A DNA stretch of 64,000 nucleotides from an uncultured Clostridia bacterium (lineage in GTDB: Bacteria; Bacillota_A; Clostridia; TANB77; CAG-508), in NCBI GenBank assembly GCA_947624715.1, contig CANQLO010000002.1, forward strand, positions 31,899 through 95,898. The letters run 5' to 3'. Below are positions 1 to 64,000 of the stretch, piece after piece. Position numbers and translations under genes: made by a program. Position 1 is the first letter of the stretch, and each line of letters starts with the position of its first letter. The notes beneath the pieces were generated by a model. The model ran no database searches, was not told the DNA's origin, and was given only the letters and a program-made list of their open reading frames with translations.

Positions 1-1332
1 TCTGAGGCTGTTGCAAACAATATTTCTGTAAGACGCATTAAAAAGTTTAATGTAAGTGATTATATTATGGAATGTCTGCTTCCACAAAATGATGTTAAAA
101 GAGAAAATTCATTTGATAATATAGCAGATAGTGTTGTTTCTGGAAATTGTGTACTTTTCATTGATACTCTTGATTATGCTTTTGATATATCAACAAAAAA
201 ATATGAGACTAGAAGTATCGGTGAACCTAAAAATGAACCTATTATACGTGGTTCACAAGAGGCTTTTGTTGAAAATTTAAGAACTAATACTTCAATGCTT
301 AGAAGAAATCTATCAAATGAAAACTTAGTTATTGAAAATTTAACTGTCGGTAAAGTTGAAAAAAATAAATGTGCTGTTTGCTATCTTAAAAATATTGCAA
401 ATGCTGATTTAGTTGCAGAAGTGAAATATAGACTTAACAATATTGATGTTGATTATTGTTTATCTGTTGGAGAATTAGAACAATTTATCAAAGATGATAT
501 TGATACTACTCTTCCAGAAGCTGTTCAAACTGAAAGGGTTGACAGAGCTACATCATATCTACTTCAAGGAAGAGTTGTCATAGTATATAATGGTTGCCCA
601 TATGTTCTAGTTGTTCCTATAACTATATTTGATTTTCTTAAATCACAAGAAGATACAAATATAAACTATGTAGCAGCAAATCTACTTAAAATTATAAGGG
701 CAATTTCATTTGTTATTACTTTACTACTTCCTAGCTTATACATTGCTATTTCAACTTATCATAGCGAACTTCTGCCAACAGATTTACTGTTTTCAATAGT
801 TGCTTCTAGGTCTTCTGTTCCTTTTATGATAATTATTGAAATATTAATTATGGAAGTTTCTTTTGAAATAATTCGTGAGGCTGGACTTAGAGTTGCTTCC
901 CCTATGGGACAAACTGTTGGAATTGTCGGAACCATTGTGTTAGGCCAAGCTGCTGTTGATGCAAGTATAGTATCTCCTATTTTAATAATTATTGTTGCAA
1001 TTACTGGTATTACATCTTTTGCTGTACTTGATATTTCACTAAGCTTCCATTTAAGAATAGCTCGATTTGCATATACAATTTTAGGAGCTCTTGCAGGCTT
1101 TTTAGGAATTGCTGTTGGTCTATTTATACACTTATCTATTTTATGTTCTTTAAAATCTTTTGGAGTACCATATCTAGCACCTTATGCTCCTCTTAATGTT
1201 AAAAGTACAAGTAAGTATTTGTTAAGGCCTGCTTGGAAAAGAGAATTTAGAGATGACTACTTAGCTAGCAAAAGGCCTAGAAGTCAGAGTAAAATTAGTC
1301 TAAAGTGGAGAAATAGGACTGATCAACCGTAA
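1..1332 (+). CDS. gerKA: Spore germination receptor subunit A (GerA family), 5' partial
   Basis: The frame is open from base 1, so the start lies upstream and 443 residues are visible of a family usually near 480-530. GerA-family proteins form the A subunit of the nutrient germinant receptor in the inner membrane of dormant spores. The soluble N-terminal part is followed by several hydrophobic segments from about residue 225 (including runs around SFVITLLLPSLYIAI and MGQTVGIVGTIVLGQAAVDA) and a basic tail. The segment SPMGQTVGIVGTIVLGQAAV is typical of the family. B- and C-subunit genes follow on the same strand, the usual receptor operon. The germinant cannot be read from the sequence. The ATG at 67 is internal, not the true start. 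Confidence 0.95.
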   Translation, partial: SEAVANNISVRRIKKFNVSDYIMECLLPQNDVKRENSFDNIADSVVSGNCVLFIDTLDYAFDISTKKYETRSIGEPKNEPIIRGSQEAFVENLRTNTSMLRRNLSNENLVIENLTVGKVEKNKCAVCYLKNIANADLVAEVKYRLNNIDVDYCLSVGELEQFIKDDIDTTLPEAVQTERVDRATSYLLQGRVVIVYNGCPYVLVVPITIFDFLKSQEDTNINYVAANLLKIIRAISFVITLLLPSLYIAISTYHSELLPTDLLFSIVASRSSVPFMIIIEILIMEVSFEIIREAGLRVASPMGQTVGIVGTIVLGQAAVDASIVSPILIIIVAITGITSFAVLDISLSFHLRIARFAYTILGALAGFLGIAVGLFIHLSILCSLKSFGVPYLAPYAPLNVKSTSKYLLRPAWKREFRDDYLASKRPRSQSKISLKWRNRTDQP

Positions 1333-1405
1333 ATAAAAAAAATCATTTGCTTAAATTATACATTTACTTTAAATAAAAAAGACTTAATAGAAAGGAGTCT
1401 ATATT

Positions 1406-2545
1406 TTGAATAATGAAAAATTAAATGCAATTGAAGCAACATTTCTAGTTGTCATAATTACGCTTACACATATAATATTAAATTTATCTAATTCAATATT
1501 AAAATCAACAGGTTCAGCAGCAATAATAAATGTGCTCTATGTATCTTTTTTGACATTAGTATTTTTCTTTATATTAAACAAGCTGTTTAAACCATTTCCT
1601 AGTAAAGATATTATTGATGTTTCAGAATATGTTGGAGGTAAGCCTTTAAAATTTATAACGAATTTAATATATTCAGTTTATTTAATATTTGTATCTAGTA
1701 TACTCATTTTAAATTTTTCTGAATTATTAAAATTAATTTATTTTCAAAATGCTTGGACTCCTTTGCTTATATTGATTTTTATAATTTCAGCAATTATTGT
1801 TAATAAATTAGGGTTTAAAAACATTGTCAAAGTTAATACTTTAGTCGTTTTTGTTGTACTAATTACTGTTGTTATCATATTTGGTGCATCTCTTGATAAA
1901 GTTGAATTTCAAAGAGTATTTCCTGTACTTGGCTATGGAATTAAAGAAACTTTTGTTACTGGGGCTTTAAATATATTTTCATTTGGTGGCTTAATACTCC
2001 TTTTCTTGATTAGGCCAAATTTAAAAGAACCGAAAAAATATAAAGTAGTTGGCATTGCATCTATTTTACTTTCTAGTGCATATCTACTTTTAAGTGTAGC
2101 ATCTTTACTTTTCTTGTTTCCTTTTTTAACTACAGGAACAGAAACTTTATCTGTTTATATGAGTACACGTGCAATAGAGTTTGGCAAGTTTTTTGAAAGA
2201 GCTGATGCGCTATTTATACTAGTTTGGATATTTACCTTTTTATCATATCTATCAATTATAATATCTTATATAACAAAAATGAATAAAAAAGTATTTAATG
2301 TAAATAACTCATCTCCTATCATATATTTAGTTGCTCTTTTAATATTTATTGTAACTTTCTTACCAAAAGACAGTTCTCAAATTATATTTTTAGAAACAAC
2401 AGTATATAAATACGCTGCTTTAGCTGTAGTTTTTGTATATAGCTTTTTAATACTTTTAATTGGATATATAAAAAGAACTGGAGTTAAAGTAAAACAAATA
2501 AAAAATAATAAGAAACTTGATTTAGGAGGCGAGGTTGAAAAATAA
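1406..2545 (+). CDS. gerKB: Spore germination receptor subunit B (GerB/GerKB family permease)
   Basis: The 379-residue protein is almost entirely hydrophobic with about ten membrane segments, matching the spore permease family of the APC superfamily that forms the B subunit of germinant receptors. The start is TTG; an AAAGGAG box about seven bases upstream supports it. Conserved-looking features include the N-terminal LNAIEATFLVV segment and the long run of alternating membrane helices. It follows the A subunit by 73 bases and precedes the C subunit by 50 bases, so one operon is likely. It probably takes part in germinant recognition in the spore inner membrane; the ligand is unknown. Confidence 0.93.
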   Translation: MNNEKLNAIEATFLVVIITLTHIILNLSNSILKSTGSAAIINVLYVSFLTLVFFFILNKLFKPFPSKDIIDVSEYVGGKPLKFITNLIYSVYLIFVSSILILNFSELLKLIYFQNAWTPLLILIFIISAIIVNKLGFKNIVKVNTLVVFVVLITVVIIFGASLDKVEFQRVFPVLGYGIKETFVTGALNIFSFGGLILLFLIRPNLKEPKKYKVVGIASILLSSAYLLLSVASLLFLFPFLTTGTETLSVYMSTRAIEFGKFFERADALFILVWIFTFLSYLSIIISYITKMNKKVFNVNNSSPIIYLVALLIFIVTFLPKDSSQIIFLETTVYKYAALAVVFVYSFLILLIGYIKRTGVKVKQIKNNKKLDLGGEVEK

Positions 2546-2595
2546 TTACAATTTTTTCAACAAGAATTTAACCTTAGAAAGGAATGTGATTAAAA

Positions 2596-3852
2596 ATGAA
2601 AGCTAGAAATTTTTTAATAGGCCTACTTGTTTTAGTTATAATAGGTTTTTCAATCAGCAATAGTAGTGCAATAAATACAATAGATGAACTTGCATATGTA
2701 GTAGCAATTGGATTTGATGTTGGAGATAATAGTGATCTAAGGATTAGTTTTCAAATTAATATGCCTTCGTCTGCTAGTTCTTCAAGTAGTAGTGAGGGTT
2801 CTTCATCTGGTGGTTCTTCTGGCGAAGGAGGTTCTACTTCAATAGTAAATACTGTAGAATGTAATAGTTTTGATGTTGGCGTAAGTTTGCTAAATAGTTA
2901 TTTAAGTAAAAAAGTCAATATGACTCATTGTAAATACCTTATCTTTTCTGAAGAACTTGCTAGTCAAGGAATAGGCGATTACATTTACAGTCTAAAAAAT
3001 AATGTTGAAATAAGACCTACTTGTAATATACTAATATCAAAATGTAGTGCTCAATATTTCTTAGAAAACTCTAAGCCTATTATAGATGAAGTAGCTGCTA
3101 AATATTTCGGCTTAGAAACTTCTTCTGAGAAAAACACTAGCTACACAGAAGCCATCAGTTTAAAAGATTTCTTCTGTGACTTATCTGATACATTTGGAAG
3201 TCCATATGCCATTTTAGGAAGTGTAAATGGGTTGGAATCTGACAATGTTGGAAATAGCAATCCTACTCTTGATGATGATTCCTATGTTGCAAAAGAATCT
3301 GAAAAAAGTTCTCAAAACAATATTGAAAATTTAGGGTTAGCTGTTTTTAAAAAAGATAAGCTAGTTGGCGAATTAAGTGGGTTGGAAACTATAGTTCACC
3401 TAATACTTTGTAATAATTTTCAAAACGCTACTGTAAATATTCCAAGTCCATTTAATGATTCTGATTATATCTCGTTACACATTTATAGTGCTAAATCTAA
3501 GAATTCTGTTAATATAGTAAATGGTAGTCCATATATTAAATGTAACGTTTCTCTTAAAATGAAATTACTCACATCATCTGAAAGTGCAAACTATATGAAT
3601 GATGAAAATCGAAAGCTTATTGAAGAATACACAAACTCTTACTTTAAAGCTCATGTAAATGATTATTTATATAGAACCTCTAAGGAATTGAATTCTGATG
3701 TTTGTGCATTTGGTCAATATGCTGTATCTAACTTTCTTACTTGGAATGATTGGTCAGAATATGATTGGTTAAATAAATATCCTACTTCTTTCTTTAGTTC
3801 TGATGTTAATAGTAAGTTGACTTCTAGCTATTTATTGATGGAAACGAATTAA
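2596..3852 (+). CDS. gerKC: Spore germination receptor subunit C (Ger(x)C family), no lipobox
   Basis: The 418-residue protein has an N-terminal hydrophobic segment, then NTIDELAYVVAIGFDVGDN, which corresponds to the conserved start of Ger(x)C proteins, and a C-terminal domain of the family. C subunits are normally lipoproteins with a cysteine directly before this region. Here the region up to residue 30 contains no cysteine, so lipid anchoring seems lost and the hydrophobic segment may act as a membrane anchor instead. A serine/glycine-rich insert (about residues 57-82) interrupts the first domain. It is third in the A-B-C operon and is followed by a strong hairpin terminator. An AAAGGA box lies upstream of the ATG. 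Confidence 0.9.
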   Translation: MKARNFLIGLLVLVIIGFSISNSSAINTIDELAYVVAIGFDVGDNSDLRISFQINMPSSASSSSSSEGSSSGGSSGEGGSTSIVNTVECNSFDVGVSLLNSYLSKKVNMTHCKYLIFSEELASQGIGDYIYSLKNNVEIRPTCNILISKCSAQYFLENSKPIIDEVAAKYFGLETSSEKNTSYTEAISLKDFFCDLSDTFGSPYAILGSVNGLESDNVGNSNPTLDDDSYVAKESEKSSQNNIENLGLAVFKKDKLVGELSGLETIVHLILCNNFQNATVNIPSPFNDSDYISLHIYSAKSKNSVNIVNGSPYIKCNVSLKMKLLTSSESANYMNDENRKLIEEYTNSYFKAHVNDYLYRTSKELNSDVCAFGQYAVSNFLTWNDWSEYDWLNKYPTSFFSSDVNSKLTSSYLLMETN

Positions 3853-3876
3853 TAAAGTTAAATTTTTGTTTTTAAT

Positions 3877-3932
3877 AAAAAAAAGTGAAACATTATTGAT
3901 TTAAATTTCAAAAAAATGTTTCACTTTTTTTT
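3877..3932 (+). terminator. Rho-independent terminator of the germination operon
   Basis: The arms AAAGTGAAACATT and AATGTTTCACTTT pair around an AT-rich loop and are flanked by A and T runs, so it could work in both directions. It sits 25 bases after the gerKC stop. The right arm contains an ATG that would extend the next gene upstream, which argues against that start. Confidence 0.85.
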
Positions 3933-3975
3933 ATTTTATGTTATATTAATTATAATTTACAAAGGAGTCAAAAAA

Positions 3976-4914
3976 ATGAAAGATTATACTAAAATAGATG
4001 TAAGTAAGTGTCCACAACTTAAAGATGAAGATGATATGACTGGAAACTTTATATCTGTAAAAGGTGAATTTATATTACCTGAAACAAATAAAACTGCATT
4101 TTATAAGGAAGACGGCTGTACGCTTGCTGCAAATAATGATGAAAGTTATAGAGAAATGTTAGCTTCTGAAATTTTAGATATTTTAAATATCCCTCATGCT
4201 GATATTAGTTTAGGATATGATTCTAGAACAAATCACACAGGTTGTTTTTCTCATAGTATATTAAATAAAAACGAAACAATGATTGATAGAAATTGCTATT
4301 ATGTAAATACAACTCCAATAAAAAATATAGAAGATTTTTTAAATAAAGAAATTAATTATATATCAACATTTCAAGGTGTTACTCCTAAAATGATAAGCGA
4401 AAGAAGAAAAACTGTACTAAATCAAGTATTTGCTAATTGCATTTTAGGAAATTATGATATTAGTGAAACTAATATGCAACTAGTTTATAATTATGAAACT
4501 AAGAAAATTAGGAGTGCAGAATGTTATGATTTTGGCACTGCATTTACACATAAAAAATTTAATATTGGTCAAATGGACTATGAATCTATGATGAATGAAC
4601 TTTACACTAAATATTTTTCAGATATAAAGGATTTAGCTAAAGCTGTAAATGATAATCTTACTCCAGAAACATTAAGAAATATTTTATCAAATCCTGTTTA
4701 TCAAGAAGGCTTTAAAGAAAACTCGACTGATATTTTAGAAAATCTTAATTATAGAGTTCAATACTCAAACGAAAAATTTCGAGAATTGTATAAACCTCCT
4801 CTTTTTTCTATACAATCTATTGGAAAAACTTGTAGTAATATTAGCAAAGATTTAATCAATAGCACTAGAAATTTATTAAATAGATTTCTAAATAAAGACG
4901 AAAAAGAATTATAG
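3976..4914 (+). CDS. HipA-like kinase-fold protein
   Basis: This 312-residue protein has no signal peptide. It shows the hallmarks of the HipA/CtkA-like serine-threonine kinase fold: a candidate ATP-binding lysine in TAFYK (K44), a catalytic-loop pattern GNYDISETN with Asp161 and Asn166 spaced exactly as in HipA (D-x4-N), and YDFG with Asp185 as the metal-binding aspartate about 24 residues later. The HipA N-terminal subdomain and an adjacent HipB antitoxin gene are absent, so it is not a standard HipBA module. The start is set by the box AAAGGAG six bases before this ATG. The alternative ATG at 3916 lies inside the terminator of the preceding operon. The substrate is unknown. Confidence 0.6.
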   Translation: MKDYTKIDVSKCPQLKDEDDMTGNFISVKGEFILPETNKTAFYKEDGCTLAANNDESYREMLASEILDILNIPHADISLGYDSRTNHTGCFSHSILNKNETMIDRNCYYVNTTPIKNIEDFLNKEINYISTFQGVTPKMISERRKTVLNQVFANCILGNYDISETNMQLVYNYETKKIRSAECYDFGTAFTHKKFNIGQMDYESMMNELYTKYFSDIKDLAKAVNDNLTPETLRNILSNPVYQEGFKENSTDILENLNYRVQYSNEKFRELYKPPLFSIQSIGKTCSNISKDLINSTRNLLNRFLNKDEKEL

Positions 4915-4920
4915 ACAAAT

Positions 4921-4956
4921 AAAAATAAGCTTATAGAACATAGGCTTATTTTTATT
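4921..4956. terminator. Short bidirectional terminator
   Basis: AATAAGC and GCTTATT pair around a loop with A-rich and T-rich flanks, in the 47-base gap between the convergent HipA-like gene and rnr. It could end both transcripts. Confidence 0.6.
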
Positions 4957-4961
4957 TCTAT

Positions 4962-6701
4962 TTAAATAAATATTTTAAAATCAATCCTTCTAGTATCTTT
5001 ATCCGCTGATAAAACTTCTATTTTTACCTTATCTCCTAGCTTATATACTTTTCCTGTATACTCTCCAATTAAAGATTTATTGGAATCATTATATATATAA
5101 TAATCTTCATCTATGTTGTCAAATCTTATCAGTCCTTCTACTGTGTTTTCAAGTTCTACAAACATTCCAAAATTAGTTACACTTGATATAATACCTTCAT
5201 ATACTTCCCCAACTTTTGATTCCATATATTCTGCTTTTTTCATATCTTCACTTTCTCTCTCTGCTTTAGTTGCTACTTGTTCACATTCTGAAGAAGTTTC
5301 TGCATATTTAATAGATTGCTTTGAATATTTACTTTTTAGTTTTTCATCTAAATTATAATCACATTCTAAATATTTGCTAATAATTCTATGAATAAATAAA
5401 TCTGGATATCTTCTAATTGGTGATGTAAAATGGCAATAATACTTACTTGCTATTCCAAAGTGTCCCTTATTTTCTGCTTCATATCTTGCAACTTTTAAAG
5501 TTCTAAGAATTAAATTGCTAACAACTCTTTCTTCATCCTTTCCTTTTACTGCATCTAATACTTGTTGAAAAGCTTTTGGCTTTACATCATCTTTTTTTCC
5601 TTTTATTCTATAACCAAAGTTATATAGATATTTATTAAGTTCAGATACCTTATCCTCATCTGGCTTTTCATGTACTCTGTATATAAATGGGCTTCCTAGC
5701 CAGTAAAATCTTTCTGCAACTGTTTCATTTGCTGTTAGCATAAACTGTTCTATTATTTCATTCGCAAAATTGGTATCATAGGCACAAATGGTAATTGGAT
5801 AACCATATTTATCTAATGTAATTTTGCTTTCTGGAATGTCTAAGGATAAATAACCATCCTTATTTCTTCTCTCTTTTAAAATTAAAGCTAATTCTTTCAT
5901 TGTATCAAAATGACTAATATATTTTTCATATTTCTTTAATACTTTCGGATTACTTCTTTGTATTATATCATATACATCATGATAGTTCATTCTTTCAGTT
6001 ACATTTATTATGCTTTTTCTTATATCAGAATCAATAACTTTTCCATTTTGATCTATTGTCATTATACAAGAAATTGCATACCTATCTTCACCATGATTTA
6101 AACTACATATTCCATTAGAAAGTTCTTTTGGAAGCATTGGAATAACTCTATCTAACATATAGACACTTGTGCCTCTTAAAATTGCTTCTTTGTCTAAACT
6201 ACTTTTCTCTTTAACATAGTGACTTACATCTGCAATATGAACTCCTAATGTATATGTTTCATCTTCATTCTTATAAACACAAACAGCATCATCTAGATCT
6301 TTTGCATCCTCTCCATCTATTGTAAACATTTCCTGTTTTCTTAAATCAAGTCTATCCTTTGGTACAATTTTTTCTTGTGATACTTTTTTAGCTTCATCTA
6401 ATACTTCTTGTGGAAATTCATTAGGAAGTCTAAATCTCTTTATTATAGAAAGCATGTCCACTCCAGTTTCATCTTTAAATCCAAGTATCTCCTTTATCTT
6501 TCCTTCTGCTTTTCTTCCTCTTTCAGGATACTTAGTTATCTCTACAACAACTTTTTGATTTGTTTTAGCTTTTCCCCAGCTTGATTTAGATATAAATATA
6601 TCTCCATTTATTTTTTTATCATCTGGAATAACAAAACCAAAATTTCTACTTTTCTTAAATAATCCTACAACTGATGTAACTTTTTCCTGTAAAATATCCA
6701 T
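4962..6701 (-). CDS. rnr: Ribonuclease R, short form
   Basis: This 3'-5' exoribonuclease degrades structured RNA and takes part in RNA quality control. Domains in order: a cold-shock/OB domain (about residues 10-75, with KSRNFGFVIPD), the RNB catalytic domain with DGEDAKDLDDAV (residues 129-140, the metal-binding aspartates), and a C-terminal S1 domain beginning near GEVYEGIISSVTNFGMFVEL. At 579 residues it is shorter than typical RNase R (over 700): the N-terminal helix-turn-helix region and first OB domain, and the basic tail, are missing. The ATG follows a strong GGAGG box, so truncation by start choice is unlikely. secG lies upstream, as in many Firmicutes; smpB is not next to it. Confidence 0.93.
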   Translation of the reverse strand: MDILQEKVTSVVGLFKKSRNFGFVIPDDKKINGDIFISKSSWGKAKTNQKVVVEITKYPERGRKAEGKIKEILGFKDETGVDMLSIIKRFRLPNEFPQEVLDEAKKVSQEKIVPKDRLDLRKQEMFTIDGEDAKDLDDAVCVYKNEDETYTLGVHIADVSHYVKEKSSLDKEAILRGTSVYMLDRVIPMLPKELSNGICSLNHGEDRYAISCIMTIDQNGKVIDSDIRKSIINVTERMNYHDVYDIIQRSNPKVLKKYEKYISHFDTMKELALILKERRNKDGYLSLDIPESKITLDKYGYPITICAYDTNFANEIIEQFMLTANETVAERFYWLGSPFIYRVHEKPDEDKVSELNKYLYNFGYRIKGKKDDVKPKAFQQVLDAVKGKDEERVVSNLILRTLKVARYEAENKGHFGIASKYYCHFTSPIRRYPDLFIHRIISKYLECDYNLDEKLKSKYSKQSIKYAETSSECEQVATKAERESEDMKKAEYMESKVGEVYEGIISSVTNFGMFVELENTVEGLIRFDNIDEDYYIYNDSNKSLIGEYTGKVYKLGDKVKIEVLSADKDTRRIDFKIFI

Positions 6702-6801
6702 GTTTTACCTCCTTTCCTTAAATGCAAAACAATCCACATTAAAAAATCGTGGATTATCTTGTTACTTATAAATCCTTAATTTATTATAAAAATCTTAGAA
6801 A

Positions 6802-6827
6802 AAGTGCATATAAAACTATATGCACTT
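6802..6827 (-). terminator. Terminator downstream of secG
   Basis: A perfect 11-bp stem (AAGTGCATATA with its complement) and a 4-base loop are followed on the minus strand by TTTCT. It separates secG from rnr. A second, weaker hairpin (AATCCAC/GTGGATT, 6730-6756) lies between it and the rnr start. Confidence 0.8.
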
Positions 6828-6831
6828 CCTT

Positions 6832-7083
6832 CTATATTACAAATACAATTACAGTAACAATACTTAATATTGCAAAAGTTACTCCCAAAATAATAGTATT
6901 TCTTTGAGTCTTTCCTGACTTTGTTCTTCCTTTATTTTTTTGATAATACTTATTTGTTCTTGGATTCTCATAAGTATCTTCTGCTGAATTACTATTGTCC
7001 TTTGATTGAAATGTTGTAATTAAAATTAACGCTATGCATACTACTATGTATATTCCTAATAATATATATTTTACTACATTCAT
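6832..7083 (-). CDS. secG: Protein translocase subunit SecG
   Basis: The 83-residue protein has two hydrophobic segments (about residues 5-25 and 64-82) joined by a polar loop. This is the SecG layout, a small accessory subunit of the SecYEG channel. The first helix ends in TTFQSKD, matching the conserved helix-QS/N junction of the family, and the second contains the usual TxxxxILGxxFAxLS-like pattern. The gene order secG-rnr, common in Firmicutes, supports the call. The loop is longer and more charged than usual. A promoter-like sequence is seen at 7211-7239, within one copy of a 26-bp repeat. Confidence 0.85.
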   Translation of the reverse strand: MNVVKYILLGIYIVVCIALILITTFQSKDNSNSAEDTYENPRTNKYYQKNKGRTKSGKTQRNTIILGVTFAILSIVTVIVFVI

Positions 7084-7210
7084 TTTACTGCTTTTCCTTT
7101 CTTTTAATTTTCTATTAACTTTTTATTTCAAGTGTTTTAAGATGCTTAATTTAATTTTTGTTTGCATCTTCAATTTTTGTTTTTTCTCTACTTACTTAGT
7201 AACATTATTT

Positions 7211-7239
7211 AGTTTAGCATATTTTTAAGAAAAAATCAA
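7211..7239 (-). promoter_or_regulatory. Putative sigma-A promoter of secG
   Basis: On the minus strand TTGATT (7234-7239) and TAAACT (7211-7216) are 17 bases apart. The -35 and spacer lie in a 26-bp sequence repeated exactly at 8118-8143. Confidence 0.5.
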
Positions 7240-7240
7240 G
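7215..7240. repeat. 26-bp direct repeat, copy 1
   Basis: Identical over 26 bp to 8118-8143 and in the same orientation. The two copies bracket toxN and its antitoxin repeats. Each also supplies the -35 box and spacer of a plausible minus-strand promoter, so this could be a copied promoter or an insertion footprint. Confidence 0.8.
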
Positions 7241-7307
7241 TAGTTAAAGGTTGAATTATTATTTACTTTTTAAACTTGTTTATTTTACTTTTATGCCAAT
7301 TTATTAA

Positions 7308-7814
7308 TTATTTTAAAGCATATTCTTTACATTTATGTTCTAGTAATTTAAAATTACAGCATCTCTTCCTTATATTATCTGGAAGTTTATTATCATTATA
7401 TAATTTATACAACTTAGCAGAATTATTTTTTACTTGATAATAGTTTTCATTTAACCAACTTAATTGTTCCTTTAATAAATTTTGATATTTTAGTTCAAAA
7501 ATACTTGTTACTTTCTTATTTAAATCTACTAGTTCATAACTTTCTTCTTTTACAGGTATCATATTATTAAAATTAACCGCTCCTAATTCTCCATTTTTTA
7601 TTTTATAGAAGTCTATAGTATTTTTCATTTTTTTATGCTTCGGCTTTGGGCTCGATAGTGGAGCAAAATATTCACAAGAATCTATTTTAAATAATATACC
7701 AATAAAAGGTCTTAATTCTTTTTCATTTTTATTGTAAGCGACTTTATTATCAAATTGCCTTAAATAGTCACAATAATCCGAATTTACTCTTACGATTCTT
7801 AAATTTAAAATCAT
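7308..7814 (-). CDS. toxN: Type III toxin-antitoxin endoribonuclease, ToxN/AbiQ family
   Basis: The 168-residue protein matches the ToxN/AbiQ family, RNases held inactive by a repeated antitoxin RNA and known for phage abortive infection. The family core is visible: PFIGILFKIDSCEYFAPLSSPK (split here as PFIGILFKI and EYFAPLSSPK) followed by FYKIKNGELGAVNFNNMIPV and the C-terminal CNFKLLEHKCKEY. APLSSPK (residues 51-57) aligns with the catalytic serine/threonine-lysine region of known ToxN. Length is in the family range (about 165-180). Upstream on the same strand are a hairpin terminator and three tandem 35-nt repeats, the defining architecture of a type III system. The gene has its own small upstream gap, and reads through the terminator probably set the toxin level. 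Confidence 0.92.
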   Translation of the reverse strand: MILNLRIVRVNSDYCDYLRQFDNKVAYNKNEKELRPFIGILFKIDSCEYFAPLSSPKPKHKKMKNTIDFYKIKNGELGAVNFNNMIPVKEESYELVDLNKKVTSIFELKYQNLLKEQLSWLNENYYQVKNNSAKLYKLYNDNKLPDNIRKRCCNFKLLEHKCKEYALK

Positions 7815-7908
7815 TTAAATCCTCCCATAATGTGTATTATATAATATTTACATATAAAAAATCAATAAAAATATAAAAAAATACATAATTTGGTAATATT
7901 TTGTTTTA

Positions 7909-7938
7909 AAAAAAGATTAGAGTTTAGTCTCTAATCTT
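7909..7938 (-). terminator. Attenuating terminator between antitoxin repeats and toxN
   Basis: On the minus strand AGATTAGAGAC pairs with its complement across a short loop and is followed by seven T. In type III systems a terminator in this place makes most transcripts antitoxin-only and lets a minority read into the toxin gene. A near-identical hairpin occurs at 8251-8284. Confidence 0.85.
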
Positions 7939-7939
7939 A

Positions 7940-8045
7940 CTTTTTTAAGTTCCAATTTATGGCTGGATTCACCGCTTTTTTAAGTTCCAATTTATGGCTG
8001 GATTCACCGCTTTTTTAAGTTCCAATTTATGGCTGGATTCACCAC
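7940..8045 (-). ncRNA. toxI: ToxI-like antitoxin RNA, three 35-nt tandem repeats
   Basis: Three head-to-tail units of exactly 35 nt lie at 7941-7975, 7976-8010 and 8011-8045. The first two are identical; the third differs at one base (ACCAC for ACCGC on the plus strand). On the minus strand each unit starts GCGGTGAATCCAGCC and ends in a run of six A. Repeat length and number match known ToxI/AntiQ RNAs (about 35-36 nt), and the A-run fits the A-rich cleavage sites of this enzyme family. The RNA is probably cut by ToxN into single units that fold as pseudoknots and inhibit it. There are no spacers, so this is not a CRISPR array. Confidence 0.88.
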
Positions 8046-8113
8046 TTTTTTTGTGCTATATAATAGCAATATTATTATATGCATTTTTTATTAAAATATT
8101 GCCTTACATTATA

Positions 8114-8142
8114 AATATAGCATATTTTTAAGAAAAAATCAA
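8114..8142 (-). promoter_or_regulatory. Putative promoter of the toxI-toxN transcript
   Basis: On the minus strand TTGATT (8137-8142) and TATATT (8114-8119) are 17 bases apart, with TG near the -10. It lies about 70 bases upstream of the first antitoxin repeat. Confidence 0.5.
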
Positions 8143-8143
8143 G
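8118..8143. repeat. 26-bp direct repeat, copy 2
   Basis: Exact copy of 7215-7240, bracketing the ToxIN locus on its upstream side. Confidence 0.8.
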
Positions 8144-8250
8144 ACATTTTCACTTATCAGTCACAGTAGTTATTTCTTTAAATACACTTTCATCCGTAAT
8201 TTTTTTACGGATTATTATAATATTATGTATAAAACATATGATTTTATTCA

Positions 8251-8330
8251 AAAAAAGATTAGAGTTTAGTCTCTAATCTTTTTTTTTAATTTCAATTTAT
8301 TGCTGGATTCATCACTTTTTTATGCTATAT
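8251..8330 (-). repeat. Decayed single copy of the antitoxin module
   Basis: The hairpin of the toxI terminator recurs here (8251-8284). It is followed by one degenerate antitoxin unit (about 8284-8317) with several substitutions and a one-base deletion, then by GCTATATAATA, which also flanks the intact repeats. No toxN is next to it. It sits directly 3' of the rubredoxin gene, whose terminator it may now be. Confidence 0.75.
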
Positions 8331-8338
8331 AATAATAT

Positions 8339-8476
8339 TTATTCTTCTACTTTTTCAAACATATCTTTTCCAACACCACATACTGGGCATACCCAAGTAT
8401 CTGGTAAATCTTCAAATTTAACACCTTCTACACTTTCATCATAAATATGTCCACAAATTGTACATTTATATTTCAT
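8339..8476 (-). CDS. Rubredoxin, short (45-residue) form
   Basis: This small electron carrier binds one iron through four cysteines. Both knuckles are present: CTIC at residues 5-8 and CPVC near residue 30, the latter in the typical context [22 protein letters not shown] (read as [13 protein letters not shown] then KDMFEKVEE). It lacks about seven residues in the loop after the first knuckle compared with the usual 52-54-residue proteins. The same shortening is known for the 45-residue Desulfovibrio desulfuricans rubredoxin. A GGAGGA box precedes the ATG. It is a single gene; the partner is not evident, but such proteins often serve oxygen or peroxide defence in anaerobes. Confidence 0.9.
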
Positions 8477-8563
8477 AACATTATCCTCCATCCTAAAAAA
8501 AATTTTTTATTTTAAATTATTTTATATTTACAAATTTATTGTATTTTATTGATTATTTTACTT

Positions 8564-9859
8564 TTAATATCCTGGTTTCTTTAGTAATTTAAACATATTT
8601 GTTTTGTATTTTTCAACTCCCGGTTGATTAAACGGATTAACTTCTAGTAACTCTGCTGACATTGCTACTGCTTTTTCAAAGAAATAAACAAGTTCTCCAA
8701 CAGATTCCTCATCTAATTTTTTTAGATTTATAATTATATTAGGAACACCACCTTCTGTATGAGCTGCAATAGTTCCTTCCATTGCTTTTTTATTTACATA
8801 CGACAATGTTTTTCCTTGTAAATAATTCAAATTATCTAGATCATCTTCATCTAAGTTTATAACAATATCTGATTTATTTTCTACTATGTTAATAATTGTT
8901 TCAAACATTATTCTTCTGCCTTCTTGAATATATTGTCCTAATGAATGTAAATCAGTTGTAAACTCTGCTCCTACTGGAAATAATCCTTTGCCATCTTTTC
9001 CTTCACTTTCTCCAAATAGTTGCTTCCACCATTCAATAAAGTAATGCATTTTAGGTTCATAAGCTACCAGCATCTCTAAAGATTTATCTGATTCATATAA
9101 CATATTTCTTAATACAGCATATTTGTAACATTCATTATATTTTAGTGAACTATCAGAATATTTATCTTCTGCAACTTGGGCACCTTTCATAAGCTTATCA
9201 ATGTCTAGTCCACTTGCAGCTATTGGAAGAAGACCTACTGCAGTTAAAACTGAAAACCTTCCACCAACATCATCTGGAATAACAAAAGTTTCATATCCTT
9301 CTGAATTTGCAAGAGTCTTTAAGGCTCCTTTTTTCTTATCAGTTGTAACATATATTCTATCCTTAGCTTCCTTTAATCCATATTTGTTCTCAAGTATTTC
9401 TCTAAATATTCTAAAAGCAATAGCTGGTTCTGTTGTTGTCCCTGACTTTGATATTACATTTATACTAAAATCTTTTCCTTCTAGTACCTCGATAATATCA
9501 TTTATATAATTTGCACTTAAACTATTCCCTACGTAAATAACTTTTGTTTTACTTTTATCTTCTAAGTATATTGAACTGTGTAATGCTTCTATAATTGCTC
9601 TAGCTCCTAAATAAGAACCTCCTATTCCTATTACAAGTAATATATCGGAATCACTCTTTATTTTATTAGCAGCTTTTTTTATTCTTGCAAATTCTTTTTT
9701 ATCATAATTTGTTGGTAAATGAAGCCAACCTAAAAATTCATTTTTATCTTTGCTTTTTTCTTCTAGTTCATTATTTATTTCTTCTACAACATCACTATGT
9801 TCTAGTATATCTTTATCATTAATGCCTACATATTTAAAATCAACTTTAATATTTGGCAT
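8564..9859 (-). CDS. pgi: Glucose-6-phosphate isomerase
   Basis: The enzyme interconverts glucose 6-phosphate and fructose 6-phosphate in the cytoplasm. At 431 residues it is of the short Firmicute/archaeal-like class (about 450). Visible motifs include the phosphate-binding [11 protein letters not shown] (about residue 80), [16 protein letters not shown], the [16 protein letters not shown] segment, and the C-terminal [14 protein letters not shown]. It lies at the 3' end of the polysaccharide locus on the same strand, 49 bases after cpsB. The position suggests it helps feed sugar phosphates to nucleotide-sugar synthesis, though it also serves glycolysis. A GGAGG box precedes the ATG. Confidence 0.96.
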
Positions 9860-9908
9860 ATTTTCCTCCTTTGATTAAATATATTACTGAAATCAATTTA
9901 CTATGATG

Positions 9909-10673
9909 CTATCTTCCGAACCAGCGTTTTTTTATTTCTTGAGGTGTATCTACAAAAATCTTTTCATTATTTATAATTTTCTGTGGATTTATTGTCGTAA
10001 GCTCATTAAGCTTTTCATTACCTATTTCTTTTCTAAATTCTTCTAGTATATCATCCATCTGTGCATAAATTGTATTTGGTCTATGAGTATCTGTTCCTAA
10101 AAAATGTATTGCATTTGCATTTATTAGTTTTAATAAAGTTTGTTTTGATTTATGACCATATCTTTCAATAATATTTGCATAATTAGATTGTAATAAAGCT
10201 CCCTTTTTTACCCATTCTACTGCTATATTAGGATTGTCTTTAACTATATCATATCTTTCTGGATGAGCTATTATAGGAGTATATTTTGCAACAATTAAAT
10301 CTTCTATTACTTGATCTAAATATATAACCTTAGAACCACTTAGTGGAAGTTCAAATAATACATATCTACTTTCTACTAAGCTAGGTGCTACTCCATCTTC
10401 AACTAAATCAAGTAATTCATTTGTTATATAAATTTCTGCTCCATTATATAGTTTTATCTCTATATCTTCTTTATTTAATTCTTCCTGAATTGCTTCAATA
10501 ATAACTTTTCTATTTTCTTTGTTTACATTATATTCATTTTCAATATAGTGTGATGTAGTAATAATATCAGTAAATCCTGCTTTTTTAGCTTCTTTTACCA
10601 TTTCTATTGTGTCCTCAATATTTCTTGCACCATCATCTATTCCAGGAAGAATATGTGTATGTACGTCAATCAT
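9909..10673 (-). CDS. cpsB: Tyrosine-protein phosphatase of the PHP family (CpsB/YwqE)
   Basis: This 254-residue metal-dependent phosphatase removes phosphate from the CpsD tyrosine kinase in Gram-positive polysaccharide systems. The PHP metal ligands are visible: DVHTHILPGIDDGA at the N-terminus, TTSHY, IAHPERY in the middle and GTDTHRP near residue 195. It follows cpsD by 82 bases in the order cpsC-cpsD-cpsB, which is the standard phosphorelay that tunes chain length and export. An AAAGGA box precedes the ATG. Confidence is high because family motifs and gene context agree. Confidence 0.93.
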   Translation of the reverse strand: MIDVHTHILPGIDDGARNIEDTIEMVKEAKKAGFTDIITTSHYIENEYNVNKENRKVIIEAIQEELNKEDIEIKLYNGAEIYITNELLDLVEDGVAPSLVESRYVLFELPLSGSKVIYLDQVIEDLIVAKYTPIIAHPERYDIVKDNPNIAVEWVKKGALLQSNYANIIERYGHKSKQTLLKLINANAIHFLGTDTHRPNTIYAQMDDILEEFRKEIGNEKLNELTTINPQKIINNEKIFVDTPQEIKKRWFGR

Positions 10674-10755
10674 ACTTTTATTCCTTTCTAATTGACATTA
10701 CTTTCAATGCTTACAATTTTATTCTTAGTTATTACTTATTATTTACTGCTATCTT

Positions 10756-11574
10756 CTATTTTTTCTTTTTATTATATTTCTTTATTTGTTCCATAATTTC
10801 TTCTGTTTTTTTATCTTGTTCTTCTTCATCATCTGCACTATGTGATTCTTTATGTCTAGTACCTTGTTTTGATGAACCATTAGAAGATGCATAATAATAT
10901 TTATATTCATATTTCTTGCTTGACATTTCAATTCTATTTAAAACTACCCCTGCAACTTTTCCACCAATTGCTTCAATTTGTCTTTTAGCATCTTTTAATT
11001 CATCTATCTTTGTTTTTTTTGCAGATGCTACCAATATAGTAGAATCTACAATTCTTGATATAACTGCAGCATCTGTTACTAATAAACAAGGTGCACAGTC
11101 AAATATTACAACATCAAAAATTTTACTCAAATCTTTTAATAGTTCTTTAGTCTTTGGAGATGTTAATAATTCTGATGGATTTGGTGGTATATTTCCAGCT
11201 GGTATAATAAATAAATTATCTATTTCTGTTGGCTGTATACAATCTTTTACTGTTATATCTTTATCTGCTCCTCTGCTAGTTACACCTGACAAATAATTTG
11301 AAAGTCCTGGATATAAATCAATACCAAATATATTATGTTGTCTAGGTCTTCTCATATCTGCATCAACTATTATAACATTTTTTCCTGCTTGTGCAAATGT
11401 TATTGCAAGATTTGCAACAACCCATGATTTTCCCTCACCTTGCATTGTACTAGTAAATACCATTGATTGTGTATTTCCTGATTTAGACATATATTGTATA
11501 TTAGTTCTAAAAGATCTAAATACTTCTGATACCGGTGATTTTGGATCTAATTTTGTTATTAACTCTTTCTTCAT
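10756..11574 (-). CDS. cpsD: Tyrosine autokinase CpsD (BY-kinase)
   Basis: This 272-residue cytoplasmic BY-kinase works with the membrane activator CpsC to control polysaccharide polymerisation. It has Walker A TMQGEGKSWVVANLA (GEGKS at 46-50), Walker A' VIIVDADMRRPR (about 67-78) and Walker B VVIFDCAP. The C-terminal part has a tyrosine cluster (YEYKYYY) followed by a charged tail; the cluster is the expected autophosphorylation site, although it is not at the very end as in many homologues. The start chosen follows TAGGAGGAATTAAA and leaves one base after the cpsC stop. An upstream start would overlap cpsC by 41 bases. Confidence 0.93.
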   Translation of the reverse strand: MKKELITKLDPKSPVSEVFRSFRTNIQYMSKSGNTQSMVFTSTMQGEGKSWVVANLAITFAQAGKNVIIVDADMRRPRQHNIFGIDLYPGLSNYLSGVTSRGADKDITVKDCIQPTEIDNLFIIPAGNIPPNPSELLTSPKTKELLKDLSKIFDVVIFDCAPCLLVTDAAVISRIVDSTILVASAKKTKIDELKDAKRQIEAIGGKVAGVVLNRIEMSSKKYEYKYYYASSNGSSKQGTRHKESHSADDEEEQDKKTEEIMEQIKKYNKKKK

Positions 11575-11575
11575 T

Positions 11576-12286
11576 TTAATTCCTCCTACGTTTACTTGAA
11601 TTTTCTGAGAAATCACATTGTGGTAATTCTGCTAATACAGGTAAATTAACTGCTTTTTCTATATCCTTTGCATTCTTAATCGTATTATCTAACACACTTA
11701 CCATATACACAATAATCATAGATAGTGCAAAACCAATTGTTGCAAATATTATTGTTGTTTTTGTAGTATTTATATTACTTGGTGAATTAGGTACTTCTGC
11801 CTTGTCAACAACACTAATATTTTCTATTTTGTATATATCCTTAATTTTTTCAGAAAAAACACTGGTTAATTCGTTTGTTATTTGGGTTGCTTTATATGGA
11901 TCTTCGTCTGTAACTGTTATATATATCATTTGGGTACTAGTCTCTGATGTAACATCTATTTTACTTTTTAATGTTTCTTCTGATATATCTGTAATATTTA
12001 AATTACTTAATACATCTCTAACTACTGCATTACTTGTAGCCAACAACTTATAAGTTGCAATTAAATTATTGTTTAATGTAACATCTGTTGAAGTTATTGA
12101 AGTTTCTGTATCTTCTAATTTAGAAACTGATGCCAAAATCATTGAAGCTTTTGCAGTATACTTTGGTGTAACAAATATTTTACTATAAATAATTCCAACT
12201 ATTCCTAAAATTAATGTAGCTACTAATATTATATATTTTTTACTCCAAAATATATCAAAAAGTTCTTTTAAATCTACTTCTTCCAT
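11576..12286 (-). CDS. cpsC: Chain-length regulator / kinase activator CpsC (Wzz family)
   Basis: The 236-residue membrane protein has two hydrophobic segments (about residues 17-37 and 178-200) around an extracellular domain, the layout of Gram-positive Wzz/CpsC proteins. The N-terminal EVDLKELFDIFWSKKYIILVATL and the IFVTPKYTAKASMIL stretch are typical. Its cytoplasmic C-terminus (NLPVLAELPQCDF) is the part that activates CpsD. It probably sets polymer length together with cpsD and cpsB directly downstream. An AAAGGAG box precedes the ATG. Confidence 0.92.
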   Translation of the reverse strand: MEEVDLKELFDIFWSKKYIILVATLILGIVGIIYSKIFVTPKYTAKASMILASVSKLEDTETSITSTDVTLNNNLIATYKLLATSNAVVRDVLSNLNITDISEETLKSKIDVTSETSTQMIYITVTDEDPYKATQITNELTSVFSEKIKDIYKIENISVVDKAEVPNSPSNINTTKTTIIFATIGFALSMIIVYMVSVLDNTIKNAKDIEKAVNLPVLAELPQCDFSENSSKRRRN

Positions 12287-12463
12287 TTTTTATTCTCCTT
12301 TTTTTATCTCTTTTGTACTCAACAATAAATATTTTATCATACTAATATTTTAAATTCAAGAAAAAAAGAAAATTACTTTTAACCTAACTATTTTTATTTT
12401 CGTTTTATTTTTTCTACCATTCTCTAATTCTTTATTTCACTATTTTTACTTAATATATTTTTA

Positions 12464-13510
12464 TTAATTTTGAATTTTTTGTTTATCAGATTTTTCTCTT
12501 CCTAATAAAAAGGGAAGATACTTGTTAATAATATACGTAGGTATTATTAGAATTATAGATAGTACAATTGTAAAAATAATAGCAAAAATTGATGAATAGA
12601 TAGAATTCCTTAAAATTTTACTGTATATTGTAAATTTTCCTAAAATTGCTTCTAAAAAGCTATAAATCTTGCCATGTAGAGCAAAATAAATTAATGTATT
12701 TTGACCTACATAATTAAAATATCTATTGCTTTTTAAAACTTTAGAATAACCAATTATCACTATGATTCCAAGTAATTCTGATATATAATTATAAAATATA
12801 TCTATTACCATAGGAAATTGTATCTTGCTAAAATATACCGTATATCTTATTATCAAATAAATTACCAAAAATATAATTCTATTTTTTTTAGTATTATATA
12901 AATCAAATTTACCTTCATAATTACTTTTAAAAATATATCCTATAAACATATATAGCATTGCTTGAAAAATATATTCAATATGCCATGGAAGATTTGCAGA
13001 ATTCCATGGTAATAAATTAGTTGGCATTAATTTTGTATATAAAATACTAACAAATGATAATATTACTGAAATTGATACAAAAATAATATTTTTATACTTG
13101 CTTTTTGACTTTTCATATTCTCTTATATAAAAATAAAAAGGCATATATGTAATGAATAATGCTGCAATGAACCATAGTCCATCATTACTCCCCCTTATTT
13201 GCAAAAAATTCCATTTTAGTTCTTCTAACATGTTACTGTGTTCATGAAAAGAAATTATTTTTCTTAAAAAAATATTAAAACAAGAAAATACTAGCCATGG
13301 AATAAATAATTGACGAATTTTTTTCTTAAAAAAATCCTTAAATCCTCTATTATTTTTGTAAACATAGCCTGAGCAAAAGAAAAATAAATTTAAAAAAAAT
13401 GGAATAAAAAATACTCTTAATAATTCTGGACAACTTTCAAGATGGGTAAGCATAACAAGCATTATACATAAATATTTAATAATATCTATCCATTCAATTC
13501 TCTTTTTCAT
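12464..13510 (-). CDS. Acyltransferase 3 family membrane protein
   Basis: The 348-residue polytopic protein starts with RIEWIDIIKYLCIMLVMLTHL, the conserved opening of acyltransferase-3 (OatA/OafA-like) enzymes including the family histidine. It continues with FFIPFFLNLFFFCSGYVYK and about ten membrane segments. Such enzymes O-acylate surface polysaccharide or peptidoglycan; the position in the locus suggests the polysaccharide. The ATG has no good ribosome-binding site. About 35 bases upstream a strong GGAGG box serves an ATG of only three codons before a stop, so translation may depend on reinitiation. Confidence 0.85.
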   Translation of the reverse strand: MKKRIEWIDIIKYLCIMLVMLTHLESCPELLRVFFIPFFLNLFFFCSGYVYKNNRGFKDFFKKKIRQLFIPWLVFSCFNIFLRKIISFHEHSNMLEELKWNFLQIRGSNDGLWFIAALFITYMPFYFYIREYEKSKSKYKNIIFVSISVILSFVSILYTKLMPTNLLPWNSANLPWHIEYIFQAMLYMFIGYIFKSNYEGKFDLYNTKKNRIIFLVIYLIIRYTVYFSKIQFPMVIDIFYNYISELLGIIVIIGYSKVLKSNRYFNYVGQNTLIYFALHGKIYSFLEAILGKFTIYSKILRNSIYSSIFAIIFTIVLSIILIIPTYIINKYLPFLLGREKSDKQKIQN

Positions 13511-13601
13511 AATTTTTTGGTTATATCAAAATTTAATTAACCATAACCTCCTTTTTATTTTTTTTAATTTAAATATAACAAATTTCGTATAATTTCAATA
13601 A

Positions 13602-14507
13602 TTATTTTTCTAGAAACTCAATCGATGGATTAAAAAACATTCCATCAATAGTTCCTTTTAATAAAACTTTTATTCTTTTTAATTTATGATTTTTTGACTT
13701 TAATATAATTTTTATGAATTTTTTCATCACTCTATATAATACTTTCAAAAGATTTTTATCTTTTTTTTCCTTATAAATAGTATTTCTATATTGATAATAA
13801 AATCTATCTATTCTATCCTCTGTAGCTAAAGCTAAATCTGCTCCCATATTACTTGGTGCCTTATGTATTATAATACTGTCTATATCTAAATAAGCAGGAG
13901 CATATTTTTTCAATCTATTAGTATACTCCACATCATCACCATAAATAAAAAATTCAGCAATTGGTAATCCTACTTTCATAATAGCATCAAAATTTATGAA
14001 ACATCCTACAAAAGAAGCTGTCTCTATTGGCATTAGTTTATATTTGCTAACTATATCAAATTTTACATCCATTTTATTTTTATAATTAACAGTTGGAATA
14101 TTCATATTAAATAACTCTCCATCTGTCCAATATACTAGTGAAGCCAAATATGAAAATTGATTTTTTATATCTTTAGCTTTTTTTACTAAACTTTCCAAGG
14201 CATCATTATTAGGAATTGAATCATCATCCATAATCCAAACATACTTATAATTACTTTTACTTTCATTTGCTTTTTTCATTCCAAAGCAAAAACCGCCTGC
14301 GCCACCCAAATTTTTTCCTGTATTATAGTATTTAATCCTTTTATCATCAAATTTCTTTATTTCATTATCAGTTCCATCAGTACTAGCATTATCAATTACA
14401 TATATATCAAAATTATCAAATGTTTGATTTAATAATGCTTCTAAATTTTCTCTAAGTAATTTTTTTCTGTTATATGTTGTAACGATTATTGCACATTTGT
14501 TTTCCAT
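13602..14507 (-). CDS. GT2 glycosyltransferase, galactofuranosyltransferase-like
   Basis: The 301-residue protein has the GT-A fold start CAIIVTTYNRKKLLRENLEALL, DNASTDGT, a NLGGAGGFCFG motif and a WIMDDDSIPN acidic motif. The combination of NLGGAGGF with a DDD motif is characteristic of GlfT/rhamnosyltransferase-like family 2 enzymes. UDP-galactopyranose mutase is encoded about 6 kb upstream in the same locus, so transfer of galactofuranose is a reasonable inference. No membrane segments are evident. It lies after a terminator, so a separate promoter may drive it. The exact donor and acceptor are not shown by the sequence. Confidence 0.82.
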   Translation of the reverse strand: MENKCAIIVTTYNRKKLLRENLEALLNQTFDNFDIYVIDNASTDGTDNEIKKFDDKRIKYYNTGKNLGGAGGFCFGMKKANESKSNYKYVWIMDDDSIPNNDALESLVKKAKDIKNQFSYLASLVYWTDGELFNMNIPTVNYKNKMDVKFDIVSKYKLMPIETASFVGCFINFDAIMKVGLPIAEFFIYGDDVEYTNRLKKYAPAYLDIDSIIIHKAPSNMGADLALATEDRIDRFYYQYRNTIYKEKKDKNLLKVLYRVMKKFIKIILKSKNHKLKRIKVLLKGTIDGMFFNPSIEFLEK

Positions 14508-14631
14508 TTTTTTTTCCTTTCTAATTTTTGAGAGCTTATATTTTCATTAATTTATCCTTATTTTTACCAGAATAATTTTACCCTTTTATTTTACTATAAT
14601 TAGTTTTTTTTTTCAATAGATTTCAAAAAAA

Positions 14632-14662
14632 ATAGATGATAATCAATAACATTATCATCTAT
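14632..14662 (-). terminator. Terminator after the cohesin-like surface protein gene
   Basis: A 12-bp perfect stem (ATAGATGATAAT and complement) with a 7-base loop is followed on the minus strand by eight T. It divides the polysaccharide locus between the cohesin-like gene and the GT2 gene. Confidence 0.85.
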
Positions 14663-14672
14663 CCTATTTCAA

Positions 14673-15377
14673 CTATTTGAACATTCTTTTATATCTAACA
14701 AAAGAGTATATACCAATTAAAAATATACCTACTAAAATTATATAAATTGTACTAGTTGAACCAGTTTGTGGCATTTTCTCATCCTTTGCAGTTGTTAAAT
14801 CAGGTACTTTTTCAATTGTATTAGGTGACGCAGGTTCCTCTTCTGTCTGATTTGGTATATTCAATTCATTACCTTTTGGTGTTACTTCTTCTTTAGGTTC
14901 TTTAATAGTAATATTAGCTTCCTTTTCATAATTAAAATCAAATTCATCATTTACTGTTAATAAAGCTTCAGTTAACTCAACTTTTGTAGTAGTTGAATTT
15001 GCATTTTCATCTATAGTCAATATTATATCAAAAATACTTGTGTTTTCTTTTGCTACTCCCTCATCATATTCTGCTATTATTTTTTTTGTAGTATTTGAAT
15101 AATTTACTACCCAGTCCGACTTTCCTTCAACTTCAACATTTTTTATTATTGCATCATCATAATTTAGCTTTGCTTCTAATCCCATTATTGCATCTTCTGG
15201 TATATCTGTTAATTTTCCCAATGATACAGTTAAAGTAACAGTTTCAGTTTCTTTTTCTATTTCAATTGAAGAAGTCATATTTATTTCAACACTTTCATTT
15301 CCTGTAGCCGCCAAACTAGTTATTGGAACTATTAGTGTTAATATCAAAATATATAGTAAAACTACCTTTTTTTTCAT
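14673..15377 (-). CDS. Wall-anchored cohesin-like surface protein (MPQTG)
   Basis: The 234-residue protein has a signal peptide ending near SLAAT. A beta-rich domain (about residues 27-160) has the strand pattern of cohesins (VTLTVSLGKL, GLEAKLNYDD, FDIILTIDENA). A Pro/Glu/Thr-rich linker is followed by MPQTG (202-206), a hydrophobic helix and RYKRMFK. The last part is a sortase sorting signal with Met in place of Leu. The next gene upstream encodes a GH10 enzyme ending in a dockerin, so this protein may be its wall anchor. That pairing is inferred from domain types and adjacency. A cohesin-fold adhesin without dockerin binding is the alternative. Confidence 0.7.
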   Translation of the reverse strand: MKKKVVLLYILILTLIVPITSLAATGNESVEINMTSSIEIEKETETVTLTVSLGKLTDIPEDAIMGLEAKLNYDDAIIKNVEVEGKSDWVVNYSNTTKKIIAEYDEGVAKENTSIFDIILTIDENANSTTTKVELTEALLTVNDEFDFNYEKEANITIKEPKEEVTPKGNELNIPNQTEEEPASPNTIEKVPDLTTAKDEKMPQTGSTSTIYIILVGIFLIGIYSFVRYKRMFK

Positions 15378-15497
15378 TTATTTTATTCCTTTCATTTGTT
15401 TAATGTACTTTAATTACTTATTAATATTACCATTTTCTTTTTTATTTTACAATATTTTTATTATATATTTATATTACATTTTTGTAATAATTTTGTT

Positions 15498-18400
15498 TTA
15501 ATTTGATAGTATTATTATTCTAATTCTAATTAAGTCTTTAATATTTATATTATTATCTAAATTTGTGTCTGCTGCTATAATTTCCTCATTTGTTAATCCA
15601 CTTTCATATAACAAATATTTTCTTAACCTAACAATATCTTTAATATTAACTAAACCATCAGAATTAACATCTCCATTAATAATCAGAGTATACTCCTTAT
15701 TATTAGCATCCTTTAATGTATCTCCAGTTTTTATTTTATCATTATCTAAGATTTTCTTTTTATTTCTATATATATCAAATTGTATACCTAAATTCAATTT
15801 TTTTTCTAATTCATTTTTAGTTATATTTCCTTCAATATTTTTTATTACTTTATCTTCAATAATATATTCTTTAATATATTTTTCTACTATTTGAAATTCA
15901 ACAAAGTTTTCATTTCCAGCCTTATCAGTTGCTATTAGTTTATAATAACCTTCTCCTGAAATTAAAGTATTATTAATATAATCATCTTGAATTATTGAAT
16001 TCTTATATAATTTTACATTTTTTAAATTTGCATCACTTACTGTAGGTTTAACAGATTCAATATATAATTTGTTATTTTCTACATTAGCTATTTGTGGTTT
16101 AATTTTATCTATATTATTTACAGTTGCTTTAATTTTAAATGTTCTTTCTTGAATTTTTACAGTAAAGTCAAATTCTCCATTGTCATAGAATACTTTTGTT
16201 TCACTATTATTATTATTTATAATTTTTGTTTTACTTCCATGTATTAATGTGGCTATAACATTTCCATTTGTTATTTCTTCTACATCATATTTTACTGTAA
16301 GGATTGATTTTTCTTCTTCAATAAACTGTTCTACCCTTTTGTTAATAAGTTGCGAAAGTATATTTGAGAAATTAATAACAATATTTTTATTTACATAGTT
16401 ACGTTGAGCCATATTTGTTTGTAATTGATTCATATAAAGATCTTTAATACTATTTATTGTTTCATATATAAAGGATATATCTGCATCATTACTTTTGTTA
16501 TATAAATCAATCAAATTATTTAATGCTTCTTTTACTTCTTTATTAATATCTATGTTATCTTCAAAATTATACTCTATATACATTTCCTTATATGTATCAA
16601 ATATATTTAAAAATTTACTTAAAATATCATTAATAGCATCATTATCGTTTATACTTAATACTAATTTATTTAATATTAAAAATTGTGTATTCATAATATT
16701 ATTTAAATCATTTACATCATCCTTTGTTATGTTGCTATTTAATAATTCAATATAGTTAATTATTTCATTATAACATATAATTAAATCATCATTATAATAA
16801 TTATAATAATTATTATAATTTTCCTTTATTTCATTATTAAATGTTTTAATTTTGTCCAAATTATTAATTCTTTTTTCAGGAAAAGCTTTCATCTCAATTT
16901 CAAAATTAGTTTCTAATTCCATATAATTAACTTTTAATGTTACTTTTCCTATTGTAGTATCATCAAATCCAGTTACATTTACATTTTCATCTGTAAGACT
17001 TACTTCCTCAACTGTTCCATCATCATAGAACACACTAATAGTTCCTCCCTCTAAATCTAAACTATCTAATTGTTTATAATAAACTTTTTTGTTTGGTAGT
17101 TTGTTCATCTCTATTTTGCTTGGAGTACTATTAAAAATAAACTCAGCAATTTTTTCTGTATCATCCCCCACTTTCAAATTTAACTGTTGACTTTCATTAT
17201 TAAAATTTACATTTATTAAGTATTCCCCATTGTAAAGTCTTGTTTGAGTTTCATTATTACCATCTGTTTTTATATTGTCTGTATAATTAAGCCATTCATT
17301 TACTAGTAGTGCATAAGCATTTCTTTCTTCATTTTCAAAATGATTACAATTATATACCCAAGTTGTAAATTCATAAACATTTTTGTTGCTATATGCTGAT
17401 ATCAATGAATCTCTCAAATAATCTGCTTTGGTTCTTTTTTCTTCTTCAGTATATTTTCCTATTTTATCAGATAAATAATTATCATATTCTGTAATAACTG
17501 CTTTTTTTATTTTTGTTTTTTCTAATACATCATTAATTATATTATAATAACTTTGTGGTGATCCACTATAGTTATTTGCTACATGATATTGTATGCCTAT
17601 TGCATCAATATTAGTTGTATATTTTAACACTCCATTAGTTTCATTCATATCATAAATCATTACATTTTTGTCTGTATGACCTGAACCTTTAATTATGTTA
17701 TCATTTAAGACTAACGTTGCCGTTTGATTAAGTTCTCTTACTTTATCAAAACATCTTGCAACAAATTTACAATAATCTTCATTTCCTATAAATAATACTC
17801 TAGACTTTTCTGTATTATCTAAAAAGTTTTTATCTGTTAGATAATTTCTTCCATATAAATAATATTTAAAATATTGGCATTCTATAAGTTCATTTACTGC
17901 ATCCCATTCCTTTACATTTGGAAACTTTTTTATTAGTTCTTCTATATGGCTAAATACTATATTTTCGAAATCCTCTTGTATCTGTAAAGTTAAATTTTCG
18001 GCCTGTTCTTTATTTATATTTCCATCTTTATATTGAAGATATACGTATGCCATGGTTCCTTCTTTTGGGGTGTCTATATTACCAATTAAACTAACCAACT
18101 TATTTGAACAAACAGCATCTCTCCAAATCCAATGTCCTCTTACATCAATATTGGCTTGTGTAGCATATTTAACAATCTCTTCAGCTTTTTCATATGAATT
18201 ATTATCTGTTGTTGACCATTTAAAGTCATTTTCAGCTCCTACAATGTTAAACAAATTACTATCTATAATATTTTGTGCTAAATTCCTAATCGCTGTTCCA
18301 AATTTAAATTCGTTATCCAACATATTAATTTCTATGTTGGCATTATTTATTAATTTTCCATTTTGATTTTTTACGATAATTTTAACATCCTGTTTTCTGT

Positions 18401-19031
18401 ATTTTTCAATTCTTTTTAAGGCTTCTTCTCTCCATAATGCTCCTAATTTTTGACCTTCGTATGAATAATTTTCTTCTTTTTTATTCTCATCTGTGTATAT
18501 TTCTATATGATGTTCAGTTTTTCCATTATTAAAAGCATCCTTACTGTTTATGTAATCATTATTTTGATATATTGCTTTATTATCTATTTTTACAATAACG
18601 TTCGGTAGATTACTTATTAAATAAATTGGAATATATTTAATATTATTAACCACTTCTATCTCTACTACTATTGTATTATCAATATCAATTCCATTTATAT
18701 TATCTACTTTAGGAATGGTTAAGGTATTATTTTCAAAATCAATACTAATAGTCATTGCTTCATATCTTAATTCCTGATTTTGACCTTTAATATAATTTTC
18801 ACCAAAAATACCTTCAAATATTAAGTCCATTGGAAGCATCATAGTGTTGTATAACTCAATAACTTGAAAATCATTATCTTCATAATATAAAGATTTTTGT
18901 TCTTTTTTATTAATTATTAAAATAGATGTTTGTTCAATTTTTTCTTTATTGTTAAACTTAATGAATACTCCCAATATAAGCAATATTATAATCAGAACAA
19001 TATACTTCCTAAATGGGTGTTTTCTTACCAT
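15498..19031 (-). CDS. GH10-like glycoside hydrolase with Ig-like domain and C-terminal dockerin
   Basis: The 1177-residue extracytoplasmic protein has an N-terminal membrane/signal segment (residues 10-25) and a copper-amine-oxidase-like beta region. A GH10 domain spans about 200-590: FKFGTAI, NIDVRGHWIW, acid/base Glu381 in WDAVNE, IGIQYH and nucleophile Glu515 in ITEYD. A bacterial Ig-like domain lies near 650-705, followed by a helical, Asn-rich region and a second beta domain. It ends in a type I dockerin (1120-1177) with two calcium-loop repeats, GDVNSDGLVNIKDIVRL and ADTNLDNNINIKDLIRI. GH10 enzymes are mostly beta-1,4-xylanases; inside this locus it may instead trim the cell's own polymer. 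It could dock on the cohesin-like neighbour. Confidence 0.82.
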   Translation of the reverse strand: MVRKHPFRKYIVLIIILLILGVFIKFNNKEKIEQTSILIINKKEQKSLYYEDNDFQVIELYNTMMLPMDLIFEGIFGENYIKGQNQELRYEAMTISIDFENNTLTIPKVDNINGIDIDNTIVVEIEVVNNIKYIPIYLISNLPNVIVKIDNKAIYQNNDYINSKDAFNNGKTEHHIEIYTDENKKEENYSYEGQKLGALWREEALKRIEKYRKQDVKIIVKNQNGKLINNANIEINMLDNEFKFGTAIRNLAQNIIDSNLFNIVGAENDFKWSTTDNNSYEKAEEIVKYATQANIDVRGHWIWRDAVCSNKLVSLIGNIDTPKEGTMAYVYLQYKDGNINKEQAENLTLQIQEDFENIVFSHIEELIKKFPNVKEWDAVNELIECQYFKYYLYGRNYLTDKNFLDNTEKSRVLFIGNEDYCKFVARCFDKVRELNQTATLVLNDNIIKGSGHTDKNVMIYDMNETNGVLKYTTNIDAIGIQYHVANNYSGSPQSYYNIINDVLEKTKIKKAVITEYDNYLSDKIGKYTEEEKRTKADYLRDSLISAYSNKNVYEFTTWVYNCNHFENEERNAYALLVNEWLNYTDNIKTDGNNETQTRLYNGEYLINVNFNNESQQLNLKVGDDTEKIAEFIFNSTPSKIEMNKLPNKKVYYKQLDSLDLEGGTISVFYDDGTVEEVSLTDENVNVTGFDDTTIGKVTLKVNYMELETNFEIEMKAFPEKRINNLDKIKTFNNEIKENYNNYYNYYNDDLIICYNEIINYIELLNSNITKDDVNDLNNIMNTQFLILNKLVLSINDNDAINDILSKFLNIFDTYKEMYIEYNFEDNIDINKEVKEALNNLIDLYNKSNDADISFIYETINSIKDLYMNQLQTNMAQRNYVNKNIVINFSNILSQLINKRVEQFIEEEKSILTVKYDVEEITNGNVIATLIHGSKTKIINNNNSETKVFYDNGEFDFTVKIQERTFKIKATVNNIDKIKPQIANVENNKLYIESVKPTVSDANLKNVKLYKNSIIQDDYINNTLISGEGYYKLIATDKAGNENFVEFQIVEKYIKEYIIEDKVIKNIEGNITKNELEKKLNLGIQFDIYRNKKKILDNDKIKTGDTLKDANNKEYTLIINGDVNSDGLVNIKDIVRLRKYLLYESGLTNEEIIAADTNLDNNINIKDLIRIRIIILSN

Positions 19032-19076
19032 CCTATGTTTCTCCTTATTACAATTAAATAGTATAATTATTTGTTA

Positions 19077-20246
19077 CTAATCATCTCTACTATATAAATC
19101 TCTTGTGTAAACTTTGTCTTTAATACTTTTTAATATATCATCTGCTCTATTAGCTAAAACAATATCTGACTTTTCAGAAAATTCTTTAAAATCATTAACT
19201 ACCTTACAGTCACTAAATGACTCTTTATCCAAAGTTGGTTCATATATTATTATTTCAACATTATTTTCTTTTAATTGCTGAATTATATCTTGAATTGCAC
19301 TTGCTCTAAAATTATCACTATTTTTTTTCATTGTCAATCTATATATTCCAACTACCTTAGGTTTTCTGTTCATTATCATATGTACTATATGTTCTTTTCT
19401 AGTTTTATTAGATGTTACAATGGCTCTAATTAAATTTTGTGGTACATCCTTGTAATTTGCTAATAACTGTTTGGTATCTTTTGGAAGGCAATATCCTCCA
19501 TAACCAAATGATGGGTTATTATAATGTGTGCCTATTCTTGGATCTAGCCCAACTCCTTCTATAATGTCCTTTGTATTAAGTCCTTTAAGTTCAGCATAGG
19601 TATCTAATTCATTAAAATATGCTACTCTTAATGCAAGATATGTATTAGCAAATAATTTTACTGCTTCAGCTTCAGTACTATTCATAAATTTTATATCAAT
19701 ATCCTTTTTCAATGCTCCATCTTTTAAGAGATTAGCAAATTCTTTTGCTCTTTCATCTTTGCCTCCTACTATAATCCTTGATGGATATAAATTATCATAT
19801 AAAGCTTTACCTTCTCTTAAAAACTCTGGTGAAAACATTATATTGTCAATTTTATATTTTTCTTTTACTGACTCTATAAAACCTACTGGAATTGTTGACT
19901 TTACAATCATTGTTGCATCAATATTCATAGATTTTACCTTTTTTATTATATCTTCAACACTTGATGTATCAAAGTAATTTTTCTCATCATCATAATTTGT
20001 AGGAGTACTTATTATAACAAATTTCGCTCCTTGAAATGCATCTTTATAATCTAATGTCGCTCTTAAATTTAAATTTTTATTTGTTAAATATTCTTCTATT
20101 TCCTTATCTTTTATTGGTGAAATTCTCTTATTTATCATTTCTACCTTTTCTGGTATTACATCTAATGCTACAACCTCATTTTTTTGACTTAATAATACTG
20201 CTATTGAAAGTCCTACATATCCTGTTCCTGCTACTGCTATTTTCAT
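19077..20246 (-). CDS. ugd: UDP-glucose 6-dehydrogenase family protein
   Basis: The 389-residue enzyme belongs to the UDP-glucose/GDP-mannose dehydrogenase family and oxidises a nucleotide sugar to the uronic acid with NAD. It has an N-terminal Rossmann motif [17 protein letters not shown], the STPTNYDD segment, [10 protein letters not shown], and the catalytic cysteine in [14 protein letters not shown]. The UDP-glucuronate 4-epimerase gene in the same locus makes UDP-glucose the most likely substrate. One base separates it from the upstream glf stop, and a GGAGGAGG box precedes the ATG. Confidence 0.93.
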
Positions 20247-20247
20247 T

Positions 20248-21369
20248 TTAATATTCCTCCTCCATCTTTAATTCATTATTTACACAATTTAATGCTTCTT
20301 CTATAATTTTATCCATATCAAAATATTTATATTGTCCTAATCTTCCGCCAAAAATTATCTTGTTCCTATCTTTTTTAGCTAATTCAAAATATTTTTCATA
20401 TAAATTATTATTTTTTTCATTATTTATTGGATAATATGGTTCTTTATTTACATCCCATTTATCTGAATATTCTCTTGATATTACTGTTTTAGCTTGTTTT
20501 CCAAACTCAAAATGTTTATGTTCAATAATTCTTGTATATGGAACTTCATATTCAGTATAATTTACCACTGCATTACCTTGGTAATTTTCCATATTTAGAA
20601 TTTCATTTTCAAATCTTACTGTTCTATATTCTAACTTTCCATAACAATAATTATAAAATTGGTCAATTGAACCTGTGAATATGATTTTTTTTGCAATCTT
20701 TTCATACATTTCTCTGTCTTTAAAGAAATCACAATTTATTTTTACTTCTATTCCATTTAGTAATTTTTCAATAATCTGTGTATAACCCCCAATAGGAATT
20801 CCTTGATATATATCGTTAAAATAATTATTATCATAAATAAATCTTACTGGCAACCTTTTTATAATAAAAGGTGGTAAATCTGTTGCTCTCATTCCCCATT
20901 GTTTTTCAGTATATCCTTTTACTAATTTTTCGTAAATTGTTTTTCCTACTAATTTAATGGCTTGCTCCTCTAAGTTTTTTGGTTCGTCGATTTTAACCTC
21001 TTTTAATTCTTCTTCTATCTTCTTTTTTGCTTCATCAGGAGTAAATACTCCCCATAGTTTATTAAAAGTATTCATGTTAAAAGGCAAATTATATACTTCA
21101 TTTTTATATCTTGCAATTGGTGAATTTACATAATTATTAAATTCTGCAAATTGATTTATATAATTCCAAATTAACTTATTGCTTGTGTGAAATATATGTG
21201 CTCCATATTTATGCACATTTATTCCTTCTATTTTTTCTGTATAAACATTTCCTCCTATATGATCTCTTTTTTCTATTATCAAACAACTTTTATTTGCTTT
21301 AGTTGCTTCATGTGCAAATATTGCTCCAAATAGTCCAGATCCTACAATTAAATAATCATATTTTTCCAT
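20248..21369 (-). CDS. glf: UDP-galactopyranose mutase
   Basis: The flavoenzyme converts UDP-galactopyranose to UDP-galactofuranose. The N-terminal FAD-binding motif [17 protein letters not shown], the [10 protein letters not shown] segment, [14 protein letters not shown] and the C-terminal [13 protein letters not shown] are diagnostic. The start chosen (373 residues) follows AAGGGAG with a six-base gap and overlaps the end of the wzy-like gene by 14 bases; an ATG seven codons upstream lacks this spacing. A galactofuranosyltransferase-like gene occurs later in the locus, so the surface polymer probably contains galactofuranose. Confidence 0.95.
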
Positions 21370-22612
21370 TTTCAACTCCCTTAATTTCATTCAAATTATT
21401 CTCTTCATTTGTATTAAATGCATATCCAATCGCTAATAAGAAAATCATTATTGGTTTATATAAAAAGATTGTTGTTATAAATAATGCTACTATAGTTAAT
21501 GTAAAAATAATAATATTGTTGTTTTTATTTTTTATCCCATATCGTATCATTTTTATTGCTGGAATTATATAAAATATTAACATATATATTCCACCTTGTG
21601 CAAGTAAAGTTAAAATAGAATTACTTAGCCCAGTATTTGAAGCCTTTAATCTTGCTTCACTCATATAACGCACTATTGTTTCTTTATTATTATATCCACT
21701 TCCAAAAATTGGGTTATCTTTCCATGCTAAAAAACAAACTCTATAATCACTCATTCTAGTCTTATATGATTCTGTGTCTACCTTTTCCCCCATAATTGAA
21801 AAAATTACGTAAATACCAACAAAGATAATAAACGGTATCATTAAAAATTTTATGTATTTTTTTACTTTATTATTATCATTACTAAATACAAATTTAGCAA
21901 TAAGTAAAATTATTGATAATACCATTCCTGTTGTTGAAATTGTTGTTATAATTGTAATTAAAAAAATTATAACTTTGAATTTTGATGCTTTTGTTTTAAA
22001 AAGTAGCTCTATTGCTAATGCGATTGTAAGAATTAAATTAAACATTGGAGCTTCAACAAATATTCCTGTATTACGTGTTATTTTTGTTCCAAATACTAAA
22101 ACATTCTGTGTATCAAAATGCATATTATAATATGAATTTACTGCTCTTTCTTTTCCAAAATTTATCATAACAGTTCCTGTTGGTTTAACAATATGAAATA
22201 CTGTAGTTAAAAAATAAAATACTAAAGATATAACTGCTAATATGGTAGCAACATTAGATAACTCATTTAAAATTTCTTTTATTAATTTATTTTTTTCTGA
22301 TATTGAAAAAGCTAAAATAAATATGTTAAATAGTAGCAAATATAAAAAAATGTAATTAATTAAATCACCCATATTTGGCATTCTAACAAGTAAATATGTT
22401 ACCATATAACCAATACAAAAAATCATAGACATTAATGTAGATTTCTTTATTTTTTTCTCTTTTTGATTTCTAATTTGAATTATTAATTTAATTATTACTA
22501 ATATTAGTAAAATTTCTTTAAAGTGATCATTTTTATTTATTTCTGCTGTATAAATAGTATTGCAATTCAAAATTAAAAATAATGCTATTAGCCAATTTAG
22601 TATTCTCTTCAT
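21356..22612 (-). CDS. wzy: Wzy-like polysaccharide polymerase
   Basis: The 418-residue protein has about ten to twelve membrane segments and a large external loop near the middle (about residues 140-190). It contains NPIFGSGYNN followed by TGLSNSILTLLAQGGIY, a pattern common to O-antigen polymerase/ligase-family proteins. Together with the wzx gene two places upstream it completes a Wzx/Wzy-dependent pathway. Polymerases share little sequence, so the call rests on topology, the G-G-N motif and context. It overlaps glf by 14 bases. Confidence 0.82.
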   Translation of the reverse strand: MKRILNWLIALFLILNCNTIYTAEINKNDHFKEILLILVIIKLIIQIRNQKEKKIKKSTLMSMIFCIGYMVTYLLVRMPNMGDLINYIFLYLLLFNIFILAFSISEKNKLIKEILNELSNVATILAVISLVFYFLTTVFHIVKPTGTVMINFGKERAVNSYYNMHFDTQNVLVFGTKITRNTGIFVEAPMFNLILTIALAIELLFKTKASKFKVIIFLITIITTISTTGMVLSIILLIAKFVFSNDNNKVKKYIKFLMIPFIIFVGIYVIFSIMGEKVDTESYKTRMSDYRVCFLAWKDNPIFGSGYNNKETIVRYMSEARLKASNTGLSNSILTLLAQGGIYMLIFYIIPAIKMIRYGIKNKNNNIIIFTLTIVALFITTIFLYKPIMIFLLAIGYAFNTNEENNLNEIKGVENGKI

Positions 22613-22769
22613 ATTTACCTCTTAATATTATTATCTTATGATTATTTTAAATTTTTAAGCTTAATATAGTAAAAATTTAATTTAGTTATTAAATTAAATT
22701 TAACATTCTAAAGAAGAAAATCTATGAATAGTTTCTTAATTACAGAAATTATGTTTCTTCCTCCCGTAA

Positions 22770-23816
22770 TTATAAGTAATATTCTTTATACCATTTTGCA
22801 AATTTTCTCAATCCATCTCTTAATGTTGTATTTGGTTTATACTCAAAATCTTTTTCAAGTTCAGTAGTATCTGCATATGTTATTGGAACATCTCCTGGTT
22901 GCATTGGAACTAATTCTTTATGTTCTTCAAAATTATAATCTTTTGGTAATACTCCATTTTCAATTAATTCTTCTTGTAAAATTGTCACAAAGTCTAGTAG
23001 ATTAACTGGGTTACTATTTCCTATATTGTAAACTTTATAAGGAGGTATAGGTAAACCATCTTCTCCTTTTTTCTTTTCTGGTGCTCCTTGTGTAACTCTT
23101 ATTACTCCCTCTACAATATCATCTATATATGTAAAATCTCTCTTGCAGTTTCCGTAATTAAATATTTTTATTTTTTCACCTTTAAGTAATTTGTCTGTAA
23201 ATCCAAAGTATGCCATATCTGGTCGTCCTGCTGGTCCATAAACAGTGAAAAATCTTAGTCCTGTTGATGGTATATCGTATAATTTTGAATAAGCATGTGC
23301 TAATAGTTCATTTGATTTTTTTGTTGCAGCATATAAAGAAACGGGATTGTCAACTTTATCTTCTACTGAGTATGGTATTTTTTTATTTGATCCATAAACA
23401 GATGAACTTGATGCATAAACTAAATGTTCCACTGGATATTTTCGACATGCTTCTAGTATATTATAAAATCCTATTATATTTGATTCAATATAAGCATCTG
23501 GATTTGTTATACTATATCTAACTCCTGCTTGTGCTGCCATATTGATTACAACTTGTGGCTTATTTTCTTTAAAAATTTTATTTATTAGTTCTTTATCTGC
23601 AAGATTTCCCCTATAGAAAGTAAATTTTTCATATTTCTGTAATTCTTTTAATCTATATTCTTTTAAATTCACATCATAATAATCATTAACACTGTCTAAG
23701 CCAATTACTTTTGCTACATTAAACTGTTCTAATATATACTTTGATATATTGGAACCTATAAATCCCGCAACACCTGTAATAAAAACGGTTTTATCCTTTA
23801 ATTCTACTTTTTTCAT
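22770..23816 (-). CDS. UDP-glucuronate 4-epimerase-like SDR enzyme
   Basis: The 348-residue extended SDR protein has TGVAGFIGSNI for NAD binding, NMAAQAGVRYS, the catalytic SSSSVYG...YAATKK pair, and FFTVYGPAGRPDMAYFGF. The AAQAGVRYS and VYGP.GRPDMA signatures mark UDP-glucuronate 4-epimerases rather than UDP-galactose epimerases. It would convert UDP-GlcA from the neighbouring dehydrogenase into UDP-GalA. An AAAGGAG box precedes the ATG. A 157-base gap follows before the wzy-like gene. Confidence 0.88.
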   Translation of the reverse strand: MKKVELKDKTVFITGVAGFIGSNISKYILEQFNVAKVIGLDSVNDYYDVNLKEYRLKELQKYEKFTFYRGNLADKELINKIFKENKPQVVINMAAQAGVRYSITNPDAYIESNIIGFYNILEACRKYPVEHLVYASSSSVYGSNKKIPYSVEDKVDNPVSLYAATKKSNELLAHAYSKLYDIPSTGLRFFTVYGPAGRPDMAYFGFTDKLLKGEKIKIFNYGNCKRDFTYIDDIVEGVIRVTQGAPEKKKGEDGLPIPPYKVYNIGNSNPVNLLDFVTILQEELIENGVLPKDYNFEEHKELVPMQPGDVPITYADTTELEKDFEYKPNTTLRDGLRKFAKWYKEYYL

Positions 23817-23851
23817 AATTACTCCTTTTCTTTATAATTAAATAATAAATA

Positions 23852-25309
23852 TTATATTGAGTTTTGCTTTTTACTAAATATTTTTTTCTTCATCTTATTT
23901 ATAAAATTAAATACTGTCTTGTCTTTTAAAATTACAAGCATAATTATATAAATTATTGTTCCAAGTATAATTTGTATTATAGTTGAAGATATAGTTGGTT
24001 TTAATAAAGTTCCTAACAAATATGTAAATATACACATTATTATTCCACTCACTATATATTTTTGAGCTCCATCATACAAAATTTTAATAGATATTTCTTT
24101 TTTTATATATAATAACTGTATTATTGCAACAGAAAATTCTGCTAAAACTGAAGCTACCATTGCCCCTATTGATTTAAATATTGGAATCAAGATTAAATTA
24201 CAAATAAAATTAACAGCTGCCCCAATTATTACTGAAATAGTTAAAACTTTCTGCTTTTTGGCTGGTATCAAATACTGGATTCCTATTACATTGCTTAGCC
24301 CTATAAAAAGTACAATAGGTGATCCTACTATAAGTATAGAAATTGATTTTGTAAATTCTTCTCCTAAAAACCATGGTACCATGTTTTTAGCAACTGCAAC
24401 AATTCCTAGCATAATTGGTATTCCTAAAAACCAAACAAAATTAAAAGAACTAGCTAAGTAATTTTCTACATCTCCTTTTTTATTTTTTGCAACTGTATTA
24501 GCAATTCTAGGAGACATTACTGTTCCTAAAGCTGTTACTAATGTAAGCGCTAATTTTATAATTTTTTGAGATTGCTCATAATTTCCAACTTCAGTCATAT
24601 CCTTTATTAAGTTTCCTAACATTGTCTTGTCTAATACAGTATATACTTGCATTGCGATTTGAGGTATAAAAAGAGCAATTGTTGGTTTAAAATGTTTATA
24701 AAATTTAATATCTTTCCAATTTACTTTACATAAAAATTTTGGCAGATAAAACCATAATGATACATTTCCTAATAAATTAGATAAAACATATATAAAAAAG
24801 TATATTATTAAATCTTCTTTTGATTTTATAAATATAAATATTGAGATTACGCTGATTATTTTTATTATTATATGTCTTAATACCGTTTTTTTAAATTCTT
24901 CCAATCCTTGAAAGAACCAACTTATGTCCAAACTTGTTGCTAATATTTCTAATGTTAATATTTTATAATATATGCTATATTCACCATTTATACAAAATGT
25001 TATATAAAATAGCAAGAGAGATACACCTAAAGTTATAAATCTCATTATTAATATTTCATAAAAAATTTTACTTCTATCATATTTTTTTTCTTGATTGTAT
25101 GCAATTTCTCTTTGTCCATATATTGATACTCCAAGTGAACCAAATAATATAAAGTATGTAACAATTGATAAAGTGTAACCATATATTCCAACAGAATCAG
25201 CACCTAGTACTCTTGATAAATATGGCGTAGTGATTAGTGGAAGTATAATTGTTAAAATTTGATAGCTTAGATTATATATGTAATTTTTTGTTATACTATT
25301 TTTTTTCAT
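23852..25309 (-). CDS. wzx: Wzx-like polysaccharide flippase
   Basis: The 485-residue protein has about fourteen membrane segments and belongs to the MATE/MOP-type polysaccharide exporter family. The N-terminal NYIYNLSYQILTIILPLITTPYLSRVLG and GVSIYGQREIAY (each read as shorter blocks) are typical of Wzx. It should flip the lipid-linked repeat unit to the outer face of the membrane for polymerisation. The ATG at 25309 follows GAAAGAAG and is preferred over a TTG six codons upstream with no ribosome-binding site. Confidence 0.9.
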   Translation of the reverse strand: MKKNSITKNYIYNLSYQILTIILPLITTPYLSRVLGADSVGIYGYTLSIVTYFILFGSLGVSIYGQREIAYNQEKKYDRSKIFYEILIMRFITLGVSLLLFYITFCINGEYSIYYKILTLEILATSLDISWFFQGLEEFKKTVLRHIIIKIISVISIFIFIKSKEDLIIYFFIYVLSNLLGNVSLWFYLPKFLCKVNWKDIKFYKHFKPTIALFIPQIAMQVYTVLDKTMLGNLIKDMTEVGNYEQSQKIIKLALTLVTALGTVMSPRIANTVAKNKKGDVENYLASSFNFVWFLGIPIMLGIVAVAKNMVPWFLGEEFTKSISILIVGSPIVLFIGLSNVIGIQYLIPAKKQKVLTISVIIGAAVNFICNLILIPIFKSIGAMVASVLAEFSVAIIQLLYIKKEISIKILYDGAQKYIVSGIIMCIFTYLLGTLLKPTISSTIIQIILGTIIYIIMLVILKDKTVFNFINKMKKKIFSKKQNSI

Positions 25310-25347
25310 TAAAGTTTCTTCTTTCAATAAATCTTAATAAAAATTTT

Positions 25348-26451
25348 TTATTTATCTTTTAACATTCTTATCATTTTTTCAGTATTTTCACCAAAAAAAG
25401 CTTCACCAGTTGCGTATTGAGGAAACCATAGGGATGGTGTAGTTAAATTAGCTTCTATTACTATTATTTTATCATCTTTGTCCAACGCTAAATCCCATGC
25501 TACTATTCCCATATGAGGTAATCTATAATGATATTTTTTTGCAAACTCCACAATCTCGTTAAATTTTGGTAAATGATAATTTTCAAATTTTATATGTGTA
25601 TCAGGGTGTTCTTCAAATTTTTCTCCATATTCAGTAAACGCATATTTTTTTAAATTACCATTTTCATCAACTCCTACTGCAATGCCTCCTGCATGAGAAT
25701 TGTCAACCACTTTTCCAGCTCTACCTATTCTCATCGCAATAGGTGCGCAATATACTTTTCCATCACAAAGATATGTATTAATTCTAATTGTATTTACTGA
25801 GCTTGGATTTAACTTTGCGTATACACTATTTTGCTCTATCTTTTCTTGAATAATAAAGTTTTTATCATATTCTTGTATTATTTCTTCTATTTTTTCCCCT
25901 GAAATAATATCTTTTCCATGTTTCAAATCTATTAATCTTACATTTTTGCCTGAAGATGAATCTACTATAGGTTTAATAATAGCTTTTCCTATATTATTTA
26001 TTTTACTTATAGCTTCTTCATACGTTATTACATCATTATTATCATAAAAATATCCACTACAATTATATATATATGAATTAATAATTCTATAATTTTCATT
26101 TTTAATGTCAGAAAATAAATAATTTGTAATTACTTTATCATTTATATATTTTGTTCTAACAGGCGGATTCAATTTTTGCAATAAATTTGTTGTAAAAAAT
26201 ATTTCTGGAAAATATTTTGCATTAAAAGATCCTGTATAGGATGTATATAGTCTGTGCCATTTTTTTGAAATCTTTTTTCCATAGTTCTTTTTCCATAATT
26301 CATCTATCTCATTTATTTGTTCTTTTGTTAATTTGACTTTATTTATTAAATTTTTTTTCTTTTTTATGTCTTTTTTTTCATGAATATAAGACATACATTT
26401 ATGAATTTTTATATATAATATTACATATAATGAAGATAATATTTTTTTCAT
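25348..26451 (-). CDS. Sugar-transfer-associated ATP-grasp protein
   Basis: The 367-residue protein has an ATP-grasp fold: KAIIKPIVDSSSGKNVRLID for nucleotide binding, FIIQEKIEQ, PSSVNTIRINTYL and the metal-binding VIEANLTTPS. The family (ATPgrasp_ST type) is found in Gram-positive surface-polymer loci and probably forms an amide or ester bond, perhaps joining an amino acid to a sugar acid. UDP-GalA/GlcA genes in this locus give possible carboxyl acceptors. The start overlaps the preceding stop by four bases (ATGA), indicating translational coupling. Confidence 0.82.
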   Translation of the reverse strand: MKKILSSLYVILYIKIHKCMSYIHEKKDIKKKKNLINKVKLTKEQINEIDELWKKNYGKKISKKWHRLYTSYTGSFNAKYFPEIFFTTNLLQKLNPPVRTKYINDKVITNYLFSDIKNENYRIINSYIYNCSGYFYDNNDVITYEEAISKINNIGKAIIKPIVDSSSGKNVRLIDLKHGKDIISGEKIEEIIQEYDKNFIIQEKIEQNSVYAKLNPSSVNTIRINTYLCDGKVYCAPIAMRIGRAGKVVDNSHAGGIAVGVDENGNLKKYAFTEYGEKFEEHPDTHIKFENYHLPKFNEIVEFAKKYHYRLPHMGIVAWDLALDKDDKIIVIEANLTTPSLWFPQYATGEAFFGENTEKMIRMLKDK

Positions 26452-28853
26452 TTATTTTTCTCCTTATTATTATAAAGTAATTTCTTATAAATTTGTTCTA
26501 AATTTTTAGCATTTAATTCTACATCAAAACCGGCTTTTTGAATTTTTGATATCATTTTTTCATTATTTTTCTCTCTGTCCATAATTTTTAATTCTGTTAT
26601 CTTTTTTGCCCATTTTTTTGCTCCATCTTCCAATGGTAAATATTCTGGTAATTCCGTTATTTTAGCCTCCCTAGTAGTAGAATTTGAAACTAAACTTGGA
26701 ATACATGCTGCTTGCCATTCAATTAACACATTAGGTAATCCTTCTGCTAATGAAGTAAGTAACATTATATCCATTGCTTGAATAACTTCTTCCATATTAT
26801 CTAATAATCCCAAAAACTTTACTTTATCACTTAATCCTAGGTTTTTGACTTTTTCTTCTACTGAATTCTTTAATTTTCCATCTCCAATAAAGAAAAGTTT
26901 ATATTTACAATTTTTTTCTTTATTTAATTCATTAATGATATCTACTGCAAAGGATTGATTTTTTCTTTCATTAAAAGTACCTATATGTCCTAATGCAACT
27001 TCATCTTCTTTTAAATTAAGTTTCTTTCTCCATTTCATTCTATTATCTTTATTGTATATAAACTTTTTAATATCATTGCCATTTTTTATAACAGTATATG
27101 GTTTGTCTCTAAAAAGCCATTTTCCAGCTTCATTACTTACAGCAAATGCATCTGTATAAGATTTATTAAATATTGGCCTTAATATCTTATCTGCTTTAGA
27201 ATGTTGACAACTTGAATTCCTACTGTGTGCAATACGAACTGGAACTTTTGCTATTTTTCCGGCAAGCATTTCCAATGCTAAAGTAGCACTATTTCCATGT
27301 GCATGAATAATATCAATTTTATCTTTTACTAATATTTCCTTTAATTTTTTTATATAAGTCAATTGTTTTTTATTTCTCATTGGAAGAACATAATATTTGT
27401 CTCCTGTCTCTTCAAGTATTTTTTTAAAATATGGTGTTGGTTCATTAATCATAACAAATTCAATATTAAATTCTTCTCTATTTATATATTTACAATAATT
27501 AAAAACATTGTGGCAAATTCCCATGCCATCAAATAATGATGAAAATACCATCAATAGATTTATTTTCTTTTTGATTTTTAAATTACTTTCCTTATCTTGC
27601 TTTTCTATATCCACTGTATATAATTCCTTCTTTCCTTCATGTACAGAATCTATGCATATTTTATTACCATCGTGGTTCCATCTTGGATGTAAATCGCATC
27701 TTACATCATTATCATATTTAAATGGAGAAAATACTCTTGCTAATCTTGTTACTTCTCCGTTTTCTTTGCATAAATAAACTGATGCAAGTCTTTTTCTATT
27801 TGGATATGTATCTGTAATTATATATTCTTTGTTTGGTGAATAGGTACAGTGTCCATCAGTATTTAATTCTTCCCATAACATTTTGTAATCTTTAGTTTTA
27901 TCTTTCATCAAGTAATAATGATTTCCAGTTTTCTTTTTGTTTAAAAAAGATAAAATTTCTTCATCATTTTTCCAACAACAATGCGACACAAAATCATCAT
28001 CACTCAAATTATACATATCACTTCCATCAATATTCATAGTTACTAATCTAGTATATTTTTTATTATTTTTAAACCATCTATGTAGTACCATAAATCTCTT
28101 TCCATTTGGACTTATCATAATGTGATTAACTTTATGTTCTGCGCCATTCATTTCTGATCTATTTTCAAAATTTTTTAAATCAGTGTATTTTATTACTTCT
28201 TCAGTCTTTCCATCATCTAAATTTATTTTCCAAATACATGCTTTATTAGGGCACAATTCGTTTTTTGTTTTTTCTTCAATATTTGCATATCCATAACCTT
28301 TTCTTAATCTATGCAGTCTGGAAAAGTCTAAATTCAAAGCAAACTTTCCATCTTTTGAAACATCATATACTGGTTTAGATAATACCTTTTCTTCTATTTT
28401 CTTTTCAAAATTATAGATAACGGAAACATATTGATTGTTTCGAAAATCGTTATATATAATTTTACTCTTAAAATCCGGTCCTAACCACTGTGCCATACAT
28501 CCTTGCTGTGTATTCCAACAATGTGTTGTAGCAATTTCTACTTCTTTATTATTATTTTTAGTATCAAATACTATTATTTTTGCCTCTTCGGTTGAGTCTG
28601 GTACTTTATTTGCTTTTTTTACTTTTAAAGCTATCATATATCTGTCTGTCGCATCCCATGGTGATTTATCATAATACCCGAAGAAGTATTCAGCATCATT
28701 AGGAGAAATTCGTTCGATTTTTCCTTCGGATTTTATTTTTTCTCCAGATATTGTATACATTGTAAATTGATATATCTTTTTAAAAAATCTTCTCGTTTTA
28801 GGAAATTTAGCCAGTATATTTTTTCCCATTTCTTCTACTTTAACAAAATTCAT
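26448..28853 (-). CDS. Fusion: beta-propeller (TolB-like) domain and GT4 glycosyltransferase
   Basis: The 801-residue protein has two parts. Residues about 30-430 contain repeated blade-like segments (for example YNDFRNNQYVSVIYNFEK, SPNGKRFMVLHRWF, WNHDGNKICIDSVHEGKKEL) resembling TolB/oligogalacturonate-lyase-type propellers. Residues about 440-790 are a GT-B glycosyltransferase of family 4: MVFSSLFDGMGICH, DIIHAHGNSATLA, LGHIGTFNERKNQ and the donor-binding EGLPNVLIEWQAACIPSLVS. No signal peptide is seen, so the propeller is probably cytoplasmic and may hold the acceptor or a partner. A GGAGAT box lies nine bases before the ATG, inside the full-length frame of the upstream acetyltransferase. 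Confidence 0.8.
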   Translation of the reverse strand: MNFVKVEEMGKNILAKFPKTRRFFKKIYQFTMYTISGEKIKSEGKIERISPNDAEYFFGYYDKSPWDATDRYMIALKVKKANKVPDSTEEAKIIVFDTKNNNKEVEIATTHCWNTQQGCMAQWLGPDFKSKIIYNDFRNNQYVSVIYNFEKKIEEKVLSKPVYDVSKDGKFALNLDFSRLHRLRKGYGYANIEEKTKNELCPNKACIWKINLDDGKTEEVIKYTDLKNFENRSEMNGAEHKVNHIMISPNGKRFMVLHRWFKNNKKYTRLVTMNIDGSDMYNLSDDDFVSHCCWKNDEEILSFLNKKKTGNHYYLMKDKTKDYKMLWEELNTDGHCTYSPNKEYIITDTYPNRKRLASVYLCKENGEVTRLARVFSPFKYDNDVRCDLHPRWNHDGNKICIDSVHEGKKELYTVDIEKQDKESNLKIKKKINLLMVFSSLFDGMGICHNVFNYCKYINREEFNIEFVMINEPTPYFKKILEETGDKYYVLPMRNKKQLTYIKKLKEILVKDKIDIIHAHGNSATLALEMLAGKIAKVPVRIAHSRNSSCQHSKADKILRPIFNKSYTDAFAVSNEAGKWLFRDKPYTVIKNGNDIKKFIYNKDNRMKWRKKLNLKEDEVALGHIGTFNERKNQSFAVDIINELNKEKNCKYKLFFIGDGKLKNSVEEKVKNLGLSDKVKFLGLLDNMEEVIQAMDIMLLTSLAEGLPNVLIEWQAACIPSLVSNSTTREAKITELPEYLPLEDGAKKWAKKITELKIMDREKNNEKMISKIQKAGFDVELNAKNLEQIYKKLLYNNKEKNK

Positions 28854-28933
28854 TTATCATTGATCTCCGTTTTTCATTATATTTTTTTTACTATATTCAA
28901 ACCTGTTATTTACAATATCATTAAAATTTCCTA

Positions 28934-29377
28934 TTACTCTAGCAGGTACCCCCCCACGACTGAATTAGCAGGTATATCCTTTGTTACAACACTATTTGCG
29001 GCTATTATTACATTTGGTCCTATTTTTACTCCGTACATTATTGTTGCGTTTGCTCCTATAAAACAGTTGTCAAAAATTTCAATTTCACCACTATATCTAG
29101 TAAATCCACCTTCTGGATGCTTTATATCATTATCATCATTAAGCATTGTATGAATAACATCATGTGTGCAAAAATAAACATTTGTAGCTATTTTTACATT
29201 ATTATGTATTGATACCAATTCCATATCAGCTGGTATGTTTCTAGAATACCAAAAATTTTTATCACCAAAAAATTTAAATTTTCCGGTCTTCTTTAAGTAT
29301 TCTGCTTTTTTACTTCCATTATTAGTAATAGCTAATCTAAAAATTATCCATAATTTCTTTTTCCAAGAAACGTTCAT
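28934..29377 (-). CDS. Hexapeptide-repeat acetyltransferase, frameshifted at a G7 tract
   Basis: The 147-residue reading frame is a left-handed beta-helix acetyltransferase (WbbJ/maltose acetyltransferase-like): NVYFCTHDVIHTML, FIGANATIMYGVKIGPNVIIAANSVV. It ends abruptly as NSVVGGYLLE. At the break the minus strand has seven G (plus-strand C7 at 28949-28955). Eight G would restore the canonical NSVVGGVPARVIGNF and extend the protein to about 173 residues, ending at 28857, three bases before the next gene. The present frame is therefore an OFF or error state of an O- or N-acetyltransferase for the surface polymer. The ATG at 29377 follows GAGGGGG. Confidence 0.8.
   Translation of the reverse strand: MNVSWKKKLWIIFRLAITNNGSKKAEYLKKTGKFKFFGDKNFWYSRNIPADMELVSIHNNVKIATNVYFCTHDVIHTMLNDDNDIKHPEGGFTRYSGEIEIFDNCFIGANATIMYGVKIGPNVIIAANSVVTKDIPANSVVGGYLLE
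28949..28955 (-). repeat. G7 homopolymer tract in the acetyltransferase gene
   Basis: Seven consecutive C on the plus strand, the longest G/C run noticed in this AT-rich window. It lies exactly where the reading frame departs from the family consensus, as expected of a slipped-strand switch or a sequencing error. Confidence 0.85.
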
Positions 29378-29411
29378 TTTCAATCCCCCTCATATTTTAG
29401 TAGTAAAATTA

Positions 29412-30284
29412 CTAGACATTACTTAAATTAATTTCATCTCCTAGAATTCTATCATATTTTTCTGGTGAAAATTCTTCTAGTCCACTTCCAGGATAAAATG
29501 TTAATTCACCAAAATATATTTTTCCATTTATATCATATAAATCCACCCTAACAAATGGAATATTTTTACTTAATTTTTCAGCAATTTTTATCATCAATTC
29601 AAGATTTTCTGGTTTTTTCATTGGCTTTCTTTCTGAAGGATAATGCCTTTCAAAAGGCATTTTGTTCCAATTAGTATCGTAAAATGTAACCTTTAATCCT
29701 TCCTTTGACCTTCTTTCTGTACATGTAAAAATATATTTTACTTTTCCATTAAAGCACATAAATTTATAATCAGCAAGTTCTCCTTCTTCGGATTCTATAA
29801 GTTTTTCTGCTATTATTCTATGCTTAACATCTTTGTAAACCCACTCTCTATGTCTATAATAAAAGTTTCTTTTCATAATAATATTAAACCTTATTTTAGT
29901 TTTTAGTTTATTTAATTTACTTTTATCTTTACATATTAGTACACCACCCGAATCATGCGTACACTTTAAAACAAATTTATTTGGAAGTTTTGAAAAATCA
30001 ATACTCTTGAACTTGTCCCAAACACCAATAGTTGGAATTATATATTCATTTCCAATAATATTTGCTACATATTTTTTTGCCTCATATTTATCAACCATTT
30101 TAGTATACTCTGGTTTTCTATCATGTATTTTTAACCATTGGAGTTTTTCGTTAAAAGTTTTTGGGTTATCTAAATTTAAATCTCTTCCAATTCTTTTTTT
30201 ATATATTTTTTTTAAGTAATTTTCATCACTTATCCATTTTAACGTTCCTATATCAATTAAATATTGTTTTATTCTTTTCCACAT
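29412..30284 (-). CDS. TupA-like ATP-grasp protein
   Basis: The 290-residue protein matches the TupA-like ATP-grasp family named after the teichuronopeptide locus of alkaliphilic Bacillus. Visible features are NPKTFNEKLQWLKIHDRKP, VDKYEAKKYV, the nucleotide-binding PNKFVLKCTHDSGGV, ADYKFMCFNGKVKYI and the C-terminal VDLYDINGKIYFGELTFYPGSG. Such proteins probably ligate an amino acid or similar group to the polysaccharide. It is the second ATP-grasp protein in this locus. The ATG follows a GAGGAT box. Confidence 0.85.
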   Translation of the reverse strand: MWKRIKQYLIDIGTLKWISDENYLKKIYKKRIGRDLNLDNPKTFNEKLQWLKIHDRKPEYTKMVDKYEAKKYVANIIGNEYIIPTIGVWDKFKSIDFSKLPNKFVLKCTHDSGGVLICKDKSKLNKLKTKIRFNIIMKRNFYYRHREWVYKDVKHRIIAEKLIESEEGELADYKFMCFNGKVKYIFTCTERRSKEGLKVTFYDTNWNKMPFERHYPSERKPMKKPENLELMIKIAEKLSKNIPFVRVDLYDINGKIYFGELTFYPGSGLEEFSPEKYDRILGDEINLSNV

Positions 30285-30309
30285 TTTAATTTATCCTCAT
30301 AATAATAGT

Positions 30310-30810
30310 TTACTTAATAAAATATTCTTTCTTTATAAAATCATCTATTAAGTTAATTATAGCCATTGGATCCTTGTTTTTCCAAGGAATCAGATTATCT
30401 TTTCCATCATATATTTTTTGAATTGCATCTTTTAATTCATCCATTTCATATACAGCTAATACATACCCATTTGATGAGAATGCTTCATTATTTTGTATTT
30501 GGTGATCATTTATATGCTCTCCATACTTTTCTAATCTTGTAACTGCAATTACTTTTTTTCCTGCATTTAATGCTTTCATAATGGAACCAGATGCTCCATG
30601 ACTAATTACAAAATTAGATTCTTTTACTTTTTTTAAGAATTCATCTTGCGAGATAAAATCCTTGTATTTAAAATTTTTTGGCTTATATGTAGAAGTTCCT
30701 ATTTGTGCAAATATTTCTTCTTTTATAACTCCTTCTTCACATAGTTCATCAAGTTTTTTAAAAAGTCTATCAAACGGATAGTTTCTTGAGCCTACTGTAA
30801 CAAATATCAA
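30310..30810 (-). CDS. Glycosyltransferase catalytic half, Alg13/PssE-like
   Basis: The 166-residue protein is a C-terminal GT-B half-domain related to Alg13 and PssE/CpsG: IFVTVGSRNYPFDRLFKKLDEL at the start (read as two blocks), FVISHGASGSIMKALNAGKKVIAV for UDP-sugar binding, and GEHINDHQIQNN. It needs the membrane half encoded just upstream. The TTG at 30810 is chosen because it overlaps the upstream stop as TTGA and gives the family-typical start M-I-F-V-T-V-G. A GTG three codons earlier is possible but sits on its own ribosome-binding site. Confidence 0.88.
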   Translation of the reverse strand: MIFVTVGSRNYPFDRLFKKLDELCEEGVIKEEIFAQIGTSTYKPKNFKYKDFISQDEFLKKVKESNFVISHGASGSIMKALNAGKKVIAVTRLEKYGEHINDHQIQNNEAFSSNGYVLAVYEMDELKDAIQKIYDGKDNLIPWKNKDPMAIINLIDDFIKKEYFIK

Positions 30811-31268
30811 TATAAACACCCCCCATAGATAGCTTTTTTATAAAATTTCTTTTGAGATTCCCATTGAACAATAAATAAATCACTATGCTTTTCCATCTTT
30901 TTTCCAGCTACTGTAGGCATATTAGCTCGTCCAAATGTTTCAATAAAAACAAATTTTTTATGAAACAATACTGCTAATAAATAAAATGGATATGCAACCA
31001 TTGTTCCTGTTGTAATTATAAAATCTGGTCTTTCTTTTATCCAAATTATTAAAGTATATACTGCATTATATAACATTTTAATTGGCATTAACTTATCTTT
31101 TAAATCTGTTTGTTTCATAAGATATTTTGCTTTTGCTTCAAATTGAGTTTTTTCTGTTACATAAAATCCATCATATTTATCTATTAGTGGTTGCAATTTT
31201 TGTAATTGTTCCCAATGTCCACCTGATGATGAAACTAAGCATAGTTTTGGTTTTTTTCTTTTTTTCAT
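30807..31268 (-). CDS. Glycosyltransferase membrane half, Alg14/PssD-like
   Basis: The 153-residue protein begins KPKLCLVSSSGGHWEQLQKL, the Alg14/PssD signature, and continues with FYVTEKTQFEAK, a hydrophobic helix, FIITTGTMVAYPFYLLAVLF and FGRANMPTVAGKKM. Alg14-like subunits recruit the soluble catalytic subunit to the membrane and contribute to acceptor binding. The last codons contain GGGGGG (30819-30824); one extra G would fuse this gene in frame to the catalytic half. The ATG chosen follows GAAGGTAGG; a TTG five codons upstream has no such box. Confidence 0.88.
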   Translation of the reverse strand: MKKRKKPKLCLVSSSGGHWEQLQKLQPLIDKYDGFYVTEKTQFEAKAKYLMKQTDLKDKLMPIKMLYNAVYTLIIWIKERPDFIITTGTMVAYPFYLLAVLFHKKFVFIETFGRANMPTVAGKKMEKHSDLFIVQWESQKKFYKKAIYGGCLY

Positions 31269-31293
31269 ATTTCCTACCTTCAATTTAATATTT

Positions 31294-32019
31294 TTATAAA
31301 GCTCCTTCTTTTTTTATTACTTTTTTTGTGGTTTTCAATAAAATTATTAAGTCTTTCTTTAATCCATGATTATTACAATATTCTATATCTTTTTTTAATC
31401 TATCCTCAAAAGATATTTTTGATCTACCAGATACTTGCCATGGTCCTGTAATTCCTGGTTTTACTTTTATAATAGTATCATAATATTTTCCCATATCTTC
31501 TTTTTCTGATGGTAAATATGGTCTAGGGCCTACTAATGTCATTGAACCACACAATAAATTTATAAATTGTGGCCATTCATCTAAAGATGTCATTCTTAGA
31601 AATCTTCCAGTTTTAGTTACTCTAGGGTCATTTTTTAATTTCTTATATTCTTTGTAATATTTCGCTTCATCAGGATTTTCTTTTAAGTATTCTTTTAGTT
31701 TTTCATCTGCTCCAATTACCATGCTTCTAAATTTGTACATTCTAAAAGTTTTACCATTCTTTCCTATTCTAAGATGTTCATAAAATATAGGACCATTATT
31801 TTCTTTATTTTTTATTCTCATTATCACTACTACAAAAAATAACGGAATTAAAATAATTATTCCTACTATTCCTGCAATAATATCTATAGTTCTTTTTAAA
31901 AAAATATATATGTAATTATAAATAGTTTTTGCTTTTTTTTGTTTTTTTGTTTTTAAATGCATATCATTATTATCTATTATTGCATTTTCACTTAATGGTG
32001 TGTTAAGCAAATTTATCAT
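31294..32019 (-). CDS. Priming undecaprenyl-phosphate sugar phosphotransferase
   Basis: The 241-residue protein is a bacterial sugar transferase of the short WcaJ/EpsL/PglC type. It begins repeat-unit synthesis by moving a sugar phosphate to undecaprenyl phosphate. One membrane segment (about residues 40-65) precedes the catalytic part: MYKFRSMVIGADEKL, DEWPQFINLLCGSMTLVGPRPYLP (two blocks) and VKPGITGPWQVSGRS. It is the second gene of the locus after the LCP ligase. The ATG sits directly against its GAGGGG box; a TTG three codons downstream has better spacing and may be the real start. Confidence 0.94.
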   Translation of the reverse strand: MINLLNTPLSENAIIDNNDMHLKTKKQKKAKTIYNYIYIFLKRTIDIIAGIVGIIILIPLFFVVVIMRIKNKENNGPIFYEHLRIGKNGKTFRMYKFRSMVIGADEKLKEYLKENPDEAKYYKEYKKLKNDPRVTKTGRFLRMTSLDEWPQFINLLCGSMTLVGPRPYLPSEKEDMGKYYDTIIKVKPGITGPWQVSGRSKISFEDRLKKDIEYCNNHGLKKDLIILLKTTKKVIKKEGAL

Positions 32020-32177
32020 CCCCTCATTTATTATTTTCTTTTATAATCTTGTTGCTACATATCATTATACATCTTTTACGTTTTTTAGTAAATATTTTTT
32101 ATTATTATTTTTATAGCATTTTTTCTTTTTTACCAATATTTTGATTATATTATTTAATTAAAATACTATTCTTACTC

Positions 32178-33236
32178 TTATTCTTCTCTATAACCTGTTT
32201 TGACTACTATGCTTTCACTAATTTTTTTTATGTTTTCAGGCAGTACATAATCTTCATCACCGAATATTTCTTTATGTAGTCTTATAACATTAGATTCTAA
32301 TGTAGTTGGAACTCCATACCATCTATCTAAAGTTATTCCTTTAACTGTATATGGCCAACCAATGCTTTCTGTAAAGTTTGTTTTCAATAGAGTTGGTATT
32401 AATGTTATTATTTCTTTTTCTGGTATGTTAGTGCTTACTTTAGGTAATATTACATCAATAAGATTATTTATTTTTAATATATTTAATGTTTTTACCTTCT
32501 GACCTATTGCTTCTATTACCTCTCTCATTCTTTCCGTTCTTTTGTAATCTCCACCTTCAGTATATCTTATTCTTGAATATGCAACTGCTTGAACTCCATC
32601 TAGATTTTGCATTCCAGTTGTTGTTATATGATTTGATTGAATTCCTGAAGTTTGTATTAGACCATCAATATAACTATTTATATATTTTAATTCATCTTTA
32701 TCAACTTCTATTGATACTCCTCCTACAGCATCTACTATATCTATTACTGCATCAAAATTTACTGTTATATATTCTCTAATATTCAAGTCTAAGTTTGTGT
32801 TCAAGGCTAATAATGCGTTTTGAGCACCTCCAAATGAATAAGCATGCGTTACTTTGTCTAATTTTGTTGTTCCATTTTCAACAACTTGCATATATGTATC
32901 TCTATATACTGATATTAGCTTTATTTCTTTAGTCTTTTGATTTATATTTGCTATAATCATGCAATCACTTCTGTTTCCAAGTCCATAATCATCTGCTCTA
33001 CTGTCTATTCCCAATATAGCAATGTTTCTATATTCCTCTAATTGTTCTTCTGCAGTTTCACTTATTCCTATTTCATTTTCATTTATTTGTTCCTCTGTAA
33101 TTCCAAAAGATTTTGTATCTTTATATATTTTTATTCCGGCAAGAACTAATAATATAATACATATTGTTACACATAAAAATATTGTTATTATTTTAATTAT
33201 CTTTTTAGATTTTTTATTATCATTCTTTTCTGACAT
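32178..33236 (-). CDS. LytR-CpsA-Psr family wall polymer ligase
   Basis: The 352-residue protein has an N-terminal membrane anchor (about residues 14-35) and an extracellular LCP domain. Key residues are visible: ILGIDSRADD, SVYRDTYMQV and RIRYTEGGDYKRTERMREV, which bind the pyrophosphate of the lipid-linked polymer. LCP proteins attach capsule or wall teichoic-type polymers to peptidoglycan. It is the first gene of the polysaccharide locus and has a good promoter 45 bases upstream. Attachment to the wall rather than release is therefore the likely fate of the polymer. Confidence 0.93.
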   Translation of the reverse strand: MSEKNDNKKSKKIIKIITIFLCVTICIILLVLAGIKIYKDTKSFGITEEQINENEIGISETAEEQLEEYRNIAILGIDSRADDYGLGNRSDCMIIANINQKTKEIKLISVYRDTYMQVVENGTTKLDKVTHAYSFGGAQNALLALNTNLDLNIREYITVNFDAVIDIVDAVGGVSIEVDKDELKYINSYIDGLIQTSGIQSNHITTTGMQNLDGVQAVAYSRIRYTEGGDYKRTERMREVIEAIGQKVKTLNILKINNLIDVILPKVSTNIPEKEIITLIPTLLKTNFTESIGWPYTVKGITLDRWYGVPTTLESNVIRLHKEIFGDEDYVLPENIKKISESIVVKTGYREE

Positions 33237-33280
33237 CTTACATCCTTCTTTTATAATTTTTAATAAAGTTACCTTTTTAA

Positions 33281-33310
33281 ATTATACATCTAATAACCCA
33301 CTTTAGTCAA
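33281..33310 (-). promoter_or_regulatory. Promoter of the polysaccharide locus
   Basis: On the minus strand TTGACT (33305-33310) and TATAAT (33281-33286) are 18 bases apart, near the sigma-A consensus and upstream of the LCP gene. Confidence 0.65.
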
Positions 33311-33344
33311 CAAAAAATAGCATTTTCTCATATTTTTTTTACAA

Positions 33345-33385
33345 AAAAGACATAAGAAATTATATTATAACTTCCTATGTCTTTT
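33345..33385 (-). terminator. Terminator of the truncated surface-protein copy
   Basis: Arms AAAAGACATAGG and CTTATGTCTTTT pair imperfectly around an AT-rich loop and end in six T on the minus strand. Near-copies follow the intact surface-protein gene (34467-34507) and the Rpn gene (36010-36046). Confidence 0.8.
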
Positions 33386-33406
33386 GAGTAATCTTATTTT
33401 TTTTAT

Positions 33407-33709
33407 TTATTTTTTCTTTGCTATTGAAATATAAGTAGCTCCTATTGCTGATACAATCATCATACTTGTAAATAGCTCTATTGATATGTCTCCTGTTTCT
33501 GGTACGTCTGATGCCGTTACTGTTACTTCTACTTCACTTGTGAATTGGTCGTTTATTACCGCTGTTATCTTTACTTTACCTGGTGTTATTGCTTCAATTA
33601 TTCCTTTTTCACTTATAGTTGCTATCTTAGGGTCACTTGTTGAGTATTGTATTTTATCTATATGTAACATTTTTTTACAAATTTTGCATATATTTTTTTT
33701 TTTTTTCAT
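33407..33709 (-). pseudogene. Truncated copy of the VPETG surface protein (Big_2 and anchor only)
   Basis: Residues 16-100 nearly match the C-terminal Big_2 domain and sorting signal (VPETG at 69-73, helix, KKK tail) of the intact protein encoded at 34520-35836. The first 15 residues (MKKKKNICKICKKML) are not protein homology. They come from reading a sequence that in the intact copy lies upstream of its promoter (35946-35977). The two joined at a CATA/ATAGATA junction, so signal peptide, both cohesin-like domains and the promoter were lost. It is probably not exported or expressed. Confidence 0.78.
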
Positions 33710-33756
33710 CTATTTATTTCTGCTGTTTCGGATATTTTTTTTTTTTAAGCATAAAA

Positions 33757-33782
33757 AAAGAAAGTCCCCAACACTTTCTTGA
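33757..33782 (-). terminator. Terminator of toxin-antitoxin pair 1
   Basis: AGAAAGT and ACTTTCT pair around GTTGGGG, followed by seven T on the minus strand. A close relative ends pair 2 at 42500-42526. Confidence 0.8.
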
Positions 33783-33791
33783 ATTAAATTT

Positions 33792-34106
33792 TTATAATAT
33801 ATGTAAATAATTTCTTCTTTGATAAAATATATGTGAAATGTATATTTTGCTATTTTTATCATCAACTGTATATAATACTATATAGTTATTTATTACTATT
33901 TTGTGATATTGATTTTTTAGTTTATCATATTTATCTATTTTTGCATACATTCTTGGAAATGTTCTTAAATTTGATATCAAATTATATACCTTTTTAAATA
34001 ATTTAATTGCAATATCTTCTTGTTTCAGTTTTTTAGAAATATAATAATATGTACTTTCACTTTCTTTATTAAATTTATTAGTAAATATAATTTTATATTT
34101 TTTCAT
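33792..34106 (-). CDS. RelE/ParE-type toxin of TA pair 1
   Basis: The 104-residue protein has the RelE/ParE fold pattern: an N-terminal strand YKIIFTNKFNKE, two helices, FPRMYAKIDKYD, YHKIVINNYIVLYTVDD and a C-terminal IFYQRRNYLHIL. Such toxins act on ribosome-bound mRNA or on gyrase; the subtype is not clear. The antitoxin gene is directly upstream, its stop codon touching this ATG. A related pair lies at 42535-43098. The pair is inserted between the intact surface-protein gene and its truncated copy. Confidence 0.85.
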   Translation of the reverse strand: MKKYKIIFTNKFNKESESTYYYISKKLKQEDIAIKLFKKVYNLISNLRTFPRMYAKIDKYDKLKNQYHKIVINNYIVLYTVDDKNSKIYISHIFYQRRNYLHIL

Positions 34107-34286
34107 TTATCTCCTTATCTTTATGCCCCATCTTTTTTCAAAGTTGTTCCAAAATTCTTTTTCTGTATATATTCTTCCTTCCCTTATGTCTTCCTCTGAT
34201 TCCAATATTGCTTGTATGTCTTCTTCTGTTAATTCTATATCTTCAGCAATATCATTATTTTCTTTAATTTTTTCTACTCTATCCAT
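34107..34286 (-). CDS. Antitoxin of TA pair 1
   Basis: The 59-residue acidic protein has DIELTEEDIQAILESEEDI followed by REGRIYTEKEFW, closely similar to the antitoxin of pair 2. Small acidic proteins of this kind with the pattern E-D-I-REGR-x-Y-T are found in front of RelE/ParE toxins. The stop codon TAA directly abuts the toxin ATG and includes its ribosome-binding site (AGGAGATAA). TAGGAG precedes its own ATG. The C-terminal part probably wraps the toxin. Confidence 0.8.
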   Translation of the reverse strand: MDRVEKIKENNDIAEDIELTEEDIQAILESEEDIREGRIYTEKEFWNNFEKRWGIKIRR

Positions 34287-34353
34287 ACTTTGACTCCTAA
34301 CTAAACATTAATTTATAATTAGTATATCTAATTTTTTTATTTTTAATAATATA

Positions 34354-34382
34354 ATTATATAATATTATTTTTTATATTGCAA
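34354..34382 (-). promoter_or_regulatory. Promoter of TA pair 1
   Basis: On the minus strand TTGCAA (34377-34382) and TATAAT (34354-34359) are 17 bases apart. The bases upstream of the -35 (plus strand TTTTTTACATATTTTGTCATT, 34386-34406) recur upstream of pair 2. Confidence 0.65.
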
Positions 34383-34466
34383 TACTTTTTTACATATTTT
34401 GTCATTTTATTTTGTTTAATTTTTTACTTTTTTCTTGTCCATAAATAGTAGCAGTATTCTATATAA

Positions 34467-34507
34467 AAAAGACATAAGAAACTAAATTATAACTTCCTAT
34501 GTCTTCT
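34467..34507 (-). terminator. Terminator of the intact VPETG surface-protein gene
   Basis: AAGACATAGG pairs with CTTATGTCTT around an AT-rich loop, then six T on the minus strand. Confidence 0.8.
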
Positions 34508-34519
34508 TCATTTTAAAAA

Positions 34520-35836
34520 TTATTTATTATTTTTCTTTACTATTGCAATATAGGTAGCTCCTATTGCTGATATAATCATCATACTTGCAAACATTCCTAT
34601 TTGAATGTCTCCTGTTTCTGGTACGTCTGATGCTGTTACTGTTACTTCTACTTCACTTGTGAATTGGTCATTTATTACAGCTGTTATCTTTACTTTACCT
34701 GGTGTTATTGCTTTAATTATTCCTTTTTCACTTATAGTTGCTATCGCAGGATCACTTGTTGAATATTGTATTGTATCTATTTGATTTGCAGCTTCTTCTG
34801 GTTCTACTACTACTTGTACCTGTTCTTTATCACCAACAAGTAGTTCATTTCTATCTATTCTTATATATGCTTTTTCTATTGTTGGAATCGTGACATGTTG
34901 AATTACATCTATATTTACTATTGTGTCATCTGCTATTAATTCTTTTCTATCTTTACTAATAATGTGATTCCAATAAATTGCAAATTCTGCCTTTTCTGGT
35001 GTATCATCTTCATATGTTTTTATTGTTATTCTTGCAAGTTCATAATTTGGATCTATTTGAATCGTATTGTCACTTTGAATACTAAATCCAACTATTGACA
35101 CATTATTTGTATTATAAATAACATTTATTTCAATACCTTCTGGTAAATCTGCTCCATTTTCTATATCTAATATTTCTATACCTTCATCATGTAAAAAGAA
35201 AGCTTCGATATATGTAATTTCCATTTTGTCTTCACTTCGAACAGAAATGGTTTGTTCTTCTCCTGGATACATTGTATGGTTGCACTTCATAGCAAATTCA
35301 GCTTTTTCAATATCTGTTTCTTCTTCTTTTATTATTAGACTTCCTGGTATTGATATAATATCAACATTTTTATTATCATCGCTTAATAGTTCGGTGTAAT
35401 CCCAAGCAATTTCATATTTTCCCAACTCAGCATCATCTTTAGTTTTTGCATTAATTCTGAAAGGGCGTGCAAAATTAATTTCAATTGGTTCATTATTACT
35501 ACTTTTAATGACAAGTCCTGTTATTTTGTTATTTGTATCCTTAGTTGTTTCTAATACAGCATTATCAGGCCACATTTCTCCTCTTGAAATTTCTGTAATT
35601 TCAATGGCATTTTCATCATAGCCCAGTTGTGCTCTAAAATAGTTAAATTTTAACTTTTGGCTGACAGTTACATTTAATGTAGATTCTTCTCCTCTGTTCA
35701 TAATAACATTATGATCAATTTCAAATCTTGGTGGTTTGTCATTTGATTCTGCAAATACATTAGTTATTGGTATCATTGTTAATACCATTATTGCTAAAAT
35801 AATTATTGCTAAAATTTTTCTTGTTTTTGTTTTCAT
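34520..35836 (-). CDS. Wall-anchored surface protein: two cohesin-like domains, Big_2, VPETG
   Basis: The 438-residue protein has a signal peptide (cleavage near VFAES) and two similar beta-sandwich modules (about 36-175 and 182-320), each with the cohesin-like pattern of strands and the phrase KAEFA or similar between them. A Big_2 Ig-like domain (about 325-402, with YSTSDPAIATISEKGIIKAI) follows, and the sorting signal is VPETG (405-409), a hydrophobic helix and KKNNK. It is probably attached to the wall by a sortase. It could display dockerin proteins or act as an adhesin. Its promoter TTGCAT-17-TATAAT lies at 35921-35949. Confidence 0.82.
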   Translation of the reverse strand: MKTKTRKILAIIILAIMVLTMIPITNVFAESNDKPPRFEIDHNVIMNRGEESTLNVTVSQKLKFNYFRAQLGYDENAIEITEISRGEMWPDNAVLETTKDTNNKITGLVIKSSNNEPIEINFARPFRINAKTKDDAELGKYEIAWDYTELLSDDNKNVDIISIPGSLIIKEEETDIEKAEFAMKCNHTMYPGEEQTISVRSEDKMEITYIEAFFLHDEGIEILDIENGADLPEGIEINVIYNTNNVSIVGFSIQSDNTIQIDPNYELARITIKTYEDDTPEKAEFAIYWNHIISKDRKELIADDTIVNIDVIQHVTIPTIEKAYIRIDRNELLVGDKEQVQVVVEPEEAANQIDTIQYSTSDPAIATISEKGIIKAITPGKVKITAVINDQFTSEVEVTVTASDVPETGDIQIGMFASMMIISAIGATYIAIVKKNNK

Positions 35837-35920
35837 TTTTTCCTTCTTTCTTCTTACATATTTGATTTACATAAGATATTTTACTTTAGTAATTAATTGT
35901 TTTGTATTTCATTTGGTAAA

Positions 35921-35949
35921 ATTATACCATTACATTTTTTGGTATGCAA
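35921..35949 (-). promoter_or_regulatory. Promoter of the VPETG surface-protein gene
   Basis: On the minus strand TTGCAT (35944-35949) and TATAAT (35921-35926) are 17 bases apart. The region upstream of the -35 is the part preserved in the truncated copy. Confidence 0.65.
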
Positions 35950-36009
35950 CATTTTTTTACAAATTTTGCATATAATTTTTTACCTTAATTTTTTATAAAC
36001 ATTAACCAT

Positions 36010-36046
36010 AAAAAGACATAAGAAATTAATTTTTATTTCTTATGCC
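36010..36046 (-). terminator. Terminator of the Rpn-family gene
   Basis: CATAAGAAAT and ATTTCTTATG form a 10-bp stem with T-rich tail TCTTTTT on the minus strand. It belongs to the same group of similar terminators as 33345 and 34467. Confidence 0.8.
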
Positions 36047-36075
36047 TGTTATTTAATATTTAAAATTTTTAAATG

Positions 36076-36957
36076 CTATAATAATTTTTTTATTTGTTCT
36101 TTACTTAATTTTGTAACCTGAGAAATAAGTTCTATATCCATATTTTTATTCAGCATTTCTTTTGCTATTTTAATTTTTTCTTCTTCTTTACCTGCTTCTC
36201 TTGCTCCATGCATTGAACTTTTGTATAAATATTCTGATATAAGTCTATTTTCAAATCTCTCCTGCTCTTTTGGATCACTACTTACTTGGTCTAATAATGT
36301 TAATGCTCTTTTTACTTTTGGATTTTTCTCTGCTATCATCTTTATTTTGTCCTCCTTTCCACTTATTACCCATAGCCATTGTTCTAGCTTTCTATCTACT
36401 CCTGGATTTTTCTTTATAAACTTTGGCAATTCTATAAAATGCATTTCTAAATCTTCTGTTGCTATTTCATCTTCCTTCTTGTATCCCATTTCTACATATT
36501 CTTTTTCTTTAGTTTTCTCAAATCTCATTTTTGCTATACTATGATAACTATTCCTTTTATAATAATTAAAATTTAATATCCATATTGCTATTGATGGCTT
36601 GATTTTTGCATAATCTTCTCCTGTCTTCATTTGTGTACTTATGTTTTTACACATATAAAGTGGACCTCTATCTGCTAGATTATATTCATTTGCTACTTGC
36701 ATCTCTATGTCTACTATTTTATTTTCATCTATTTCAGCTCTTATATCTAATATGCTTGCTTTTTCATCTAACGTATCTTTTGGTATTTCACTATTTAATA
36801 ATTCTATTTTTGTTATTTTTTCTTCTAATATTCCTTCTAGTAAATCCTTTAGTATTCCACTTTCTATATCTTTAGTAAATATTCTTTTAAATACATAATC
36901 ATTTAATAAAGTCCATTTTTTAGAATCTATATTTCTATTAGTATTTATACTATTCAT
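36076..36957 (-). CDS. Rpn-family PD-(D/E)XK nuclease
   Basis: The 293-residue protein matches the Rpn / PDDEXK_2 family: KWTLLNDYVFKRIFTKD, DIRAEIDENKIVDIEMQVAN (the acidic catalytic motif D...E.Q), RGPLYMCKNISTQMK, and a C-terminal helical tail rich in Lys and Glu. Family members promote RecA-independent recombination and have been linked to phage defence and to transposase-like annotations. No inverted repeats flank it here. The ATG chosen follows AAAGGAGAATA; a start 14 codons upstream lacks a box. It lies in a region of duplications, which fits a recombination role but does not prove it. Confidence 0.85.
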   Translation of the reverse strand: MNSINTNRNIDSKKWTLLNDYVFKRIFTKDIESGILKDLLEGILEEKITKIELLNSEIPKDTLDEKASILDIRAEIDENKIVDIEMQVANEYNLADRGPLYMCKNISTQMKTGEDYAKIKPSIAIWILNFNYYKRNSYHSIAKMRFEKTKEKEYVEMGYKKEDEIATEDLEMHFIELPKFIKKNPGVDRKLEQWLWVISGKEDKIKMIAEKNPKVKRALTLLDQVSSDPKEQERFENRLISEYLYKSSMHGAREAGKEEEKIKIAKEMLNKNMDIELISQVTKLSKEQIKKLL

Positions 36958-37365
36958 TATTCTCCTTTCTAGTATATCAAAAAGCCTTTTTATTTTCAAT
37001 AACTTTAATGTAATTTAAAACGATTTTTCGTAAACAAATTTGTTCAATAAATAAAGTTAATTAAATATAATTAACCTAATCATAATAATTTGTTTTTTTA
37101 TCTTTTTTAAAATTGGATTTTTTTAGAAATAATATTTACCAGTAAATAAATTTTGATTAAAAAAATCAAGATTAAATATATCCATATATTACCATATAAA
37201 TTAAATAATATCAATACTATTTATGTATATTTTATAACTTTTCATCGCAATTTTAGACTTTTTTCGACAATTAAAAAGATGTAAACTACTTTTAGTTAAT
37301 CTACACCTTCTTAATAATAACTTATATAATTTTCTATAAAATCTATCGTTTCTACTAATTTTTAT
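36958..37365. other. 408-base intergenic region
   Basis: Very AT-rich. It holds the Rpn ribosome-binding site at one end and the dnaJ terminator (37273-37310) at the other. I see no further gene, RNA or repeat in it. Confidence 0.6.
37273..37310 (-). terminator. Terminator of the heat-shock operon
   Basis: On the minus strand a long imperfect stem (AAGGTGTAGATTAACT with AGTAGTTTACATCTT) is followed by TTTTTAATT, 56 bases after the dnaJ stop. Confidence 0.75.
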
Positions 37366-38544
37366 TTATCCAAATATTCCTCTCTTTTTTACCGGTGGTT
37401 GTTCATTCATTGTTTGTGCTAATTTCATAAATAATTCTCTCTGTTCTTTTGATAGTCTTTTTGGTGTTTGTACTTGAACAGTAAATATTAAATCTCCTGA
37501 ATTACTTGTGCCTTGCTTTTTAAATCCTTTTCCTTTTATTGTGAATTTCGTTCCAGATTGTGTTCCTTCTTCTATAGTATAGTCTACATCTTCTCCTCCT
37601 ACTGTTGGGACTTTTAGTTTTGCACCTAGTGTTGCTTGTGTAATTGTAATTGGTACAGTTAGTTCTATATTATCTCCTACACGTGTGAATATACTGCTTT
37701 TCCTTACTCTTACATCAACATATATGTTTCCATTTTCTCCACCGTTTTTTCCTGGTTCTCCTTTTCCTCTTAATATTAATGTTTGACCGTCTTCTATACC
37801 TGCTGGAATGTCAAATTTTACTTTTACAGTTTTTCTTACTGTTCCTTTTCCTTTACAGGTTTCGCAAGGTTCTTTTATTACTTTTCCTGTTGCTCTACAA
37901 TTCTCACATGGTCCTACAGTTTGAAATGTTGCAAATCCTCCTATAGTTTGATTTTTCTTTACTTGACCTGTTCCATGACATACTGGACATGTTTCTACAC
38001 TTGTTCCTGGTTTTGCTCCTGTTCCATTACAGTCATCGCATTTAACACTTTTGTTTATTGTAAATTCTTTTTGGGTACCTTTAAAAGCTTCTTCAAAACT
38101 TATGTCTATATCATATCTTAAATCTTGACCTTTTTGTGCTGAGTTTGCACTTCTTGTTCTTCTTCTTCCTCCTCCGAAGATTGATGATACAAAGTCATCT
38201 ACTACATCATCAAATCCAAAGCCACTTGTTGTATATGTATATGAACCATTTCCAAATCCGCCAAAACCATTTCCAAAGCCACCGAATCCGCTTCCACCTC
38301 CAAATCCAGAACCGAATGGAGAACCCTCTGCTGAGCCAAATTGGTCATAATTCTTTCTTTTTTGAGCATCTGATAAAACAGAATAAGCTTCTCCTACTTC
38401 TTTGAATTTTTCTTCTGCTTCTTTTCTGTTATCTGGATTTGCGTCTGGGTGCCATTTTTTTGCTAATTTTCTATAAGCTTTTTTTATTTCATCATCAGAT
38501 GCATTTTTATCTACACCTAAGATTTCATAATAATCTTTTGCCAT
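37366..38544 (-). CDS. dnaJ: Chaperone protein DnaJ
   Basis: The 392-residue Hsp40 co-chaperone stimulates DnaK ATPase and delivers substrates. The N-terminal J domain has the HPD motif in [11 protein letters not shown] Gly/Phe-rich stretch (about 75-125) follows, then a zinc-binding domain with four repeats ([32 protein letters not shown]) and the C-terminal substrate-binding domains. The third zinc repeat has Ala where Gly is usual. It is the last gene of hrcA-grpE-dnaK-dnaJ. Confidence 0.98.
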
Positions 38545-38596
38545 CTTGTAGTTTATGCTAGTATAAAATCTAACATATCCTCCCTTCTATTTACCA

Positions 38597-38637
38597 CAGA
38601 TTGAGGTTGGATTCTAAGTTTTCCAACCTCTAATCTG
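38597..38637 (-). promoter_or_regulatory. Strong intergenic hairpin between dnaK and dnaJ
   Basis: CAGATTAGAGGTTGGA pairs with TCCAACCTCAATCTG with one bulge around a short loop, 31 bases after the dnaK stop. There is no T-run, so it is more likely an mRNA-stabilising or processing element than a full terminator. Confidence 0.6.
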
Positions 38638-38667
38638 TATTTATACAAATTTATATAGCTATAAATA

Positions 38668-40539
<1,872 letters not shown>

Positions 40540-40678
40540 TTAAAATTCATAATGGTTTAATTTATATTATTTTTATTTATGATAATTTTTATTATCATTT
40601 AAAAATTAATAACTTTGTTAATTTTTGGTGTATTTTATAATTTTGTTGTTTCTGAAAATTTATTTTTAATTATATTGG

Positions 40679-41326
40679 TTAGTTTGCAACTACTACTAAG
40701 GAATGTCTTAACACTCTATCCCCAATTATGTAGCCTTTTCTATATTCTTCTTTTACAATTTTTACTCCTAATGAACTGTCTTCTACTAAGCTTACTGCTT
40801 CATGCAATGATGGATCAAATGGTTGTCCTACTGCTTCTATTTCTTTTACTCCATTTGATGAAAGAACTTCCTTAAATTGCTTCATTACAAGTTCAATTCC
40901 GCTTTTATATTGTTCATCTTGAGTTGTACTTTCTACTGCTTTTTCTAAATTATCAAGCACTGGTAAAAGTTTTAATACTACATCCCCCATCACTGAGTTG
41001 TACATTCCTGTTCTTTCTTTATCACTTCTTTTTTTGAAATTTTCGAATTCTGCCATTAGTCTTTTTATTCTGTCTTCTCTGTCATCTAGTTCTTGTTTTT
41101 GTTCTTCAATTTTTGCATTTAAAATATCTACTTCTGTCTTTGGTTCATTTTCATATTTCATATTTTCATTTGTTCCTTCTTCATATTTAATGTTTTCATT
41201 TGTACCTTCTTTTATTTGTGTTTCATTCTGTGCTACTGTATTTTCATTATTTTTAGATTCTTCAAATTTATTTTGCTCATTTATATTTTCTTCATTATTC
41301 TTTTGTTCAAAATTTTCATTCTCCAC
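40679..41326 (-). CDS. grpE: Nucleotide exchange factor GrpE
   Basis: The 215-residue protein releases ADP from DnaK. A long acidic N-terminal region contains a short repeat (EGTNENIKYE / EGTNENMKYE). The coiled-coil with RIKRLMAEFENFKKRSDKER follows, then the C-terminal beta domain with GQPFDPSLHEAVSLVED and YRKGYIIGDRVLRHSLVVVAN. It overlaps hrcA by 11 bases, indicating coupled translation. A 154-base gap separates it from dnaK. Confidence 0.97.
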   Translation of the reverse strand: MENENFEQKNNEENINEQNKFEESKNNENTVAQNETQIKEGTNENIKYEEGTNENMKYENEPKTEVDILNAKIEEQKQELDDREDRIKRLMAEFENFKKRSDKERTGMYNSVMGDVVLKLLPVLDNLEKAVESTTQDEQYKSGIELVMKQFKEVLSSNGVKEIEAVGQPFDPSLHEAVSLVEDSSLGVKIVKEEYRKGYIIGDRVLRHSLVVVAN

Positions 41327-42356
41327 TATTATTTCCCTCTTTTCCGTCTCCTAGACCTTTGTTTAATTCTTTATTTATATATTTCAGAACTGATATTACT
41401 TTTGAATAGTCCATTCTTGTCGGTCCAATAATTCCTATAGTTCCTAAATCTTTTCCAGCGACAATATTTTTAAATGTTACTATACTTAAATCTTTTAAGC
41501 CATTTTCTTCATTTCCAATATATACATTAAAATCCTCATCATTGTCAAGTAAATCTTCTATAAAATCTCTTCTATCTAGAAGTCCTAAAAATCTTTTTGC
41601 TAAATCTCCTGTCTTAAATTCTGGATTATCTAATGCTCTGTTTGCACCCTTTAAATATAGATTTGATTCATCATTTATGAGCTTTGTTATTTGATTTATT
41701 ATTGGTTTTATTACATCAACTCGATAAGTCATTTCATTCATTATGTATTGTTCTATTGGTTCATTTATTAAAGATAAATATTTTCCTTTTAATTTATTAT
41801 TAAATATAATATTTAAAGTTTCTACTTGTTCTGAATTTATATCTCTGTCAAATTTTATAATTGTTTCTTTGATTGTTCCTGTTTCTGTAAGTATTATTGC
41901 CATAAGCATTCTTGAGCCAAGTAGTACAAATTTTATTTCTTGTATACGTTGTTTTCCCGCATTTGGTTCTATTGAGACTGTTGTGTAATGTGTTACTTCT
42001 GAAATAGTATTTGTTGCTATCTTTGTAAGTTCTTCCATTTCATCTACTCTGTTTTTTAGTTTTGAATTTATATATTGTATTTCATTTAATGTTAGATTTT
42101 TTTCGTTTAATAACTTATCTACATAAAATCTATACCCTTTTGATGATGGAATTCTTCCACTTGATGTGTGAGTTTTTTCTAGAAATCCCTCTTTTTCAAG
42201 TTCTGCCATATCATTTCTTACTGTTGCACTGCTACAATCAAGTCCATATTTTTTTGTAAGGCTTCCTGAACTTACTGGTTCAATTGTGTCAATATATTCA
42301 TTTACTATTGCTTGAAGTATTCGTTTTTTTCTACTATCTAACTCCAACTTTATCAC
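41316..42356 (-). CDS. hrcA: Heat-inducible transcription repressor HrcA
   Basis: The 346-residue repressor binds CIRCE operators and shuts off the chaperone genes when GroE is available. The N-terminal winged helix contains RKKRILQAIVNEYIDT and CSSATVRNDMAELEKEGFLEKTHTSSGR (two blocks), followed by the GAF-like dimerisation region. The longest frame starts at a GTG, but the TTG at 42347 follows GAGGTG with six bases and gives the family-like start MELDSRKKRIL; it is probably the true start. A CIRCE element lies just upstream, so the gene is autoregulated. Confidence 0.97.
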   Translation of the reverse strand: MIKLELDSRKKRILQAIVNEYIDTIEPVSSGSLTKKYGLDCSSATVRNDMAELEKEGFLEKTHTSSGRIPSSKGYRFYVDKLLNEKNLTLNEIQYINSKLKNRVDEMEELTKIATNTISEVTHYTTVSIEPNAGKQRIQEIKFVLLGSRMLMAIILTETGTIKETIIKFDRDINSEQVETLNIIFNNKLKGKYLSLINEPIEQYIMNEMTYRVDVIKPIINQITKLINDESNLYLKGANRALDNPEFKTGDLAKRFLGLLDRRDFIEDLLDNDEDFNVYIGNEENGLKDLSIVTFKNIVAGKDLGTIGIIGPTRMDYSKVISVLKYINKELNKGLGDGKEGNNSGE

Positions 42357-42365
42357 CTCATTAAA

Positions 42366-42392
42366 TTAGCACTCTTGTTATAAGTCTGCTAA
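42366..42392 (-). promoter_or_regulatory. CIRCE operator
   Basis: TTAGCACTC, nine bases, GTCTGCTAA (plus strand). The first half is the perfect consensus; the second differs from GAGTGCTAA at two positions. It lies directly upstream of hrcA. Confidence 0.92.
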
Positions 42393-42499
42393 CTTTCTAT
42401 ATATTATATCCATTTTTAGCAATTGTCAATAGAGATTGCTAATTTTATTGTGAATTTTATGTGAAAGTAATTTATTTTAGATATAAAAACGGCATAAAA

Positions 42500-42526
42500 A
42501 AAAGAAAGCCCCCAAATACTTTCTTG
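42500..42526 (-). terminator. Terminator of TA pair 2
   Basis: AGAAAG and CTTTCT pair around a G-rich loop, then eight T on the minus strand, just after the toxin stop. Confidence 0.8.
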
Positions 42527-42534
42527 AATTAAAA

Positions 42535-42804
42535 TTATAATATGTATAAATAATTTCTTCTTGAATAAAACATATGTGATATAAATACTTTTTTATTTTC
42601 TTCATCAATTGTGTATAAGATAATGTAATTTTTTATTGCCATTTTATGATATATTTTATCATTTTCATCGTATTTTTCTATTGTTGCATACATTCTTGGA
42701 AATACAGACAATTCATTTATTCTGTCTAAAATATTGTTAATTAAGTTTTTAGCTTGTTCTTTTGCTTTTAAGTAAAAAACAATATAATCATATATTTCTC
42801 GCAT
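42535..42804 (-). CDS. RelE/ParE-type toxin of TA pair 2, 5' end damaged
   Basis: The 89-residue frame shares SVFPRMYATIEKYDENDKIYHKMAIKNYIILYTIDE and the RRNYLYIL end (several blocks) with the pair 1 toxin. Its frame continues upstream without a start as VYKIIYTKRCRKE, which is the missing first strand of the fold. A strong GGAGGAGG box and ATG at 42883 begin a seven-codon frame (MAYYRKE) one base out of phase with it. The gene therefore looks frameshifted near its start, or uses the internal ATG here (weak AGGA box). The toxin is probably inactive or reduced. Confidence 0.75.
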   Translation of the reverse strand: MREIYDYIVFYLKAKEQAKNLINNILDRINELSVFPRMYATIEKYDENDKIYHKMAIKNYIILYTIDEENKKVFISHMFYSRRNYLYIL

Positions 42805-42918
42805 TTCTTTCCTACATCTTTTAGTATATATAATTTTATATACTTTAGGATAAAAGCTTTTATTCTTTTCTATAATATGCCATAACCTCCTCCTTTATAA
42901 TTTTTTTATTTTATCTAA

Positions 42919-43098
42919 CTATTTTGTTCGTTCAAATCCACATTCTCTTCTTAAATACTCTACAACTTCTTCTTCTGTATAAACTCTTCCTTCTCTTATG
43001 TCTTCTTCTGATTCTAATAGAGCTTGTATATCTTCTTCTGTTAATCTAAAATCTTCATCAACTTCATTATTCTTTTGTATTCTTTTTATTTTTTCCAT
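42919..43098 (-). CDS. Antitoxin of TA pair 2
   Basis: The 59-residue acidic protein contains FRLTEEDIQALLESEEDI then REGRVYTEEEVVEYL and is a clear paralogue of the pair 1 antitoxin, including identical length. It ends CGFERTK, 35 bases before the toxin ribosome-binding ATG. An AGGAGG-like box precedes its ATG. If the toxin is defective it may still neutralise or regulate the related toxin of pair 1. Confidence 0.8.
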   Translation of the reverse strand: MEKIKRIQKNNEVDEDFRLTEEDIQALLESEEDIREGRVYTEEEVVEYLRRECGFERTK

Positions 43099-43165
43099 CT
43101 AAAACCTCCTAAATTTAATTTATACTATTAGTATAATTAAAATTTTTAATTTTACTAATGAATTT

Positions 43166-43194
43166 ATTATATATCATTATTTTTCGTTATGCAA
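43166..43194 (-). promoter_or_regulatory. Promoter of TA pair 2
   Basis: On the minus strand TTGCAT (43189-43194) and TATAAT (43166-43171) are 17 bases apart. The upstream sequence matches that of pair 1, so the promoter was duplicated with the genes. Confidence 0.65.
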
Positions 43195-43265
43195 TACTTT
43201 TTACATATTTTGTCATTATTTATTTTGTCTATTTCATTAGTTCTTATATATATAATATAAAAAAG

Positions 43266-43362
43266 CATAAATATAGTTATTTTCGAAATAGCCGTGTAGC
43301 TGGAGCGGCAACCCTTAGGTTAACTAGCGACAACAAGGCTTGAAAAAATAACTATATTTATG
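43266..43362. repeat. GC-rich palindromic element, copy 1
   Basis: A 97-bp element is bounded by 18-bp inverted ends (CATAAATATAGTTATTTT) with an inner region richer in G and C than its surroundings. Inner hairpins include AACC/GGTT and GCCG/CGGC. Read on the minus strand its first 35 bases are identical to copy 2 at 51449. It lies between the 3' end of a membrane-protein gene and the TA pair 2 promoter. Confidence 0.8.
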
Positions 43363-43396
43363 TAATTAACATTTTTACTTTGAATACTATATTTTC

Positions 43397-44215
43397 TTAT
43401 TCATTTGACTGTATTTTTGATGATATTATGTTTACAACAAATCCTAAAATAAATAATAAAATTCCTATTACTAAAAAATATGTTACAACTGTTTCTATAA
43501 TTGCAATTATAAGATGTGAAAATGCTAGATTTAAGAATAATATATTATGTATTTGCATAGAAGTAGCTTCTATTATTTTTGGAATAATTGATAATATTCC
43601 TACTCCCATCATTGATATTGCTATATATTTTAGAGCTTTACTTCTATTTATTGCAAACAATATAATTAGCACTATTACAATTGCAGCAAATCCTGCTATC
43701 ATTGCTTTTTCTAGTAATCCCTCTATCTTTTGTATGGCATTTCTTATGCTACTAACATATTTAGTTGAATAAGTTATTCCTTCTTCATACAAGTTTGCAA
43801 TTGTGTCTAAATATAAATCAATAGAATGTTGTTCTTCAGAGGTTACCTTTTTATTATTTTCTTTTATTACTTCATCAACATTTTCTTTTAATCTATTTTT
43901 TACAACTTCTTTATCAATAGATAAATCACCTTCGTTGTACATATAAGCAACTAATGAATTTACATCATTTCTTACTTCTTCTTCTGTTATGATTTCATCT
44001 AAAACAGATTCTTCTAATCCTGATTGAACAGTGTTATTAATGAAGTTATCTTTTATAATATCATATACTTCCTTATAGTAATTATTTTTTACTAAAATTC
44101 CTATCATAAAATCTTTTTTTAGCAAAGTTTGATTTATTACAGTTAACATAATTGTTGCAATTAATAATAGAACTAAAATTAGAGTAATAACATATGAAAA
44201 TATCTTTTTTATCAT
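43397..44215 (-). CDS. Four-helix membrane protein of unknown function
   Basis: I do not recognise this 272-residue protein. It has an N-terminal hydrophobic segment (about 5-27), a charged, helical extracytoplasmic region (about 35-165, rich in Glu, Asn and Lys), and three further membrane segments (about 173-190, 195-212 and 232-262). It lies 25 bases after the sortase gene on the same strand, so it probably belongs to the surface-protein operon with the sortase and its substrate. A role in assembly or export of wall proteins is possible but not shown. Confidence 0.7.
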   Translation of the reverse strand: MIKKIFSYVITLILVLLLIATIMLTVINQTLLKKDFMIGILVKNNYYKEVYDIIKDNFINNTVQSGLEESVLDEIITEEEVRNDVNSLVAYMYNEGDLSIDKEVVKNRLKENVDEVIKENNKKVTSEEQHSIDLYLDTIANLYEEGITYSTKYVSSIRNAIQKIEGLLEKAMIAGFAAIVIVLIILFAINRSKALKYIAISMMGVGILSIIPKIIEATSMQIHNILFLNLAFSHLIIAIIETVVTYFLVIGILLFILGFVVNIISSKIQSNE

Positions 44216-44240
44216 TTTTTGTTTCCCTTCTTATTTATGT

Positions 44241-44864
44241 TTAATCTAAACTTGCATAAGCAACAAATCTATTTGTTGCGTGTCCTATACTGTTAATAGG
44301 ATGGCAGGTAAATAACATCAATACTTCTTTGTCTTTTTGTATTGGAACTGAATCAAAGTCATCCATTGGAATGATTTTTGTGTCATACACTGTATATGTG
44401 TAATTTCCATAAGAAGTGTCTATATTTATTTTAGTACCAAGTTCTATTTCATGTAATCTTCTTAAAAAGCCTGCTGTGTTGTGAGCCATACACAAAATAG
44501 ATCCTCCCTCTCCTGGGAAATATCCCATTGGAGATTGTCCTGCTCCATATCTTAACACAGAAAGAGAATCTCCATAATAAAGTGGTAAATTAACATCTAA
44601 TGCATCTATTTTAAGTGTTGCATATCTTGTTCCATATTTAGGATAATTTTCTAATTTATTATGTTCTAAATCTATTTTAACGTCACTTTGAATTTGTTTA
44701 CTTGTATCTATCGACACCATATTAATTAGCGATATTGCCCTGCTAATTGGTGCAGAAAAGAATATTGTTATAACTAATACTATTAAAAAAACATATATAA
44801 AAGCAACTACAGTGTTACTAATAGTTGCTTTCATAATAGTATTATTTTTTTCTCTCTTATGCAT
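44241..44864 (-). CDS. srtD: Sortase, class D-like
   Basis: The 207-residue transpeptidase has an N-terminal membrane anchor (about 19-40) and an extracellular sortase domain. The catalytic triad is visible: His128 in CMAHNTAGF, Cys187 in LFTCHPI and Arg199 in ATNRFVAYASL. The sequence around Cys resembles class D enzymes, which handle housekeeping anchoring in spore formers. Its start overlaps the upstream substrate gene by eight bases. Other proteins with sorting signals in this window (MPQTG, VPETG) may also be clients. Confidence 0.9.
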   Translation of the reverse strand: MHKREKNNTIMKATISNTVVAFIYVFLIVLVITIFFSAPISRAISLINMVSIDTSKQIQSDVKIDLEHNKLENYPKYGTRYATLKIDALDVNLPLYYGDSLSVLRYGAGQSPMGYFPGEGGSILCMAHNTAGFLRRLHEIELGTKINIDTSYGNYTYTVYDTKIIPMDDFDSVPIQKDKEVLMLFTCHPINSIGHATNRFVAYASLD

Positions 44865-45387
44865 TAGCTCTAGCCTTATTTACTACAACTGTTGCAGCAA
44901 CGGCAATAACTGCTACTACAGCTAATCCAGCAAATACTAAATTGTTGTTTCCTGTTTGTGCTAAGTTTGTATTATATGATACTGTAACTACTTCTTCACC
45001 AGCTTCAGTTGTTACTAAAAGATTTTTGTTAGAATAGTCTACAGTTACTTTTAAACCAACATCACTAGCTGCTGCTTGAACTGTTTCTAATAAGTCTTCC
45101 TTAACTTCTTTTGATACTTTAGATGTATCATAATCATACTTAGCAAGTTCAGTGTCAACTTTATTTAGTGTTTGTTCTAATTTAGCAACTACATCATCAT
45201 TAAAATCAACTTTATCGCTATCGAAGAATTGGTTGATTTCTTTAGTATAACTTCTTTCTAAGTTAAGTTTCTTTACTAATGCCTCAACATTTGCTTTTAA
45301 ATCAGCTTTTGTAGCTGCACTAACAGCTGTAGCTGCTACTAATAATACAATAAGTACTAACATTGATAGTTTTGCTATTTTTTTCAT
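44857..45387 (-). CDS. Sortase substrate protein with LAQTG motif
   Basis: The 176-residue protein has a signal peptide (cleavage near AVSAA), a helical, Lys/Glu/Asp-rich domain (about 26-110), a short beta stretch, and a sorting signal LAQTG (142-146) followed by a hydrophobic helix and a short basic tail (NKARANA). It is encoded directly before the sortase with overlapping frames, so it is probably the dedicated substrate. The function of the exposed domain is unknown. The promoter TTGACT-17-TAAAAT lies at 45422-45450. Confidence 0.8.
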   Translation of the reverse strand: MKKIAKLSMLVLIVLLVAATAVSAATKADLKANVEALVKKLNLERSYTKEINQFFDSDKVDFNDDVVAKLEQTLNKVDTELAKYDYDTSKVSKEVKEDLLETVQAAASDVGLKVTVDYSNKNLLVTTEAGEEVVTVSYNTNLAQTGNNNLVFAGLAVVAVIAVAATVVVNKARANA

Positions 45388-45421
45388 ATTTTTTTCTTCC
45401 TTTCTTTAAATTTATAAATCA

Positions 45422-45450
45422 ATTTTAGCATTTAAGTTTTTATTAGTCAA
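45422..45450 (-). promoter_or_regulatory. Promoter of the sortase operon
   Basis: On the minus strand TTGACT (45445-45450) and TAAAAT (45422-45427) are 17 bases apart, with TG before the -10. Confidence 0.7.
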
Positions 45451-45469
45451 GTGTTTTTTATAAATTTTT

Positions 45470-47530
45470 TTATATTGTTAATTCTGCTTTTGTTGTAAAT
45501 CTTTTCTTTACCAATATATTTAACAATTTATTTTCTTCTTTTTCTAAGTATAAATCTTGACTAATAATTTGCATTGCTAATGATTGTACTTCTTTTAAAG
45601 CTTCCATATCTTGAAATAAATTTGCTATTTTAAATTCTGGTATTCCATGTTGTTTTGTTCCAAAAAAGTCTCCTGAACCTCTTAATTCTAAATCTTTTTC
45701 TGCTATAACAAATCCATTATCAGTTTTTGTCATAATCTCCATTCTTTCTCTTATTAGGTCATTTCCGCCATTACATTTTAGTATGCAATAAGATTCATAT
45801 TCTCCTCTTCCAACTCTTCCTCTTAACTGATGAAGTTGTGCTAGACCAAATCTTTCTGCATTTTCTATTATCATTAAACTTGCATTTGGAACATCTACAC
45901 CTACTTCTATAACTGTTGTTGAAACCAGTATGTCTATCTCTCCATTTTTAAATCTTTCCATTATTTCATCTTTTTCTTTTGCTTTCATCTTGCCATGTAA
46001 AACTTCAACCTTATAATCTTTAAAAATTTCATTTTTGTATTTTTCGCCGAGTTCAACTGCAGATTTTAATTTCGGTGCTTCTGGATCATCTGATTCTTCT
46101 ACTAGAGGGCAGACTACATAACATTGTCTTCCCTTATCTATTTCTTTTTTTACAAATTCATTTATTCTTGGTTCTAATTTTCTCGATACTGCAAAAGTTT
46201 CAACATGTTTTCTATTAGGTGGCAATTCATCAATTATTGATATATCCAAATCTCCATATAAAATAAGTGCTAAAGTCCTTGGTATTGGAGTTGCTGTCAT
46301 TACTAATACATCTGGATTCTTTCCTTTTGCAATTATTGTGCTTCTTTGCTTTACACCAAATCTATGTTGCTCATCTGTTACTACAAATCCTAGATTTTTA
46401 AAGTTTACATTTTCTTCTAGTAAAGCATGTGTACCTATTACAATATCTACTTCTCCATTTTCAATTCTTTCTAATGCTAATCTTTTTTGTTTAGCTGTCA
46501 TTCCACCAACTAAGCCTTCACATTTTATTTCATACTTTCCTAATATTTTTTCAAAATTGGCAAGATGCTGTTTGGCTAAAATCATTGTTGGAGCAAGTAT
46601 TGCTACTTGATAACCACTTTTTACTGCTTTATATGCTGCTATCATTGCAACTATTGTTTTACCAGAGCCAACATCACCTTGTAGCAGTCTATTCATTGGC
46701 TTTTCTTGTTCCATATCCTTATCTATTTCTTCTAGTACATTAAGTTGTGCTTTGGTAAGTTTAAATGGTAAGTCATTTATTACATCTGACATGTTTATAT
46801 TTTTATCATATTTAATTCCTTTTATCTCTTTTTCATTTTCACTTTTTAATCTTAATAATCCAAGTTGCATAGATAAAAGTTCATCAAAAACAAGTCTTCT
46901 TCTTGCTTTTCTAAAACTTTCGAAATTTCTTGGAAAATGTATTTGATTCATTGCTTCATTATATTCAATTAGATTATATTTGTTTAAAATATATTCAGGC
47001 ATTATTTCATCTAATTTTCCTGCTAAGGTCAATCCGTTTTGTATAGCTTTTCTAATATCGCTTGCCCTAACATCATATGTTAGAGGGTATACAGGAATTA
47101 TTTTTCCTGTATTATTATTTTTTTCTATAATATCAAAAACTGGAGAATTAAGTTCCTTTACTCCATTTTTAACAGTTATTTTTCCAAAAAATCTATATTT
47201 TTCTCCTCTTTTTATTTGAGTTTTTATATATGGTTGATTAAACCAAGTTATCATACAAGTATCTGTTTCATCTTTTACAATTAGCTTTTCAATACTCTTA
47301 TATCTCCCAAGCATTCTTAAATTAACATTTGAAACTGCTACCGCTTCAATAGAACATTTTTCGCCATCTTGTACATTTGCTATATTTTTGATTATACTTC
47401 TATCTTCATAATCTCTTGGATAATATGTAATTAAATCTTCTAATGTATATATACCAAGTTTATTTAAACTTTTTGCTCTAGCTGGTCCTACTCCTTTTAC
47501 ATATTGAACTTCTTTTTTTAAATCAGTCAT
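45470..47530 (-). CDS. recG: ATP-dependent DNA helicase RecG
   Basis: The 686-residue helicase regresses stalled forks and processes recombination intermediates. It begins with a helix-hairpin-helix-like segment (VQYVKGVGPARAKSLNKLGI), then the wedge OB domain, and the helicase core with Walker A LLQGDVGSGKTIVA, DEQHRFGVKQR, MTATPIPRTLAL and QLRGRVGRG. The C-terminal part has GDFFGTKQHGIPEF, typical of RecG. The ATG chosen follows GGAGAT; a GTG four codons upstream overlaps that box. Confidence 0.97.
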   Translation of the reverse strand: MTDLKKEVQYVKGVGPARAKSLNKLGIYTLEDLITYYPRDYEDRSIIKNIANVQDGEKCSIEAVAVSNVNLRMLGRYKSIEKLIVKDETDTCMITWFNQPYIKTQIKRGEKYRFFGKITVKNGVKELNSPVFDIIEKNNNTGKIIPVYPLTYDVRASDIRKAIQNGLTLAGKLDEIMPEYILNKYNLIEYNEAMNQIHFPRNFESFRKARRRLVFDELLSMQLGLLRLKSENEKEIKGIKYDKNINMSDVINDLPFKLTKAQLNVLEEIDKDMEQEKPMNRLLQGDVGSGKTIVAMIAAYKAVKSGYQVAILAPTMILAKQHLANFEKILGKYEIKCEGLVGGMTAKQKRLALERIENGEVDIVIGTHALLEENVNFKNLGFVVTDEQHRFGVKQRSTIIAKGKNPDVLVMTATPIPRTLALILYGDLDISIIDELPPNRKHVETFAVSRKLEPRINEFVKKEIDKGRQCYVVCPLVEESDDPEAPKLKSAVELGEKYKNEIFKDYKVEVLHGKMKAKEKDEIMERFKNGEIDILVSTTVIEVGVDVPNASLMIIENAERFGLAQLHQLRGRVGRGEYESYCILKCNGGNDLIRERMEIMTKTDNGFVIAEKDLELRGSGDFFGTKQHGIPEFKIANLFQDMEALKEVQSLAMQIISQDLYLEKEENKLLNILVKKRFTTKAELTI

Positions 47531-47644
47531 TTTTATCTCCACATATTTTATTTTTCTTCATTATATTATAAGATTATTGATTTTTCAAGTATTGTATTTA
47601 AGCTGTTTATTTTTTACATTTATGTTACAATTTTTAATTTTATA

Positions 47645-47673
47645 TTGTATATTATTCCAATTTGTCTTATAAT
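47645..47673 (+). promoter_or_regulatory. Promoter of the DUF2628-like gene
   Basis: TTGTAT (47645-47650) and TATAAT (47668-47673) are 17 bases apart, 82 bases before the start codon. Confidence 0.6.
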
Positions 47674-47755
47674 AGGTATGTATTTATGTATTTAATAGGT
47701 TTATAGACATATCCTTTAAAAATCTAAATATCTACTTTAAGGAGATTTAATAAAA

Positions 47756-49870
47756 ATGGATGAAAATAATTTAAACTCAAATGGAGAAAATAATAACGCT
47801 TTTCAAGGAAATGATCCATATAATATGAACTCTAATCCTTATCCAAATCAAGATCCTTATGCTGGTACGAATCCTGATTTTAATCAAAATCAAAATCCTT
47901 ATGCTAGTATGAATCCTGACTTTAATCAAAATCAAGATCCTTATGCTAGTATGAATCCTGACTTTAATCAAAATCAAGATCCTTATGCTGGCATGAATTC
48001 TGACTTTAATCAAAATCAAGATCCTTATGCTAGTATGAATCCTGACTTTAATCAGAATCAAGATCCTTATGCTGGTATGAATCCTGACTTTAATACTGGA
48101 TTAAATAATTCACAAACTCAAACTACTAGCGACATAAATGATTTCGATAATAATAATCAGGTTTTAAATCCTATTTTAAATCCTGTTTTACCAAATGATA
48201 ATAATAATCAAGTTGAAAATGTGTCAGATACTGCACCAACTTTACCCGGACAAGACTCTGATAATTCTATGACTGATGCCAACATAAATTACCAAGATAA
48301 CAATAATTTTATGGACCCTAACATGAATTATCAAGATAATAATAACTTTACTGATCCTAATATGAATTATCAAGATAATAATAATTTTACTGATTCTAAT
48401 ATGAATTATCAAGATAACAATAACTTTGCAGATCCTAACATGAATTATCAAGATAATAATAACTTTACTGATCCTAATATGAATTATCAAGATAACAATA
48501 ACTTTACTGATCCTAACATGAATTATCAAGATAATAATAATTTTACTGATCCTAACATGAATTATCAAGATAATAATAATTTTACTGATCCTAACATGAA
48601 TAATAATCAGAATTTCAATCAAAACTTCGGAAATAGTAATGCTTCTGGTGATTATAACATGGATTTTGTAAAAGCTTGGATGGGAACCTTATATGACAAA
48701 GCACACTCAAAAAAATTCAATTGGTGTGCAGCTATTTTTGGAGAAATATATTTGTTATATAGAAAAATGTATTTAACTGGTTGTTTATTTGCAGTATTAA
48801 GACTTTTACTTGCTTTCTTAACAATATTCTTATTTACTAAAATTGGAGTTAGTGCATTTGCATTATTGGCTGTTGTGTTTGTAGCATTTTTACTTGTATA
48901 TGGACTAGGATTTTATCCATTATATAGAAACTTTGTAAAGAATAAATTAAATAAGCTAAAACAAACTACCCCTGATAATTCTCAATTAATTAACCTAGCT
49001 TCACAAAAAGGAAATACTTCTGTTATTGCAGTTATCTTATATTGTGTCATTGTACCAATTATAACATGGGCACTATCTGCTTTACTAATAGCTGCAAACA
49101 TATTAAATTTTGCTTCTGGATTTATTAATCCTGGAAGTGATATCGAGAATGAAATAAATAATGAAATTGTTGAAGAATTTGATTATCAAGATTTAGAATT
49201 TACAGAAGGATATAGCATTGAATATGATGCTCTTACATGGTTCTATGATGATACAGATAATACATTAACTAAAGGTGATTATGTATTAGCATATTCTGGA
49301 CAATCTGTTACAGATATTAAATCAGTATATAACCTTGATGTTACAAATGCTAATGATAGATCTTCACTATTGAATTCATTAGTTTCAAATTTCCAATCAC
49401 AAGCATCATCACTTAATTTATCTGTTCAATCAGGAACAAGTAATTTTGTTACTGGAACTTCAATTCCTAATGTATATTACTCATATATTGATGTAGAATC
49501 AGCAGATGCTATCTCTAGATACTATCTAATTCTACTTCCAGAAGATGATACATTATTCCAATTTACTCTTAATGTAAATGATACTACTGTAGATAATATG
49601 ACACATACTGAAGTTATTTCAATCTTAACAAGTGCATCTAAAGTAGACAATTTAGATGAAGATCAAGATTCTTCTGATAATGGTAATACTTTAAATGATG
49701 ATGAAACAGTTGGAAATACAGTAGTTAATGAAGTTGATTTAAATGATACGAATGTTGTATCTGTTAATGCTACTGTTGATAATGAAGTTGCTACAAATGA
49801 AACTGTATCAAATGTTGTTAGTGATAATACCACATCTGGAAATACAAATTTAGGAGATTTTTTAAGATAA
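47756..49870 (+). CDS. Repeat-rich membrane protein with DUF2628-like domain
   Basis: The 704-residue protein starts with an Asn/Asp/Gln/Tyr-rich region made of two tandem repeat families. One has about five 14-residue units (QNQDPYASMNPDFN; 42 nt), the other about nine 13-residue units (NYQDNNNFTDPNM; 39 nt). A DUF2628-like membrane domain follows (about 305-400: KFNWCAAIFGEIYLLYRKMY, two membrane helices), another membrane segment near 430-455, and an extracellular C-terminal domain ending in a Thr/Asn/Val-rich tail. The role is unknown. The repeats are nearly identical at DNA level, so copy number may vary between strains. AAGGAG precedes the ATG. Confidence 0.8.
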   Translation: MDENNLNSNGENNNAFQGNDPYNMNSNPYPNQDPYAGTNPDFNQNQNPYASMNPDFNQNQDPYASMNPDFNQNQDPYAGMNSDFNQNQDPYASMNPDFNQNQDPYAGMNPDFNTGLNNSQTQTTSDINDFDNNNQVLNPILNPVLPNDNNNQVENVSDTAPTLPGQDSDNSMTDANINYQDNNNFMDPNMNYQDNNNFTDPNMNYQDNNNFTDSNMNYQDNNNFADPNMNYQDNNNFTDPNMNYQDNNNFTDPNMNYQDNNNFTDPNMNYQDNNNFTDPNMNNNQNFNQNFGNSNASGDYNMDFVKAWMGTLYDKAHSKKFNWCAAIFGEIYLLYRKMYLTGCLFAVLRLLLAFLTIFLFTKIGVSAFALLAVVFVAFLLVYGLGFYPLYRNFVKNKLNKLKQTTPDNSQLINLASQKGNTSVIAVILYCVIVPIITWALSALLIAANILNFASGFINPGSDIENEINNEIVEEFDYQDLEFTEGYSIEYDALTWFYDDTDNTLTKGDYVLAYSGQSVTDIKSVYNLDVTNANDRSSLLNSLVSNFQSQASSLNLSVQSGTSNFVTGTSIPNVYYSYIDVESADAISRYYLILLPEDDTLFQFTLNVNDTTVDNMTHTEVISILTSASKVDNLDEDQDSSDNGNTLNDDETVGNTVVNEVDLNDTNVVSVNATVDNEVATNETVSNVVSDNTTSGNTNLGDFLR

Positions 49871-49884
49871 TATAAATTTATTTG

Positions 49885-49918
49885 CTGGTAACAATTATTT
49901 TGTTACCAGTTTTTTTAT
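49885..49918 (+). terminator. Terminator of the DUF2628-like gene
   Basis: CTGGTAACA and TGTTACCAG form a perfect stem followed by TTTTTTTATTTTT. Confidence 0.92.
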
Positions 49919-49936
49919 TTTTATATCAAAAAGTTA

Positions 49937-49965
49937 TTGTTAAATTAAATATTTTATTATATAAT
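49937..49965 (+). promoter_or_regulatory. Promoter of asnS
   Basis: TTGTTA (49937-49942) and TATAAT (49960-49965) are 17 bases apart, 32 bases before the ATG. The leader is too short to hold a T-box. Confidence 0.65.
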
Positions 49966-49997
49966 TGGTAATATTATTTTAGAAAAGAGGGATTTTT

Positions 49998-51389
49998 ATG
50001 GATTATACTTTAGTTAAAGATTTATATAGGAATACAGATAACTTTCTTGGACAAGAAGTTAAAATTGCTGGTTGGGTTAAAACCATGCGTAATTCTAAAT
50101 CTTTTGGATTTATTGAATTAAATGATGGTACTTTCTTTAATAATGTTCAAGTTGTTTTTGATGATAAATTAAGCAATTTTGCAGAAGTTTCAAAATTAAC
50201 TATTAGTTCTTCAATTATTGTAACTGGAGATTTAGTTAAGACAGAGAATGCAAAACAAGCCTTTGAAATTCATGCTAAAAATATTGAAATATATAAATTA
50301 TCAGATACAGATTATCCTATTCAAAAAAAGAATACAAGCTTTGAATTTTTAAGAACTATTGCACATTTGCGTCCTAGAACAAATACATTTAATGCCGTAT
50401 TTAGAGTACGTAGTCTTTTAGCTTTTGCTATACACAAATTCTTTCAAGAAAGAGGTTTCGTATATGTTAATACTCCTTTAATTACTGGAAGTGATTGTGA
50501 GGGTGCTGGCGAAATGTTTAATGTCTCATCTTTTGATTTTAATGATATTCCAAAAGATGAAAAAGGAAATGTTGATTTTTCAAAAGATTTCTTTGGTAAA
50601 AATGCTCATCTTACTGTAAGTGGACAACTTGAAGGTGAAACTTATGCAGAAGCTTTTAGAAATATTTATACATTTGGTCCAACATTTAGAGCTGAAAATT
50701 CTAACACTGTAAAGCATGCTGCTGAATTCTGGATGATGGAACCTGAAATGTGTTTTGCTGACCTTTCTGATTGTTTAGATGTTGAAGAAGCAATGATTAA
50801 ATACTCTATTTCTTATGTTTTGGAAAATGCTCCTGAAGAAATGGCTTTCTTTGATAAATTTATTGCTCCAGGATTATTAGAAAAATTACAAATAACTGTT
50901 CAAGAACCTTTTGGTAGAATTACTTATACAGATGCTATAAAAGAGTTAGAAAAACACAATGATGAATTTGAATATAAAGTTTCTTGGGGTGTTGATGTTC
51001 AAACAGAACATGAAAGATATTTAAGTGAAAAAATATTTAAAAAGCCTGTATTTGTTACTGATTATCCAAAAGAAATAAAAGCATTTTATATGAAACAAAA
51101 TTCGGATGGAAAAACTGTTGCTGCTGCTGACCTATTAGTTCCTGGTATTGGAGAATTAATTGGTGGTAGTCAAAGAGAGGAAGATATTTCGAAATTAACT
51201 ACTAGAATGAAAGAATTAAATCTTGATGAAAAAGATTACTGGTGGTACTTAGATTTACGTAAATATGGTAGTGTTCCTCACTCTGGATTTGGTTTAGGAT
51301 TTGAAAGATTTATGATGTATGTTACAGGTATGCAAAATATTCGTGATGTTATACCTTATCCACGTACACCAAAAAATTGTGAATTTTAA
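49998..51389 (+). CDS. asnS: Asparaginyl-tRNA synthetase
   Basis: The 463-residue class II synthetase charges tRNA-Asn. The N-terminal OB-fold anticodon domain ([24 protein letters not shown], read as blocks) is followed by the catalytic domain with motif 2 [22 protein letters not shown] (two blocks) and motif 3 [16 protein letters not shown]. The pattern [10 protein letters not shown] separates AsnRS from AspRS. Length is normal. GAAAAGAGGG precedes the ATG. It is transcribed alone from its own promoter. Confidence 0.98.
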
Positions 51390-51448
51390 TATAAATCTTG
51401 CAGAAATCTTTGATTTTGTATCAACGATTATATAGGTTAAAATAAAAA

Positions 51449-51563
51449 CATAAATATAGTTATTTTTTCAAGCCTTGTTGTCGTGACGCGACCTAAAGGT
51501 TGCTGCTCCATTCGCGCTACGCTTGGTAGCGGCCAAGGCATTTTCAAAAATAACTATATTTAT
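51449..51563. repeat. GC-rich palindromic element, copy 2
   Basis: A 115-bp element has inverted ends of about 18 bp (ATAAATATAGTTATTTTT) and a GC-rich core with inner hairpins GTCG/CGAC, ACC/GGT and CGCTAC/GTAGCG, plus an outer GCCTTG pair. Its first 35 bases equal those of copy 1 in inverse orientation. It lies between the convergent asnS and fucO-like genes. Confidence 0.8.
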
Positions 51564-51606
51564 TTATTTGAATGTAGCATATATTTATATGAATTTTTTG
51601 GTGTTC

Positions 51607-52770
51607 TTATACATTATAAGCTTTATTGTAAAGTTCTATAAAATCTTCTTTAGTTACTTCTCTTGGATTTCCAGGTTTGCAAGGGTCTTCCATTGCTTTT
51701 TCTGCAAGCATTTCAAAATCTTCTTTCTTTACTCCTACATCTTTTATTGTTTGTGTAATACCAACATCATATGAAAGATTTTTTAAGCAATCGCAAAATG
51801 TTTTGATTACTTCTTCTTTAGTAAATTCTTTTGCATCTATATGAAAAGCTTGTGTTAGGATTTCTCTAAAATCTTCATATACTACTTCCCCATTAAATTC
51901 CATAACTGTTGGAAGTAAAATTGCATTTGCGAGTCCGTGTGGAGTATCATAAACTGCACCTAATTGGTGAGCCATTGAGTGAACTATTCCTAATCCAACA
52001 TTTGAAAAAGCCATTCCTGCAATATACTGTGCTAACCCTACTTTATTTATAGCTTTTTGATTTCTCTCATTTACAGCTTCTGCTAAGTTATCATAAATAA
52101 GTTCAATTGCTTTCATTGAAAACATTTGTGACATTATATTTTTAGATTTAGTAATATATCCTTCTATTGCATGTGTTAGTGCATCCATTCCTGTTGATGA
52201 AGCAACTGATTTTGGCATTGAAGCCATAAGTTCGGTATCAACAATTGCTATTATTGGTATATCATGTTCATCTACACATACCATTTTTATTTTTCTTTTT
52301 GGATCTGTTATAACATAATTGATTGTAACTTCAGCTGCAGTTCCTGCAGTTGTTGGAAGTGCTATAATTGGAAGTCCCTTATTTTTTGTGTTAGATACAC
52401 CATTTAATGAAACAATATCGCTTCTGTCTGGGTTAGTCATGACTATGCTTATACCTTTTGCAGTATCAATACTTGAACCTCCTCCTACCGCAACTATTAA
52501 ATCAGCTTTGCATTCTTTACAAATATCTACTCCATCTAATACATTTTCAATAGGTGGATTTGGCTTTACATCGTGAAATACCGTATATTTTATACTATTA
52601 GCATCTAGTAAATCAGTAACTTTTTGACTTACTCCTACCTTGTATAAATCTTCATCAGTAACAACTAGTACACTTTTAAATCCCCTCTTTTTTATTTCTT
52701 CTGGTAAAACTTTTCTAGCACCTTCACCAAAATATGATGTTTCATTTAAAACAAATTTTTCAATATCCAT
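51607..52770 (-). CDS. fucO: Iron-containing alcohol dehydrogenase, FucO (lactaldehyde reductase)-like
   Basis: The 387-residue group III alcohol dehydrogenase has NAD-binding GGGSSIDTAKGISIV, PTTAGTAAEVTINYVITD, the metal-ligand regions TGMDALTHAIEGYIT and VHSMAHQLGAVYDTPHG, and IAGMAFSNVGLGI. These stretches are very close to FucO, which reduces lactaldehyde to 1,2-propanediol with NADH. No fucose or rhamnose catabolic genes are nearby, so it may reduce other aldehydes during fermentation. It is convergent with asnS. Confidence 0.9.
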   Translation of the reverse strand: MDIEKFVLNETSYFGEGARKVLPEEIKKRGFKSVLVVTDEDLYKVGVSQKVTDLLDANSIKYTVFHDVKPNPPIENVLDGVDICKECKADLIVAVGGGSSIDTAKGISIVMTNPDRSDIVSLNGVSNTKNKGLPIIALPTTAGTAAEVTINYVITDPKRKIKMVCVDEHDIPIIAIVDTELMASMPKSVASSTGMDALTHAIEGYITKSKNIMSQMFSMKAIELIYDNLAEAVNERNQKAINKVGLAQYIAGMAFSNVGLGIVHSMAHQLGAVYDTPHGLANAILLPTVMEFNGEVVYEDFREILTQAFHIDAKEFTKEEVIKTFCDCLKNLSYDVGITQTIKDVGVKKEDFEMLAEKAMEDPCKPGNPREVTKEDFIELYNKAYNV

Positions 52771-52864
52771 ACTTAAATTTCCTCCCTTAAAAAATACTTA
52801 AATTTTTAACTTTTAATGATTCAGTCTTTTTCTCTATTTTTATAAACTACTAAATTTTATTGTT

Positions 52865-54019
52865 CTATTCACAAATCGCAATATCAGTCAACATTAATCT
52901 TGCAAAATGATTAGAAATATATTCACCCTTACCATATTCTGAACTTGTAAAAGCCATTATAAATGGTATGTCTCCTATTTCATTTTTTAATTTTTTAGCA
53001 AATTCATCTATATTTTCTTCTAGAAATTTTTTTCTCTGATAATTTTGTAATAATAAAAATCCAGCTGGCTTACTTTTTAGTTTTTTCTTTAATTCTCTAA
53101 CTGCATGTATTGGTGATGTAAACAATTCATTTTTTGAAATTTGCATCTGTATTATTGCAGTATTTGTAAATATTTCGTTTTTAAATTCAATACTATAATC
53201 ATTATTGCCTTTTACTGGTTGTTTTATAACTGCTAATGTTCCATCACTTGTTTTTATTGCCATAGGTTTTAAAATTGATTCTTCAAATATTTTATCTGCT
53301 TCTACTTCTCTTACTCTCTTATCTGTCCATTCGCAATATTTTTTTAAAGCTTTTATGCCATCAATTTCTTGCAATATTTTATTATCTTTAACTTTTGTAA
53401 TTACTCCAGAATTTACAGTTTCATGGTATTTACTTGTAAATATATTTTCTATTTTTTTATTAGAATAAAAAAATGCAACTGCTAATCCGTCAGTTATAAT
53501 TGCATCTTCTGTAAAAATCTTTTTACCATTTTCCACAGGACTTCCACCAAAGCATGGAACATCACCAATAATATCTTTAATTCCTTTTGCATATTCTTCT
53601 TCATCTCCTGCAGTTGCAAACATAAAATAATATGATGGTGATAAATTCGTTCCAACTTTTTGCATTGCTTCCTTTGCAACAAATCTTCCTGTTTCTCTTA
53701 TATTTTCAAGCTTACGTGATATGGATGTTCCTACTTCAGTTTCACTATCTCCTATTGCCATCATTCCAGCAAATGCTGATTTTGTTGGATTTATATATCC
53801 ATCTGGAACTATTATTCCTTCACTTGATGTGCAACCTATAATAGGGGCAGTTCCTAAAATGGACTTTGCCCCTGTTAATAAATCTTCTTGATTATACTTT
53901 TCTGAATCATATATTACTGCTAACTTTGTTTGTATTAAATCTAACACTGCCTTTTTTGCACATACTTTTCCAGCTTGTCTAGCATTTTCATCTGTACTCC
54001 ACGTTACATTTATCTTCAT
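52865..54019 (-). CDS. FIST domain sensor-like protein
   Basis: The 384-residue protein has an N-terminal FIST domain (IIGCTSSEGIIVPDGY, GMMAIGD, FATAGDEEEYAKGI, CFGGSPVENGKKIF) and a C-terminal FIST_C domain ending IPFIMAFTSSEYGKGE. FIST domains are thought to sense small ligands, perhaps amino acids, and are often linked to signal transduction. No kinase or chemotaxis gene is next to it, so its output is unknown. It is followed by the small pilin-like gene on the same strand, 34 bases away in reverse order (that gene lies upstream of nothing else evident). Confidence 0.85.
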   Translation of the reverse strand: MKINVTWSTDENARQAGKVCAKKAVLDLIQTKLAVIYDSEKYNQEDLLTGAKSILGTAPIIGCTSSEGIIVPDGYINPTKSAFAGMMAIGDSETEVGTSISRKLENIRETGRFVAKEAMQKVGTNLSPSYYFMFATAGDEEEYAKGIKDIIGDVPCFGGSPVENGKKIFTEDAIITDGLAVAFFYSNKKIENIFTSKYHETVNSGVITKVKDNKILQEIDGIKALKKYCEWTDKRVREVEADKIFEESILKPMAIKTSDGTLAVIKQPVKGNNDYSIEFKNEIFTNTAIIQMQISKNELFTSPIHAVRELKKKLKSKPAGFLLLQNYQRKKFLEENIDEFAKKLKNEIGDIPFIMAFTSSEYGKGEYISNHFARLMLTDIAICE

Positions 54020-54053
54020 TAGTTAAATTTTCCTCCACACAAATTAAGAAATT

Positions 54054-54263
54054 TTAAATAACATCTTCCCACTGTTCTCTTATAGAGTAGATTTTTTCAT
54101 CAGTTTGGTTTAATACTTCATTAAAATCTTGTTCAACTTTATTTTTTTCGTTTAATAAACCTTTAAATGTTGAAGCCTTAATTAAAAATGCCATCAATAT
54201 TCCCATAAGTATAACTGTAACAACCAATGCTACTAAAGTTATTCCATTTTCATTTTTCATCAT
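54054..54263 (-). CDS. Small type IV pilin-like protein
   Basis: The 69-residue protein starts MMKNENG then ITLVALVVTVILMGILMAF, a class III signal as in type IV prepilins: cleavage after Gly, N-methylated first residue, and a hydrophobic assembly helix. The glutamate usual at position 5 is replaced by Ala, as in many clostridial GITLVALVVT proteins. Only about 40 charged residues follow, too short for a full pilin head. It could be a minor pseudopilin or a stand-alone membrane peptide. No pilus assembly genes are visible in the window. Confidence 0.65.
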   Translation of the reverse strand: MMKNENGITLVALVVTVILMGILMAFLIKASTFKGLLNEKNKVEQDFNEVLNQTDEKIYSIREQWEDVI

Positions 54264-54284
54264 AAATCCTCTTTTTTTTAATTA

Positions 54285-54629
54285 TTAGATAACCTCTTTT
54301 ATAGCATCTCCAATAATTTTATTTATATCAGCCATCAATCTGCTAAATTCTATCTCAAAGTCAAAATATTCTTTTATATCCTTATTTTCAATTAATACAT
54401 TGTAAAGCTTAGCTACTTTTAATTTTTTATCTTCTTCATCTATTTCTTGATTATTTTGTCTTTTTATCTCCATGATTTGTACTTCTTGTTTAAGCTTTTC
54501 GAATTCTTCAATCATTTCTTTTTTAGTTGGGTCAGCAAATAATTTTTCTTTTGATTGTTTTAAATTTTTATACTGAACTGAATTTTTTATCTCCTCGGCT
54601 AGTCTGTTTGTTGTATCATATATTTCCAC
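54285..54629 (-). CDS. YlbF/YmcA family protein
   Basis: The 114-residue all-helical cytoplasmic protein matches the YlbF/YmcA family (AEEIKNSVQYKNLKQSKEKL, ADPTKKEMIEEFEKL, DFEIEFSRLMADINKIIGDAI read as blocks). In Bacillus the YlbF-YmcA-YaaT complex assists RNase Y-dependent mRNA maturation and so influences sporulation, competence and biofilm formation. It lies between the GT4 and mini-pilin genes on the same strand, 20 bases after the GT4 gene. Which family member this is cannot be told. Confidence 0.82.
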   Translation of the reverse strand: MEIYDTTNRLAEEIKNSVQYKNLKQSKEKLFADPTKKEMIEEFEKLKQEVQIMEIKRQNNQEIDEEDKKLKVAKLYNVLIENKDIKEYFDFEIEFSRLMADINKIIGDAIKEVI

Positions 54630-54649
54630 CTAATAATACCTCCAATTTT

Positions 54650-55942
54650 TTATGCATATGCATTACGCTTTTTGAAACTTAATAAATTCGTAATTTCAGC
54701 TTGTGTATTTCTTGCTTTGTTAGTCTTGCGTGCTTTTTCTTGTGCTATCTTTTCTACCTGTCTTTGTGCCTCTGTTTGACAGATAGCTTGCTCATATACA
54801 TAATGTGTATCTTGTGCTATTTTATTCCAATTATATAGTTCTTTTACTTTTTTTACTGCATTTTTTGAAACAGTATCACATAGCTTTTGATCAAATAACA
54901 AGCCTAAAACTGAATCTGCAATTGAATTAGCATTTCCTGCATAACTTTTCATACCAGTATATCCATGTTCAACGATTTCATTAAGTCCTCCTACATCTGA
55001 TACTACTGTTGGAATTCCTGCTAGCATTGCTTCTAATGCAACTATTCCAAAAGGTTCATATGTACTTGGAAATACTGCTATATCAGCACATTTATACATC
55101 TTTTGTACTTTTTTAGAATCACAATATCCTGCAAAATAAACTTTATTTTCTATTCCTAAATTCCTTGCCTCCTCTTTAAGTTCTTCCATCATTCCACCTT
55201 TTCCACATATAACAAGTTTAGAATCATGGTAATGACTTAATATTTTAGGCATTGCAGAAATTAAATGTTGTATTCCTTTTTCATATACTAATCTTCCAAC
55301 ATAAAGAATAATTTTTTCATTATCCATTGCAAATTGTCTTCTAAAATCATAATCTTTTTCTATACCAGTGAAATTATTTAAATTAATTCCATTTGGTATA
55401 ACATTTATTTTTTCAAAAGGAAGTCCAAATATTCTTTGTAAGTCATTTTTCATAAAATTGCTATTAACTATTACTTCTGTTGATTCATATGTAAGTAACC
55501 ATTCTGAATCATTTATGTATCTTTGAACTTCATCATGTATTCCACTATTTCTTCCATTTTCAGTTGCATGTATTGTTGTTACAACTGGTATTTTATATGA
55601 ATCTTTTAATGATTTGGTTGCATAAGTTACAAGCCAGTCATGTGCATGTATTACATCAAATCTTCCTTCTTGATTTATTAATTCAGATGCTTTCGCCACC
55701 ATATTAAAATTTAACTGCATTATCCAATCTATAAAATTGTTTGGATGTATCATATAGTTATCTACTCTATATACTTTTACTCCTTTATCATTTTCAAAAT
55801 ATGGAGTATCTCCATCTCTATATGTTATTACTGTTACTTCATGACCATCTTTATAAAGTCTTTGAGATAAATCATGTACAACTCTTGCCATTCCTCCTAC
55901 TATTCTTGGTGGGTACTCCCATGATAGCATTAAAATCTTCAT
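54650..55942 (-). CDS. GT4 glycosyltransferase, glycogen-synthase-like
   Basis: The 430-residue GT-B enzyme has MLSWEYPPRIVGGMARVVHDL at the start (two blocks), DVIHAHDWLVTYA, the donor site ILYVGRLVYEKGIQHL and PSTYEPFGIVALEAMLAG, and a basic C-terminal tail. The opening W-E-Y-P-P-x-x-GG and the TYEPFG motif are shared with archaeal/bacterial glycogen synthases of family GT4. It is divergent from the DUF4912 and GH57 branching enzyme genes across a 236-base gap, which suggests a shared alpha-glucan pathway. A purely cell-surface role is the alternative. Confidence 0.85.
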   Translation of the reverse strand: MKILMLSWEYPPRIVGGMARVVHDLSQRLYKDGHEVTVITYRDGDTPYFENDKGVKVYRVDNYMIHPNNFIDWIMQLNFNMVAKASELINQEGRFDVIHAHDWLVTYATKSLKDSYKIPVVTTIHATENGRNSGIHDEVQRYINDSEWLLTYESTEVIVNSNFMKNDLQRIFGLPFEKINVIPNGINLNNFTGIEKDYDFRRQFAMDNEKIILYVGRLVYEKGIQHLISAMPKILSHYHDSKLVICGKGGMMEELKEEARNLGIENKVYFAGYCDSKKVQKMYKCADIAVFPSTYEPFGIVALEAMLAGIPTVVSDVGGLNEIVEHGYTGMKSYAGNANSIADSVLGLLFDQKLCDTVSKNAVKKVKELYNWNKIAQDTHYVYEQAICQTEAQRQVEKIAQEKARKTNKARNTQAEITNLLSFKKRNAYA

Positions 55943-56178
55943 AATTTTATGCCCCTTTCAGCATTCTTTAGTTTATTTTATATTATTTTATACATAATTT
56001 TTGTAAAAGTAAATACAAAAATGATATTTTTTTACTATTTTTTTTGTTTTTTCATAAATAAAATTTTTTTGTTTTTTTCGTCATTTTTTTCTAATTTTTT
56101 TCTTTTTTCTATTGTAAAATAATTTTTTTTGATATATCATATTATGAGTAGATTATTGATTTTACTTAGGAGGATTTT
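55943..56178. promoter_or_regulatory. Divergent promoter region of the glucan genes
   Basis: AT-rich gap between the GT4 gene and the DUF4912 gene. On the plus strand TTGTAA and TATCAT are 17 bases apart (about 56111-56139), and TAGGAGGA precedes the DUF4912 ATG. No other structure is seen. Confidence 0.45.
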
Positions 56179-57339
56179 ATGGCTCGAAAAACTAAAGAAG
56201 AATTGAATAAATTAAATGGAGAACTTACAGACCCAAAAACAACTAAGACAACTAAATCAATAAAAACAACTAAAACAGCTGTTAAATCAACTTCAGCTGT
56301 TAAAAGTGTTGCTAAAAAAGAGCCTGTAAAAAAGGTTGCTAAAAAGGCTGATGCTAAGAAAATTGTTTCTAAGAAGACTAAGTCTGATAAAACTTCTACT
56401 AAGAAAACTGCAACTAAGAAAGTAGCTCCTAAAGAAACTGTTTCTAAAAAGTCTAAGTCTGATAAAACTTCTACTAGAAAAACTACTACTAAGAAAGTAA
56501 ATCCTAAAGAAACTGTTTCTAAGAAGTCTAAGTCTGATAAAACTTCTACTAGAAAAACTACTACTAAGAAAGTAAATCCTAAAGAAACTGTTTCTAAGAA
56601 GTCTAAGACAGAAAAAACTACTTCTAAAAAAGCACCTACTAAGAAAACTGCTACTAAAAAAGCTACAACCAAAAAAACACCTACTAAGAAAATTACTACA
56701 AAAAAAGCTACTACTACAAAAACACGTACAAAAAAATCTGAGGAAAAATCAAATGTTGTCTCTATCAACCCAATAGAATACTACGATTTACCTTATAGAT
56801 ATAATGAAACTATCGTTAAAGTTTTAGCGCAGAATCCAAATACTCTATTTGCTTACTGGGATATATCTGATAGCGATAGAGAAAATTTAGAAAAACAATA
56901 TGGAAAATTATTTTTCTATAACACAAAACCTGTTTTAGTTGTGCATAATTTAACTGATAATTATACTTTTGAAATAGATATAGATGATTTTGCCAACAAT
57001 TGGTATATTAATGTAAATGATACAAAATGTAAATATTTCGTTGAACTTGGAAGAAGACCAAAATATGAAAATCATAATGAAATTCCTGTAAACTATATAA
57101 ATGTTGCATCTTCTAATACAATAGAAATGCCTAATGATCATATTTTATTTTTCAAAGACAATGATAAGATTTACTTTAAAAATATAAAAACAAACAAAAT
57201 TACTGAGAAAATCTTTAAAAGCAAAACTTATTCAAATAAGCTTAGTAGAATCTACAGTAATTACAACCTTTCAGAAACAGATGATAGATTTGATTTCAAG
57301 AATCCATCTTCTCAAAATCCAACATCAAATGTTTTATAG
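56179..57339 (+). CDS. DUF4912 protein with Lys/Thr-rich repetitive N-terminus
   Basis: The 386-residue protein has two parts. Residues 1-190 are Lys/Thr/Ser-rich with tandem 25-residue repeats (KTSTRKTTTKKVNPKE, TVSKKSKSD) that resemble histone H1-like tails. Residues about 195-320 are a DUF4912 domain: YDLPYRYNETIVKVLAQNPN, LFAYWDISDSDRE, YFVELGRRP. DUF4912 genes often neighbour GH57 and glycosyltransferase genes, as here. The fold resembles carbohydrate-associated Ig-like domains, so a glucan-binding partner of the branching enzyme is plausible. The basic tail could bind nucleic acid or a polyanion. The GH57 gene follows by 17 bases. Confidence 0.8.
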   Translation: MARKTKEELNKLNGELTDPKTTKTTKSIKTTKTAVKSTSAVKSVAKKEPVKKVAKKADAKKIVSKKTKSDKTSTKKTATKKVAPKETVSKKSKSDKTSTRKTTTKKVNPKETVSKKSKSDKTSTRKTTTKKVNPKETVSKKSKTEKTTSKKAPTKKTATKKATTKKTPTKKITTKKATTTKTRTKKSEEKSNVVSINPIEYYDLPYRYNETIVKVLAQNPNTLFAYWDISDSDRENLEKQYGKLFFYNTKPVLVVHNLTDNYTFEIDIDDFANNWYINVNDTKCKYFVELGRRPKYENHNEIPVNYINVASSNTIEMPNDHILFFKDNDKIYFKNIKTNKITEKIFKSKTYSNKLSRIYSNYNLSETDDRFDFKNPSSQNPTSNVL

Positions 57340-57356
57340 ATTTAATGGAGAATTTT

Positions 57357-58982
57357 ATGAAAAAACAAGTTAAAGGATATGTAAGTTTTGTTCTACATGC
57401 ACACTTGCCTTATGTGCATCATCCTGAATGTGAAGATTATTTAGAAGAGCAATGGTTATATGAGGCTATTTCCGAAACATATATCCCTCTTATACAAACT
57501 TTTGAAAAACTAGTTAATGAGGGGGTTGATTTTAGATTTACAATGTCTCTTACTCCACCTTTATTAAATATGCTTGATGATAAAATGTTACAAGAAAGAT
57601 ACATTAAATATCTAAAGAAACATATTGAGCTTTCTAAAAAAGAAATTGAAAGAACAAAGGATAATCCTAGAATAAATAAATTATCACGTTATTACTATGA
57701 TAGATATTCAAATGATTTACATTTATTTAAAGATGTATATAAATGTAATATAATTTCTGCTTTCAAGAAATTCAATGATTTAGGAGTATTAGAAATAATT
57801 GGCTGTGGTGCAACTCATGGATATTTTCCTATTTTATATGTTAATGAAAAGACAATTAGAGCACAAATTGCTTTAGGAGTACAAACTTATAATAAATATT
57901 TTTCTAAGCCTATAAAAGGCTTTTGGCTTCCTGAATGTGGATATGTTCCAGAAGCTGATAAATACTTAAAAGAATTTGGTATTGAATATGTTTTAGTTGA
58001 AACTCATGGAATACTATATGCTGATCCTACTCCACTTTTTGGAACTTATGCTCCTATTGTTTCTCCTGATGGAGTTGTTTTCTTTGGTAGAGACCTAGAA
58101 TCTTCAAGGCAAGTTTGGAGTTCTATAAATGGTTATCCTGGAGATTATAATTATAGAGAATTTTATCGTGACATCGGCTATGATGCACCTTATGAATATA
58201 TTAAACCTTATATTGCTTCTAACGGAGTTAGAGTAAATACTGGAATTAAATATCACAGAATCACGGGAAAAACTGAGGACAAGGATATTTATGATATTCA
58301 ATGGGCTTGGGATAGTGTTGAAAAGCAAGCTGGTCATTTCTTTGATTGTAGATGTAAACAAATAGAACAATTATCAAAATCTACTCAAAATCCTCCTATT
58401 ATAATGTGTCCATATGATGCTGAACTTTATGGTCATTGGTGGTATGAAGGACCAAATTGGCTTTATACTCTTGCTAAAAAAGTTTATTATGATGATTGTA
58501 ATTTTAAATTGATTACTCCTAGTGAATATATTGATAGATATCCTGATATGCAAATTTCAACACCTTGTCGTTCTAGTTGGGGTGCTAGAGGATATAGTGA
58601 AGTATGGCTTAATCCTACAAATGATTATGTTCACAGACATTTGCATACTGCTGGTGATAGAATGTGCTTTCTCGCTAGCAAATACCCAAATGAATCAAAT
58701 GATTCAATAAAAAGAAGAATATTAAATCAATGTGCTAGAGAATTAGTTTTAGCCCAAAGTAGTGATTGGCTTTTCATAATTACCAACGGTACTATGGTTG
58801 GTTATGCTAAGAAAAGAATAAAAGATCATATTGGAAGATTCACTAAACTCTACTTATGGCTTACAGAGGATAAAGAATTAATTGATAAAAATATTTTATC
58901 TGATGAAAAATTATCTTTCCTAGAAAGTATTGAGTTAAAAGATGCAATCTTTCCAGAAATTGATTATACAATATATTGCTAA
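57357..58982 (+). CDS. GH57 1,4-alpha-glucan branching enzyme (DUF1957 type)
   Basis: The 541-residue enzyme opens with VSFVLHAHLPYVHHPE, the GH57 signature. It carries the nucleophile Glu193 in KGFWLPECGY and the acid/base Asp354 in MCPYDAELYGHWWYEG, followed by the helical C-terminal region of DUF1957 branching enzymes. It would introduce alpha-1,6 branches into alpha-1,4-glucan. The start chosen follows GGAG with six bases; an ATG four codons upstream overlaps that box. Together with the GT4 gene it suggests storage or surface alpha-glucan synthesis. Confidence 0.9.
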   Translation: MKKQVKGYVSFVLHAHLPYVHHPECEDYLEEQWLYEAISETYIPLIQTFEKLVNEGVDFRFTMSLTPPLLNMLDDKMLQERYIKYLKKHIELSKKEIERTKDNPRINKLSRYYYDRYSNDLHLFKDVYKCNIISAFKKFNDLGVLEIIGCGATHGYFPILYVNEKTIRAQIALGVQTYNKYFSKPIKGFWLPECGYVPEADKYLKEFGIEYVLVETHGILYADPTPLFGTYAPIVSPDGVVFFGRDLESSRQVWSSINGYPGDYNYREFYRDIGYDAPYEYIKPYIASNGVRVNTGIKYHRITGKTEDKDIYDIQWAWDSVEKQAGHFFDCRCKQIEQLSKSTQNPPIIMCPYDAELYGHWWYEGPNWLYTLAKKVYYDDCNFKLITPSEYIDRYPDMQISTPCRSSWGARGYSEVWLNPTNDYVHRHLHTAGDRMCFLASKYPNESNDSIKRRILNQCARELVLAQSSDWLFIITNGTMVGYAKKRIKDHIGRFTKLYLWLTEDKELIDKNILSDEKLSFLESIELKDAIFPEIDYTIYC

Positions 58983-59032
58983 TAAAAACGAGACTACATC
59001 AATTTTATAAATGCAAATGATTTTCTTACAAT

Positions 59033-59082
59033 AAAAAAAATAGACCAGCTAGTGGAAATTCACCGGCTGGTTTATTTTTTTA
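59033..59082 (+). terminator. Terminator of the DUF4912-GH57 operon
   Basis: CCAGC and GCTGG with an inner GTG/CAC pair form the stem, flanked by an A-run and TTTATTTTTTTATT. A second hairpin (TTGGCA/TGCCAA, 59115-59138) may end clpX on the other strand. Confidence 0.85.
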
Positions 59083-59150
59083 TTACCTTAGGATTCTTGA
59101 TAATCCTTTAGAGTTGGCAGTTCCTAGTAGTTGCCAAAACTTTTCTCAAA

Positions 59151-60464
59151 TTATGCTATTTCTTCATTCTCTAATTTTTTATTCTTAGTAACTTTCTTCT
59201 TATTTTTTTCTGTTTTATTTTCATCAATTACTATTTCAGGCTGTTTCTTATCTAGAACTGTTTCCTTAGTTATTGTACACTTTGATATTTTAGGATTAGA
59301 TGGTATATCATACATAATGTCTCTCATAGTTTCTTCCATTATTGAACGTAACCCTCTTGCTCCTGTCTTTCTTTCCATTGCTCTATCAACAATAGCTTCT
59401 AGACTGTCTTCATTAAATTCAAGTTCAACTCCGTCAATATCAAATAACTTTTTATACTGTTTTACTAATGCATTTTTAGGCTTTGTCATAATTTCAACTA
59501 ATGCAGATTTATCTAATTCTCTTAGTGTTGCTATTATTGGAAGTCTTCCTACAAATTCAGGAATTAATCCAAATTTTAATAAATCTTGTGGTAGTAATTC
59601 ATCATATATTTTGTATTTATCTACTTCTTTACTACTTTTTACATTAGCGCCAAATCCTATTGCTTTTTTTCCTATTCTATCTCCTATTATTTTGTCTAAG
59701 CCTTCAAAAGCTCCTCCACATATAAATAGAATATTTGATGTATTAATTTGTATAAATTCTTGATGAGGATGTTTTCTTCCACCTTGTGGTGGCACTGATG
59801 CAACAGTTCCTTCAATAATTTTAAGTAAAGCTTGTTGCACTCCCTCCCCACTTACATCTCTAGTAATTGATGGATTTTCAGATTTTCTAGAGATTTTATC
59901 AATTTCATCAATATAAACAATTCCTTTTTCAGCTTTTTCTATATTGTAATCTGCAGCTTGTATTAGTTTTAATAATATATTTTCAACATCTTCTCCAACA
60001 TATCCTGCTTCTGTTAAAGTAGTTGCATCTGCTATTGCAAATGGAACCTTCAATATCTTAGCAAGAGTTTGAGCTAAATATGTTTTTCCACATCCTGTTG
60101 GTCCTAGAAGCATAACATTGCTTTTCTGTATTTCTACATCTTTATTATCTTCCTCATTTCCAATTCTTTTATAATGATTATACACAGCAACTGATAAAGT
60201 CTTTTTAGCTTCATCTTGACCTATTACATATTCATCTAAAACTTTTTTTATCTCTGCAGGAGTTGGAAGTTTAACATCTTCTGCTAATGTGTATGTTTCA
60301 TCATCTTCTTCATATTGGTCTGTTTCTAAAATATTTTCACATACTTTAATACATTCATCACAAATAAATACTCCAGCTGGTCCTGCAATAAGCTTTCTTA
60401 CTAAATCTTGTGGTTTTCCACAAAATGAACATTTTATCATTTTTTTCTCATTTTTATTTGACAT
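59151..60464 (-). CDS. clpX: ATP-dependent Clp protease ATP-binding subunit ClpX
   Basis: The 437-residue AAA+ unfoldase feeds proteins to ClpP. An N-terminal zinc-binding domain ([12 protein letters not shown]) is followed by Walker [16 protein letters not shown], Walker [14 protein letters not shown], the pore loop region, [20 protein letters not shown] and the sensor-2 [11 protein letters not shown]. The C-terminus has a Lys-rich tail longer than usual. It follows clpP by 31 bases in the common tig-clpP-clpX order. Confidence 0.98.
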
Positions 60465-60495
60465 AAAATAAAATTCTCCTTAAATTTTCATTAGT

Positions 60496-61113
60496 TTATT
60501 TTCTTTTGTCCATGATTGCATCTATTAATCCATATTCTAATGCTTCTTGAGCTGTTAAATAGTGATCTCTTTCTGTATCTTTTTCAACCTGCTCTATAGG
60601 TTTTCCAGTTGTTTCACTAATTATTCTATTAATTCTTTCTCTTGTTTTTAACATTTGATCTGCTTGAATTTTTATTTCTGTCGTTTGTCCTGATATTCCT
60701 CCACCTTGGCCGCTTATTAATGGTTGATGAATAAGAATCTCTGCATTAGGAGTAGCAAATCTTCTTCCTTTTGTTCCAGATGTTAATAAAAGAGCTCCCA
60801 TACTTGCTGCCATTCCAATGCAAATTGTTGTTACTGGACATTTAATATAATTTATTGTATCTATTATACCTAATCCATCTGTTACTGATCCTCCTGGTGA
60901 GTTTATATATAAAGATATTTCTTTATCTGGGTCTTCTGACTCTAAAAATAATAATTGAGCTATAACTAAACTTGCAGATGTTGGATTAACATCTTCACTT
61001 AAAAAAATTATTCTATCCTTTAAAAGTCTAGAGAAAATATCAAAAGATCTTTCTCCTCTTGATGTTTGTTCTATGACATAAGGTACTAAACTATCATTTA
61101 ATTCTTTCATCAT
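60496..61113 (-). CDS. clpP: ATP-dependent Clp protease proteolytic subunit ClpP
   Basis: The 205-residue serine protease forms a double heptamer. The catalytic triad is visible as Ser in [11 protein letters not shown], His in EILIHQPL and Asp in [14 protein letters not shown]. The N-terminal [23 protein letters not shown] (two blocks) is typical. The ATG at 61113 follows GAAAGGAAG; a start 14 codons upstream lacks a box and would extend the family N-terminus. Confidence 0.98.
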
Positions 61114-61191
61114 TGTTCTTCCTTTCTCTTTATTATATTGTTTATTAGTCTGCAATTTGCAAGTCTATTTAAACAATACAACTCACACTTT

Positions 61192-62478
61192 TTATTTTGT
61201 CATTTTTGCATTATCTAAGATTAACTTAACAGCTTGTTCTGTTTTTGAAGATTCTTCTAAATAAGATTTTAATTGTTCATTCTTCTCTACTTCTTCTAAT
61301 TTTCTGTTATATTGTTTTGCCATTTCTTCCATTTTTTCTTTAACATATTTTTCATCTGCTTTAATCTTTTCATCTTCAACTATTTGACCTAAAACTAAGC
61401 TTGTTTTTACATTCTTTTCTGCATCAACTCTAAATTCTTTTCTCATTTCAGTTTCAGTTTTGCCAACCATTTTTAGATATTGATCTAATTTCATTCCTTG
61501 GTATTGTAGTCTTTGACTAACATTGTCTACCATATTATCTACTTCTAAATCTATCATTCCTTCTGGAATGTCTATTTTAGTATTTTTGCAAACAGTGTTT
61601 ACTGCACTATCTTCCATTTCATGTTTTGCTCTATGTTCATTTTCTTCTGTCATTTTATCTTTTATGCTCTTTTTTAATTCTGCTAGAGTATCGAATTCAC
61701 TTACATCTTTAGCAAATTCATCATCTAATTTTGGAAGTTCTTTCTCTTTTATTTCATGTAGATTTATATGGAATCTAGCATCTTTTCCAGCTAATTCTTT
61801 TGAATAGTAGTCTTTAGGGAATGTAACATTTATATCTCTTTCTTCATCTATTTTCATTCCTACTAATTGGTCTTCAAATCCAGGGATAAATGTATTGCTT
61901 CCTATTGTTAATTGCTGTCCTTCAGCTTTTCCACCATCAAAAGGTTTATCATCTACAAATCCTTCAAAGTCTATTGTTACTATATCATCTTTCTTTGCTG
62001 GTCTATCTTCAACTGATACCATTCTTGCATTATGCTCAGCCATATGATTTAATTCATGTTCAATATCTTTATCTGTTACTTTGTATTCAACTTTCTTTAC
62101 ATCAATTCCTTTATATTTTCCAAGCTTTACTTCTGGTTTTGTTGAAACAACTGCTGTAAAGATTAAGTCTTTTCCTTTTTCCATTTGAACTATTTCTATT
62201 TTAGGTTTACTTACTACATCTATTTTATTATTTTTAATTTCTTCATCATATACACTTGGTACTAAATCATTAAAAGCATCTTCATAAAAGATGTTTGCTC
62301 CATAATATCTTTCTACCATTTTGTATGGTGCTTTTCCTTTTCTAAATCCTGGTATATTGAAGTACTTGGCACTTTGTTTAAATACATTCATTATTGATTC
62401 TTCAAATTTTGCTGCTTCTACGGTAAATGTTAATTTTACTTCATTCTTATTTTCTGTTTTTTCTTGTTTTAAGCTCAT
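61192..62478 (-). CDS. tig: Trigger factor
   Basis: The 428-residue ribosome-associated chaperone and prolyl isomerase has an N-terminal ribosome-binding domain with the GFRKGKAP loop, a central FKBP-type domain (about 155-240, DIVTIDFEGFVDDKPFDGG) and a long helical C-terminal chaperone domain. Length is normal. It heads the tig-clpP-clpX block. A tRNA-Glu gene lies 29 bases upstream on the same strand. Confidence 0.98.
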   Translation of the reverse strand: MSLKQEKTENKNEVKLTFTVEAAKFEESIMNVFKQSAKYFNIPGFRKGKAPYKMVERYYGANIFYEDAFNDLVPSVYDEEIKNNKIDVVSKPKIEIVQMEKGKDLIFTAVVSTKPEVKLGKYKGIDVKKVEYKVTDKDIEHELNHMAEHNARMVSVEDRPAKKDDIVTIDFEGFVDDKPFDGGKAEGQQLTIGSNTFIPGFEDQLVGMKIDEERDINVTFPKDYYSKELAGKDARFHINLHEIKEKELPKLDDEFAKDVSEFDTLAELKKSIKDKMTEENEHRAKHEMEDSAVNTVCKNTKIDIPEGMIDLEVDNMVDNVSQRLQYQGMKLDQYLKMVGKTETEMRKEFRVDAEKNVKTSLVLGQIVEDEKIKADEKYVKEKMEEMAKQYNRKLEEVEKNEQLKSYLEESSKTEQAVKLILDNAKMTK

Positions 62479-62507
62479 TTTAATTTCCTTACCTTTCTAC
62501 TTTATGT

Positions 62508-62582
62508 TGGTGACCCCTACGGGAATCGAACCCATGATTCAGCCTTGAGAGGGCTGCGTCTTAACCGCTTGACCAAGGGGCC
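62508..62582 (-). tRNA. tRNA-Glu (anticodon CUC)
   Basis: The 75-nt cloverleaf on the minus strand starts GGCCCCT and ends AGGGGTCACCA with the CCA encoded. The anticodon stem CAGCC/GGCTG encloses the loop CTCTCAA, giving anticodon CUC (62547-62549). The T arm contains GGTTCGATTCC. It reads GAG codons, which are rare in such AT-rich genes. Confidence 0.95.
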
Positions 62583-62615
62583 ATAACATTAGTTATTATA
62601 CAATAAAAATGCTCC

Positions 62616-63020
62616 TTAGTCAACTACATCTATACAGTTTTTTAGAATTTCTTTTAATCTTTCATTTTGCTTTGTTAGATATAGATATCCAATTAAAGCT
62701 TCAAAAGCTGTTGAGTACATATAATCTTCTGCAGATGAATGTTTTGGCAAGTGGTGATTTTCTGTATTCCTTCCTCTTCTTACAATTTCTTTTTCTTCAT
62801 CTGTAAGTTCTAATTTGCTTAGTATTTTTGCTTGTGCAGATGCTTTAACATACTTTATTGAAAGTATATGCATTTTATGAGGATTTAGATTTGTTTTATT
62901 ACTTAAATACGTTCTTATGTACATTTCATATACACTGTCTCCAACATAAGCCCATGTAAGTGGAGACATCATATTTACTTCATTTTCATTTTTTATTACT
63001 AATTCTTCTTGAAACTCCAT
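62616..63020 (-). CDS. mrnC: Mini-ribonuclease III
   Basis: The 134-residue protein is an RNase III catalytic domain without the double-stranded RNA-binding domain, the Mini-III layout. Visible are LTWAYVGDSVYEMYIRTYL with the metal-binding residues, RRGRNTENHHLPKH, and YMYSTAFEALIGYLYL with the second acidic pair. In Bacillus Mini-III matures 23S rRNA. It lies between rbgA and tRNA-Glu on the same strand, with a 73-base gap after rbgA. Confidence 0.95.
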   Translation of the reverse strand: MEFQEELVIKNENEVNMMSPLTWAYVGDSVYEMYIRTYLSNKTNLNPHKMHILSIKYVKASAQAKILSKLELTDEEKEIVRRGRNTENHHLPKHSSAEDYMYSTAFEALIGYLYLTKQNERLKEILKNCIDVVD

Positions 63021-63093
63021 ACTATTTTTCTCTTACTTTCTTATTTTATTAAAATTTATTATTTCTAAAAATTCTATATTTTAATTTTCTATT

Positions 63094-63966
63094 CTAAGGC
63101 TTTTCTAGTGATATTCTTCCCAGTTTACCCGTTCTAAAATCTGCTAATATCATATCAGATATTTTTTGTTCATTTATTCTTCCGCCAGAAAGTATTGCTC
63201 CTTTTTTTCTTGCAATTTTGTCTCTTATATCTATAATTTCTTCATTCTCTTCTATCTTTATATCATATCTTAATTCTACTTTTTCTTTATAATTTTCTAC
63301 TAAATATTTTAACAAATTGTAAGATATTTCTTCATTATCAACAGCATTTTCTCCTATTGAATTTAAAAATGCAAGATTCATTGCTACATTGCTATCATTT
63401 AATCTTGGCCAAAGCATACCTGGTGTATCCATAAGTTCGATTTTTTCATCTATTTTTATCCATTGCTTTTCTTTTGTTACACCTGGTTTGTTTCCTGCTT
63501 TAGCGACATTTCTTTTGGCTAGGCTATTTATAAAAGTTGATTTTCCCACATTAGGAATTCCCAATATCATTACTTTAGCAGGTCTTCCTGTCCTTCCTTT
63601 TTGTATGTATTTTTCTTCTATTTCTTTATATTCTTCTTTTATTAAACTAATAAATTCTTTTATTCCTTTTCCAGTATTTGATTCTACTTTAATACAAGAA
63701 ATATTTCTATTGTTATAATATTTTATCCAGTTATTGCTTATATTTTCATCTGCTAAATCTGATTTGTTTAATACAACAACTTTTTTCTTGTTTTTACAAT
63801 ATTCTCTTACATCTGGATTTTCAGTTGATTTTGGCGCTCTTGCATCTAAGATTTCTACTATTATATCTATTAGTTTTAGATCTTCTATTATTTGTTTTTT
63901 TGTTTTAGCCATGTGACCGTGGGTACCATGATAGTACGACTTTTCTAAACACCTTATCTGACTCAT
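63094..63966 (-). CDS. rbgA: Ribosome biogenesis GTPase RbgA (YlqF)
   Basis: The 290-residue circularly permuted GTPase acts in late assembly of the 50S subunit. Motifs come in the permuted order: EILDARAP, NKSD (G4), then GIPNVGKSTFIN (G1) and DTPGMLWP (G3). The conserved N-terminal GHMAK is present, although the usual WFPGHMAK is here THGHMAK after a longer, unusual leader. No clear ribosome-binding site precedes the ATG, so the start is uncertain by a few codons. Confidence 0.94.
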   Translation of the reverse strand: MSQIRCLEKSYYHGTHGHMAKTKKQIIEDLKLIDIIVEILDARAPKSTENPDVREYCKNKKKVVVLNKSDLADENISNNWIKYYNNRNISCIKVESNTGKGIKEFISLIKEEYKEIEEKYIQKGRTGRPAKVMILGIPNVGKSTFINSLAKRNVAKAGNKPGVTKEKQWIKIDEKIELMDTPGMLWPRLNDSNVAMNLAFLNSIGENAVDNEEISYNLLKYLVENYKEKVELRYDIKIEENEEIIDIRDKIARKKGAILSGGRINEQKISDMILADFRTGKLGRISLEKP

Positions 63967-64000
63967 TTATATTTTCATTTATATCTTTTTTATTAGCCAA

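Follow-up and report, generated by a model that had tools for sequence, protein, structure and literature searches.

Does the segment read on the minus strand from position 8143 to position 7308 form a complete toxin–antitoxin system, how would such a system work, and how did it come to lie between secG and a rubredoxin gene? The segment belongs to a window of 64,000 nucleotides (the whole stretch of DNA that was analysed), and a first-pass annotation had described it as a type III locus of the ToxIN/AbiQ kind, complete and located on the chromosome, with promoter, repeats, terminator and toxin following each other on one strand. The order of the elements is right, and the chromosomal location is borne out by the SecG and rubredoxin genes and by surrounding open reading frames which, judged by eye, we take to encode RNase R and glucose-6-phosphate isomerase. 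We argue that the locus is very probably a complete chromosomal type III toxin–antitoxin locus of the ToxIN (ToxN/AbiQ) family, whose mechanism can be proposed from the family and whose history can be proposed from a comparison with the sister genome G069. It is a new and ordinary-looking member of the family in an interesting neighbourhood, and it joins a large family (3236 ToxN proteins at E ≤ 0.001) as one more complete locus. The features discussed below are collected in Table 1.

Table 1. Features of the ToxIN locus and of its surroundings (window coordinates; strand where assigned).
Feature	Position	Strand	Basis or remark
secG, downstream neighbour	6832..7083	-	ORF list, family scan
26-bp direct repeat, copy upstream of secG	7215..7240		also in sister genome G069
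AGTAGTTA, 8-nt direct repeat, left edge of inserted segment	7239..7246		comparison with G069
toxN, 168-aa ToxN/AbiQ-family endoribonuclease	7308..7814	-	ORF list, Pfam, PADLOC, PDB, predicted fold
Candidate toxN promoter, TTGATT-18-TATAAT	7836..7865	-	21 nt before start codon, downstream of ToxI terminator
Intrinsic terminator between ToxI and toxN	7913..7938	-	10-bp stem and T run; folding, terminator scan
ToxI unit 3, 35 nt	7941..7975	-	TRF, unit profile, pair check
ToxI unit 2, 35 nt	7976..8010	-	TRF, unit profile, pair check
ToxI unit 1, 35 nt	8011..8045	-	no broken pair among the nine tested in S1 and S2
ToxI promoter motif, TTGATT-17-TATATT	8114..8142	-	9/12 match; motif only
26-bp direct repeat, copy in ToxI promoter	8118..8143		perfect match to 7215-7240
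AGTAGTTA, 8-nt direct repeat, right edge of inserted segment	8165..8172		comparison with G069
Scar, 3' end of second AbiL-like (PDC-M12) operon gene	8166..8193	-	27/28 nt versus G069
Upstream flank of G069 AbiL-like operon, 57 bp	8192..8248		54/57 match
Relic ToxI terminator	8255..8280	-	identical over 26 nt to 7913-7938
Relic ToxI unit	8281..8315	-	5 changes in 35 nt versus unit 1, three conserved pairs broken
Rubredoxin gene, upstream neighbour	8345..8476	-	family scan

The toxin gene is an uninterrupted ATG frame of 168 codons preceded by a GGGAGG ribosome site. A search against ToxN/AbiQ profiles had been proposed as a check of the assignment, and the protein indeed matches the Pfam family ToxN_toxin (4.1e-50, 170 bits for a cut-off of 25) and the AbiQ profile of PADLOC (1.9e-38). 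Searching PDB sequences up to an E value of 0.1 returns ToxN/AbiQ chains only (n = 4): 4ato (2.4e-25), which is presumably the ToxN of Bacillus thuringiensis, 2xd0 (1.3e-16), 7d8o (1.9e-15) and AbiQ, 4glk (3.1e-9). The fold predicted by AlphaFold2 from a 12-row alignment (pLDDT 79) has TM-scores of 0.75–0.77, normalised by query length, to these four chains. All 12 aligned rows (the window and 11 homologues, 75–98% identical) share the motif S54-S55-P56-K57, which aligns with T52-S53-P54-K55 of chain 2xd0; passages of PMC5086642 give Thr52, Ser53 and Lys55 as active-site residues of the Pectobacterium atrosepticum ToxN. No clear counterpart of Y29 of the 2xd0 ToxN was found in the alignment, and residues 28–36 of the model are of low confidence.

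Three 35-nt tandem repeats had been announced upstream of the toxin gene, each with an A6 run at its end. They are found by TRF as 3.2 copies with 98% match at 7940–8051, and the A6 runs are present. The 20-nt core of the repeat occurs four times in the window (three exact copies and one with two mismatches) for 0.00 expected. Elsewhere in the window, tandem repeats at 47841–48094, 48272–48601 and 56360–56736 have periods of 42, 39 and 75/45/15 nt; these periods are multiples of three, and the repeats perhaps lie in coding sequence. The hairpin of the predicted terminator has a folding energy of -10.6 kcal/mol (z -4.6) and ends in a run of seven T. A scan of positions 7000–8600 gives three terminator-like sites, versus 0.1 in shuffled sequence, two of them being hairpins read on the plus strand. 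The frame without internal stop, the three units and the terminator are thus intact, as had been stated, and as far as the sequence goes they are compatible with an active locus.

The relatives of the locus were collected by a genome scan with the alignment of 12 homologues, which gave at least 278 confirmed loci among at least 588 matched stretches, the best 80 being kept. ToxI units precede toxN in 78 of these best 80 loci: three units in 65 loci, two in eight, one in four and four in one. As for the other two, one has just 100 nt of contig upstream of toxN and the other begins inside toxN. In related loci, a promoter motif like that of the window occupies the same position upstream of ToxI. 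The ToxI leader (8047–8090 in the window) contains TTGCTATTATATAGCA, a short hairpin-like motif that recurs, by eye, ahead of the first unit in many related loci. The stem of the terminator, GATTAGAG/CTCTAATC, keeps its sequence and not its pairing alone in many loci, and the 26-nt terminator of the window is matched at 20 or more positions in 41 of 78 loci, a count that has no null model. It may be that this conserved stem sequence has a role beyond termination.

Regarding the structure of the antitoxin, two interleaved stems are possible in the ToxI unit, S1 (GGU/GCC) and S2 (UCCA/UGGA). Of 200 units drawn from 69 loci and the window, 196 pair in S1; in units 2 and 3 of the window one outer S1 pair is missing. 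For S2, 104 of 135 distinct units contain the complement of their own 5' strand, versus 54.5 ± 3.7 when the 5' strands are swapped (66 at most in 2000 shuffles), and the complement is exact in 97 of the 135 units, versus 42.3 ± 4.1. Taken by type, it is exact in 66/72 units with UCCA, 14/25 with CCCA, 12/12 with GCCA and 5/5 with ACCA. The exact complement is absent in all 21 units of eight rarer S2 types, in which, judging from these sequences, the S2 stem must lie elsewhere or fail. In the MAFFT alignment of the units, 80.2% of the cells are paired in the named structure, versus 75.5 ± 0.5 in shuffles and 57.7% at most when the structure is slid by one to three columns. Both sides of a pair change in 70 cells (24.1 ± 3.9 in shuffles), and the covariation score is 0.164 (0.095 ± 0.007 in shuffles). 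Further pair types show no excess in this alignment (16, versus 16.2 in shuffles), and 19.8% of its cells are unpaired, in part because MAFFT mis-registers units that have other loop lengths. The folding of one unit, which had been suggested as a check for a pseudoknot, gives no signal above chance. Rfam has no match at E ≤ 1 over 6500–9000. The covariation among relatives supports an H-type pseudoknot as the layout of the ToxI unit, which is the fold published for ToxI according to passages of PMC5086642 and PMC8860590.

The first-pass annotation was silent on four features of the neighbourhood and of the spacer: an AbiL-like scar, the 26-bp repeats, a relic ToxI with its terminator, and a likely toxN promoter. 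The first two bear on the arrival of the cassette. The closest genome that we found is G069, whose RNase R-like and isomerase-like proteins are 96% and 94% identical to those of the window; positions 6781–7246 of the window match it at 89%, and over 7191–7246, upstream of secG, the two agree at 55 of 56 positions. In G069, an AbiL-like/PDC-M12 operon (L194:671-2538), made of an AAA ATPase and a second gene, lies directly upstream of secG. The ATPase matches the PADLOC profiles PDC-M12A (4.6e-129) and AbiLi (3.9e-38), and the second gene matches PDC-M12B (2.6e-64), AbiLii at just 1e-3 and the Pfam family RloB below its cut-off. At this point G069 has the octamer AGTAGTTA once, and the ToxIN segment of the window is flanked by two copies, which is the mark of an insertion. 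Between 8166 and 8195 the window matches the end of the second gene in 27 of 30 nt (23 at most in 200 shuffles). Since this 3' scar and the upstream flank of the operon are kept, the AbiL-like operon probably stood at this site and was deleted in the lineage of the window. The AbiL-like operon may instead be new in G069, having taken up the 28 nt from older sequence; deletion in the window is the simpler reading. Under the deletion reading, the ToxIN cassette seems to have replaced an AbiL-like cassette at the secG site: it would have been inserted beside secG, where the lineage once carried the AbiL-like operon, and an older ToxIN copy would have decayed alongside to one repeat and a terminator, the latter still standing behind the rubredoxin gene. 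The evidence for this history comes from a single sister genome, G069, in which the genes are otherwise arranged differently: its rubredoxin gene is found on another contig, and the operon is followed by transporter-like genes. In G068, rubredoxin comes after the 26-bp region, and neither of the two systems separates them. Together, these surroundings suggest a turnover of defence modules at one place.

Recombination between the two 26-bp repeats would delete 903 bp, and secG would still have its promoter. We considered that these repeats could be transposon ends and rejected this idea: both copies are promoter sequences (of secG and of ToxI), and the sequences past the toxN stop vary by locus group and have, by eye, no common end, near-relative loci sharing a few nucleotides there. 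Other ToxI promoters match the 26-bp repeat at 22 positions at most (74 loci), and our guess is that the identity of the two copies comes from recombination between two similar promoters.

An open reading frame that we take to be a KAP-type ATPase lies directly upstream of secG in seven of the 20 genomes of the genus that were listed (L207:1004-2974, and likewise in G051, G053, G054, G056, G060 and G047), G052 and G055, among the 20, being too short to judge. The one that was tested is the PADLOC candidate PDC-S49. This ATPase stands in a recurrent gene order, and the idea of a general hotspot upstream of secG was therefore discarded.

By analogy with the family, the locus would work as follows. 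ToxI RNA would be made from its own promoter and end at the terminator. ToxN, as an endoribonuclease for A-rich sites, would cut this precursor in the A6 runs into three pseudoknots of about 35 nt, and toxin and units would close into an inactive assembly. If the synthesis of ToxI is stopped or outrun, for example upon phage infection, free ToxN would cut cellular and phage RNA, and growth would stop. The RNase activity, the processing at A6, the assembly and the abortive infection are all carried over from the family; the locus is likely active and protective against phages.

The same biochemistry could also serve a selfish cassette that has no role in phage defence and is kept since the loss of ToxI frees ToxN. 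We regard this as possible and incline against it. The distribution of the gene speaks for it: among the 31 genomes of the genus of G069, 16 have a toxN of any kind and just four of these have one at 70% identity or more, and in none of the 13 toxN-bearing genomes with an RNase R match do the two lie on one contig. The 8-nt repeats at the edges also look like the trace of a recent gain, and, by a section heading of PMC4627078, the CptIN system of E. rectale stabilises plasmids and does not abort phages in E. coli. On the contrary, a site that seems to have been held by another defence-type operon fits a defence cassette, and the family members that have been studied most closely do abort phages, according to passages of PMC5086642. 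As to where the cassette came from, viral contigs searched with a single ToxN protein gave three loci, at 45% identity, and toxN matches occur in two of 50,697 phage records and 168 of 72,556 plasmid records, all below 60% identity; nothing in these viral, phage and plasmid records points to a recent origin from a phage or a plasmid. We retain defence as the likely function.

What is new for the specialist is the promoter that toxN appears to have in this group, together with the likely control by LexA in some relatives. Considered alone, the promoter candidate of the window is weak: 16% of shuffled sequences reach its score, and 3.4% do so at a like position too. It is the recurrence in relatives that makes it likely that toxN has its own promoter. 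The test covered the 57 of 79 spacers (window included) that are at least 70 nt long, the 22 shorter ones being left out. A match of at least 9/12 is found in 42 of the 57 spacers, versus 13.8 ± 3.1 in shuffles, and 36 of these 42 matches end 17–31 nt before the start of toxN; eight spacers have a match of at least 11/12, versus 0.15 in shuffles. When similar spacers are collapsed, a match is found in 10 of 11, versus 4.3 ± 1.4 (nine at most in 200 shuffles), six of the ten lying 17–31 nt from the start and four elsewhere. According to passages of PMC5086642, the published layout of type III systems has one promoter for antitoxin and toxin. A separate toxN promoter, likely in this group, would depart from that layout.

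It may be that the locus is a textbook operon after all: toxN would depend entirely on transcripts that run through the ToxI terminator, and the TATAAT would have arisen by chance in AT-rich DNA. The published layout, the 16% of window shuffles that reach the score, the 22 spacers below 70 nt, the 11 spacers left after collapsing and the four matches out of place all lend this some weight, so that we keep it as a tentative alternative. The excess of well-placed and of near-perfect matches over shuffles, which in the collapsed set still goes beyond the shuffle maximum, argues against it and for a promoter of toxN itself.

Of 120 loci scanned, among them the window (which has no box), 16 carry a LexA-type operator in the spacer that separates the ToxI terminator from toxN. 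The eight strongest toxN promoters, those with at least 11/12, all carry a GAACATATGT-like palindrome between -35 and -10. The boxes were scored with a matrix of 35 boxes, hand-picked from lexA and recA promoters; 14 host genomes were used as a source (11 of boxed loci and three of loci without box), and 12 of them gave boxes. In G074, a lexA match is absent and recA is a fragment only; in G084, lexA is not over the cut-off and recA has no box. With this matrix, 11 of the 79 spacers of the first set score at least 12.6 and the next best scores 3.6, shuffles giving 0.03 at 11. These 11 spacers form six groups at 70% spacer identity; the box is inside the toxN promoter in eight (L034, L040, L046, L047, L050, L071, L073, L078) and outside a recognised promoter in three (L054, L057, L083). 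Boxes scoring at least 10 are found in none of 74 regions upstream of ToxI and within none of 78 toxN genes of this set. The box had first been sighted by eye on the first set, and a second set of 41 loci, from another search and with the first-set loci removed, served as a check: five loci score at least 12 (L271, L274, L278, L303, L304), versus 0.09 in shuffles. L303 closely resembles L304, L271 is a second toxN of a first-set genome, and in the genome of L274 lexA was not found over the cut-off. Among nine loci with unrecognised ToxI, L308 and L318 score 16.2 and L264 scores 11.1, with the box shortly upstream of toxN; weaker boxes occur in L258, L264 and L310. The matrix also recovers lexA-promoter boxes of at least 14 in six of six further lexA-bearing genomes of that order, outside the training set. 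A count of LexA half-sites is without significance (16/79, versus 12.4 ± 2.9 in shuffles), and the boxed spacers stand apart only with the matrix built on lexA and recA promoters of the genomes themselves. In the window, a LexA box of at least 11 is absent on both strands over the 64 kb; the lexA boxes of six genomes of the genus of G069 score 7.8–14.7 with this matrix, so a weaker box could be missed.

On balance, we lean towards the view that, in this branch of ToxIN, toxN is transcribed independently from a conserved promoter downstream of the ToxI terminator, and that in a subset of Bacilli a LexA operator covers this promoter. This view is weakened because three of the 11 boxes are outside recognised promoters and two boxed genomes have no lexA over the cut-off. 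It suggests that the boxed type III toxins may be SOS-inducible. In what our literature searches returned, which is part of the literature, there is no report of LexA or SOS control of a type III system or of ToxN; in the passages of PMC5377504 and PMC4147584, LexA comes up in connection with TisB, which is a type I toxin. A search for orphan or solitary ToxN found no papers. The standard account has one promoter and a release of the toxin from the RNA–protein complex. The LexA boxes would couple this release to SOS: under DNA damage or phage attack, the toxin would increase and the antitoxin would not, a second, transcriptional way of arming a type III system.

The relic lies about 240 bp from the intact locus. 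Its changes break the S1 pairs 4-17 and 5-16 and the S2 pair 11-32; among the 135 distinct sequences, the relic is the only one that leaves either of the first two unpaired. It scores 12.7 bits, versus 38–40 for units 1–3, with a unit profile built without it. A piece of the ToxI leader is kept at 8316–8334 (18/19 nt alike), relic and leader piece beginning about 10 nt after the rubredoxin stop, and the ToxI promoter is absent. We read positions 8255–8315 as the remains of an older ToxIN, decayed to one repeat and a terminator; the latter has perhaps been kept as the terminator of rubredoxin. The relic should not be called promoterless: a promoter-like match (10/12) is found at 8358–8329, across the end of rubredoxin, so it may still be transcribed. 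A recent duplication was also considered as its origin and set aside; the identical terminators are no proof of it, because the terminator sequence recurs in many loci. Other remains exist among the relatives: L012:2591-2840 is a fossil toxIN with two ToxI units, a terminator and codons 107–134 of toxN only, about 2.2 kb before an intact toxN, and L065 and L070 carry extra ToxI units.

The intact locus could itself be decaying and no longer work, as happened next to it. The nearby relic, the fossil of L012 and the toxN frames of L021, L044, L061 and L067, which stop at 105–139 codons versus about 168 and are broken or cut copies, show how such loci can end. In the window, on the contrary, frame, ribosome site, promoter motif, three near-identical units and terminator are intact, the active-site motif is kept, and another public contig encodes a 98% identical protein; we find decay very unlikely.

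Last, the locus can be compared with known systems. A toxin homologous to ToxN/AbiQ, tandem repeats in the range of 34–36 nt upstream of it, a terminator in between, a -35/-10 motif upstream of the repeats and a pseudoknot supported by covariation place it in the ToxIN family. The related CptIN family is known from related gut bacteria, Coprococcus and Eubacterium (passages of PMC5086642 and PMC4627078), and an assignment to it is nonetheless hardly conceivable, since its pseudoknot is of 45 nt (a passage of PMC4627078) versus units of 35 nt here, the predicted fold has a TM-score of 0.34 to CptN (4rmo) versus 0.75–0.77 to ToxN/AbiQ, and the sequence search finds ToxN/AbiQ chains alone.

AbiL, or PDC-M12, is unrelated to ToxIN and is likely the former occupant of the site only; its AAA ATPase and RloB-like gene are in G069, and the window keeps the 3' scar and the upstream flank. 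The AbiQ/antiQ system of Lactococcus lactis resembles the locus in its fold, its 35-nt repeats, its roughly three units (2.8 in a passage of PMC5086642), its terminator and its A-rich unit ends. It differs by a low protein identity (Lactococcus plasmid matches are at 39.8%), and the window locus, unlike it, is chromosomal and has a likely separate toxN promoter. The ToxIN of B. thuringiensis provides the best PDB sequence match to the window; its repeat sequence and toxin have diverged, and its host and location are others. It has 2.9 repeats of 34 nt according to a passage of PMC5086642. The ToxIN systems of P. atrosepticum and E. coli share with the window the order promoter, repeats, terminator and toxin, the two-stem H-type pseudoknot and the fold of the toxin; they have 5.5 repeats in P. 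atrosepticum (a passage of PMC5086642) and 4.6 in cluster 1 of E. coli (a passage of PMC8860590), versus three in the window.
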